40,872 nucleotides of DNA from an uncultured Chitinophagaceae bacterium (GTDB lineage Bacteria > Bacteroidota > Bacteroidia > Chitinophagales > Chitinophagaceae). Shown piece after piece: positions 1 through 40,872 of the stretch. The number at the start of each line of letters is the position of its first letter. The first letter of the stretch is position 1. The stretch covers positions 1 through 40,872 of the forward strand of contig CAIVCF010000226.1 of NCBI GenBank assembly GCA_903904335.1. Direction: 5' to 3'. The position numbers and the translations under genes were made by a program. The notes below the pieces were generated by a model. The model did no database searches, was not told the DNA's origin, and worked only from the letters and a program-made list of their open reading frames with translations.

Positions 1-483
1 GGGGTGGTTGCAGGAAATGATGTGTTGCTGCATTGGGAGCCCAGGCAATTCTTTACTGATAATACAAAGTTGAATGCTGTTTGTAAACCGGATACAACCA
101 GAACCTTTTATTTATATGCCGATTCAAAATATGGTTGCGGTACGGGATTAGATTCTATGAAAATATTTGTTACACCCGCTGCCGTTATTACGCCAACAAC
201 AAATCCTTCCACTAATAATTCTCAAATTATTCCTAATGCATTCTCACCAAACGGAGACGGCATCAATGATACATGGGAAATACCACTACTAAAAACCTAC
301 CCTAATTGTTCTGTTGAAGTATATAACAGGTATGGACAATCGGTTTTCAAATCCATCGGATATAACAAAAACTGGGATGGGACTTTGAACAATCAACCAT
401 TACCAATCGGCACTTATTATTATATTATCAAAACAAGCCCGAGTGCAAATCTTTTATCAGGTTCTGTATTGATTATTCGATAA
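1..483 (+). CDS. T9SS type B sorting-domain cargo protein, C-terminal fragment
   Basis: The reading frame is open from the first base, so this is the 3' end of a gene that begins outside the window. The last ~85 residues form a gliding-motility-associated C-terminal domain (type B T9SS sorting signal): the PNAFSPNGDGINDTW motif, then VEVYNRYGQSVF, WDGTLNNQPLPIGTYYYII and a final Ile-Ile-Arg. Known role of the family: this domain directs the protein through the type IX secretion system to the cell surface or medium. The tail closely resembles that of the PKD protein encoded at 1991-6220 on the other strand, so the two are probably paralogous cargo proteins flanking a PorP/SprF gene. What lies before the sorting domain cannot be determined here. 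Confidence 0.85.
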   Translation, partial: GVVAGNDVLLHWEPRQFFTDNTKLNAVCKPDTTRTFYLYADSKYGCGTGLDSMKIFVTPAAVITPTTNPSTNNSQIIPNAFSPNGDGINDTWEIPLLKTYPNCSVEVYNRYGQSVFKSIGYNKNWDGTLNNQPLPIGTYYYIIKTSPSANLLSGSVLIIR

Positions 484-618
484 ATGATTATTAAACCGGC
501 ACAAGTATCTTATTGGTGTCATCCGTTACTTATTTTAAAATATTTGAATCAAGTGATAATAAAGCATAGGTCAGGAGGCTTGCACCAGATGGAGAAAATA
601 AGAAAAAGAAGGAAGGGA

Positions 619-687
619 CAAGAAACAAGGAGTCAAGTAACAAGAAACAGGGAACAAGAAACAAGAAACAAGAAACAAGGAGTCAAG
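619..687. repeat. Purine-rich tandem and direct repeat in the 484-794 spacer
   Basis: The 311-base spacer between the convergent cargo gene and the PorP/SprF gene contains a nearly T-free tract. A 19-bp sequence (CAAGAAACAAGGAGTCAAG) occurs exactly at 619-637 and 669-687. Between them a 7-bp unit, AACAAGA, runs four times in tandem at 653-680, the last copy ending in G. An open frame crosses the region only because the tract lacks T and therefore stop codons; its predicted product is Lys/Arg/Gln-rich repeat. I treat the stretch as non-coding repeat DNA. Confidence 0.7.
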
Positions 688-730
688 AAGAACGGGAAAA
701 AAGACATATCTACTTCAATATTGCTAAATG

Positions 731-768
731 ATAGAAGCTCCGATGTTTTAAAAAATTGGAGCTTCTAT
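731..768. terminator. Bidirectional rho-independent terminator
   Basis: A perfect 11-bp stem (ATAGAAGCTCC, 731-741, with its complement at 758-768) encloses a 16-nt AT-rich loop and is followed by a T-rich run. It sits between two convergent genes, the cargo fragment ending at 483 and the PorP/SprF gene ending at 795, and can serve both. Confidence 0.8.
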
Positions 769-794
769 TTTATTTATTCTAATTAGAAACAAGA

Positions 795-1862
795 TCACCA
801 CAAACGTCTCGGGCAGCTGTCTCCGTATTTATTGCCCAATAAAAATCCAACGAGTATTTCGTGTGTTCCTTTACTTACGGTGTTTAATTGAGAAGTAGTA
901 ATATCGTAGGAATAACCGATATTGATATTGTTATTGATATTGATGCCTATCATGGCTGCGAAACCATCCTGGATTCGATAAGATCCGCCCACCCATAAAA
1001 GATCTAAGTATTGAAATTTTGCATTGATGTCAACACCAAGTGGTAATGGATTGATATAACGTAACAATACTGAAGGAAGGAAACTGATATCATCACTCAG
1101 CATCATTCTGTAACCTGCAGTTAAAAAAGTATGCGGCAGCAATTTACCGGTTTGCAATCCGACTGTATTGTTGGAGAAAGTAACATCTTCAGGAATGATC
1201 TGCTGAAAAGACAATCCTACAAAATAATCTTTTGAATACAACCATGCACCTGCACTGATATCGGGTTTTATTTTATTGATGATACCGCTGCCCGATACGG
1301 CGGGATCGACTGTTGTTGCAAAATTGAGTTTATCTGCATTTAAACTTAATTGCGAAATACCCGCTGAAATACCTACTGCCAAACTGGTTTGAACATTTAA
1401 ACTTAAGTGATAAGCATAAGTGCCGTAAGCAGTAAAACGATTCAAAGGCCCTGTTGCATCATTGATCACCGAGAAACCAACACCGGCATGAGGCTCAGGT
1501 GCTGTATACGTTTGCCAGTAGGCTTGTCCTCTCGGATTTTTTCCTTCCGGCCCAAATGTAGTGGCAGTCTGCCTTTCATCATAATCACTTTTATGAAGTG
1601 GCCCCTGGATGGTTAAATAAGTAGTGATAGGTGCATCTTGTAAACCTACCCATTGCAAACGATGGCTTGCTTTTACATCCCAATAATTTTCAATACCCGC
1701 AAGCGCAGGATTGATGATGTAATTGTTCATGATATATTGGGTATAATAGGGGCGTTGCTGTGCATTGGACGATAGACCAAATAACAATAAGAAAAAAACT
1801 ATGGAATATGTGAATCTTTTATTCAACCGACTGGTTTTTATTTTATCCTGAATTGCCGCCAC
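795..1862 (-). CDS. PorP/SprF family type IX secretion system membrane protein
   Basis: A 355-residue outer-membrane beta-barrel protein of the PorP/SprF family. A hydrophobic signal segment (SIVFFLLLFGLSSNA) precedes QQRPYYTQYIMNNYIINPALAG, the conserved start of the mature family proteins. Further family features are ASHRLQWVGLQDAPITTYL and the C-terminal NINIGYSYD followed by GTHEILVGFLLG. Such proteins are known partners of T9SS cargo; SprF, for example, is needed for export of the adhesin SprB. The gene lies 128 bp downstream of the giant PKD cargo gene on the same strand, the usual pairing, so I infer it serves that protein. The start is uncertain: 1862 is GTG, and a TTG near 1826 would also keep the signal peptide. 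Confidence 0.9.
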   Translation of the reverse strand: MAAIQDKIKTSRLNKRFTYSIVFFLLLFGLSSNAQQRPYYTQYIMNNYIINPALAGIENYWDVKASHRLQWVGLQDAPITTYLTIQGPLHKSDYDERQTATTFGPEGKNPRGQAYWQTYTAPEPHAGVGFSVINDATGPLNRFTAYGTYAYHLSLNVQTSLAVGISAGISQLSLNADKLNFATTVDPAVSGSGIINKIKPDISAGAWLYSKDYFVGLSFQQIIPEDVTFSNNTVGLQTGKLLPHTFLTAGYRMMLSDDISFLPSVLLRYINPLPLGVDINAKFQYLDLLWVGGSYRIQDGFAAMIGININNNINIGYSYDITTSQLNTVSKGTHEILVGFLLGNKYGDSCPRRLW

Positions 1863-1990
1863 AAGATAAGAAGATTAACGGATTGCGACGCAACGAAGAT
1901 ACCATGAGATTAAATTGCCGGTATTATAAACATTTTTCCAGAACATCTTTTAACATGGGTTTTTACTGAAACGAAATTCAGGATATAAAA

Positions 1991-4900
1991 TTATCTGATA
2001 ATGGTAATGGAGCCACTGATGACCGCCCTGCCATTTTTTGGATTGATAATATAATAATAGGTACCCACAGTTAAAGGTTGCCCGTTGATGGTTCCGTCCC
2101 ATTCTGTTTGATAACCGTTGGAATGAAACACAAGCTGACCATATCTGCTATACACATCAACTGTTGCACCGGGATACGTATCTAAGTATTTTATTTTCCA
2201 GGTATCATTGATACCATCACCATTAGGTGAAAATGCATTGGGCACCACAGGAGGGAATAAAACAAAAACACTTACCGTATCGTTTCTTGAACATCCTTCT
2301 TTTGTGCTTGCCGTAAATGTATAAGTTACATTAGATAGCGGAGAACATACAGGATTCAACACTGTATCGCTGTTGAGATAAGATGGCGGCGTCCACAAAT
2401 AATTCAAAGCACTATCAGTAACAACAGGTGTCAGGATATCACTCTTTCCCAACAGAATATATTTATCCGGTCCTGCATCCACATAGCTTGGCATTGGATT
2501 AACGGTTAATGTATCTGAAACACGAACAAGGCATCCCGGTTTAGATTGCACCAACAATGTAACAATATATCTTCCTGCAACTTTATATAAGAATGCTGTA
2601 TCCGGACTTATGCTAGTGGCATTATCAGGCGTTCCGAAAAACCATTTATATTTTAATGCCTGATTGAACTGACTGCCTGCAAGGCTTATTACATCACTTG
2701 CTAAGTTTACAATACTTGAATCGCAGAATGAATGTGCACTCACTTGTATTGTAGCGGCCAATGTATCCATCAATATCGGTGTGGTGGTATTAAATACAGA
2801 ACTGCAGCCACTGCTGTCTTTCAATACCAATGAAGGATAATAAATACCTGATTGCGGATAAAAATGCTGTACGATTGTATCTCTTGTTATTTGAACGGAA
2901 CCGTCATTGAAATCCCATGCATACGAAGAAGTATTTTTTAAAGAAGCAGATAAAGTAATGCTTGCAGGAGAGCATTTTTGATAAGCATCTGCACTGATCT
3001 TTGCATAAGGTCCTAATATGGTAATATACTGCAATGTTGAATCAACAACCCCGTTGATATATCCATATAATTTGATGGTATAAACACCGGGCTGATTGTA
3101 AGTATGGCTTGGATTCTGAACATTACCTGCAATACTGCCGTCACCGAAATTCCAACTGATGGAATCGGCATTCACGATCATTCCATTTGTATTTGGATAC
3201 ATCACCAATGGCGGGCAACTGTTACTGTCGATATAATTTGATTCATACGTAAAAGGCGTGTACATTTTGTTAACGGGTACATATTGAACAGATGTATCGG
3301 CACATTTATTGACGGAATCCCTTGCAATCAATGTTACCGTATCCAAATTGATATTATTGTATTTGTACACGACTTGTTTTGAAGAGGTGTCGGTATAATT
3401 ATTATTGCTGAAGGTCCATAAATAATTAAGCTTGGAACAATTAAAAGTATCGGATGTATTTAAAAATGTGGTAGGGATACCCGGATTAACCGGTGACGGA
3501 GACCATTGGAAATTTGCTTTGGGTCCGTAAATGATCATCGCTGTTGCAGCACCGGATGAAACTGCAGTGCATCCTCTGCTGTCAGTAACTTTTAGTGTTG
3601 TAACAAAATTGCCGGGCTTTAAATATTTATGTAGGATGGTGGCTGAATCGGCAACATACAAAACACTGTCATCACCAAAATTCCAAACCCTTTTATTGAT
3701 AGTTAGGTTTTTATTGATAGAGGAGGTATCAATAAAATTATAAGTTGACTGAAAACAACGGGAGGTATTAACGATCATAAAATCTGCTGAAGGACCTACG
3801 ATGGTAAGTGGAACAATATTAGTAGTATCCGTACAGCCAAAGTAAGTTGACTGAACAATGGCTCTCAGATCTTTTTTGTTGCTGTTGAGATTGGTCAATA
3901 TACTTGTATAAGTATCCGTCGGGTTATTGTTATTCGCAATAGAAGTTCCTGTAAAATCAGAGCCATCACCGTATTGCCATTTGAGTATCGTATAACCGTT
4001 TACAGATTGATAGGGATTGATAATTAGATTGTTTACAGTCAGCGCTAAAGAATCGCTGGCACAGGCTTGTGCCGTATTGCTATTTAATACAGGTTGTTGT
4101 TTCAATAAAACATAAACAGTGGCAGAATCAAATACTGTGCATGGCCCATAGCTCCCGGAGACCGTTACCTTGTATTTTCCGTTGCTTGTAAAATTATGTG
4201 TTACCTGTGTGGTGGAAGAAGGTGTTGTTTCAATACGCCCATCACCAAAATTCCAAATTGTTTGTGTAGTGTATTGCGAGGTTTGATAAAAGTTCACAAT
4301 ATCTCTGGCACCATCACAAGAATTGACAACATTGGTAATTTTTGTAAATGGCGGTAATACAGTTATGTTGTTGATCTTTCTTAAAGTATCACCACAACCG
4401 CCGTTGTAAGCAACTAATGTTACTGTAAAAGGACCTATTCCGGAATATTGGTGCGTAACAGATTGGTTATTGGATGAAATATCTGTAGCTGTATTATCAC
4501 CGAAATTCCAATACCATCTGTCTGAATTAATAGAATTACTTGTAAATACTATTGCTGTATTGCCGCAAACTTTAGCTGGGGAAATGGTATTGGCAGTATA
4601 AGAAAAATTGGCTGAAGGCTTTGAAATGACCGTGATGTTGTTGTTTAAAAAAATGGTTGCTGAACAACCGCTGATGGTAGTATAGGTAAGGCTTACAGGA
4701 TATTGTCCTATTTGATTATACGTATGTGTGGGTTGTTGTTGTGTGGAATTGAATCCATCTCCGAAATTCCAGGCGAAAGTTTTTATCTGGTCTGCATTGG
4801 TTGCAGCGAATGTTACTGTATATCCGGTGCAACCTCTGAACGCATCGTTGGAAGAGGGATTGATCGTATAGATACTGATAACAGGTTTTTGTATCGCCAA

Positions 4901-6220
4901 AGTTTGGGAAGCAGAAGCATTGCAACCTGCTTTGTCTGTTACCGTAAGATTGATCTGATAATTATTATTGGAAGCATAAATATAAGTTGGGGTTTGCACT
5001 GTTGAAACTGCAGTTGGATCATTTGCATTAAAGTTCCATAACCATTTTGTTGCTGTATGGCAGGTATCTCTGAATGAAATGATCGCTGTATCGCTGCAGA
5101 TAACATGCGAATTGATAATGAATCCGGATAATACAGGTGCCTGATTTACCACGATCGTTTTTTGTGCAGTGTCTTTACAAACGCCGTAGGTATTGATCAG
5201 TCTTGCCGTCAGGTTTCCGGGTTGAGAGAAAGTTTTGGAAACACTGTTGCCGCTGTAATTATTCAAATAATTATCTGCACTGAAACTCCATTGCGAAGAA
5301 GAAGGAATGACAGAACTATTATTTTGAAATGACGTATTTGTATTACTGCAAACAGGAGAAGTGACTGTAAAATCAGTATTGAAATCAGATACATTCACCA
5401 AACCTTTCATCGTTGAGATACCACTGCATCCGGCTACCGTTGGATCATTTAAAATCAATGAAACATCATAGATACCCTTTTGGGCATAAGTATGCGAAGG
5501 TGCTTTAAGATCAGAAACAGTGCCATCACCAAAATCCCACAAATAGTTTGCAACCTGATAAATAATATTCGCTGTTTTAAAATTTACTGATTGGGAAGGT
5601 TTGCAAACAATTGGTTTATCAACCGTAAATGATGCGTTCAAAGGCTGCAATGCTTGAGTGATATTGATTTTCTGTGCCGAATTCTGACAACCGTATGTGG
5701 TGGTAATGATCAATCTCGGATTCAGGTTTTGCGCTGTTGTGTAGGTATGAGAAATGGTATCTGTTCCTGAAACTGATTTGGTGGAGCCATCTCCAAAGTC
5801 CCAAAACAAACTCCTGATATTTCCGTCATTCGCCGTAGAGTTGCTGGTAAATATAACATTGAAAGGTGTACAGCCTTTTGATTTATCTACTGAAAAATCT
5901 ACGGTTGGTTTTTTATAAACACTGATTTGTAAACTTTTTGTTGCTGTTTGACCGCCATCGGTTACTGTCAGCGTAACTGTATATTCTTTTTCTTCAATGT
6001 AAGTAGCTGCTGCATTTAAAAATTGACTCGTTATATTATTTCCAAGATCCCATTTATAGATGGCATTGGCCGAGGCACCTGTTGTAAGATTTTTAAAGGA
6101 TACGATGTAGGGCGAACAACCACCTGTTTTACCATCAGATGTGGTAAAATCTACCGCTAATTGTGCCGAAACAGTAAGCGCATCAGCCACAAAAAATATA
6201 ATAAATATTATATTTTTCAT
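1991..6220 (-). CDS. Giant PKD-repeat surface protein with T9SS type B sorting domain
   Basis: A secreted protein of about 1409 residues. I chose the ATG at 6220 because it gives a clean signal peptide (MKNIIFIIFFVADALTVSAQ); an in-frame ATG ten codons upstream would put polar residues before it. The body is a string of about 14 PKD-type Ig-like repeats, each marked by a W-[DN]-F-G-D-G-like motif (WDFGDG twice, WNFGDG several times, degenerate WSFSAD, WNFNAND, WFFGTP), roughly one per 90 residues. It ends in a type B sorting domain (PNAFSPNGDGINDTWKI, then WDGTINGQPLTVGTYYYII). I see no catalytic domain, so an adhesin or matrix role is inferred. The probable partner, PorP/SprF, is encoded just downstream. 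Many paired cysteines suggest disulfides within repeats. Confidence 0.9.
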   Translation of the reverse strand: MKNIIFIIFFVADALTVSAQLAVDFTTSDGKTGGCSPYIVSFKNLTTGASANAIYKWDLGNNITSQFLNAAATYIEEKEYTVTLTVTDGGQTATKSLQISVYKKPTVDFSVDKSKGCTPFNVIFTSNSTANDGNIRSLFWDFGDGSTKSVSGTDTISHTYTTAQNLNPRLIITTTYGCQNSAQKINITQALQPLNASFTVDKPIVCKPSQSVNFKTANIIYQVANYLWDFGDGTVSDLKAPSHTYAQKGIYDVSLILNDPTVAGCSGISTMKGLVNVSDFNTDFTVTSPVCSNTNTSFQNNSSVIPSSSQWSFSADNYLNNYSGNSVSKTFSQPGNLTARLINTYGVCKDTAQKTIVVNQAPVLSGFIINSHVICSDTAIISFRDTCHTATKWLWNFNANDPTAVSTVQTPTYIYASNNNYQINLTVTDKAGCNASASQTLAIQKPVISIYTINPSSNDAFRGCTGYTVTFAATNADQIKTFAWNFGDGFNSTQQQPTHTYNQIGQYPVSLTYTTISGCSATIFLNNNITVISKPSANFSYTANTISPAKVCGNTAIVFTSNSINSDRWYWNFGDNTATDISSNNQSVTHQYSGIGPFTVTLVAYNGGCGDTLRKINNITVLPPFTKITNVVNSCDGARDIVNFYQTSQYTTQTIWNFGDGRIETTPSSTTQVTHNFTSNGKYKVTVSGSYGPCTVFDSATVYVLLKQQPVLNSNTAQACASDSLALTVNNLIINPYQSVNGYTILKWQYGDGSDFTGTSIANNNNPTDTYTSILTNLNSNKKDLRAIVQSTYFGCTDTTNIVPLTIVGPSADFMIVNTSRCFQSTYNFIDTSSINKNLTINKRVWNFGDDSVLYVADSATILHKYLKPGNFVTTLKVTDSRGCTAVSSGAATAMIIYGPKANFQWSPSPVNPGIPTTFLNTSDTFNCSKLNYLWTFSNNNYTDTSSKQVVYKYNNINLDTVTLIARDSVNKCADTSVQYVPVNKMYTPFTYESNYIDSNSCPPLVMYPNTNGMIVNADSISWNFGDGSIAGNVQNPSHTYNQPGVYTIKLYGYINGVVDSTLQYITILGPYAKISADAYQKCSPASITLSASLKNTSSYAWDFNDGSVQITRDTIVQHFYPQSGIYYPSLVLKDSSGCSSVFNTTTPILMDTLAATIQVSAHSFCDSSIVNLASDVISLAGSQFNQALKYKWFFGTPDNATSISPDTAFLYKVAGRYIVTLLVQSKPGCLVRVSDTLTVNPMPSYVDAGPDKYILLGKSDILTPVVTDSALNYLWTPPSYLNSDTVLNPVCSPLSNVTYTFTASTKEGCSRNDTVSVFVLFPPVVPNAFSPNGDGINDTWKIKYLDTYPGATVDVYSRYGQLVFHSNGYQTEWDGTINGQPLTVGTYYYIINPKNGRAVISGSITIIR

Positions 6221-6450
6221 AGCAAGACAGCTATTATGCATGAACCGCAAAAGTCGCTATTCATTTTTTATAGGATTGAATTATAGAGCCTTCTCTATTA
6301 CTTTGTTGCTTATTATTACATTATAAATGCTTTAATTTTAGTATATTAATTAACAACTAAAAGCATCCCTTTGTAGTAATAATAACGATAAGATAAGCTT
6401 TTTTGTTGCTTTGCTGCATGGTCTGCAAATAATAAACATCACATTCAACT

Positions 6451-6458
6451 TATATTTG
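6451..6458 (+). promoter_or_regulatory. Candidate Bacteroidota -7 box upstream of the GH63-like gene
   Basis: TATATTTG matches the Bacteroidota -7 consensus TAnnTTTG and lies 38 bp before the ATG at 6497, within the AT-rich divergent spacer 6221-6496. No convincing TTTG -33 element sits at the usual distance, so this is only a candidate. I see nothing else in that spacer. Confidence 0.4.
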
Positions 6459-6496
6459 TGCTTACACTCCTGAGCAAGTGTATATAAAGCAAGCAA

Positions 6497-9160
6497 ATGA
6501 CAGCCGAGCAACAAAGACTTAAAGTAAATGCTGCAAAAAAAATTCCTTTAGAACAGTGGGGGCCTTATTTGTCCGAAAGGCAATGGGGTACTGTTCGGGA
6601 AGATTACAGCGAGAATGGCGATGCATGGAATTATTTCCCTTTCAGTCATGCACACAGCCGTGCCTACAGATGGGGTGAAGACGGATTGGGCGGCATATCA
6701 GATTTCTTCGGCAATCTTTGCTTTTGTGTTTCGTTGTGGAATGGTAAAGATGCCATCCTCAAAGAAAGATTATTCGGATTGGGAAATAAAGAAGGCAATC
6801 ACGGGGAGGATGTAAAAGAATTATATTATTATCTCGATAATATTCCTTCGCATTATTATATGCAGATGCTGTACAAATATCCGCAGGCAGCATTTCCTTA
6901 TCAGCAGTTGATCGATGAAAATAAAAAACGCAGTAAGCTTGAACCCGAGTATGAAATATTAGATACCGGCGTATTCAAAGACAACAAGTATTTTGATGTT
7001 TATATTACTTATGCAAGATGCAGTAAACGGGATACTGCTATTGAAATAAAGATCGTTAATCGCGGAAAAGATACAGCTCCCATAACGGTATTACCAACAC
7101 TGTGGTTCTTTAACCGGTGGCAATCACGAGGATTAGATAAAAAACCTGTCATTAAAGAAGTGGGTGAGGGGGTTGTGAAAGCAACGCATGAAAGATTGGG
7201 CTCTTACTATTTGTATTATACAAAAGCCAATGATCGATTCTTTACAGAGAATGAAACCAATTCGGAAAAATTATTTAAGACCCCCAATGTAACAACATTT
7301 GTAAAAGATGCATTTCATGAAGCAGTGATCGAAGAAAAAAATATTGCTGCATTACAGGCCAAAAAAAGCGGAACCAAATTTGCACCTGTTTATGAATTAA
7401 AAATAGCAGGTGGTGAATCCAAATCAATTTATTTACGGTTAAGTGATGTGTTGATGGATTCTCCTTTCTCGCAGGGCTTTAATAATATTTTCAAACAGCG
7501 CAAAGAAGAGGCAGATGAATTTTATGATACCATTCTTCCTAAAAATATTTCTGCTGATATGAGAAATATTCAGCGTCAGGCATTGGCAAGTTTATTATGG
7601 AGCAAACAATATTATTATTATGATATTGAAAGATGGATCAGTGGAACGGATGGTATTGCACATGAAAGCGATCAACGTAAAAAAGGCCGTAACCATGATT
7701 GGGAACATTTAAAAAATCAGGACATTATTTTAATGCCCGATAAATGGGAATATCCCTGGTATGCCGCATGGGATTTAGCTTTCCACTGCATACCCATGGC
7801 AACCATTGATCCTACATTCGCCAAACATCAGTTGACATTGATTATGCGTGAATGGTACATGAAACCTGATGGACAATTGCCCGCATACGAATGGAATTTC
7901 AGTGATGTGAATCCGCCTGTTCAGGCCTGGGCTGCATTACAAGTGTATCATATCGAAAAAAATAATACCGGTAAAGGCGATCTTAATTTTCTAAAAAAGG
8001 TATTTCATAAACTGCTCATCAATTTTACCTGGTGGATCAATCGAAAAGATCCAAACGGTAATAACATTTTTGAAGGAGGTTTTTTAGGATTGGATAATAT
8101 CGGTGTATTCAACAGAAGTATTCAATTGCATAGCGAAGCGCAATTAGAACAGGCAGATGGTACAAGCTGGATGGGTATGTATGCATTGAATCTGATGGAC
8201 ATCGCTATTGAAATTGCCATGCATGATGAAGCGTATGAAGATACCGCTACAAAATTCTTTGAACATTTTGTATTGATCGCAGAAGCATTGAATCAATTGG
8301 GATTATGGAATGAGGAGGACAAATTTTTTTATGATACTTTGGGAACAACAGGAAATAAACCTATTCAATTGCGTATTCAATCCATCGTTGGGTTAACATC
8401 TTTATTTGCTGTTTCCATCATTGATAAAAAAGTTTTTCTGAAGTTACAGGATTTTACAAAGCGCATCAGTTGGTTTGAACAATACCGTTTAAAGAATAAT
8501 AAATTCTGGCCCAATGAAGAAGGGGAAGATGAAGAAAAAATGCTGATATCCTTGATTCCGAAAGAACGTTTGATTGCTTTACTCCAAAGATTATTGAGTG
8601 AAACAGAATTTTTATCCCCGGGTGGAATAAGGGCATTATCAAAATATCATGAAGAAAATCCATATTCAGTAAACATTGAGGGAAATGATTATTCCATTCA
8701 ATACGATCCGGGTGATTCTACATCTGATTTTTTCGGCGGCAACAGCAATTGGCGTGGCCCTGTTTGGATGCCCATCAATTATTTGATCATTCAAAGCATA
8801 AAAAAATTCGGTGAATTCTATGATGATACTTTGAGTATTGAATATCCTACCGGTTCCGGAAAATTATTGGAGTTGAAAGATGTGGCGAATGAGATCACTA
8901 AACGGGTGATCAGCTTATTTGAATTGGACGAAAAGAATAACCGTAAGTCAAATGGCGATCAGAATTGGTTTTATCAGCTTCCGGAAAATAAAGACCTTGT
9001 CTTATTTTATGAATATTTTCACGGTGATACAGGTCGTGGGTTGGGTGCAAGTCATCAAACAGGATGGACAGCTGTCATTGCACAGTTGATCAATGAAACT
9101 GCTGAAAAAGAGATATATGCCGAAAAGCATGTTCATAAATCTTATGAAGAAGAAGATTGA
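6497..9160 (+). CDS. GH63-like (MGH1-type) glucosidase, cytoplasmic
   Basis: An 887-residue protein that resembles bacterial members of the GH63 clan (mannosylglycerate hydrolase/MGH1-like alpha-glucosidases). The N-terminal section (RQWGTVREDYSENGDAWNYF, then SRAYRWGEDGLGG) is typical of this group. The (alpha/alpha)6-barrel part carries PWYAAWDLAFHCIPM, whose Asp matches the conserved acidic residue of the family, then NSNWRGPVWMPINYLII, and near the C-terminus GLGASHQTGWTAVIAQL. There is no signal peptide, so it probably acts in the cytoplasm on an alpha-glucosidic oligosaccharide; the substrate cannot be read from sequence. It is a single-gene unit with its own terminator. Confidence 0.85.
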   Translation: MTAEQQRLKVNAAKKIPLEQWGPYLSERQWGTVREDYSENGDAWNYFPFSHAHSRAYRWGEDGLGGISDFFGNLCFCVSLWNGKDAILKERLFGLGNKEGNHGEDVKELYYYLDNIPSHYYMQMLYKYPQAAFPYQQLIDENKKRSKLEPEYEILDTGVFKDNKYFDVYITYARCSKRDTAIEIKIVNRGKDTAPITVLPTLWFFNRWQSRGLDKKPVIKEVGEGVVKATHERLGSYYLYYTKANDRFFTENETNSEKLFKTPNVTTFVKDAFHEAVIEEKNIAALQAKKSGTKFAPVYELKIAGGESKSIYLRLSDVLMDSPFSQGFNNIFKQRKEEADEFYDTILPKNISADMRNIQRQALASLLWSKQYYYYDIERWISGTDGIAHESDQRKKGRNHDWEHLKNQDIILMPDKWEYPWYAAWDLAFHCIPMATIDPTFAKHQLTLIMREWYMKPDGQLPAYEWNFSDVNPPVQAWAALQVYHIEKNNTGKGDLNFLKKVFHKLLINFTWWINRKDPNGNNIFEGGFLGLDNIGVFNRSIQLHSEAQLEQADGTSWMGMYALNLMDIAIEIAMHDEAYEDTATKFFEHFVLIAEALNQLGLWNEEDKFFYDTLGTTGNKPIQLRIQSIVGLTSLFAVSIIDKKVFLKLQDFTKRISWFEQYRLKNNKFWPNEEGEDEEKMLISLIPKERLIALLQRLLSETEFLSPGGIRALSKYHEENPYSVNIEGNDYSIQYDPGDSTSDFFGGNSNWRGPVWMPINYLIIQSIKKFGEFYDDTLSIEYPTGSGKLLELKDVANEITKRVISLFELDEKNNRKSNGDQNWFYQLPENKDLVLFYEYFHGDTGRGLGASHQTGWTAVIAQLINETAEKEIYAEKHVHKSYEEED

Positions 9161-9180
9161 GCTACTGTAACAAAATAAAA

Positions 9181-9205
9181 AAACCTCATTCATTGAATGA
9201 GGTTT
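9181..9205. terminator. Bidirectional rho-independent terminator
   Basis: An 11-bp perfect stem (AAACCTCATTC / GAATGAGGTTT) with a 3-nt loop, flanked by an A-run on the left and a T-run on the right. It serves the GH63-like gene and the convergent gene ending at 9230. Confidence 0.85.
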
Positions 9206-9229
9206 TTTTATTGGAATTATGATAAAAGA

Positions 9230-9772
9230 TTAATGTCTCTCTCTGTCATAATGATCTCTGTTGTCTCTGCCGCGATCATGGTCTTCATATCTTTTAACTT
9301 CTCTTCTTTCTTCGAATCGATGGTTGTCTCTGTAATTATCATGCCTGTCATAATCATATCTCTCATTGTATCTCGAGTTATTATAAGCAACAACGGGTTG
9401 ATGACAATTATGGTCATAATAATTATTTCTGTATTGCGCATAACGCTCTCTGTAGATATCTCCGTGCAGATAAGGCCTGTCGCCATACACTGGCAACTTT
9501 CTGCAGTTGTACAGATCAAATCCAGCATACATGCCTGGTAACCTTGAAGAGAATATCCAGTTACCACCATCCATGTAAATAAATTGTTGCAGGCGCACAT
9601 TATAATAAGCATCTATTTCGGGCATATAATAATATTCAGATTCAGCATATCCGCCGGAAATCCATGCAGGTAAACCTAACCTAACATTTACATTAACACC
9701 AAACTGTGCATTGCTGTAATTCATTACTGAAGTACTTGCAACAAATACGGTAAGTAGAATTAGCTTTTTCAT
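9230..9772 (-). CDS. Secreted protein with Asp/Arg/His/Tyr-rich tail, function unknown
   Basis: A 180-residue protein with a signal peptide (MKKLILLTVFVASTSVMNYSNAQ) and a two-part mature region. Residues ~24-105 look folded and are rich in aromatic residues and glycine (GVNVNVRLGLPAWISGGYAE; FIYMDGGNWIFSSRLPGMYA). From residue ~118 to the end the chain is low-complexity and almost entirely Asp, Arg, His, Tyr, Asn and Glu, ending RDNRDHYDRERH. That composition keeps other frames open on both strands, but this frame alone has a signal peptide. I do not recognise the family; small secreted proteins with charged tails of this kind are frequent in Bacteroidota. Metal or polyanion binding by the tail is speculation. 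Confidence 0.7.
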   Translation of the reverse strand: MKKLILLTVFVASTSVMNYSNAQFGVNVNVRLGLPAWISGGYAESEYYYMPEIDAYYNVRLQQFIYMDGGNWIFSSRLPGMYAGFDLYNCRKLPVYGDRPYLHGDIYRERYAQYRNNYYDHNCHQPVVAYNNSRYNERYDYDRHDNYRDNHRFEERREVKRYEDHDRGRDNRDHYDRERH

Positions 9773-9913
9773 AAATCAAAGTTTTATAACCATACAATTC
9801 CAAATGCAATGCCAGAAATGTAAACGACTGTTATAAAAATGTGAATGCGTAAATAATCAATTGAAGAACTTATTGCGAACTGTTTTACTTTTAATCTTTA
9901 TTTACTGATAATT

Positions 9914-10528
9914 ATGACCCCTGAAAGAACAGAAAAATTATTGAAAGTATTAAGTCAGCGCCAATCTAACTTGGCTGTTGTGATGGAGAATGTACAGGAC
10001 CCGCATAATATTTCTGCAGTGATGCGAACCTGCGATGCTGTTGGCATTCAGGATATTTATATTTTGAATACAAAGATTCCAAGGCATAAAAAATTCGGGC
10101 CGAGAAGCAGCAGCAGTGCGGCAAAATGGTTAACAGTTCATCAGTTTGAAGATGCAACAAGCTGCTTTGAAGAATTACGTAAATATTATCAAAGAATATT
10201 GACAACACATTTATCAACCGGCGCGGTTAGTCTCTACGAAATTAATTTTACTGAAAGTGTTGCACTGGTTTTCGGTAATGAACATTCGGGTGTAAGCGAT
10301 GAAGTAAGAGCTTTGGCTGACGGCAATTTCATCATTCCCCAAATGGGAATTATTCAGAGTTTGAATATTTCTGTGGCATGTGCTGTAAGTATTTATGAAG
10401 CGCATCGTCAAAAGAAACAGGCAGGTCATTATCAACAAGTATCATTGCCGAAAGACAGAATGAATGAACTGATGACGGAATGGGGTTTTGCAGATGATGA
10501 AGTATCAGATACCAATTTAAACGAATGA
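9914..10528 (+). CDS. trmH: tRNA (guanosine-2'-O)-methyltransferase, TrmH/SpoU family
   Basis: A 204-residue SPOUT methyltransferase. All three family motifs are present: motif 1 with NVQDPHNISAVMRTCDAVG (Arg at residue 38 matches the catalytic arginine), motif 2 with ALVFGNEHSGVSDE (~117-130), and motif 3 with IPQMGIIQSLNISVACAVSI (~141-160), which forms the trefoil knot that binds S-adenosylmethionine. The N-terminus (TPERTEKLLKVLSQRQ) and overall length fit TrmH, which methylates the 2'-OH of G18 in tRNA, better than the longer rRNA-acting RlmB. The stop overlaps the start of the thioredoxin-like gene by 4 bp, so the two are probably cotranscribed. Confidence 0.88.
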   Translation: MTPERTEKLLKVLSQRQSNLAVVMENVQDPHNISAVMRTCDAVGIQDIYILNTKIPRHKKFGPRSSSSAAKWLTVHQFEDATSCFEELRKYYQRILTTHLSTGAVSLYEINFTESVALVFGNEHSGVSDEVRALADGNFIIPQMGIIQSLNISVACAVSIYEAHRQKKQAGHYQQVSLPKDRMNELMTEWGFADDEVSDTNLNE

Positions 10529-11004
10529 AAAAATTATCAGGAATAATTATCTTTTTGTTGATGATGCATGTTTCATTCAGTCAGCAAATCAAAAAAGTGA
10601 AGATCGGTGACGTGCTGAAGATGATTGATACAAGCAGTTCTCCTTTAGTCATCAACTTTTGGGCAAGTTGGTGCAAGCCATGTGTGCATGAGATATCATG
10701 GTTCGAAAAGAATATTATTCCGCTGGAATCAAAAGGAGTGAAGTTGATCCTTGTAAGCCTTGATTTGAAAGAAGATTATCCCAAGGCCATTGCCGCATTT
10801 GCAAAAAAAGAAAATTATCAATCAACCATCATTTGGTTGGATGAAACAAATCCGGATATGTTTTGTCCGAAGATCGATAGATCATGGGATGGTGCGATTC
10901 CTGTAACCTTAATGGTGAATAATAAAAAGAAGTATAAACAATTCTTTGCGCAGCAATTACCTGAACCAAGATTGAAATCAGAACTGCAGAAATTGATAGA
11001 GTGA
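10525..11004 (+). CDS. TlpA-like thioredoxin-fold protein, exported
   Basis: A 159-residue protein with an N-terminal signal peptide (MKKLSGIIIFLLMMHVSFSQ) followed by a thioredoxin fold. The redox motif is WASWCKPC, with cysteines at 50 and 53, in the context VINFWASWCKPCVHEISWFE typical of TlpA/ResA proteins. A cis-Pro region (DGAIPVTLMVNNKKK) follows at ~126. It probably acts as a periplasmic thiol-disulfide reductase; the partner is unknown. It overlaps trmH by 4 bp and ends 2 bp before the stop of the convergent BrkB-family gene. Confidence 0.85.
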   Translation: MKKLSGIIIFLLMMHVSFSQQIKKVKIGDVLKMIDTSSSPLVINFWASWCKPCVHEISWFEKNIIPLESKGVKLILVSLDLKEDYPKAIAAFAKKENYQSTIIWLDETNPDMFCPKIDRSWDGAIPVTLMVNNKKKYKQFFAQQLPEPRLKSELQKLIE

Positions 11005-11006
11005 TA

Positions 11007-11957
11007 TTATTTTTCTTTTTCTTCCAATTCCCTTTTCTCAACTTCAGCCTGCAAATAAGTGATGCTGACATTCAATTCAAAACCGATCAATAAGATCAAT
11101 GAGTTGAAATACATGATGAGCATGATGATCAAGACTGTTCCGATGGATCCGTAAATTTTATTATAACTGGCAAAATGATTTACCCAATAAGAGAATCCTA
11201 AAGTGGTGAGTAAGGTTAATGCTGTTGCCAATATAGAACCCGGAGAAAAAATATCCCATCTCTTTTTTACAGATGGTGCGAATTTGTAAATGAAAGCAAT
11301 CCCGAAAAAAAGGACACTGATAATAATGGTCCATCGTACTACATTCCACCAGGGAATCAGTGTTGCTCTTTGGTAATGAAATATACCTTTTAAGATGCCT
11401 GCTAATTCTTGCTGTCCAATCAACACCAATGCAGACGCCAATACCAGCACAATTAAAATGGCAGTTAAACGAAGTGCTCTCCAACGTTGGTGCAGAAAAA
11501 AATTTTTCTTTTCTGAGATCGATTTATCAAATGCACGGATGATACCGATCATGGCATTGGATGCATAGAACATCAATAAAATAAAACCGAATGAAAAAAC
11601 ACCCATGTGTTTTTTAAACAATTCAGTAATTAAATTCTGTATGAGTGTGTAAGTGGTTGAATTAGGTGTTAAGTCTTTCAGCAACCCTAATATTTGCGCT
11701 TTTACATTCAACGATTCCGGCAATAAAGGAATGATGGAAAATAAAAACAACAATGCTGCCGGCAATGCCTGAATCAAGTTAAATGAAATGGCAGCAGCCC
11801 TTTCGTTCAGGCCGATCTTATTGATCTGCTGGAAGAAAAACCGTACAACATCATATAACGGCAATCCTTTGAATCCGGGAATGATTATTTTTTTGCTTTC
11901 ATAAATGATAAAAGCAATAGGTGGTGATTTGTATATGATGCGCTCGAATTTTGTCAC
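11007..11957 (-). CDS. YihY/BrkB family inner-membrane protein
   Basis: A 316-residue polytopic membrane protein of the YihY/virulence factor BrkB family. It shows the family's opening pattern NERAAAISFNLIQALPAALL, the IIRAFDKSI segment after the third hydrophobic stretch, and about six hydrophobic segments, ending with IYGSIGTVLIIMLIMYFNSLILLIGFELN shortly before a charged tail. The true function of this family is unsettled; older RNase BN annotations are known to be wrong. The start codon overlaps the 3' end of mltG by 4 bp, so translation is probably coupled. Confidence 0.88.
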   Translation of the reverse strand: MTKFERIIYKSPPIAFIIYESKKIIIPGFKGLPLYDVVRFFFQQINKIGLNERAAAISFNLIQALPAALLFLFSIIPLLPESLNVKAQILGLLKDLTPNSTTYTLIQNLITELFKKHMGVFSFGFILLMFYASNAMIGIIRAFDKSISEKKNFFLHQRWRALRLTAILIVLVLASALVLIGQQELAGILKGIFHYQRATLIPWWNVVRWTIIISVLFFGIAFIYKFAPSVKKRWDIFSPGSILATALTLLTTLGFSYWVNHFASYNKIYGSIGTVLIIMLIMYFNSLILLIGFELNVSITYLQAEVEKRELEEKEK

Positions 11958-13003
11958 TTTTCTTCCAATTGTTCTTTTTGTTGTTTTTTAGCCATATAAA
12001 TGTCCAATGCTTTTTGATATTCTTTTGCATATTGATTGTGTTCTGCAAAATTGGTACTGAAATGGTGGTAACCGCTGAAGTCACTTTTGGCAACAAAGAA
12101 AAGGTAATCAGTTGTAGGAGCATTCAAAACAATATCAATCGTTTTGGGTGATGGTGTGCAAATAGGTCCCGGCGGCAGCCCTTTATTTCGGTAAGTATTA
12201 TAAGGAGAGGGGTTGGTCAGATACTTGTCATAAATACGGGTCAATGTAAAATCCTTCATCGCAAACTTAATGGTTGGACAAGCCTGCAATGCCATTTTCT
12301 TGTTTAGTCGATTGATATAAACGCTGGCGATCTTATACCTGTCATCATCTTTATTCGTTTCTTCTTCCACGATCGATGCAAGAATATATGCATCAACAGG
12401 AGTGAAGCCCATCTCATTTGCTTTTTTTATTCTGTCATTCTTACTCCAGTAACTAACATTGGCATCAAACAGTTTATTGAAGATTTTTCTTAATGGTGTA
12501 TTCCAGTAAAAAGTATAGGTATCCGGAATGATCATTGTAAATACATTATCGGGATTTACATTGTACTGTTTTACTGAATCAGGTGAGTTTAAAAAATTCA
12601 TCACTGTTACAGAATCGTTGGCAAAACTTTTACTGATCAGTTTGGCAAGGTCTTCTTTCAATCTCAGTTTATTGATCACCAAATTGATTTGTGCCTGATG
12701 ATTGTTCTTCAGCATCCTTGCAATATTGAGCATGCTTTCGCCTTTCTTTACTTCATACTTGCCTGCTTTTAATTTATCCCACACATGCAGTTGAGAAGCT
12801 ACTAAAGAAAAAAGTGTTGTGTTTCTTACGATATATTTTTGATCAAGCACTTCCAACACAGATGCTTTATCTGTCTTGCCTTCTTCAATCACAAAATATT
12901 TGTTCTTTTCTTCAAATGCAGTGCCCGAAGAAAAAACCATCCATGCAGAAAAGGCACCAACTGCAAGGATAATAAAAATGATGAATGTAAAAAATCGCTT
13001 CAT
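11954..13003 (-). CDS. mltG: Endolytic murein transglycosylase MltG
   Basis: A 349-residue YceG/MltG protein. One N-terminal membrane helix (FFTFIIFIILAVGAFSAWMV) is followed by a LysM-like segment (~80-100) and the catalytic domain. The catalytic motif is ASIVEEET, where Glu213 aligns with the E. coli catalytic glutamate, followed by YKIASVYINRL. The next motif, normally L-Q-x-D-P-T, reads LQACPT here, with Cys replacing Asp. The C-terminal half keeps SPYNTYRNKGLPPGPI and YLFFVAKSDFSGYHHFS. Known role: it cleaves nascent glycan strands to end peptidoglycan polymerisation. The gene is separated from secG by a terminator and is cotranscribed with the BrkB-family gene downstream. Confidence 0.92.
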   Translation of the reverse strand: MKRFFTFIIFIILAVGAFSAWMVFSSGTAFEEKNKYFVIEEGKTDKASVLEVLDQKYIVRNTTLFSLVASQLHVWDKLKAGKYEVKKGESMLNIARMLKNNHQAQINLVINKLRLKEDLAKLISKSFANDSVTVMNFLNSPDSVKQYNVNPDNVFTMIIPDTYTFYWNTPLRKIFNKLFDANVSYWSKNDRIKKANEMGFTPVDAYILASIVEEETNKDDDRYKIASVYINRLNKKMALQACPTIKFAMKDFTLTRIYDKYLTNPSPYNTYRNKGLPPGPICTPSPKTIDIVLNAPTTDYLFFVAKSDFSGYHHFSTNFAEHNQYAKEYQKALDIYMAKKQQKEQLEEK

Positions 13004-13025
13004 AAAACTTCAAGTTAAAATAAAA

Positions 13026-13054
13026 AACCCTGTCTGCAAATTACAGACAGGGTT
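13026..13054 (-). terminator. Rho-independent terminator after secG
   Basis: An 11-bp stem (AACCCTGTCTG, 13026-13036, complement at 13044-13054) with a 7-nt loop. Read on the minus strand it is followed by a run of T, so it ends the transcript that carries secG before mltG begins. Confidence 0.85.
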
Positions 13055-13072
13055 CGTTATGCATCAATGAAA

Positions 13073-13417
13073 TTATTTTCCTTTTTGTTGTGTTGCAGGA
13101 ACCGTATTAGCCGGAGTGCTTTGAACCGGTGCAGGTGCCGTATTGCTTGTATTTACTTTTTGTAAAATAGAAGTATCAGGGCCTTTGGTACTGCCTTTGA
13201 ATATCAAAGTAGAGAATATTGCCAAAACAGCAATAATAGATGCAAACAGCCATGTTCCTTTTTCCAAAACATCGGTTGTTTGTTTAACACCCATGATCTG
13301 GTTGCTGAAACCGCCAACATTGCCGGCTAATCCGCCACCTTTGGGGTTTTGCACTAATACAATAAAACCTAAAGCTACACAGGCAATCACGATCAATATC
13401 ACAAATAAGATAGTCAT
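13073..13417 (-). CDS. secG: Preprotein translocase subunit SecG
   Basis: A 114-residue protein with two membrane helices (residues ~2-22 and ~53-71) joined by the hallmark loop QNPKGGGLAGNVGGFSNQIMG, then TTDVLEKGTW. SecG assists the SecYEG translocon at the inner membrane. The C-terminal tail is long and Pro/Ala/Thr/Gln-rich (from ~80), which is common in Bacteroidota. Its start lies 1 bp from the stop of the TPR-like gene, so the two are cotranscribed. Confidence 0.93.
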   Translation of the reverse strand: MTILFVILIVIACVALGFIVLVQNPKGGGLAGNVGGFSNQIMGVKQTTDVLEKGTWLFASIIAVLAIFSTLIFKGSTKGPDTSILQKVNTSNTAPAPVQSTPANTVPATQQKGK

Positions 13418-13418
13418 A

Positions 13419-14486
13419 CTACATTCCTTTTAATTGTTGAATTTTGGCGGCAAAGTAAGAGGATTTTTCAGGATCTAAAAAACTTAATTTAATATAGAGC
13501 TGAACAGCCTTGTCAATCTTGCCTTGTTTCACAAAGACCTCTGCCATGGTTTCGGTGGCAATTTCTTTTGCTTCGTTTGATGTTTGTGCAATACCCTGTA
13601 TGGCTTTTTCCAATTCAGGATCGGTTCCCAGATCCTGTGGATTAGGATTAACAGTTTTCATCTTCTTTAACCAATCAGTAAACTTCAATAACTGTTTGGT
13701 GAGCTTATCCTGCGGTTGCTGTGTTAAATCAACCTTGATTCCCTGCGATGCAAAATAATCAATGGTGTAATAAGGTTCCATTTCAAAATCAAGCTTTGCA
13801 TTTTCTTCCACAGGTTTCTTAAAATCGGAAACCTGATGAGAAAGAAGTGATGCATATTTTTCCATTTGATTTTCTGCGGGATCAAAAATATTCTTTTCAA
13901 AATTCCCGGGAAATGTGGGAGGAAGTGGTTCTGTTGGCTGAACAGATTTTGTAAAAGTTGATGTTTCAAGATCAATGGATCTCGGAACAGCTTCAGTTCT
14001 GGCTTCTGGAACAGGTGCTGTGATCTTTTCTTCTTTTCTTTCTTCAATATTGTGCAGCATCTCCTTTACAGATTCTACAGTTGGCATTTCCTGAATATGA
14101 GGAATAAAAGCTTGATACTGATTATCGGGCTCTATGGTATCGGGAACGATAAAAGACTTTATTTCTTCCTCAACGACCGCAGGTTCATTGGCTTGAGTTG
14201 TTGTTTGATGCTGCGGATCAGAATCAGCAATTTTTAAATTCTTTGTTTCTCCGTTCATCAATTGATATTGCAGCCAGTTTGGATTGACAAAGAATACCGC
14301 TGTTTTTTGTAATTGTGACAGTGCTTGTGAACTGTTATCCTGCTTTAATTTTGCCGCAAGTGCCAATTGTGCTGCAGCGAAGTAGGGATATTGGGTTACC
14401 AAATGCGACAATTCATCAACACTTATTTCAGTAAGGTTGCTTTTTTGTGTTAAATGAAAGAGTGTTTTTTCTAATGCCGCATTCAT
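13419..14486 (-). CDS. TPR-like cytoplasmic protein of unknown function
   Basis: A 355-residue soluble protein without signal peptide. The N-terminus (ALEKTLFHLTQKSNLTEIS; ELSHLVTQYPYFAAAQLALA) and the C-terminus (TMAEVFVKQGKIDKAVQLYI, then LSFLDPEKSSYFAAKIQQLK) look like helical TPR hairpins. The middle (~90-235) is low-complexity, acidic and Pro/Glu/Thr-rich. I recognise it as a protein often found next to secG and lptE in Bacteroidota, with no assigned function. A scaffold role in the envelope gene neighbourhood is only inferred. Confidence 0.75.
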   Translation of the reverse strand: MNAALEKTLFHLTQKSNLTEISVDELSHLVTQYPYFAAAQLALAAKLKQDNSSQALSQLQKTAVFFVNPNWLQYQLMNGETKNLKIADSDPQHQTTTQANEPAVVEEEIKSFIVPDTIEPDNQYQAFIPHIQEMPTVESVKEMLHNIEERKEEKITAPVPEARTEAVPRSIDLETSTFTKSVQPTEPLPPTFPGNFEKNIFDPAENQMEKYASLLSHQVSDFKKPVEENAKLDFEMEPYYTIDYFASQGIKVDLTQQPQDKLTKQLLKFTDWLKKMKTVNPNPQDLGTDPELEKAIQGIAQTSNEAKEIATETMAEVFVKQGKIDKAVQLYIKLSFLDPEKSSYFAAKIQQLKGM

Positions 14487-14557
14487 GTGGTGAAAATACT
14501 ATTTCTTAAAATAAAATATCGTTCTAAAACTCAGAATTCAATAATAATCTTTATGCT

Positions 14558-15070
14558 TTACCAGTTTGAAAAGATATGATTAAAAATATCATCAGTCAAA
14601 GTTCTTACTATTTCATCCACCAATTGCGCTTCTGCCTGCTGTAAGGAAAGGTTTGCAGAAAAATCATAATTGCGGCTTACATCAAAATCATCCGTTTTAT
14701 CAGTAACCGTATTTTTTGATGTAACATGAACAGCAACGGTTAAACGGTTCGTTGTTGCCTGTGTTGAACTGATGCCTGATGTTGTTACAGAATAGTCAGA
14801 AATATATCCGCTGATCTGAATATTGGCATCATCATTATTGGTACGTGTTAATTTTGTCTGACTGGCAATTTTTAACTGGAGTTTGTCAGTGAGTTTGGGA
14901 GATAATTGCGGATTAATGATCCTCGCTTTGTTTTCAAAGAAATTTATTTTGACCGTTTTTAGTTTAGAATAATCAATAGATACATCTTTGAATGAGTAAA
15001 TACCACAGCTTTGCAGTAAAAAGATGAAACTGATCAGTGAAAATGCAAAAAATATTTTTCGCATTTTCAT
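14558..15070 (-). CDS. lptE: LptE family lipoprotein (LPS transport)
   Basis: About 170 residues. The ATG at 15070 (or 15064) gives a lipoprotein signal peptide, MKMRKIFFAFSLISFIFLLQSC, with the lipobox LQSC; an upstream in-frame ATG at 15103 would add an unneeded polar extension. After the lipidated Cys comes GIYSFKDVSIDYSKLKTVKI, the start typical of Bacteroidota LptE. Later features are NPQLSPKLTDKLQLKI and the C-terminal segment LVDEIVRTLTDDIFNHIF. LptE plugs the LptD barrel and helps place lipopolysaccharide in the outer leaflet. It is 60 bp downstream of the sigma-54 activator on the same strand. Confidence 0.88.
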   Translation of the reverse strand: MKMRKIFFAFSLISFIFLLQSCGIYSFKDVSIDYSKLKTVKINFFENKARIINPQLSPKLTDKLQLKIASQTKLTRTNNDDANIQISGYISDYSVTTSGISSTQATTNRLTVAVHVTSKNTVTDKTDDFDVSRNYDFSANLSLQQAEAQLVDEIVRTLTDDIFNHIFSNW

Positions 15071-15130
15071 TGTTGAAACGGATGAACTTTTTAAATGCAT
15101 CATTTGATAATGTCTTTGTGATTCGGTTGA

Positions 15131-16393
15131 TTATTCTTCAATATCATATTCTTTCAATTTCCTGTACAAGGTTCTTTCACTGATGCCCAGATCCGCTGAT
15201 GCATCTTTTCTTTTTCCTTTATGTTTTTTCAATGCTTTAATGATCAGTTCTTTTTCTTTGTCCATGATATTGAGTGATTCCTCGATCTCTTCATGCCGCT
15301 GAATATCATCATTGCTCAATAGAACGGGTTGATTATTTGCTGAAACGGGTTGGATCAATGCAGGTTGATTCACATTCTGCTGAATTAAATGATGTTGTTC
15401 ATTTCCGTTCACGGTAAAATCATTGATCAGCGATTCTTTGGTGAAATTGGCTGCAGTTCCTGCCAGTGAAGGGTTTTGTAAGATCTCCAGAAACATTTTC
15501 TTTAATTCTGTCACATCTTTTTTCATGTCAAAGAAAAGCTTGTACAATATCTCTCTTTCGTTGGCAAACTCACCGTGCGGTTGTCCTGCTAATACAGGCA
15601 TTCTGTTCAGATTTTTTTCCGGCAGAAATTTTCTCAAATCATTTGCACTCAGCAAGGGTTGGTTTGACAAAACAGAAATCTGTTCTGCAAGATTCTTCAA
15701 CTCTCTCACATTTCCCGGAAAAGGATAGTTAATTAACAGGTTTCTGGCTTCATCATCCAACTGAACGGGCGTTGTTTTATAACGTTCCGAAAAATCAACC
15801 ACGAATTTTCTGAATAATAAAATGATATCTTCTTTGCGGTCTCTTAATGAAGGCACACGAATAGGAACTGTACTTAATCTGTAATAAAGATCCTGACGAA
15901 ATTTTCCCTTCTCTGTAAAATCGATCAGTTCACGATTAGTTGCTGCAATCACACGCACATCGGTCTTCTGCACTTTGGATGAACCCACACGAATAAACTC
16001 TCCGGTTTCCAATACACGCAATAATCTTGCTTGTGTACCCAATGGCATTTCACCGATCTCATCTAAGAAAATGGTTCCGCCACTAACGGTTTCGAAATAA
16101 CCTTTGCGACTGTCAACCGCACCGGTGAAAGATCCTTTTTCGTGACCGAATAATTCTGAATCGATCGTTCCTTCGGGAATAGCGCCGCAATTGACTGCAA
16201 TAAACGGATTATGTTTTCTGGAAGATAATGCGTGAATGATCAATGAAAATGCTTCTTTACCCACACCGCTTTCACCAACGATCAATACAGTAAGGTCTGT
16301 TGCAGCAACCTGTGCAGCGGTATTGAGTGCGTGATTCAATGCCGGAGCATTGCCGATAATTCCAAACCTGTTTTTAATACTTTGTAGATCCAC
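15131..16393 (-). CDS. Sigma-54-dependent AAA+ transcriptional activator with Fis-type HTH
   Basis: A 420-residue enhancer-binding protein that begins directly with the AAA+ domain, with no N-terminal receiver or PAS domain. Walker A is GESGVGKE (40-47). The sigma-54 contact loop reads GSFTGA (87-92), a one-residue variant of GAFTGA. Walker B is GGTIFLDE (106-112), followed by RLLRVLETGEFIRVGSSKVQ and VRVIAATNREL. A linker (~255-375) separates this from a Fis-type helix-turn-helix at the C-terminus (KDASADLGISERTLYRKLKE). The lack of a sensory domain suggests control by abundance or by an unseen partner. It lies between hepT and lptE; its targets cannot be read from the window. Confidence 0.92.
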   Translation of the reverse strand: MDLQSIKNRFGIIGNAPALNHALNTAAQVAATDLTVLIVGESGVGKEAFSLIIHALSSRKHNPFIAVNCGAIPEGTIDSELFGHEKGSFTGAVDSRKGYFETVSGGTIFLDEIGEMPLGTQARLLRVLETGEFIRVGSSKVQKTDVRVIAATNRELIDFTEKGKFRQDLYYRLSTVPIRVPSLRDRKEDIILLFRKFVVDFSERYKTTPVQLDDEARNLLINYPFPGNVRELKNLAEQISVLSNQPLLSANDLRKFLPEKNLNRMPVLAGQPHGEFANEREILYKLFFDMKKDVTELKKMFLEILQNPSLAGTAANFTKESLINDFTVNGNEQHHLIQQNVNQPALIQPVSANNQPVLLSNDDIQRHEEIEESLNIMDKEKELIIKALKKHKGKRKDASADLGISERTLYRKLKEYDIEE

Positions 16394-16394
16394 T

Positions 16395-16736
16395 TTATGA
16401 TATTTTTTTTACTGATTCCAATATTTCTCTTTTTAAAACAGGAAGATTTTTGTGTACAATATTCCATATTGTAGCATCTTCAATTAAATCATATTCGTGT
16501 ATCAGGATATGCCTGAGGCTTACAATTTTTGATTTATCTGTTATAAGAAGAATCGGGTTTAATTTGTTTACTTTATACAGTGCTTCACCAATAATCGATA
16601 ACCTTCTCTCAACAGCATCTATAACGGTAAGATTATTTTGATACTCCTTCAACTCTGTAGTTTCTTTTAGATGTAATTCAATAGCTTCTATTGAAAGCAG
16701 TATATCTTCCAGATACTTGATGATATCAGTCTTCAT
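16395..16736 (-). CDS. hepT: HepT-like ribonuclease toxin (HEPN / DUF86 family)
   Basis: 113 residues from the ATG at 16736, which gives the usual family start MKTDIIKYLEDIL; an upstream in-frame start at 16769 lies well inside mntA. The active-site motif R-x4-H-x-Y is intact as RHILIHEY (Arg75, His80, Tyr82). Other family features are AVERRLSIIGEAL and the all-helical composition. In studied HepT-MntA pairs the HEPN protein is an RNase, and the antitoxin MntA transfers AMP units to the motif tyrosine. The reading frame overlaps the end of mntA by 11 bp, the standard antitoxin-first layout. Confidence 0.88.
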   Translation of the reverse strand: MKTDIIKYLEDILLSIEAIELHLKETTELKEYQNNLTVIDAVERRLSIIGEALYKVNKLNPILLITDKSKIVSLRHILIHEYDLIEDATIWNIVHKNLPVLKREILESVKKIS

Positions 16737-17040
16737 AGATCTTGATTTTTTCTTGCTCAACTCTTTCAATGAAATATTTGTTTTTCATTTTTTCTTCAGC
16801 AACAAGATCAACTTTTCTTCCTGTTATTTCTTCCAGTTTTAATAGCAGATCAAAATAATCAAATCCTGAAACAGGGAATCCTTTTGCATCTTTTTTAAAC
16901 CTATATAGAAAATCAATATCGCTGTTATCATTAAAATCGTGCGCCCTTGCAGCAGAGCCAAACACATACAGATGCTGCAACTGCATATTATTGCATGTTG
17001 CTATAATTGTTTCTAAATTATTTTTTATTTCATTGATCAT
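16726..17040 (-). CDS. mntA: MntA-like nucleotidyltransferase antitoxin
   Basis: 104 residues from the ATG at 17040. The open frame extends upstream into miaB, but the clear AGGAGG nine bases before 17040 and the family's usual length decide the start. It has the minimal nucleotidyltransferase (MNT) fold: GSAARAHDFNDNSDIDF holds Gly28-Ser29 and the metal-binding Asp41 and Asp43, and KVDLV supplies the third carboxylate, Asp78. The spacing between GS and DxD is 11 residues, one more than the usual ten. The family AMPylates and so neutralises HepT. It starts 26 bp after the miaB stop. Confidence 0.87.
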   Translation of the reverse strand: MINEIKNNLETIIATCNNMQLQHLYVFGSAARAHDFNDNSDIDFLYRFKKDAKGFPVSGFDYFDLLLKLEEITGRKVDLVAEEKMKNKYFIERVEQEKIKIYED

Positions 17041-17049
17041 TGATAATTT

Positions 17050-17055
17050 CCTCCT
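17050..17055 (-). promoter_or_regulatory. Strong Shine-Dalgarno before mntA
   Basis: On the minus strand AGGAGG lies nine bases before the ATG at 17040. Canonical Shine-Dalgarno sites are uncommon in Bacteroidota and I see none as strong before the neighbouring genes. It fixes the mntA start and hints that the pair came from elsewhere. Confidence 0.65.
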
Positions 17056-17066
17056 GTTATGCTTAT

Positions 17067-18536
17067 TTATTTTTTGCTTATTAAAATGTCTGCAATCCCT
17101 TTCAGGGGGTTGGGGGTTACAATTTTCCCCAATAATGTTCCCTGTGTACATTCATTCACTTTTACCATTGCATACTCACCTGCTTTGAAAGCATAATTTT
17201 CTTTCGGAAAGATGAGCACTTTGTTTTGTGATGTTCTTCCTTTCCAATCCGCACTGTTTTTCTTGCTTTCGCCTTCGATCAAAACTTTATACACTTTACC
17301 GATGTCTTTCAAATTACTTTCTTTGGAAAGACGATTCTGCACTTCAATTATTTCAGCCAGCCTTCTTCTTTTTGTTTCTTCCGGAATATCATCATCATAT
17401 CTTTTTTCTGCTAATGTTCCCGGCCTTTCGCTGTAGAAGAACATATAACTGTAATCATATTTACTGTATTCCATCACACTGATGGTTTCCTGATGATCAT
17501 CTTCTGTTTCGGTACAAAAGCCTGTAATAATATCTGCCGAAATACTGCAATCGGGCATGATCTCTTTAATGCGATCCACTTTTGCCAGATACCATTCTCT
17601 GCTGTAAGTCCTGTTCATCAATTGTAAAATCCTTGAACTGCCGCTTTGCACAGGAAGATGAATGTATTTGCAGATATTTTCATGTTTTGCCATGGTGTAC
17701 AAAACTTCATCTGTAATATCTTTCGGATGAGAAGTGCTGAAACGAACTCTAAGATGAGGCGACACCAATGCAACTTTTTCTAACAACATGGCGAATGTTA
17801 CGGTTTCATTTTTTGTTTCATCGATCCAATGATAACTGTCAACATTCTGTCCGAGTAATGTTACTTCTCTGAAACCACGGCTGAACAGATCATTTGCTTC
17901 TGCAATGATGGAATAAGCATCACGGCTTCTTTCTCTTCCTCTTGTAAAAGGAACCACACAAAAGCTGCACATATTATTGCAGCCGCGCATGATGGAAATA
18001 AATGCACAAATACCGTTGCTGTCTAAACGAACAGGAGAGATGTCGGCATAAGTTTCATCCCTGCTTAATAAAACGTTTACTGATTTTTGTCCGCCTTCCG
18101 CTTCTTCAATTAATGCAGGTAAACTTCTGTAAGCATCGGGCCCCACAACTATATCCACCAATTTCTCTTCCTCTAATAATTTATTTTTTAAACGTTCAGC
18201 CATGCAACCCAAAATGCCGATGAGCATTCCCGGTTTTTTTTGTTTTGTTTTTCTGAATTCAGTCAATCTTTTTCTCACTGTCTGTTCTGCTTTTTCGCGA
18301 ATAGAACAGGTATTCAATAAAACCAGATCAGCTTCCTCAAAATTTTTGGTGGCACCAAAACCTTCCGTATTTAAAATGCTGGCAACGATTTCGCTGTCGC
18401 TGAAATTCATGGCGCAGCCATAACTCTCAATATAAAATCTTTTTTTATACTGATTGGGGTCAGCAGTAAATGGTGCAAAAGCTTCGCCCTGCTTGGTTTC
18501 ATCATGTATGGTATGCTGCAGTTCCAGTATTTCCAT
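17067..18536 (-). CDS. miaB: tRNA-2-methylthio-N6-dimethylallyladenosine synthase MiaB
   Basis: About 489 residues from the ATG at 18536 ([20 protein letters not shown]); the open frame continues 18 codons further upstream without family resemblance. The N-terminal methylthiotransferase domain has cysteines 41 (ESYGCAMN), 77 ([11 protein letters not shown]) and 111 (GCMAERL) for the auxiliary cluster. The radical SAM motif is CNNMCSFC (Cys186, 190, 193), followed by [11 protein letters not shown] and [14 protein letters not shown]-terminal TRAM domain (~415-475) contains [10 protein letters not shown] and [11 protein letters not shown]. It adds the methylthio group to i6A37 in tRNA. It is the first gene of the minus-strand series that runs down to secG. 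Confidence 0.95.
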
Positions 18537-18630
18537 GTATTTGATAAAATTTGGAAAGCGAAAATACATAAAACCTTCTGTATATGCCACTTTGACAGAA
18601 TCTTAACCCTTTATTTTATATTTCAACTCT

Positions 18631-18638
18631 TACTTTTG
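18631..18638 (+). promoter_or_regulatory. Candidate -7 box upstream of the DUF3078 gene
   Basis: TACTTTTG fits the Bacteroidota TAnnTTTG -7 consensus and lies 20 bp before the ATG at 18659, in the short spacer divergent from miaB. No clear -33 TTTG is found at the usual spacing. Confidence 0.4.
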
Positions 18639-18658
18639 CTGCGCAAAAAATGTAAAGA

Positions 18659-19606
18659 ATGAAGAAAATTATTTTCTGTTACTTAATAACGATGACCGTA
18701 TTAAATGTAATGGCACAGCAAGCTGTAGTAGATAAGCTGAGAGGCGAAACATCCAGAACTATTAAAAAAGATACGGATACTACTGTTTGGAAGTGGAAGC
18801 AGGGCGGCTTATTAAGTTTTAATTTATCGCAGGGTTCTTTGAGCAATTGGGCTGCAGGAGGAGATGATTTTTCATTGTCAGTAAGTTCTTACTTCAATTA
18901 TTTTTTCTTTTACCGAAACGGCAGGCATAGTTGGGACAATAATATTGATATGAATATCGGTTACGTGCAAACAACAAGTTTGGGCAGCCGTAAGAATGAC
19001 GACCGTTTCGATTTTCTGAGTAAATATGGGTATAAGATGGATTCTGTAGGTAAATGGTATGTATCCGGTTTATTTAATTTTCGTTCTCAATTCTTTGATG
19101 GATATACTTATCCAAATGGTAATCCGGTATTTTCTTCTTCTGTATTATCACCTGCCTACCTTATTTTATCAGCAGGTTTTGATTATAAGCATAGCGATAA
19201 ATTTTCCATCTTCTTATCACCGCTTACATCAAGGACTGTTATTGTGATGAATCAATTTCTTTCTGATCAGGGTCAGTATGGCGTTGATTCCGGTAAACAT
19301 ACTCAAGCACAGTTGGGTGCTTTTGCAACGATCAATTATAATAATACTTTTAAAAAGATGTTGACCTATAAAGGAAGGGTTGATCTCTTCTCTAATTATT
19401 TACTCAATCCGCAAAATATCAATTTCTTTATGACCAATCAATTGGCTTGTAAAATATCAAAATATTTTTCAGTCACTTACAGTCTGGATATGATCTATGA
19501 TGATACGGTTGATTTGTTTGGTCCGAACGGAACATCACCTGCCCTGCAGGTGAAAAGCTTGGTGGGTATCAGTTTCCTGAAGCCATTGAATGTAAAAAAG
19601 AAATAA
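18659..19606 (+). CDS. DUF3078 domain outer-membrane protein
   Basis: A 315-residue protein with a signal peptide (MKKIIFCYLITMTVLNVMAQ) and the features of DUF3078: WKWKQGGLLSFNLSQGSLSN, then NWAAGGDDFSLSVSSYFNY, and WDNNIDMNIGYVQTTSLGSR. Alternating hydrophobic strands and an aromatic-rich composition throughout suggest a beta-barrel in the outer membrane. The family is common in Bacteroidota, and its function is not established. It is a monocistronic unit, convergent with the NTF2-like lipoprotein gene 20 bp downstream. Confidence 0.88.
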   Translation: MKKIIFCYLITMTVLNVMAQQAVVDKLRGETSRTIKKDTDTTVWKWKQGGLLSFNLSQGSLSNWAAGGDDFSLSVSSYFNYFFFYRNGRHSWDNNIDMNIGYVQTTSLGSRKNDDRFDFLSKYGYKMDSVGKWYVSGLFNFRSQFFDGYTYPNGNPVFSSSVLSPAYLILSAGFDYKHSDKFSIFLSPLTSRTVIVMNQFLSDQGQYGVDSGKHTQAQLGAFATINYNNTFKKMLTYKGRVDLFSNYLLNPQNINFFMTNQLACKISKYFSVTYSLDMIYDDTVDLFGPNGTSPALQVKSLVGISFLKPLNVKKK

Positions 19607-19626
19607 ATAATTGCTTATTTGCAGCA

Positions 19627-20172
19627 TTATTTTTTCTTCAGTGGTTCAGGAAATGCTCTTTGCTTTTCATTGTATTTTAAAATCTTTCCGTCTTTTACCA
19701 ATACATCATCTGTATAATAAATGGAATCGGTTTTTCCTTTTTTATCGGTCATCTTTTCTGTGTACCATAAAGTAACCCAGGTATCTTTTTTATGGGGATA
19801 ATATACGGTCATCCAGCTATCAAATTCTTTTGTTACGCTGACTGATGCATTGCGCATATCAGCAATTATTTTACTTAAGCTGTCCCTGCTTCCTTTAAAG
19901 TGAAACTTGTCAGCAATAAATTCTGCCGTATCTGCAAAATAAGCAGTGCAGCCTTTTATATCGCCGTCCACATATTTTTTTAAACAGTTTAATACAATGG
20001 CTGCATTCTTTTCATCACCCGGTTGCCAGTTGAGGGAATACTTTGCAGTAAAGGGAAATACGATAGAATCCTTTTTTACTTTGCTTTCAGTATCGGATGT
20101 TTCCGTTTTTGCTGCATTGTTACAGCTTATTAAAATGCAGCAGGCAGCAAGTAATGCTGAAAATAATTTCAT
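19627..20172 (-). CDS. Lipoprotein with NTF2/SnoaL-like fold
   Basis: About 181 residues from the ATG at 20172, which gives a lipoprotein signal peptide with lipobox LISC (Cys17, followed by Asn-Asn); the upstream ATG at 20202 adds ten residues without purpose. The mature part has an NTF2-like pattern: an initial helix (AAIVLNCLKKYVDGDIKGCT), then AYFADTAEFIADKFHFKGSR and beta strands such as WVTLWYTEKMT and DSIYYTDDVLVKDGKI. Polyketide-cyclase-like SnoaL proteins share this fold, but no catalytic residues stand out. It faces away from the remnant gene at 20442; the spacer between them holds the structured element. Confidence 0.7.
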   Translation of the reverse strand: MKLFSALLAACCILISCNNAAKTETSDTESKVKKDSIVFPFTAKYSLNWQPGDEKNAAIVLNCLKKYVDGDIKGCTAYFADTAEFIADKFHFKGSRDSLSKIIADMRNASVSVTKEFDSWMTVYYPHKKDTWVTLWYTEKMTDKKGKTDSIYYTDDVLVKDGKILKYNEKQRAFPEPLKKK

Positions 20173-20250
20173 GATATTCGTTTGGGAAATAAATATACTC
20201 AAAAAGTTTATTGCAATAAACTGCTATCAGTAAAACAACAGGAGATATGC

Positions 20251-20368
20251 AGGGCTCGGGTTCGTGTTTGCTTCCTATGAAGACTTGGTCTCCTTTTACA
20301 ATCCTTCATTCATTCATTCATTTCCGAATCTGACAAGACGCAGGTACGAATCAGACGGACCAAGCCCT
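20251..20368. other. Structured GC-rich intergenic element, possible RNA or repeat
   Basis: This stretch is visibly richer in G and C than the flanks and folds on itself. The ends pair as AGGGCTcGG (20251-20259) with CCaAGCCCT (20360-20368), one mismatch. Inside are AGACttgGTCT (20281-20291) and a bulged hairpin, TCCG-aa-TCTGA (20323-20333) with TCAGACGGA (20351-20359). Alternatives exist: CTTGGTC (20284-20290) can pair with GACCAAG (20358-20364), which excludes the outer stem, and TTCGT (20261-20265) can pair with ACGAA (20346-20350) in the hairpin loop. A (TTCA)x4 tract runs at 20305-20320. Strand and function are unknown; it may be a leader RNA, a small RNA or a dispersed repeat. It has no tRNA features. 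Confidence 0.5.
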
Positions 20369-20441
20369 AAATGGAATAATTTTTTTATTATTGAGTATAT
20401 TTAAGAGATAGAAACATTTTTTATCAAATAAAAAACCGGAG

Positions 20442-21055
20442 ATGAAAAATTTTACTGCAACGATTGAAGTTGCGAACTCCCCAATAGCTATTTTCAATCA
20501 TTGAAGTTTACTGCCTCCGGTGGTAATACATTAAGAATTACATTGGTAAAGAATTCTGTTACAAACTGGGCTGATCAGTACTATATTCAAATACCTTTAG
20601 ATAATGCACAGAAAGATTATGCGATCGCATTGAACAGCTTGATTTCCGGAGCTTCAAATAATCATATCAATGCCGATGATATTACAACCATTGTATTTTC
20701 GGTAATTGCGGGTACAGGCCAAACAAAAACTATTAATACCACTTTCAGTAATATCAGCTTCACAAAAGCAGATCCAAGTTATATAGCTGCATTGAACTCA
20801 AAAGAAATACAGTTATATCCTAATCCTACTGTTGGTAAAACCTTCAACTGCAGTTTCTACAGCAATGCTGCACAACAGTTGACATTGCGTATAACAGATG
20901 TGATGGGAAGAAACATTGCCACCAAACAAGTCAATGCAATAGAGGGATTGAATATTGTTCCAGTAGAAATTCAATCATCAACCAAAGGAATACATATTGT
21001 AACGCTGGATGGTTCCGGTATTAAATACAATAGCAAAAAAGTGGTGCTCAACTAA
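20442..21055 (+). pseudogene. Remnant of a T9SS type A cargo gene, truncated and frameshifted
   Basis: An ATG at 20442 opens a short frame (MKNFTATIEVANSPIAIFNH) that stops at 20504. The next frame continues to 21055 without any ATG near its beginning; its first possible start is TTG at 20501, and the frame is closed upstream at 20465. Joining the two gives a continuous segment (IAIFNQSLKFTASGG) that reads like one protein domain, so a 1-2-base indel around 20491-20500 is likely. The longer part has a beta-sandwich-like segment (~1-95) and a type A T9SS sorting domain (LYPNPTVGKTFNC, then RITDVMGRN and a final KKVVLN). It lacks a signal peptide, so I call it a decayed gene. Confidence 0.65.
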
Positions 21056-21073
21056 TCATTATCTTTCAATTAT

Positions 21074-21108
21074 AAAAAAGAGACCAATCATATTTTGGTC
21101 TCTTTTTT
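21074..21108 (+). terminator. Rho-independent terminator after the cargo-gene remnant
   Basis: GAGACCAA (21080-21087) pairs with TTGGTCTC (21095-21102), extended by an A-run and a T-run to 14 bp, with a 7-nt loop and a T tail. It would end transcription of the remnant gene. Confidence 0.85.
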
Positions 21109-21274
21109 TATTATCAAAAACAACTCATTTCACTAATTATTGGTTTCCTAGTTTAATGGTCAATAAATAATCGCTAATAAATTTGGTAATGTTATCTTTT
21201 CATTTAAAGATTCATGGGCATCTGCCGGCTGATAAATGATAAGTAAGAATTAAAGTAAGTATTAGTCGAAGCTG

Positions 21275-22393
21275 TCAGGCAATCACTTTCAACAAATTTT
21301 TTATTGCATGAGCTCGGTGTACAAGATTAGTAAAATCTTTATGCAGGATGGTAACATGCCCCATCTTTCTTCCGGCTTTGGTTTGGTTCTTTCCGTATAA
21401 ATGCACGAAAACGTTTTCCATTTCCAAAACAGCATTCAAGCCCTCATATTTTGCATTGCCATTGTATCCCTCTTCTCCCAAAATATTCACAATGGCAGAC
21501 GGCATGATAGCAGCAGTATTTCCCAGAGGATATTGCAGCATAATTCTCCATAACATATCATACTGACTGCAATAATTAGCTTCAATGGTATGATGCCCGC
21601 TGTTGTGCACACGCGGAGCTGTTTCATTTACCCAGATATTTTCATTTTCATCCATGAATAATTCAACAGCAAATAAACCGGGGCTCTGTAATTCTTTGAT
21701 CACTTTTAAGGCAATCGCCTCAGCTTTCCAGTATGTTTTTTCAGGAATTTGTGCAGGTGAGATCTGATAATCCAATAAGTTTAAAACAGGATCAAATATC
21801 ATTTCAGCAGGAGAATAAACAGCAGTTTCGCCAAGGTCATTCATAGCAACGATCACTGCAATTTCTTTTCGAATGTTCACCATTTTCTCCAACACCGAAG
21901 CTGCATTAAACCCTTTATCGATGTGACTTTCATTCATGATCACCTGAACACCTTTCCCATCATATCCACCTTCAGCTATTTTATGAACAGCTGGAAAAAA
22001 TGAAGTGTAATTTGATAGATCAGTGCTATTTTCTGTGATAATGAAATCAGCACTTGGTATTTCATGCTGTTTATAAAACTCTTTTTGTTTGATCTTGTTT
22101 TTTATCGTTTTGATGGCAGATGGTTTGGGATAAATTCTTACACCTTCGCTTTCTAATTTTTCCAATGCTTCCACATTCACGCTTTCTATTTCGATAGTCA
22201 ATGCATCTAAATTTTTGCCGAATTCATAAACAGCATTAAAATCCCTGATATCACCTTCAACAAAATGATGGCATAAATGTGCAGCAGGGCAATTTTTATC
22301 ATTTTCCAATACATAGGTTTCCACCACATAATTTGCTGAAGCCTGCAACAGCATTCTTCCCAATTGACCGCCGCCTAAAATGCCAACTTTCAT
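21275..22393 (-). CDS. purK: 5-(carboxyamino)imidazole ribonucleotide synthase PurK
   Basis: About 372 residues from the ATG at 22393, which gives the family's N-terminus MKVGILGGGQLGRMLLQAS. An ATP-grasp fold follows: IKTIKNKIKQKEFYKQHEIP, AEGGYDGKGVQVI (ATP lid), VNIRKEIAVIVAMN and the active-site segment NETAPRVHNSGHHTIEA. PurK makes N5-CAIR from AIR, ATP and bicarbonate in purine synthesis. Its usual partner purE is not in this window. The spacer between its stop and the terminator at 21108 (~165 bp) holds nothing I recognise. Confidence 0.94.
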   Translation of the reverse strand: MKVGILGGGQLGRMLLQASANYVVETYVLENDKNCPAAHLCHHFVEGDIRDFNAVYEFGKNLDALTIEIESVNVEALEKLESEGVRIYPKPSAIKTIKNKIKQKEFYKQHEIPSADFIITENSTDLSNYTSFFPAVHKIAEGGYDGKGVQVIMNESHIDKGFNAASVLEKMVNIRKEIAVIVAMNDLGETAVYSPAEMIFDPVLNLLDYQISPAQIPEKTYWKAEAIALKVIKELQSPGLFAVELFMDENENIWVNETAPRVHNSGHHTIEANYCSQYDMLWRIMLQYPLGNTAAIMPSAIVNILGEEGYNGNAKYEGLNAVLEMENVFVHLYGKNQTKAGRKMGHVTILHKDFTNLVHRAHAIKNLLKVIA

Positions 22394-22592
22394 AGTAAAA
22401 TAATAAGTGGCGAAGATAATCATCGCAGTTGTTTTCAGGAATTATTAAAAGTAATGTTGAAAAGCCTTTTTAGCAGTAATTCGCAGAAATGAAACGTTAA
22501 ACACATAGGTTTTGCTTCAACCTGTAAATCTTCAGCATATTTTAAGCCCCTTTTTGAAGTCTGAATGTGATTAAATCAATATTTTTGATAGT

Positions 22593-23345
22593 ATGAGAGC
22601 CTTATTTTGCGCAATTGTTTTTCTGTCATTCTTCACAGGAGTGATGGCGCAAAATTCTTTTGTTGATTTTCAGAAAAATAATCCGAAAGTGGCACAGGTT
22701 TTTCAATTGAATAAAGACACATTACAAAAGCAGTTTGCGGCAGAGCATATTCAGTGGCCGCCGAAACAATTGTATCTGCGCAGTTTTAAATACGACAGTC
22801 AGTTGGAAGTTTGGGTAAGAAGCAGTAATAAAGAACCGTTTAAACTTTTTAAAACATATAAGGTTTGTGCATTGAGCGGAAGCTTGGGACCGAAGAGAAT
22901 GGAAGGAGATTATCAGGTGCCGGAAGGGTTTTATTATATCAACTCTTTCAATCCTAAAAGTGTGTATCATTTATCACTGGGAATTAATTATCCTAATGTG
23001 TCGGATGCATTGTTAAGTGATTCATTAAAACCCGGCGGAGACATTTACATTCATGGTAATTGTATCACAGTGGGTTGTATTCCGGTAAAAGATAATCAGA
23101 TCGAAGAATTGTATTTGCTTGCATCATACGCAAAAGATAACGGAGAAGATTTTATTCCCGTTCATATATTTCCGGTTCGATACAATAATCCTAAGAGTTC
23201 CGAATTCCTCGTGAAAACCACCAAAGACGATCAGGAGTACCAACACTTTGCTGCACGCATCAAAGAAGTGTACGACTATTTTGAACAACACAAAAAATTG
23301 CCATTGATCTCGGTCAACAAAAAAGGCGATTATGTTGTGTTGTAA
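22593..23345 (+). CDS. L,D-transpeptidase family protein (YafK-like), exported
   Basis: A 250-residue protein with a signal peptide (MRALFCAIVFLSFFTGVMAQ) and a YkuD-type catalytic domain. The motif GGDIYIHGNCITVGCIPVKD has the histidine and cysteine of the HG-x5-GC-type active site. Before it are VYHLSLGINYPNVSDALLSD and the substrate-side segment KVCALSGSLGPKRMEGDYQV. YafK-like members remodel peptidoglycan or its links to proteins in the periplasm; which bond this one acts on cannot be read here. It precedes the hybrid kinase gene by 38 bp on the same strand. Confidence 0.88.
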   Translation: MRALFCAIVFLSFFTGVMAQNSFVDFQKNNPKVAQVFQLNKDTLQKQFAAEHIQWPPKQLYLRSFKYDSQLEVWVRSSNKEPFKLFKTYKVCALSGSLGPKRMEGDYQVPEGFYYINSFNPKSVYHLSLGINYPNVSDALLSDSLKPGGDIYIHGNCITVGCIPVKDNQIEELYLLASYAKDNGEDFIPVHIFPVRYNNPKSSEFLVKTTKDDQEYQHFAARIKEVYDYFEQHKKLPLISVNKKGDYVVL

Positions 23346-23383
23346 GTATTTTAATTATTGTCCAGATTTTAATCAAGAGTGTC

Positions 23384-25594
23384 ATGAGGTTATTAACAAG
23401 ATCTAAATTGTCGGGTTCCAATATATTGCTGCTATGCATTTGCTTAGTGGTGATCGTTTCCATTTTGTTGATGAATGTATTGAACACGCGTAATCTCACA
23501 GCATTGCGTTCTTCCATCGACACTTTATCCAAACCCAATACAACAATAGGCATATTGCATAACACCAATCAGGAATTGTTGGTGGCAGAAAATAAATTCA
23601 GGATGTACTTAAGTACCGGTGATTCGGTTTATAAAGATCAGTTTCTCAGTCATCTTAACCACACCATTACTAATCTTGAATTGGTACAACATACCGAAGA
23701 CAGTTTGGAGATCACACAAATTCTTTCGGGCTTAGGAAAAAAAATTGAATTGGCAGATGCGATCAGTAAATTAAAACATCTGGCAGATTCTGTTTCTACA
23801 AAATTGAATACAGTGAAAATAAATTCTGTGTTCGCAGAACCTATTAGAGTAGAAAAAATAAATACTTCCATTTTAAAGAAATATTATGTGCATACAACTG
23901 ATACTGTTAAAGCAGTTGCACAGAAAAAGGGATTCTTTAAAAAATTAGGCTCACTGTTTTCCAATAAGGATAACACGAATTATAAATACATAAAAAGCGA
24001 CAGTACTGTTACGGCAGAAGCAGACAGTGTGAATAATGAAATGGAAGCTACTTTGAATAATGCTTCACTCGACATTCAGAAGTTTTATCAGGGATCAATA
24101 AACAGGGAATTACAGCTCAGGGAAAAGATGAATGAAAGTGAAAAAGACCTGGCAGAAACAAATCTCTCCATCATCGATCAACTCAACAGTGCGTTGAATA
24201 TAGTATTGCAGAAAGAAGAACAAAAGGAGCTGAGCAGTAATAATACAGCGATACTCAACGCTGTTAATGCAAGAAACAGTATTCAAAACCTTTCTTGGGT
24301 TTCTTTTGTGATCATCATGATCATTGTAGTGATTCTGATATTCAATATCCGCCGCACCGCACGGTATTAAAAAGACATTCTTGAGGCAAGGGAAAGAGCA
24401 GAGAAATTGGCACTGACCAAGACCCGTTTCCTTAATAACATGAGTCATGAAATACGTTCTCCTTTAACTTCTATCATGGGCTTTACAGAACAATTAGAAA
24501 GTAATGAGTATGATGAAGAAAAGAAAAAATACCTGAATGCCATCCGCTCTTCATCAGATCATTTACTGCATACCGTAAACGATGTACTCGATTTTTCTAA
24601 ATTAGATGCAGGTAAATTAATGCTTGAGCATGCAGCTTTCAATATTCACAATACGATCGAGGAAGTGATCTATTCTTTTTCTGTGAATGCTGACAAGAAA
24701 GGTATACAGTTAAACAGCAATTTACAGATTGAAAAAGAGATACGTGTGATGGGTGATGAATTCCGTCTTCGCCAGATATTGTTTAATCTTACGGGAAATG
24801 CGATCAAATTTACTTCTAAAGGAAGCGTGACTATTACGGCAAGTGCATTATGGAAGAATGAAACTGAAATGATTCTGAAAGTGGAAATATTAGATTCAGG
24901 AGTCGGTATTCCGCATGATCAGTTAGATTTGATATTCGAAGAATTTGCACAGGCAACAAATAATAAGATTGACGGCCGAAGATCCATTCGCGGTACCGGT
25001 TTAGGGTTGCCGATTTGTAAAATGCTGGTAGAAATGCAGGGCGGTAATATTAATGTGCAGAGTGAAATAAATAAAGGATCTTTATTCACTTTTGAAATTC
25101 CTTATACAGTGGCAACTGAAAATGATATTAAACCTGCTGCTCAAAAATCAGCAGCAAAATCAACTGCAGTACCTTCATCAGCAGAGCCTGCTTTCTTCTT
25201 TGGTAAGAGAGCATTAGTTGTGGAAGATAATGATATGAACATCATGCTGCTTTCATTATTGCTTAAAAAATATTTTATTGAATTTGATGTTGCCAAAGAT
25301 GGTGAAGCAGGATTGGAATTATTCAATTCAAAAAATTATGATATTGTATTAACGGACATCAATGTCCCTAAATTAACAGGTGATCAGTTGGCTGCGGCTA
25401 TCCGCAGATCTGAAGACTCTGTGAAAGCAAATCTGCCCATCATTGCATTAACGGCAAGTATTGTGGCAGATGACCTTGATTCTTATTTACGTACCGGCAT
25501 TGATGATATCATGATCAAACCTTTTAAGGAAGCTGATTTCAGTGCCATGTTAAGAAAGTATCTGGATAATAAGATCGGGGCATCTATTGCATAA
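23384..25594 (+). pseudogene. Hybrid sensor histidine kinase split by an in-frame TAA
   Basis: One continuous frame, 23384-25594, is interrupted only by TAA at 24368-24370. The part before the stop (328 residues) has a membrane helix (ILLLCICLVVIVSILLMNVL), a ~260-residue helical periplasmic sensor region of CHASE3-like character, a second helix (VSFVIIMIIVVILIFNI) and RRTARY. Directly after the stop the same frame continues with KDILEARERAEKLALTKTRF, the normal linker. Then come HisKA (MSHEIRSPLTSIMGF), HATPase with an N box (FNLTGNAIKF), DSGVGIP and GTGLGLPICK, and a receiver domain with ALVVEDND, the phospho-acceptor Asp in IVLTDINVP, and MIKPF. Both halves look intact apart from the one stop, so it is a recent nonsense mutation, a sequencing error or a readthrough site. 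Confidence 0.75.
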
Positions 25595-26851
25595 TCATCT
25601 GAACAAAGCCTGAACGGTTTCATTGGTTTGTTGCATCAACATCACTTCTTTATTGATCAGCATTTTGTTTACTAATGTTTCGTTGTAATGACGGATGCTT
25701 AGCAGGCTTAACCCTTTTTCAACTTGTACATCAAAAATAGTATCGGCTGCTAAAGCTAATCTTTCAACTTTATCAGAATAATCATCAATACAAACCTGCA
25801 CATGAATGGCGCCGGTTTGGATAAGATTAGGTTTGATTCTTAATTGTGCAAAGATTTCATAAAGCATAGCCATTGGTTTCTCCCCGACAAAGGAATAATC
25901 CCTGCTTTCTAAATGGATCAATGCCTGTTGTTCTTTTAAGACAATAATGGGAGGTAGGTTTTTGTTATGCTTTTTATGAATAATGGTCCCTGCTGCGGAA
26001 GGATCTGTAAAACACTTTACGTGCAAAGGGATCCCTTTATTCTGTAAGGGTTTGATGGTTTTTGGATGTATCACCTGTGCACCGTAATAGGCCATTTCTA
26101 TTACTTCATCATAACTTAATTCATTGATCAGTTGTGCATCAGGAAAAATTTTGGGATCTGCATTCATCACACCTTCCACATCTTTCCATATCGTAACCGA
26201 TTCTGCATTTACAATATTGGCAAAAACAGCAGCAGTATAATCACTGCCCTCTCTTCCCAAAGTAGTGCTTTCATTTTCATCTGTGGCACCAATAAAACCC
26301 TGTGTGATGCTGATATTATTTAATGAGGTAAAAGATAATTGATCAATCGTGGTTTTGGTTCTTTCCCAATCAATGTTAGCGTCTCTGAAATTATTATCGC
26401 TACGAATGATGTCACGTACATCAAGCCAGTTATTTTTTATACCTGATTCATTCAGATAATGACTGATGATGCAAGTGCTCAATAATTCCCCACAGCAAAC
26501 GATCTGATCATAATAATAATCAAACTCCCGAACGGGTTTATCATGCAGCAACCATTCCACTTCTGTAAAAAAATCCATCAGCTGCGAAAGACATTGATTA
26601 AAATTTTTGACCAATAAATATTTAGCAGTATTGAGATGTTGTTTTTTTACAACATCGAATAATTGTAAAGCTTCTTCTTTTTTTTCGGCATAAAAAGCTT
26701 CTGCCACTTTCTCCAAAGCATTGGTGGTCTTTCCCATGGCAGAAATAATGATGATCAATTTTTCATCTTTATATTGTTGCAGGATAGTTGCGAGATTTTG
26801 AATCCGCTCCACATTGTTTACAGCAGCGCCGCCAAACTTAAAAACTTTCAT
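25595..26851 (-). CDS. lysC: Aspartate kinase
   Basis: A 418-residue monofunctional aspartate kinase. The N-terminal kinase domain begins MKVFKFGGAAVNNVERIQNL; the motif is KFGGAAV rather than the commoner KFGGTSV. TTLGREGSDYTAAVFANIV and IWKDVEGVMNADPKI are the nucleotide- and substrate-binding segments, followed by LSYDEVIEMAYYGAQVIHPK. Two ACT-type regulatory segments fill the C-terminus (~300-418; SRDYSFVGEKPMAML and QTGAIHVQVCIDD). It starts the aspartate-family amino-acid and diaminopimelate pathway. It is convergent with the split kinase; the two stop codons abut with no bases between them. Confidence 0.92.
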   Translation of the reverse strand: MKVFKFGGAAVNNVERIQNLATILQQYKDEKLIIIISAMGKTTNALEKVAEAFYAEKKEEALQLFDVVKKQHLNTAKYLLVKNFNQCLSQLMDFFTEVEWLLHDKPVREFDYYYDQIVCCGELLSTCIISHYLNESGIKNNWLDVRDIIRSDNNFRDANIDWERTKTTIDQLSFTSLNNISITQGFIGATDENESTTLGREGSDYTAAVFANIVNAESVTIWKDVEGVMNADPKIFPDAQLINELSYDEVIEMAYYGAQVIHPKTIKPLQNKGIPLHVKCFTDPSAAGTIIHKKHNKNLPPIIVLKEQQALIHLESRDYSFVGEKPMAMLYEIFAQLRIKPNLIQTGAIHVQVCIDDYSDKVERLALAADTIFDVQVEKGLSLLSIRHYNETLVNKMLINKEVMLMQQTNETVQALFR

Positions 26852-27017
26852 TTCCGAAAATAATAGGTGATCGAATAATTTACAACGGCTGCAAAGATAA
26901 GAGGCGGTATCATGAATGATGACGAAAAGTTAACCGAACAGAAAACTTATATTTTACACGCATTAAATTGCTGCTTGTTCAAACATCAGTATTACCTTTA
27001 AGTAATTAATTCATGCT

Positions 27018-28028
27018 ATGATGATCAATAGAAAAATATTAACACTTGACGAGTTTACCATACGTCAATTACGACAATTCCCTAAGGCAACCGGGGAATT
27101 AAGCAGCCTACTGAGAGATATCGGATTAGCTGCAAAACGTATCAATGTTGAAGTGAATAAGGCGGGGCTCGTAGATATTTTAGGTGATGCAGGTTCCATT
27201 AATGTACAGGGGGAGGATGTGAAAAAATTAGACATTTATGCGAATACACAATTTACCGGAGTCTTACAGCATGGGATCAGTTGCGCCGGAATTGGCAGCG
27301 AAGAACTGGATGAAATTGTTGTGTTTGATGATGAAGTAAGTAATAACAGTAAATATGTTGTATTGTTTGATCCATTGGATGGAAGCAGCAATATTGATGT
27401 GAATATTTCTATCGGAACGATTTTCGGTGTATATAGAAGATTAAGTGAATTAGGCAAGCCTTGTACCACAGAAGATTTTTTACAACCGGGTGTAAGGCAG
27501 GTTGCTGCAGGTTATGTGGTGTATGGTTCATCCACTATGTTGGTATATGCAACAAGGAGAGGTGTAAATGGATTTACATTAGATCCTGCCATTGGTGAAT
27601 TCTGTTTAAGTCATCCTGATATGAAGTGTCCCGAGGACGGGAAAATTTATTCTGTCAATCATGGTAATTTCTTTCAGTATGAGGAGGGTGTAAGAAATTA
27701 TATCAACGGTTGTCAGAAAAAGGACAAGAATAATGGCGGCCCATACACACAACGTTATATCGGCAGTATGGTTGCCGATGTTCATCGTAATCTGATCAAG
27801 GGCGGCATTTTTATGTATCCGGGAACAATTGATAAGCCGGGTGGAAAATTGCGTTTGATGTACGAATGCAATCCGTTTGCATTTATGATAGAAGTGGCAG
27901 GCGGTAAAGCAACGGATGGCAAAAGAAGAATATTGGATATTCAGCCAACAGAATTGCATCAGCGAACTCCTTTCTTTGCAGGAAGTAAAAACATGATGGA
28001 AGAAATGGAAACTTTTTATACTAAATAA
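27018..28028 (+). CDS. fbp: Class 1 fructose-1,6-bisphosphatase
   Basis: A 336-residue class 1 FBPase. It shows the metal-binding motif [20 protein letters not shown], the preceding [15 protein letters not shown] region, and the C-terminal active-site segment [20 protein letters not shown] followed by [13 protein letters not shown]. It hydrolyses fructose 1,6-bisphosphate in gluconeogenesis. Two ATG codons start the frame (27018 and 27021). The small membrane-protein gene follows 11 bp later and the ABC ATPase 2 bp after that, so the three may be cotranscribed. Confidence 0.95.
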
Positions 28029-28039
28029 ATTATTGTTGA

Positions 28040-28543
28040 ATGAAGTTTGGGAAATTATTGCTGATCATTCTGATTTGCTGTTCTTCGAAAAAAATAATTG
28101 CGCAGGAAAAGGTAGATCATCAAAAGATGAATTATTTTACCAATCCAAAACCTAATTCGATCTTATACAATGATACTTTGTATAAAGGAAGCAATCAATA
28201 CTTTCAATTGTTTTACAGAACACATGATATTGTACTGATCAATTTATATCAACGGCATCAGTCCAATAAAATATGGGGAAATGTGTTGGGTATAGCAGGA
28301 ACATTAACAACCACCATTGGTGTTATCATGGCAACAGCTCACAACAACAACACTTCCAATAATACGGCAGGATGGATCACTGCGGGTTCGGGACTGGCAT
28401 GCAGTATATTTGGGGCGTATTTAATTCAGGCAGGGCAGAAAAATTTGGCGATGGCAGTTGCATTATTCAATCAAAAATATAACAAAACCACTGTTGGTAT
28501 TGGTGTTTCGGGCAGCAGCGCCGGTTTTGTAGTAAACTTTTAA
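28040..28543 (+). CDS. Small exported membrane protein, function unknown
   Basis: 167 residues with a signal peptide (MKFGKLLLIILICCSSKKIIAQ), then a polar part, and two Gly/Ala-rich hydrophobic segments (WGNVLGIAGTLTTTIGVIMA; GWITAGSGLACSIFGAYLIQ) separated by an Asn/Thr-rich loop. The C-terminus (TVGIGVSGSSAGFVVNF) ends in Phe, as many outer-membrane proteins do. I do not recognise a family. It lies tightly between fbp and the ABC ATPase, but its two hydrophobic segments are too few to be the missing permease of that ATPase. Confidence 0.65.
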   Translation: MKFGKLLLIILICCSSKKIIAQEKVDHQKMNYFTNPKPNSILYNDTLYKGSNQYFQLFYRTHDIVLINLYQRHQSNKIWGNVLGIAGTLTTTIGVIMATAHNNNTSNNTAGWITAGSGLACSIFGAYLIQAGQKNLAMAVALFNQKYNKTTVGIGVSGSSAGFVVNF

Positions 28544-28545
28544 AT

Positions 28546-29307
28546 ATGGGAAAAACGATTATTGAAGTAAAAAATCTGGTTAAAAAATACGGCGATTTTG
28601 AAGCTGTTAAAGGAATCAGTTTTGATGTAGAGGAAGGCGAAATATTTGGTTTACTTGGTCCCAACGGTGCCGGCAAATCAACTACATTGGAGATCATTGA
28701 AACATTGCGTACCAAAACAAGCGGAGAGGTTGTTGTTGACGGAATGAATCTTGATAAATCTCCGAATGAAATAAAAAAGATAATCGGAGTGCAGTTACAA
28801 ACAAGCGGGTATTATCCTAATTTGAATTTAATTGAATTGCTGAATTTATTTGCAGGCCTGTATAATGAAACAATTGACCCGTATGCATTGCTTGATAAAG
28901 TGAATCTGCGTGATAAATCAAAATCGAAGTTCAAGGAGATGAGTGGTGGACAAAAGCAACGTTTCTCCATTGCAACAACATTGATCAATAAACCGAAAAT
29001 TATTTTTCTGGATGAACCAACAACAGGATTGGATCCTCAGGCAAGAAGAAATTTATGGGAATTGATCAAAGAAATAAGATCCAGTGGAACAACTGTTATC
29101 ATCACCACGCATTATATGGATGAAGCTGAAGTGCTGTGCGAAAGGGTTGCGATCATTGACAGCGGGACAATTATTGCCATTGCATCGCCGGATCAATTAA
29201 TTGATGATCTTGTTGCAACAGGATTTGAAAGACCCAAAGAAGTGAAAAAAGCAAGTCTGGAAGATGTGTTCATTCAATTAACAGGGCATGTGTTACGTGC
29301 TGAATAG
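28546..29307 (+). CDS. ABC transporter ATP-binding protein, no permease adjacent
   Basis: A 253-residue ATPase of the ABC-2-type export group. Walker A is GPNGAGKST (~39-47), the Q-loop is GVQLQTSGYYP, the signature is MSGGQKQRFSIA, Walker B is IIFLDEPTTGLDPQ, and the switch histidine is in VIITTHYMDEAE. Proteins of this sort usually power ABC-2 exporters, with the membrane subunit next to them. Here the next gene is the unrelated YfiT-like gene, so the permease must lie elsewhere or is lost. The substrate is unknown. Confidence 0.9.
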   Translation: MGKTIIEVKNLVKKYGDFEAVKGISFDVEEGEIFGLLGPNGAGKSTTLEIIETLRTKTSGEVVVDGMNLDKSPNEIKKIIGVQLQTSGYYPNLNLIELLNLFAGLYNETIDPYALLDKVNLRDKSKSKFKEMSGGQKQRFSIATTLINKPKIIFLDEPTTGLDPQARRNLWELIKEIRSSGTTVIITTHYMDEAEVLCERVAIIDSGTIIAIASPDQLIDDLVATGFERPKEVKKASLEDVFIQLTGHVLRAE

Positions 29308-29316
29308 AATTGTTGC

Positions 29317-29382
29317 AGTACAAGAGTGCGACCTGCCTATCGTCAGGCGCAACTGGGGCAACATTGAAAAACAAAAGTTCGA
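29317..29382. repeat. Short intergenic element with a small palindrome, possible dispersed repeat
   Basis: The 93-bp spacer after the ABC ATPase begins CAGTACAAGAGTGCGAC and contains TGCCTatcgtcAGGCG, a small hairpin with a GC content above the surroundings. A similar 17-mer, matching at 14 positions (CAGTACAAGTGAGTGAC), lies on the minus strand of the 33263-33434 spacer. Two copies in one window suggest a repeat family, but this is weak evidence. Confidence 0.35.
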
Positions 29383-29400
29383 ATCATAAATAAAAAAATC

Positions 29401-29928
29401 ATGTCAAACGATCCGCGTTATCCGATTGGTAAGTATGAAGCCAAAGCATTTTCCAATGAACTGAAAGAACAATGGTTATTGGATATTAAATTTTTGCCTG
29501 AAGAATTGGAATTGGCTGTAAATAATTTAGATGAATTTCAATTGAACACGCCTTACCGCGAAGACGGTTGGCAGATAAAACAATTGATTCATCATATTGC
29601 CGACAGTCACATGAACGCTTATATCCGATTTAAATTGGGATTAACTGAAACGAATCCAACCATCAAACCTTATGAAGAAAAAGAATGGGCTAAAACCACA
29701 GACAATGAAACAGTGCCGGTAAATGTTTCATTAACATTATTGCATGCATTGCATCAGCGCTGGTATGCAGCCATAAAAGATTTGACGGAAGATCAGTTTG
29801 AAAGAACAGTTGTTCATCCCGAGCACGGAAGGGTAATGAGTTTATGGTTTTTATTGGGTTTGTATGCATGGCATGGTAAACATCATGTGGCGCATATTCT
29901 TACACTCAGAGAAAATAAAGGATGGTAA
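29401..29928 (+). CDS. YfiT/DinB-superfamily metal-dependent transferase
   Basis: A 175-residue protein of the DinB fold, YfiT type. Family landmarks are the start DPRYPIGKYEA, the segment REDGWQIKQLIHHIADSHMN with the first metal-ligand histidine, and the C-terminal WHGKHHVAHILTLRE with the other two. YfiT-like enzymes are annotated as metal-dependent thiol (bacillithiol-type) transferases or hydrolases; the thiol used here is not known. The stop shares a base with the ATG of the first Nudix gene, so the genes are translationally coupled. Confidence 0.85.
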   Translation: MSNDPRYPIGKYEAKAFSNELKEQWLLDIKFLPEELELAVNNLDEFQLNTPYREDGWQIKQLIHHIADSHMNAYIRFKLGLTETNPTIKPYEEKEWAKTTDNETVPVNVSLTLLHALHQRWYAAIKDLTEDQFERTVVHPEHGRVMSLWFLLGLYAWHGKHHVAHILTLRENKGW

Positions 29929-30491
29929 TGGCAAGAGAATTGAAATGGAAGACCCTTTCATCAAAACAATTGCTCAAAGATAAATGGACAGATGTAAGGG
30001 CTGATGTTTGTCAGCGCCCCGACGGAACGATCATTGAACCTTTTTATGTATATGGATTTCCCGATTATACTTGTGCAGTTGCTATTACTAAAGATGGAAA
30101 AGTTATTTTAGAAAGAATTTATCGGCATGGGTTAAATGTTATCGCAACAGAATTGCCCGGTGGTTGTGTTGATAAAACTGACAGTAATGCAACAGAAACC
30201 ATAGCAAGAGAATTGTTGGAAGAAACAGGCTATCGTTTCGAGAAGATCGAATTTTTGGGAAACAGTTCTGCAAATCCAACAACGACTAACAATCTGATGC
30301 ATATGTTTTTGGCAACTGGGGGTGAATTTGATGCTGTACAGGAATTGGATAAGGATGAAGATGTAGAAGTTATATTAGTTTCTCTGGATGAATTTATAAA
30401 AATGACGAAGGAAAATAAATTTATTCAATCCATGCACATGACGGCAATATTTTTAGCCTTACAAAAATTGGGAAGAGTTACCATTCAATAA
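29928..30491 (+). CDS. Nudix hydrolase, first of a tandem pair
   Basis: About 187 residues from the ATG at 29928, which overlaps the previous stop as TAATG and gives MARELKWKTL, matching the start of the next gene; an ATG two codons earlier is also possible. The catalytic half of the Nudix box is intact (RELLEETGY, residues 94-102). The first half is irregular: after LPGGCVDKTD the spacing to the arginine is one residue longer than normal and the usual Glu is Asp or Ser. The fold otherwise fits the ADP-ribose pyrophosphatase-like group. It is probably a paralogue of the gene downstream, cotranscribed with it and with the YfiT-like gene. Confidence 0.82.
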   Translation: MARELKWKTLSSKQLLKDKWTDVRADVCQRPDGTIIEPFYVYGFPDYTCAVAITKDGKVILERIYRHGLNVIATELPGGCVDKTDSNATETIARELLEETGYRFEKIEFLGNSSANPTTTNNLMHMFLATGGEFDAVQELDKDEDVEVILVSLDEFIKMTKENKFIQSMHMTAIFLALQKLGRVTIQ

Positions 30492-30498
30492 ATATTGT

Positions 30499-31056
30499 AT
30501 GAGAGAATTGAAATGGAAAGTATTGTCAACAAAATATGTGTATGAAAACAAATGGTTTCATGCAAGGGCTGACAGTTGCGAATTACCGGACGGAAGATTA
30601 ATTGAACCTTATTTTGTGGTAGAGGTCCCGAATTTCTGTAATATGGTTATTGTTACAAAAGAGGAGAGGGTTATTTTGGTGAGGCAATATCGTTATCCTG
30701 TTGATCAGATTACTTATGAATTGGCCGGAGGTGTAATAGAAAAAGGAGAGGACCCTGCAAAAGCAGCAGTAAGAGAAATGGAAGAAGAAACAGGATATAC
30801 TTCTGATACGATCGAATATTTAGGTAAAGCTGCTGCCAATCCTGCATTGATGAATAATACAGCTTATTTTTTTCTGGCGAAGAATGCTATTAAGATCGAA
30901 TCACAAAATTTAGACGCCTTAGAAGATATTGATGTGGTTAGTTTTTCAAAAGAAGAATTCATTCAATTGCTTCAGGAAAATAAATTACAGCACGCTGTGC
31001 AGTTGGGTGCCGTATATGAAGCTTTGATCAAATTAGATTGGTTGCAATGGAAATAA
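30499..31056 (+). CDS. Nudix hydrolase, second of a tandem pair (ADP-ribose pyrophosphatase-like)
   Basis: 185 residues. The Nudix box is canonical: Gly78, Glu84 and REMEEETGY (92-100), fitting G-x5-E-x7-RE-U-x-EE-x-G-U. The preceding VILVRQYRYPVDQITYELAG is typical of NUDT5/NudF-like enzymes that cleave ADP-ribose or other nucleoside diphosphate sugars. It shares the frame WK-x-LS-x-K, KW-x6-D-x-C, PDG-x-IEP and ANP with its upstream neighbour, only 7 bp away, which points to tandem duplication. It ends 5 bp before the stop of convergent folC. Confidence 0.9.
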   Translation: MRELKWKVLSTKYVYENKWFHARADSCELPDGRLIEPYFVVEVPNFCNMVIVTKEERVILVRQYRYPVDQITYELAGGVIEKGEDPAKAAVREMEEETGYTSDTIEYLGKAAANPALMNNTAYFFLAKNAIKIESQNLDALEDIDVVSFSKEEFIQLLQENKLQHAVQLGAVYEALIKLDWLQWK

Positions 31057-31061
31057 GATAA

Positions 31062-32351
31062 TTACAAATTAACTTCTCCCACCACAAAAACAGATCCGCA
31101 AACCAATATCATGTCTTCTTTTTCAGCATTGGTCAATGCAGCTTGCAATGCATTATTGACTGTAGGGTATGATTCCCCGATCAAGCCAAAGCTTTCCGCG
31201 TTTAGCTTTAAGCTTTCAGCCTCCAACGCTCTCGGTATTTGTGCTTTTGTAAAATAATAAGTGGCATGATGCGGCAATAATGCCAACACTTTTTCAACTT
31301 CTTTATCTTTCACCATCCCGATCACAATATGCAAATGATCATAAGTCGACAATTCCAATTGTTCGGCGATTTGTTTAATGCCATCTTCATTATGCCCTAC
31401 ATCGAGAACAACAACAGGGTCTTCTTGAATCACTTCCCATCTGCCATGTAAACCGGTTAATTTTTTTATTTGCTGCAATGCTTTTTGAATGATAAGTGTA
31501 TCTGTTTTCCATCCTTTCAAATGCAACTGGTGTGCGGTTTCCAGAACAGTCAATAAGTTTTTTGTCTGATAAATTCCCGGTAGGTCCAGATGATAATTTT
31601 CTCTTTCATCATTGCTGTGATGCGCCACTTCAACGATGAGATGATGATGCTCATATTTCCAGTCAGCAACATATTTCTGTTCCTGTGCAAAAATGATAGG
31701 AGCGCAACACTCTTTTGCTTTTTCTTCAAACACCGGCCTTGATGCGGTACTTATTTCACCTATCACTACAGGAATATTTTTTTTGATGATGCCTGCTTTT
31801 TCAAAAGCGATCTTCTCCAAACTATCACCCAACATATTCATGTGGTCCCAACCGATATTGGTGATCACGGATAATTCGGGTGTGATGATATTGGTGCTGT
31901 CTAATCTTCCTCCCAAACCCACTTCGATCACCGCAATATCAACTTTCTGTTCAACAAAATATTCGAATGCCATCGCAACAGTGATCTCAAAAAAAGAAGG
32001 TTCAATCTCATTGATCAATGGTTGAATTCGTTTGGTAAAGTCAACAACAAACTGTTCTTCACACATCATTCCGTTCACTTTAATTCTTTCCCTGAAATCT
32101 TTTAAGTGTGGAGAAGTATATAATCCTGTTTTGTATCCTGCAGTTTGTAAGATGGCGGCGAGCATGTGACTGGTACTGCCTTTGCCGTTAGTGCCTGCAA
32201 TATGAATGGATTTGAATTTATGTTGCGGATTGCCCAATGCCTCACACAAACGAACGGTATTGGTAATATCTTTTTTAATGGCAGCAGCGCCAATTCGGCT
32301 GAACATCGGCAAAGTATGATAGAGGTAATCTATTGTCTCCTGATAATTCAT
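31062..32351 (-). CDS. folC: Bifunctional folylpolyglutamate/dihydrofolate synthase FolC
   Basis: A 429-residue Mur-ligase-family protein. The P-loop is GTNGKGST (53-60) in IHIAGTNGKGSTSHMLAAIL, followed by GLYTSPHLKDFRERI. The omega-loop region is VIEVGLGGRLDSTN, then NIGWDHMNMLGDSLEKIAFE. The C-terminal domain has GLHGRWEVIQ and VVLDVGHNEDG. It adds glutamate to dihydropteroate and tetrahydrofolate. It is downstream of the TonB-like gene on the same strand (23 bp). Confidence 0.94.
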   Translation of the reverse strand: MNYQETIDYLYHTLPMFSRIGAAAIKKDITNTVRLCEALGNPQHKFKSIHIAGTNGKGSTSHMLAAILQTAGYKTGLYTSPHLKDFRERIKVNGMMCEEQFVVDFTKRIQPLINEIEPSFFEITVAMAFEYFVEQKVDIAVIEVGLGGRLDSTNIITPELSVITNIGWDHMNMLGDSLEKIAFEKAGIIKKNIPVVIGEISTASRPVFEEKAKECCAPIIFAQEQKYVADWKYEHHHLIVEVAHHSNDERENYHLDLPGIYQTKNLLTVLETAHQLHLKGWKTDTLIIQKALQQIKKLTGLHGRWEVIQEDPVVVLDVGHNEDGIKQIAEQLELSTYDHLHIVIGMVKDKEVEKVLALLPHHATYYFTKAQIPRALEAESLKLNAESFGLIGESYPTVNNALQAALTNAEKEDMILVCGSVFVVGEVNL

Positions 32352-32374
32352 TCAATAAAAATAGAACAGAAAAC

Positions 32375-33262
32375 TTAGTTTGTTACTTTAAAATTAAAAA
32401 CAATAGTTCCTCTTTGTTCGTCATCATTTCCTGCATTTAATTTTAATTGTTTCGCTTTTTTCAATGCAATATTTCTGATGGCAGTATTGGTAGTGGTTGT
32501 ACCGTTTAGATTCAGATTTTCATTGATCACATTTCCTGCTTTGTCAACTGTTATATCAACAGCAACTTTTGCATTCTCATTAAAATCATCCTGAAAAGTT
32601 GGTAACTGAGAAAATTTTCTTCCATTCAATCCGCTTCTAATGGTTACGCCGCTTTTACCTGTTCCGCCATTACCTGTATAGCTATCGCTGTTGGGATTGC
32701 CATTCGGGTTTCCCTGATCTCCTTTACCGCCAGCAATGCCCTGATCTTTCACGCCATTATAACTGTCTGCATTATTACCTCCATTGCCATTGGCTGTTCC
32801 GCCTTTATACAAAGCTTTCGGAACAACTGGTTTTGGTGCAGGTGCGGCAACCGTATTTTCAGAATGTTTTTTTACAACAGTTGTATTGGTTACAGGCTTG
32901 TTTTTTATTTCGGGCTTAACAATCTTTGTTGCATTATTTATTTCTTCATCTCCGTTTTCATCAGTGGTGATGTTTTGTTTGGGCTGAACAGCAGTAGAAT
33001 TGGCTGGCGGAGAAACATTGGTCTGGTCTGCGTTTGATGGGGTTCCGGGTAATTGCGGTGCTATATCACCCAATCCTGTTTCGCTGTTACCAAGGTTTAC
33101 TTCAATGCCTTCATCAACAACAGGCATGGGGATTTGAGGCAATGTCCATTGCAGAAAGAAAAATAAAAAAAACAAAGCTGCGCATATCAAAACTGTATAA
33201 GCTGTTGCCTTTACATTTTTTTCTCTTTCAAAATGTGCGTGCATGTTTGCGTAACTGTTCAT
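32375..33262 (-). CDS. TonB-like energy-transducing protein
   Basis: A 295-residue protein with a short cytoplasmic start, one membrane helix (TAYTVLICAALFFLFFFLQW, ~21-40), a long Asn/Gly/Pro/Lys-rich spacer (~60-205), and a C-terminal domain (FSQLPTFQDDFNENAKVAVD, then ITVDKAGNVINENLNLNG and GTIVFNFKVTN) that looks like the TonB C-terminal fold. Such proteins link ExbB-ExbD to outer-membrane receptors. No exbB or exbD lies next to it here. The Asn/Gly-rich spacer is more repetitive than the Pro/Lys type typical of TonB. Confidence 0.72.
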   Translation of the reverse strand: MNSYANMHAHFEREKNVKATAYTVLICAALFFLFFFLQWTLPQIPMPVVDEGIEVNLGNSETGLGDIAPQLPGTPSNADQTNVSPPANSTAVQPKQNITTDENGDEEINNATKIVKPEIKNKPVTNTTVVKKHSENTVAAPAPKPVVPKALYKGGTANGNGGNNADSYNGVKDQGIAGGKGDQGNPNGNPNSDSYTGNGGTGKSGVTIRSGLNGRKFSQLPTFQDDFNENAKVAVDITVDKAGNVINENLNLNGTTTTNTAIRNIALKKAKQLKLNAGNDDEQRGTIVFNFKVTN

Positions 33263-33434
33263 ACAAACTTAACTAAAGCGATGAGGCTTTTGATTGATGT
33301 TGAAAATTAAGTAAAGAACGCAATTGCTGTCCACGTATTGCTGTAAAGAAAGGTTAATTGTTTTCCGGCAGTAGTATTTCATGGCATCGTTCCTTGTGTC
33401 ACTCACTTGTACTGTTGAAATATTATTGCGCATA
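33263..33434. other. 172-bp spacer with a possible dispersed element, no gene supported
   Basis: An open frame on the minus strand crosses this spacer, but it starts inside the neighbouring NTF2-like gene and has no family resemblance. On the minus strand the sequence contains CAGTACAAGTGAGTGACACA (about 33397-33416), similar to the element at 29317. Otherwise I see no terminator or promoter. Confidence 0.35.
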
Positions 33435-33791
33435 TCAATTAGGAATCGGCAAGCCATGCATTCTTAAAAAGGAGAGTTTGTCCCAGTAACCTCTTTGAAA
33501 TATTATTTTGCCTGCTTTGATGTGAAAAAATCCGCAGCCTCTTAAACCCAAAGGATCTTTCCACTCTAAGATGGCCCAATCCTTATCTTCAAAAATATTT
33601 TCAACGATGCAAACCATTTCAGCTTTTGCAAAATCATCTGCAAACATTTTTTTAATAGCTGCTTTGCCAACAACAGGTTCATTCGCAACCTGATGATTGA
33701 TGGCATCATCATGATAAAATTCTGCCAACGCTTCCGCATCTTTATGGTTAAATGCTTCTACCCATTTGGCGATAATTTCTTTTGGTCTCAT
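33435..33791 (-). CDS. NTF2/SnoaL-like protein, cytoplasmic
   Basis: About 118 residues from the ATG at 33791 (MRPKEIIAKWVEAFNHKDAE), preferred over the ATG at 33812 because it gives the usual family start. The pattern is that of small SnoaL-like NTF2 proteins: EFYHDDAINHQVANEPVVGK, then KKMFADDFAKAEMVCIVENI and WAILEWKDPLGLRGCGFFHI, with closing strands KAGKIIFQRGYWDKL. Members are isomerases, cyclases or ligand-binding proteins, and this one cannot be specified. It lies 41 bp downstream of the SDR gene on the same strand. Confidence 0.82.
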   Translation of the reverse strand: MRPKEIIAKWVEAFNHKDAEALAEFYHDDAINHQVANEPVVGKAAIKKMFADDFAKAEMVCIVENIFEDKDWAILEWKDPLGLRGCGFFHIKAGKIIFQRGYWDKLSFLRMHGLPIPN

Positions 33792-33832
33792 TTTAAATAA
33801 AAGAAGATGCACTGATTTTTTTGAAATATTGA

Positions 33833-34642
33833 CTACTTCCTTCCCTTAAAATCATTCATGCTTTTATAAATGCCCATCCATTTGCCAACAATCAAATCAA
33901 ACCATCGTGTTGGTAGAATTCCTTTAATAAAAGGCAATGTGTATACGATACCAGGCATTCTCACAAACAATTTATTTTTTTCAATGCCCCTGACTATTTT
34001 TTCTGCAGCAATATTCGGATCAACGATCGGTATCACATTGCTGGTAACACCATCAAACATTCCTGTGTTGATATAATAAGGTGTAACCGTTGTGACTCTT
34101 ACATTTGTATTTTCGTTTTCCATTTCCAAACGCAATGAATCACTCCAGCCGATCACTGCCCATTTGCTGGCAACATACACACTCATTTTTGGATTACTCA
34201 CCAAACCCGCTGCTGATGCGATGTTCACGATATGCCCACTTTTATCAGCGATCATTTCGGGTAAAAATTCTTTGGTAATATGCATCAATGCATTACTATT
34301 AATGATCATCGTTCTGTCAATATCATTGTGTGAATGTTCATTGAATGATTTGCCAACAACAATTCCTGCATTGTTGATTAGAATATCAATTTTGCCAACT
34401 TCATTTTTCACTTTTAATGCAGTTGCAATAACTGATTCGGTATTCATCACATCCACCACATAAGGAATAACATTAAACCCTTGCTCTTTAAATTCAGCAA
34501 CAGTGGTTTGTAATAAATTTTCATTTACATCCCAGATCACCAATGTATGTAAGCCCTTTTGCAGTAAGAGTTTGCCCATTAATTTACCAATACCCGATGC
34601 AGCACCTGTTATTAATGCTATTTTATTTTTTATTTCACTCAT
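33833..34642 (-). CDS. SDR family oxidoreductase
   Basis: A 269-residue classical short-chain dehydrogenase/reductase. The cofactor motif is TGAASGIG (12-19), followed by NNAG (90-93). The catalytic residues are Ser143 (VNIASAAGL), Tyr156 and Lys160 (YVASK). WDVNE near residue 38 has an Asp where NAD-preferring enzymes usually carry one, so NAD is the likelier cofactor. The C-terminal segment (PGIVYTLPFIKGILPTRWFD, then GKWMGIYKSM) resembles SDRs acting on hydrophobic or lipid-like substrates, but the substrate is not determined. Confidence 0.9.
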   Translation of the reverse strand: MSEIKNKIALITGAASGIGKLMGKLLLQKGLHTLVIWDVNENLLQTTVAEFKEQGFNVIPYVVDVMNTESVIATALKVKNEVGKIDILINNAGIVVGKSFNEHSHNDIDRTMIINSNALMHITKEFLPEMIADKSGHIVNIASAAGLVSNPKMSVYVASKWAVIGWSDSLRLEMENENTNVRVTTVTPYYINTGMFDGVTSNVIPIVDPNIAAEKIVRGIEKNKLFVRMPGIVYTLPFIKGILPTRWFDLIVGKWMGIYKSMNDFKGRK

Positions 34643-34651
34643 ACTATAAAA

Positions 34652-35560
34652 TTAGTAACCCCATTTTTTCATGACTATCAAATCTTCTTTAGCGCAATCA
34701 ATAGGAGCTTTGCCCTGATAAGCTTCCTGTTCAATGATAAAATCTGTGGTACCCCATTTGCGTCCAAGATCAATGATCTCTTTTACCGGAATAATACCTG
34801 CTCCGAGAATAGTGGAAATATATTCCTCCTTTTTTGAGTCGTCTGATCTTATTTCATCTTTTACATGCATGGATACAAAACGACCGGGATATTTTTGCAT
34901 GATGTCCAATGCTTTTGCGCCACCGTTGATCATGTTGCCGATATCTAATTGCTGTATCACTAATTTGGGATCGGTCTCGGTGAGAATGATATCAAATAAT
35001 TTTTTGCCGTTCAAACTTTCCTTGAATTCAAAATCATGATTATGATAACCGAATTTCATTCCTGAGCGTTGACAGAGTTCACCGCTTTTATTGAACATGT
35101 CTAATAATTTTCTCAGATCATCATAATTCTTTCTGGTGCTTTCTTCCATGGAAGGGCTGATCACAAAATGTTGTCCGCATACAACAGCATCTTCCACCGT
35201 ATATTTCCATGCATCTGTAAAATCTTTTTTTGCATCATCCCAATGAGTAAAACGCATTACGGTATGACCGCTGGGCATTTTCAAACCCAGATCATCCAAC
35301 ACTTTTCTGAACTCTTTTGCATTCCATCCATAAAATTTTCTGTCAACATAATTCGCATGTTCAACATGCACATAACCCATTTTGCTCAATTGCTGCAATG
35401 TATTGAGAGGATTGAGTTTCATGTCATCGCGAACGGAATATAATTGAATGCCTGTCAATTCACCTTTTCGTGATGCAGCAAATAATGACTGTTTTAAAAA
35501 TGCAGTTCCTGCTAATGTGAGCGCACTGTTTTTGAGAAAGGATCTTCTGGATGATTTCAT
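34652..35560 (-). CDS. Tat-exported sugar phosphate isomerase/epimerase-like protein
   Basis: A 302-residue TIM-barrel protein of the xylose-isomerase-like/AP endonuclease 2 superfamily. The N-terminus, MKSSRRSFLKNSALTLAGTA, carries the twin-arginine motif SRRSFLK, so it is probably exported folded to the periplasm. The barrel contains LTGIQLYSVRDDMKLNPLNT, then MKFGYHNHDFEF, LDIGNMINGGAKALDIM and VSMHVKDE, which hold the usual metal-binding His, Asp and Glu. The substrate is probably a sugar or sugar derivative. It is 9 bp upstream of the SDR gene, so the two are probably cotranscribed. Confidence 0.87.
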   Translation of the reverse strand: MKSSRRSFLKNSALTLAGTAFLKQSLFAASRKGELTGIQLYSVRDDMKLNPLNTLQQLSKMGYVHVEHANYVDRKFYGWNAKEFRKVLDDLGLKMPSGHTVMRFTHWDDAKKDFTDAWKYTVEDAVVCGQHFVISPSMEESTRKNYDDLRKLLDMFNKSGELCQRSGMKFGYHNHDFEFKESLNGKKLFDIILTETDPKLVIQQLDIGNMINGGAKALDIMQKYPGRFVSMHVKDEIRSDDSKKEEYISTILGAGIIPVKEIIDLGRKWGTTDFIIEQEAYQGKAPIDCAKEDLIVMKKWGY

Positions 35561-35626
35561 ATCGCAATCTTTGATTTTAAATAATGATAGTTAAGGTAGT
35601 GAAGTTTTTGAAAGAAGAAATAAAAA

Positions 35627-36397
35627 CTATTTCCTGAAAAACACATCATACGAAAAGCGGATCAACGTGCCGATGATAACGATCAAAAAGAAAATCCGTA
35701 TGAATTGATTGCCTTTATTGATGGCTAATTTAGCACCGATAATTCCACCGATCGCATTGCTGATGGCCATTGGAATGGCGATACTCCAAATGATGGAACC
35801 CTTCAACATAAATAAAATAATAGAACCGGTATTGGTGGCAAGGTTTACCATTTTTGCATTGGCTGATGCATGCAGAAAATCAAATCCTAATAAGGTGATG
35901 AAGGCAAGAATTAAAAAACTGCCGGCACCGGGTCCGATGAAACCATCATAAAAGCCAAGCACCACGCTGATTGCGGCGGCATATAAAAATTGTTTTTTTA
36001 TAGAATGATCTTTAACAATATGCAAACCGAAGTTCTTTTTTGAATAGGTATAAACAGCAACACCGCTTAATACGATCAATAAGATGGGTTTCATAAAATC
36101 ATTATGTACCATCGTTAATAATTGCGAACCTGCGAATGCGGAACAAAATGCGATCAACATCATCATCGATAATAATTTCCAGTTCATCTGTACTTTTTTT
36201 AAGTAATGATACACTGCAAAACTTGTTCCGCTGAAGGATGGAATTTTTAAAGAACCGATCACTGATGCAACAGGATAGGTTGGAAGCAGTATTAATGCAA
36301 TGGGCAATTGAATCAATCCGCCACCGCCAACAATGGCATCCACAAAACCTGCAGCAAATGCGGCGATACAAAGCAATATGAGTGTAGTGATGTCCAA
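35627..36397 (-). CDS. TauE/SafE family membrane transporter
   Basis: A 256-residue inner-membrane protein with about eight hydrophobic segments. The TauE/SafE signature appears as AAFAAGFVDAIVGGGGLIQL (~13-32) and again as GFYDGFIGPGAGSFLILAFI (~148-167), the two repeats typical of the family. Members are proposed exporters of sulfite, sulfoacetate or other small anions. It is the last gene of a series with the EamA and radical SAM genes upstream (spacings 3 and 12 bp), so it may move a compound linked to them. Confidence 0.9.
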   Translation of the reverse strand: MDITTLILLCIAAFAAGFVDAIVGGGGLIQLPIALILLPTYPVASVIGSLKIPSFSGTSFAVYHYLKKVQMNWKLLSMMMLIAFCSAFAGSQLLTMVHNDFMKPILLIVLSGVAVYTYSKKNFGLHIVKDHSIKKQFLYAAAISVVLGFYDGFIGPGAGSFLILAFITLLGFDFLHASANAKMVNLATNTGSIILFMLKGSIIWSIAIPMAISNAIGGIIGAKLAINKGNQFIRIFFLIVIIGTLIRFSYDVFFRK

Positions 36398-36400
36398 AGT

Positions 36401-37303
36401 TTAATGTTTCAAATTAGCAATGATCAATCCGCAAATAACAACAATGCCGCTGATGAGATGCACGGAAGTGAATTGTTCTCCGAGAATCAGCACCGCTTCA
36501 ATCGTACTGAAGACTGGCATTAAATTGCTGAATAAAGATGTTCTTGCAGGACCGATCCTTGCGATGGATGCATTCCAGCATAAAAAACCGATGACTGAAT
36601 TACCGATACCGAGATATAAAATGGTAATGATCATTCCGTTGGTCCAATGTAATGGCCCTGTGAAATAAGCTTCGATAATATAAAACGGTAATAAGCATAA
36701 AGTACCTGTTATGAAAATCGTCACTAAAAAACTCATAGGCGAAATTTCAGCAGGTCTTTTCTTTACTAAAATACTGTAGATAGAAAATACAAAAGCACTT
36801 GCCAATATCCAGAGGTCACCTGTTCCAAAATGAAGCTGCATCAGCTTTTGCCTTGATCCGTGCGAAAGCAGTATCAGAACCCCTGCAAAGCATAATAACA
36901 TTCCAACTAAACGAAAAGCATTTATTTTTTCTTTAAAAAAGATGCGGGAAAAAGCTGTGATGAAAATCGGCGCAGCAGTTGTTGCGATCAACACAAGATT
37001 GATGGCTTCGGTAAAATGTCCCGCCACATAAATGAAAGTATTGAACAGTGTTACGCCTGTGATGGCAGTAAAAAATAGATAAAGTTTATGTTGTAAAAGA
37101 ATATTTTTTTGGGCAATGAATTTTTTCCATCCGATCAGAATAATAAAAATAGAAGCAGTTCCCCATCGAAAGAATGCAATGCTGATAGGCGGAATTTGTT
37201 GAGCGATCCCTCTTGCCACTACATAATTGCCCGACCAGATAATGATGGTTATCATCGCAAAAGCAAAACCAATAAAGAGATTTTTATTCGGAGATGAATT
37301 CAT
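36401..37303 (-). CDS. EamA/DMT family transporter
   Basis: A 300-residue protein with about ten membrane helices and two EamA repeats. The first starts with FAMITIIIWSGNYVVARGIA and SIAFFRWGTASIFI; the second with GDLWILASAFVFSIYSILVK and ends GEQFTSVHLISGIVVICGLI. The family exports amino acids, nucleosides and other metabolites; the substrate is not readable. It lies 12 bp downstream of the radical SAM gene. Confidence 0.9.
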   Translation of the reverse strand: MNSSPNKNLFIGFAFAMITIIIWSGNYVVARGIAQQIPPISIAFFRWGTASIFIILIGWKKFIAQKNILLQHKLYLFFTAITGVTLFNTFIYVAGHFTEAINLVLIATTAAPIFITAFSRIFFKEKINAFRLVGMLLCFAGVLILLSHGSRQKLMQLHFGTGDLWILASAFVFSIYSILVKKRPAEISPMSFLVTIFITGTLCLLPFYIIEAYFTGPLHWTNGMIITILYLGIGNSVIGFLCWNASIARIGPARTSLFSNLMPVFSTIEAVLILGEQFTSVHLISGIVVICGLIIANLKH

Positions 37304-37315
37304 TTTTTATCAGGA

Positions 37316-38614
37316 TCAATGTGCAAAATCAATTTCAAAATTTCCTTTGATCCTTTCCATCGGCGGATTGAAATAACCAAAATGCAATTGAGGGAATTCT
37401 TCATGAATTAATTCCTGTAATTGTTTTACGCCCATCATTTCACCTGTTTCTGTCACACCGATCTGCCCGAGATACCAATCAGGATCGATATTAAAATTGC
37501 GCCATTGGATCATGCATAGATCAGTATCAATAATTAATTTCCGAAGGGCTTCATATTCTTCCACACTATCCGTCATTCCGGGAAATACAAAATAATTGAT
37601 GCTTGTCCATCCGCCAAAACCGCGAACCACTTTCAAGCTTTCAATAATATCCTCAAATTCATAATTATTGGGACGATAATATTTGGTATAAATATCTTTC
37701 CTTGCAGAATTGGTGCTTACACGTATACTATCCAAACCAGCTTCACACAATGCTTTTACAGCTTTAGGCATGGAACCGTTTGTATTGATATTGATGCTGC
37801 CCTTATCGGTATGTTTACGAATTTCAATGATGGCTTCACGAATGGTTTCCCACATCAATAAGGGTTCGCCTTCGCAACCTTGCCCGAAACTGATGATGGG
37901 ATAAGGTGCATTCATTAAATGCGGAACGGTGAATTCAACAATTTCTTCTGCAGTGGGTTTGAATGTTAATCTGTCCTGTGTGGAAACAATTGTTTCTTCT
38001 TCCGGCTGAAAAGAAATGCAACCGATGCAATTGGCATTACAGGCAGGAGAGGAAGGCACGGGGCATTCCCATCTTGCCAATGAAAAATTTCTTGCTGCGG
38101 GACAATGATAAGTATTACAGCAATTCTCCATCAAATGTTTTACCAAACGATTGTGTGGATAGGTTTCGATCAACTGCTGTGAACCATTTTTTATTTTGGT
38201 ATCATCATATCCTGCGCATTCCTGACGGATATCTTTTTCAATTCTTACAGCGGGCACATAAAATTTTTGATTCAACCAACCTGCAGCAGTATAACAAAAT
38301 AAGGGAAGTGTCGGAGCATCCGGCATTGTTTCATAAGCGGCGATATATAAACCGGTATGTGCCGGTGGAATAAATGCGGCAACAGCCCAACCTTTATCGC
38401 ATAAACGCATGTCACCGGTTTCTACATCAATGCCGATTGCTTTACGTCCGGGTAATTCGTATAAATTACCGCCATCGGGTAATTCGATCCATTCTTCGGT
38501 CGGGATCGGAAATGCATCCCATCCTGCACGGCCAACCGCAAATAGTGAGAGGTCTTCAAAAATATTTCCTTTACCGTCGGAGTATAATAAATAAGGTGAT
38601 TGATTAAGCGCCAT
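37316..38614 (-). CDS. Radical SAM protein with an extra cysteine cluster
   Basis: About 432 residues from the ATG at 38614 (MALNQSPYLLYSDGKG); an ATG seven codons upstream is possible. The radical SAM cluster is CNANCIGC (Cys192, 196, 199), followed by PIISFGQGCEGEPLLMWETI, ININTNGS and DSIRVSTNSARKDIY, the usual beta-strand motifs. Ahead of it lie CCNTYHC (165, 166, 171) and Cys184, which might bind another cluster or metal. The first ~140 residues form a separate domain rich in aromatic residues and short turns (DGKGNIFEDLSLFAVGRAGW). I do not know the substrate. It heads a series with the EamA and TauE/SafE transporters. Confidence 0.85.
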   Translation of the reverse strand: MALNQSPYLLYSDGKGNIFEDLSLFAVGRAGWDAFPIPTEEWIELPDGGNLYELPGRKAIGIDVETGDMRLCDKGWAVAAFIPPAHTGLYIAAYETMPDAPTLPLFCYTAAGWLNQKFYVPAVRIEKDIRQECAGYDDTKIKNGSQQLIETYPHNRLVKHLMENCCNTYHCPAARNFSLARWECPVPSSPACNANCIGCISFQPEEETIVSTQDRLTFKPTAEEIVEFTVPHLMNAPYPIISFGQGCEGEPLLMWETIREAIIEIRKHTDKGSININTNGSMPKAVKALCEAGLDSIRVSTNSARKDIYTKYYRPNNYEFEDIIESLKVVRGFGGWTSINYFVFPGMTDSVEEYEALRKLIIDTDLCMIQWRNFNIDPDWYLGQIGVTETGEMMGVKQLQELIHEEFPQLHFGYFNPPMERIKGNFEIDFAH

Positions 38615-38628
38615 AATTGATAGTTGTT

Positions 38629-38671
38629 CGATCACAGATGAAAGATATATAACCGTGATCGGCTATATATC
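38629..38671. promoter_or_regulatory. Two interlocking inverted repeats before the radical SAM gene
   Basis: CGATCAC (38629-38635) pairs with GTGATCG (38655-38661), and GATATATA (38644-38651) pairs with TATATATC (38664-38671). The second repeat's left arm falls in the loop of the first and its right arm lies beyond it, so they would form a pseudoknot or exclude each other. The pair occupies the 58-bp spacer between the membrane-protein gene and the radical SAM gene. It could be an operator or a leader structure, or chance. Confidence 0.35.
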
Positions 38672-38672
38672 A

Positions 38673-39266
38673 TCAGACTGTGTTTTTTAATTGATGTTTG
38701 CAAAAGTCGTTAAAATCCTGTTCATCAGCTTCACTTATATCGGCATCAATTTCTTTTTGTATCAGTTTGTTATTTTTGAGATCGATGGTAAGAATGCCTT
38801 CTTTCAGGATCACATTACTAACCTCGTTCCATGAATATTTTCTTTTAGGGACGGTATTGAAAACGATCTCTTCCACATCGAACGCTACTTCAGGTGTAAC
38901 TTTCAATGGCTTTTCTAATATACTGGCAACCAGGTAACTAATACTCAAATAAATCCATTGTTGTTTATTCAGATACCAACCACAAGCTGCAATGAATAAA
39001 GCAAAACGATATAACACTTCATCGCCGTTTCTCTTTTTGATAAAGCAATAGATCAACCAATAGATGATGATGGCAGTTGCCAAGAAATACAGTGAAGAAA
39101 GGCTTACAATATCAGCTAAAAATCTATCACTTAAATTTTTTGCGCCTTCATAAATAAAAGCGGCGGCACTCATTAATAACATCAATTGACTGATCAGATC
39201 AATTAGTTTATGACCGGCCGGGGCTTTGGTCACAATAACATAATCGTAAGTCTTCTGAATACTCAT
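38673..39266 (-). CDS. Membrane protein, function unknown
   Basis: 197 residues. The first ~115 contain about four hydrophobic segments, including LISQLMLLMSAAAFIY, IVSLSSLYFLATAIIIYWLI and VLYRFALFIAACGWYL. The remainder is a soluble domain (~135-197) with a beta-rich pattern, FNTVPKRKYSWNEVSNVILK followed by GILTIDLKNNKLIQKEI, which recalls small PH-like domains attached to membrane proteins in Bacteroidota. I do not recognise a named family. It lies upstream of the radical SAM gene with a 58-bp spacer that carries inverted repeats. Confidence 0.7.
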   Translation of the reverse strand: MSIQKTYDYVIVTKAPAGHKLIDLISQLMLLMSAAAFIYEGAKNLSDRFLADIVSLSSLYFLATAIIIYWLIYCFIKKRNGDEVLYRFALFIAACGWYLNKQQWIYLSISYLVASILEKPLKVTPEVAFDVEEIVFNTVPKRKYSWNEVSNVILKEGILTIDLKNNKLIQKEIDADISEADEQDFNDFCKHQLKNTV

Positions 39267-39377
39267 AATCTTTCAAATCTAATAAATGCAATGGCAAATT
39301 TGTTTATTATTTGAGAAATATCATAAAACAATGTTTAAACACTGCCAACAATCATGTCATGCTATATCTTTAAGAAT

Positions 39378-39385
39378 TACTTTTG
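39378..39385 (+). promoter_or_regulatory. Candidate -7 box upstream of ccmE
   Basis: TACTTTTG fits the TAnnTTTG consensus and lies 18 bp before the ATG at 39404. The -33 position has no clear TTTG. It would drive the ccmE-ccmF series. Confidence 0.4.
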
Positions 39386-39403
39386 CGCTAAAAGAACCTA
39401 TTC

Positions 39404-39811
39404 ATGAAGAAGACCCATATTATTGCATTGGTACTGATTGCGGCAGCCATCACTATTTTGATCAGTTATACCGGCAATCTCACAACTTATGAAACCATTT
39501 CTTCTGCGCAGCAGAAACAGGGCAAATTTGTGAACCTGATCGCAAAAATTGATAAGAGTCAGCCTTTGGAATATGATGCCATCAAAAACCCCAATTATCT
39601 TTCTTTTACAGCAATCGATACATTGGGTAATACAGTGAAAGTAGTATATCATAATACCAAACCAACCGATATGGAAAAAAGTGACAGGATCGTGTTGAAA
39701 GGAAAGATGAACGGCGATCATTTTGAATGCAAGGATATATTATTAAAATGCCCATCAAAATATAAAGACGATACAAAAGCGGTCACCAAAAATGTAGAAT
39801 CAGGCAGCTAA
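39404..39811 (+). CDS. ccmE: Cytochrome c maturation protein CcmE, CxxxY type
   Basis: A 135-residue heme chaperone. One N-terminal membrane anchor (HIIALVLIAAAITILISYTG) is followed by the OB-fold periplasmic domain (GKFVNLIAKIDKSQPLEYD; GNTVKVVYHNTKPTDMEKSD; DRIVLKGKMNGDHFECKDIL). Near the C-terminus the heme-attachment site reads CPSKY (Cys116, Tyr120), so the HxxxY histidine of proteobacterial CcmE is replaced by cysteine. CxxxY forms are known in other lineages. CcmE takes heme from CcmC and passes it to CcmF, whose gene follows 33 bp downstream. Confidence 0.9.
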   Translation: MKKTHIIALVLIAAAITILISYTGNLTTYETISSAQQKQGKFVNLIAKIDKSQPLEYDAIKNPNYLSFTAIDTLGNTVKVVYHNTKPTDMEKSDRIVLKGKMNGDHFECKDILLKCPSKYKDDTKAVTKNVESGS

Positions 39812-39844
39812 TTAAAACATCTAACAGATCCATAAAAATTCACC

Positions 39845-40872
39845 ATGCAGTATATCGGCGAACATTTATTGCCCGGACAGCTCGGACACTTTTTCACCAT
39901 ACTTTCTTTAGTGGCATCATTAGTGGCAACCATTGCTTATTTTAAGGCCAACAGAATTATAGAAATCAATGAAAAGCAAAGTTGGATCAAATTTGCAAGA
40001 ACAGCGTTTTTGATAGAGACCATTTCCGTGATCTCTATTTTTATTATCATCTATTTTTTAGTGGCCAATCACTACCACGAATATTTCTTTGCCTGGAATC
40101 ACAGCTCTTTATCATTACAACCCAAGTATTTGCTGGCTTGTATCTGGGAAGATCAGTCAGGCAGTTTTTTGTTATGGAATATATGGCATTGCGTGTTGGG
40201 ATGGATATTGATCTGGAAATCGAAAGATTGGGAAGCACCGGTAATGACCGCCGTTAATTTTGCACAGTTCTGTATTGCTACCATGCTGATCGGTATATAT
40301 TTCTTCGGAACAAAACTGGGTAACAATCCTTTTATTTTGTGGCGCAACAATATGCCTGAACTTCCTTTGTTCAGCGATCCCAATTATCTGCAATTACCGA
40401 GAGTACATGAGGGTAATGATCTGAATACCTTATTACAGAATTACTGGATGGTAATACATCCACCCGTATTGTTTTTAGGATTTGCATCTACCATCATTCC
40501 TTTTGCCTATGCCTATGCAGGCTTGGTGAATAAGCGGCATGACTGGGTAAAAGTGGTTTTGCCATGGGCATCATTCTCAGCCGCGGTATTAGGAGCAGGC
40601 ATCATGATGGGTGCAGCATGGGCTTATGAAAGTTTATCATTCGGTGGCTATTGGGCATGGGATCCTGTGGAGAATGCATCACTGGTTCCATGGATCATGA
40701 TGGTGGCGGGCTTACATTGCAACCTGATCTACAGAAAGACAGGCTATTCATTGCGCAGCACTTACTTTTTTTACATCATTGCATTCATACTGGTTTTATA
40801 TTCTACTTTCCTCACGAGAAGCGGGATACTCGGTGATACTTCCGTACATGCATTTGTTGGATCAGATATGAC
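39845..40872 (+). CDS. ccmF: CcmF-like cytochrome c heme lyase subunit, 3' end outside window
   Basis: The frame opens at ATG 39845 and stays open to the end of the window (~342 residues seen). It begins MQYIGEHLLPGQLGHFFTIL, followed by several membrane helices. The segment LACIWEDQSGSFLLWN is typical of CcmF, NYWMVIHPPVLFLGFA holds a conserved heme-ligand histidine, and the WWD-like motif reads FGGYWAWDPVENASLVPW. After that comes FLTRSGILGDTSVHAF, also conserved in CcmF. It transfers heme to apocytochrome c in the periplasm. It is preceded by ccmE, its natural partner. Confidence 0.92.
   Translation, partial: MQYIGEHLLPGQLGHFFTILSLVASLVATIAYFKANRIIEINEKQSWIKFARTAFLIETISVISIFIIIYFLVANHYHEYFFAWNHSSLSLQPKYLLACIWEDQSGSFLLWNIWHCVLGWILIWKSKDWEAPVMTAVNFAQFCIATMLIGIYFFGTKLGNNPFILWRNNMPELPLFSDPNYLQLPRVHEGNDLNTLLQNYWMVIHPPVLFLGFASTIIPFAYAYAGLVNKRHDWVKVVLPWASFSAAVLGAGIMMGAAWAYESLSFGGYWAWDPVENASLVPWIMMVAGLHCNLIYRKTGYSLRSTYFFYIIAFILVLYSTFLTRSGILGDTSVHAFVGSDM

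Follow-up and report, generated by a model that had tools for sequence, protein, structure and literature searches.

A single in-frame stop codon in an otherwise intact hybrid histidine kinase gene of an uncultured Chitinophagaceae bacterium

We analysed a stretch of 40,872 nucleotides (the window; contig C226) from an uncultured Chitinophagaceae bacterium, in which the gene for a membrane-bound hybrid histidine kinase is divided by one in-frame stop codon. The locus comprises the following features:

22593..23345, + strand: protein with a YkuD (L,D-transpeptidase catalytic) domain; upstream neighbour, adjoining the kinase gene in 6/7 relatives' loci
23384..24370, + strand: upstream half (328 aa), up to and including the in-frame TAA (ORF scan and translation)
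24368..24370, + strand: in-frame TAA, at the place of a glutamate codon in 7/7 aligned orthologues
24371..25594, + strand: downstream half with linker, HisKA, HATPase_c and receiver (Pfam), 407 aa, stop codon at 25592-25594
24407..24409, + strand: TTG, first possible alternative start, within the linker (scan for in-frame ATG, GTG and TTG)
24440..24442, + strand: first in-frame ATG after the stop, an internal methionine adjoining the H box; methionine in 7/7 orthologues
25595..26851, - strand: amino-acid kinase family protein, convergent downstream neighbour, matched in 6/7 relatives' loci

The ATG at 23384, the TAA and the terminal stop share one frame, and a scan of that whole frame (23384-25591) returned the TAA as its sole stop. 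This reproduces, at the same coordinates, the observation in an earlier note on this DNA that the frame runs unbroken from the sensor (23384) to the receiver (25594) but for the TAA at 24368. Translation likewise gave the flanking residues described there, RRTARY and KDILEARERAEK, and places the stop where the second membrane helix joins the linker. The frame does not shift, as the earlier note had said in excluding a homopolymer indel, and the alignment is free of gaps over the 80 columns printed about this position, which gives no support to a compensated indel. Downstream of the stop the frame stays open for 407 codons; given a G+C content of 37% in the window and three strong Pfam domains, chance is not a reasonable account of it. 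Where the relatives have one gene, gene callers would probably list two here: one for a sensor of unknown function, the other for a soluble hybrid kinase.

The downstream half contains HisKA (PF00512, 1.7e-21), which starts at residue 17 and has the H-box pattern, HATPase_c (PF02518, 3.7e-25) with the N, G1 and G2 box patterns, and a C-terminal receiver (Response_reg, PF00072, 9.7e-20) with the receiver motif patterns including the acceptor aspartate; the H, N, G1, G2 and receiver motifs are named and defined here in their usual sense. This half matched 20 distinct sequences of solved histidine kinases at E <= 1e-20. The best of these, 6qrj_A (annotated 'Hybrid kinase', E 4.8e-53), covers residues 21-250 of the downstream half; like the other solved histidine kinase cores it matches the kinase core only, and is uninformative on the stop. 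No close second copy was found in the same assembly, where the next best match is 35% identical and none of the other 24 matches exceeds 37% identity. Two paralogue matches with apparent internal stops (C74 and C69) seem to have been aligned beyond the natural ends of their genes.

The upstream half had no match in Pfam. It begins with an N-terminal hydrophobic stretch, followed by about 270 residues predicted to be mostly helical and a terminal hydrophobic stretch, a putative membrane topology that we read from the sequence by eye. A structure model of this half is all-helical and of low confidence (mean pLDDT 60.7), and none of the 421 matches of the fold against the PDB reached E <= 0.001; a McpS ligand-binding domain appears among the matches listed (50 of 421, all with E > 0.001), amid many unrelated helical proteins. 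In the alignment of relatives, the upstream half has its orthologues in the N-terminal region of intact kinases. When it was searched in 59 genomes, 51 gave no match, and the eight that did were the window's own genome, four of the same genus and three weak matches at family level, the last in open frames of 711-762 aa. The four same-genus genomes returned no stop in the matched sensor part, one of these matches being partial at a contig end.

A scan of one genome per species yielded nine loci, seven of which (L018-L024) were aligned; L025 and L026, at 34% identity, were excluded as too distant. The aligned loci belong to related Bacteroidota, mostly Chitinophagaceae, with metagenome-assembled genomes that, for the named relatives, presumably come from a published lake dataset, and they are 62-88% identical to the window in the kinase half. 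By these relatives, the window belongs to the Chitinophagaceae. The contigs of L018-L021 are apparently those of G003, G004, G002 and G001, respectively, with lengths agreeing in all four and contig numbers in three, so the sensor-half search and the nine-locus scan are not independent. Six of the seven orthologues hold the whole gene as one open frame of 727-745 codons, and in all six sensor and kinase form the continuous polypeptide that the TAA interrupts in the window; L018 is truncated by a contig end yet covers the stop site and is open there.

All seven aligned orthologues carry a glutamate codon in the stop column and none carries a stop. It had been proposed that a single T-to-A change would turn the TAA into a lysine codon; with glutamate in every orthologue, lysine is unsupported as the ancestral residue. 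The earlier note had also counted two separate genes at this place in related genomes as evidence against its reading, and the seven relatives instead cross the site in one open frame. A long-established, fixed division into two genes that work separately would fit with both frames still being open, but none of the seven orthologues is split and no insertion lies at the site, and we regard such a split as scarcely credible. Judged from these alignments, the seven open orthologues, found at a locus with common neighbours, are the intact counterparts expected of a nonsense pseudogene or loss-of-function allele.

The kinase gene shares neighbours with its orthologues. The YkuD gene lacks a match only in L017, whose contig ends there. 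The convergent gene, which we take more finely to be aspartokinase-like, is matched in part in L015 and L022 and unmatched in L024; FBPase and purK were each matched in five of the seven relatives' loci compared. The contigs of L015 and L017 end early, and L024 has the YkuD gene as its sole common neighbour. In the window, about 1.67 kb with two ORFs (19627-20202 and 20501-21055) separates the DUF3078 gene (18659-19606) from purK (21275-22423), the second ORF bearing a type IX secretion sorting tail, whereas in L016 the same two genes lie about 0.5 kb apart, which points to an insertion or deletion between species.

Several other observations concern the surroundings. The roughly 6 kb past purK in one relative (L014:7544-13545, G004) matched none of the 22 queried window ORFs (from 17067-38635, E <= 1e-10), a hint that this edge has been rearranged. 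Two adjoining genes at 29922-31056 of the window, the first encoding a NUDIX protein, each match the other's counterpart in L016 and L017 at 37-43%, which suggests that a tandem duplication has been retained across species. Directly after the hybrid kinase of L024, a stretch (L024:7345-7722) is 52% identical to the receiver of the window kinase and is possibly a separate response regulator. At 795-6250 of the window, a PorP/SprF gene adjoins one for a PKD-domain protein of 1419 aa that carries a CHU_C type IX secretion signal.

Selection on the two halves was estimated from substitution rates. Pairwise dN/dS against the two closest relatives was 0.05-0.06 in both halves (L018 covering only the sensor end), with dS above 1 in most pairs and hence synonymous changes near saturation. 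For the kinase half, the window branch gave a dN/dS of 0.059 (bootstrap 0.031-0.103, 985/1000 replicates usable, synonymous sites near saturation), and the sister branches 0.060 and 0.043 (the L018 interval being uselessly wide, from 0.021 to the set limit of 9). A second triple with L021 as the third sequence, itself weak, returned 0.075 for the window (interval 0.031-0.518, 920/1000 replicates usable), 0.035 for L019 and 0.122 for L021. In the sensor half the branch test yielded no estimate because synonymous changes were saturated (371/1000 replicates usable, interval from 0.031 to the set limit of 9). The window has 11 private amino-acid changes in the sensor and 14 in the kinase half, and L019 has 12 in each.

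We infer from these data that selection maintained the kinase half during most of the time since this lineage split from its sisters. No relaxed selection was seen after the stop, in what is a crude test with synonymous sites near saturation, and this again speaks against an old split. A kinase-half dN/dS as low as in the sister branches implies that the stop either arose very recently, does not occur in the living population, or is bypassed. On the sequences compared, the probable alternatives are a very recent origin and a stop that the organism does not carry.

Bypass would mean that the stop is real and tolerated, with partial readthrough, or restart at TTG 24407 or ATG 24440, producing some full-length or free kinase beside the sensor-only protein. 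In favour of this, the kinase half is intact and constrained; however, no tRNA with anticodon tta, cta or tca occurs among the 37 found (an incomplete set, with for example no tRNA-Ile named), TAA is the commonest terminator in the window (24/40 listed ORFs, some of them weak, or 23/39 without the disputed one), and the stop is conserved in none of the seven orthologues. As a separate observation, a low-scoring and unusual-looking tRNA at L064:101-173 was called Ser by ARAGORN, with anticodon act.

As for restart, the earlier note had placed the first ATG after the stop at 24440, inside HisKA, and our scan agrees (residue 24, with HisKA from residue 17). It was also right that initiation there would lose the linker. 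A possible start precedes this ATG, the TTG at 24407. A purine-rich stretch lies before that TTG, but the stretch is nearly identical in L019, where the frame is unbroken and no TTG is present, and it is therefore no sign of a new start; TTG also occupies this column in three of the seven orthologues, whose frame is unbroken there. The ATG at 24440 corresponds to an internal methionine in all seven, and a start there would drop the first HisKA residues along with the linker. Across tRNAs, terminators, orthologues and candidate starts we found no evidence of readthrough or restart, and we think it improbable that either rescues the kinase. More improbable still is a stop that is real and advantageous, giving a sensor-only membrane protein plus, by restart, a low-level, free and sensor-independent kinase-receiver, which if true would rewire a phosphorelay kept in one chain in the relatives examined. 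Among the explanations offered in the earlier note, strain-level mutation and assembly or base-calling error both stay live, while readthrough finds no support in the tRNAs, the TAA usage or the orthologues.

The stop may instead be a consensus error, or a base from a minority strain taken into the assembly, with the gene intact in the population. The assembly is fragmented (3.11 Mb in 261 contigs), all nine loci from named genomes are, by their titles, metagenome-assembled, and the source genome (G000) probably is as well. PMC8121793 describes lake metagenome-assembled genomes obtained with Illumina and Megahit. Sample names hint that the window, too, comes from a lake. Assuming 90% coding sequence, and with 4.9% of single-base changes in the listed window ORFs creating a stop (5499/111150), the expected number of stop-creating errors per genome is 0.14 for an error rate of 1e-6 per base, 1.4 for 1e-5 and 13.8 for 1e-4. 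About 1.4 false stops are thus expected in such a genome if one base in 100,000 is wrong, so a single stop needs no biology; consensus errors by themselves could produce a lone stop in an assembly. The low dN/dS in both halves also fits an intact gene.

On the other side, the assembly looks clean. None of 82 domain matches from three families (26, 17 and 39; six of the 39, the ABC family, being below the family cut-off, and two of the 82 lying within the window) carries a stop, and for 17 of the 22 queried window ORFs a single open frame in a relative aligns with over 95% of the ORF's length, a count that includes both halves of the kinase gene (15/20 without them). Of the other five ORFs, one is partial and two are unmatched, all three at or beyond the ends of the fetched loci, and the remaining two (those between the DUF3078 gene and purK) are lacking in L016, in which the genes on either side lie close to each other. 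Nothing at the stop site itself points positively to an error. Recent nonsense alleles are common in bacterial genomes, and for this reason we place a real allele ahead of an assembly error, in a ranking of low resolution: an error is a serious though less probable explanation, while a recent nonsense allele of the conserved hybrid histidine kinase in the sampled strain is the one we favour, with modest confidence.

A recent nonsense allele would have arisen very recently in the sampled strain. Translation would end just past the second membrane helix and leave a sensor with neither kinase nor receiver, so that the strain would lose this phosphorelay or keep it at a strongly reduced level. Any product initiated at TTG 24407 or ATG 24440 would be a soluble fragment severed from the sensor. 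If the stop is real, the strain would have lost one sensor, an ordinary kind of strain-level change.

In conclusion, a point stop in a conserved hybrid kinase is an ordinary finding, whether it reflects a recent loss in one strain or an error in the consensus; a literature search on this locus returned nothing usable. The orthologous membrane-bound hybrid histidine kinases (L018-L024) have sensor, linker, HisKA, HATPase_c and receiver in the same order as the window copy, which differs from them in its single in-frame stop. Point-nonsense pseudogenes and strain-level loss-of-function alleles are well known in bacteria. The window stop, unlike those alleles, is known from assembled sequence alone, but it resembles them in being one apparently recent stop within an otherwise intact, conserved gene.
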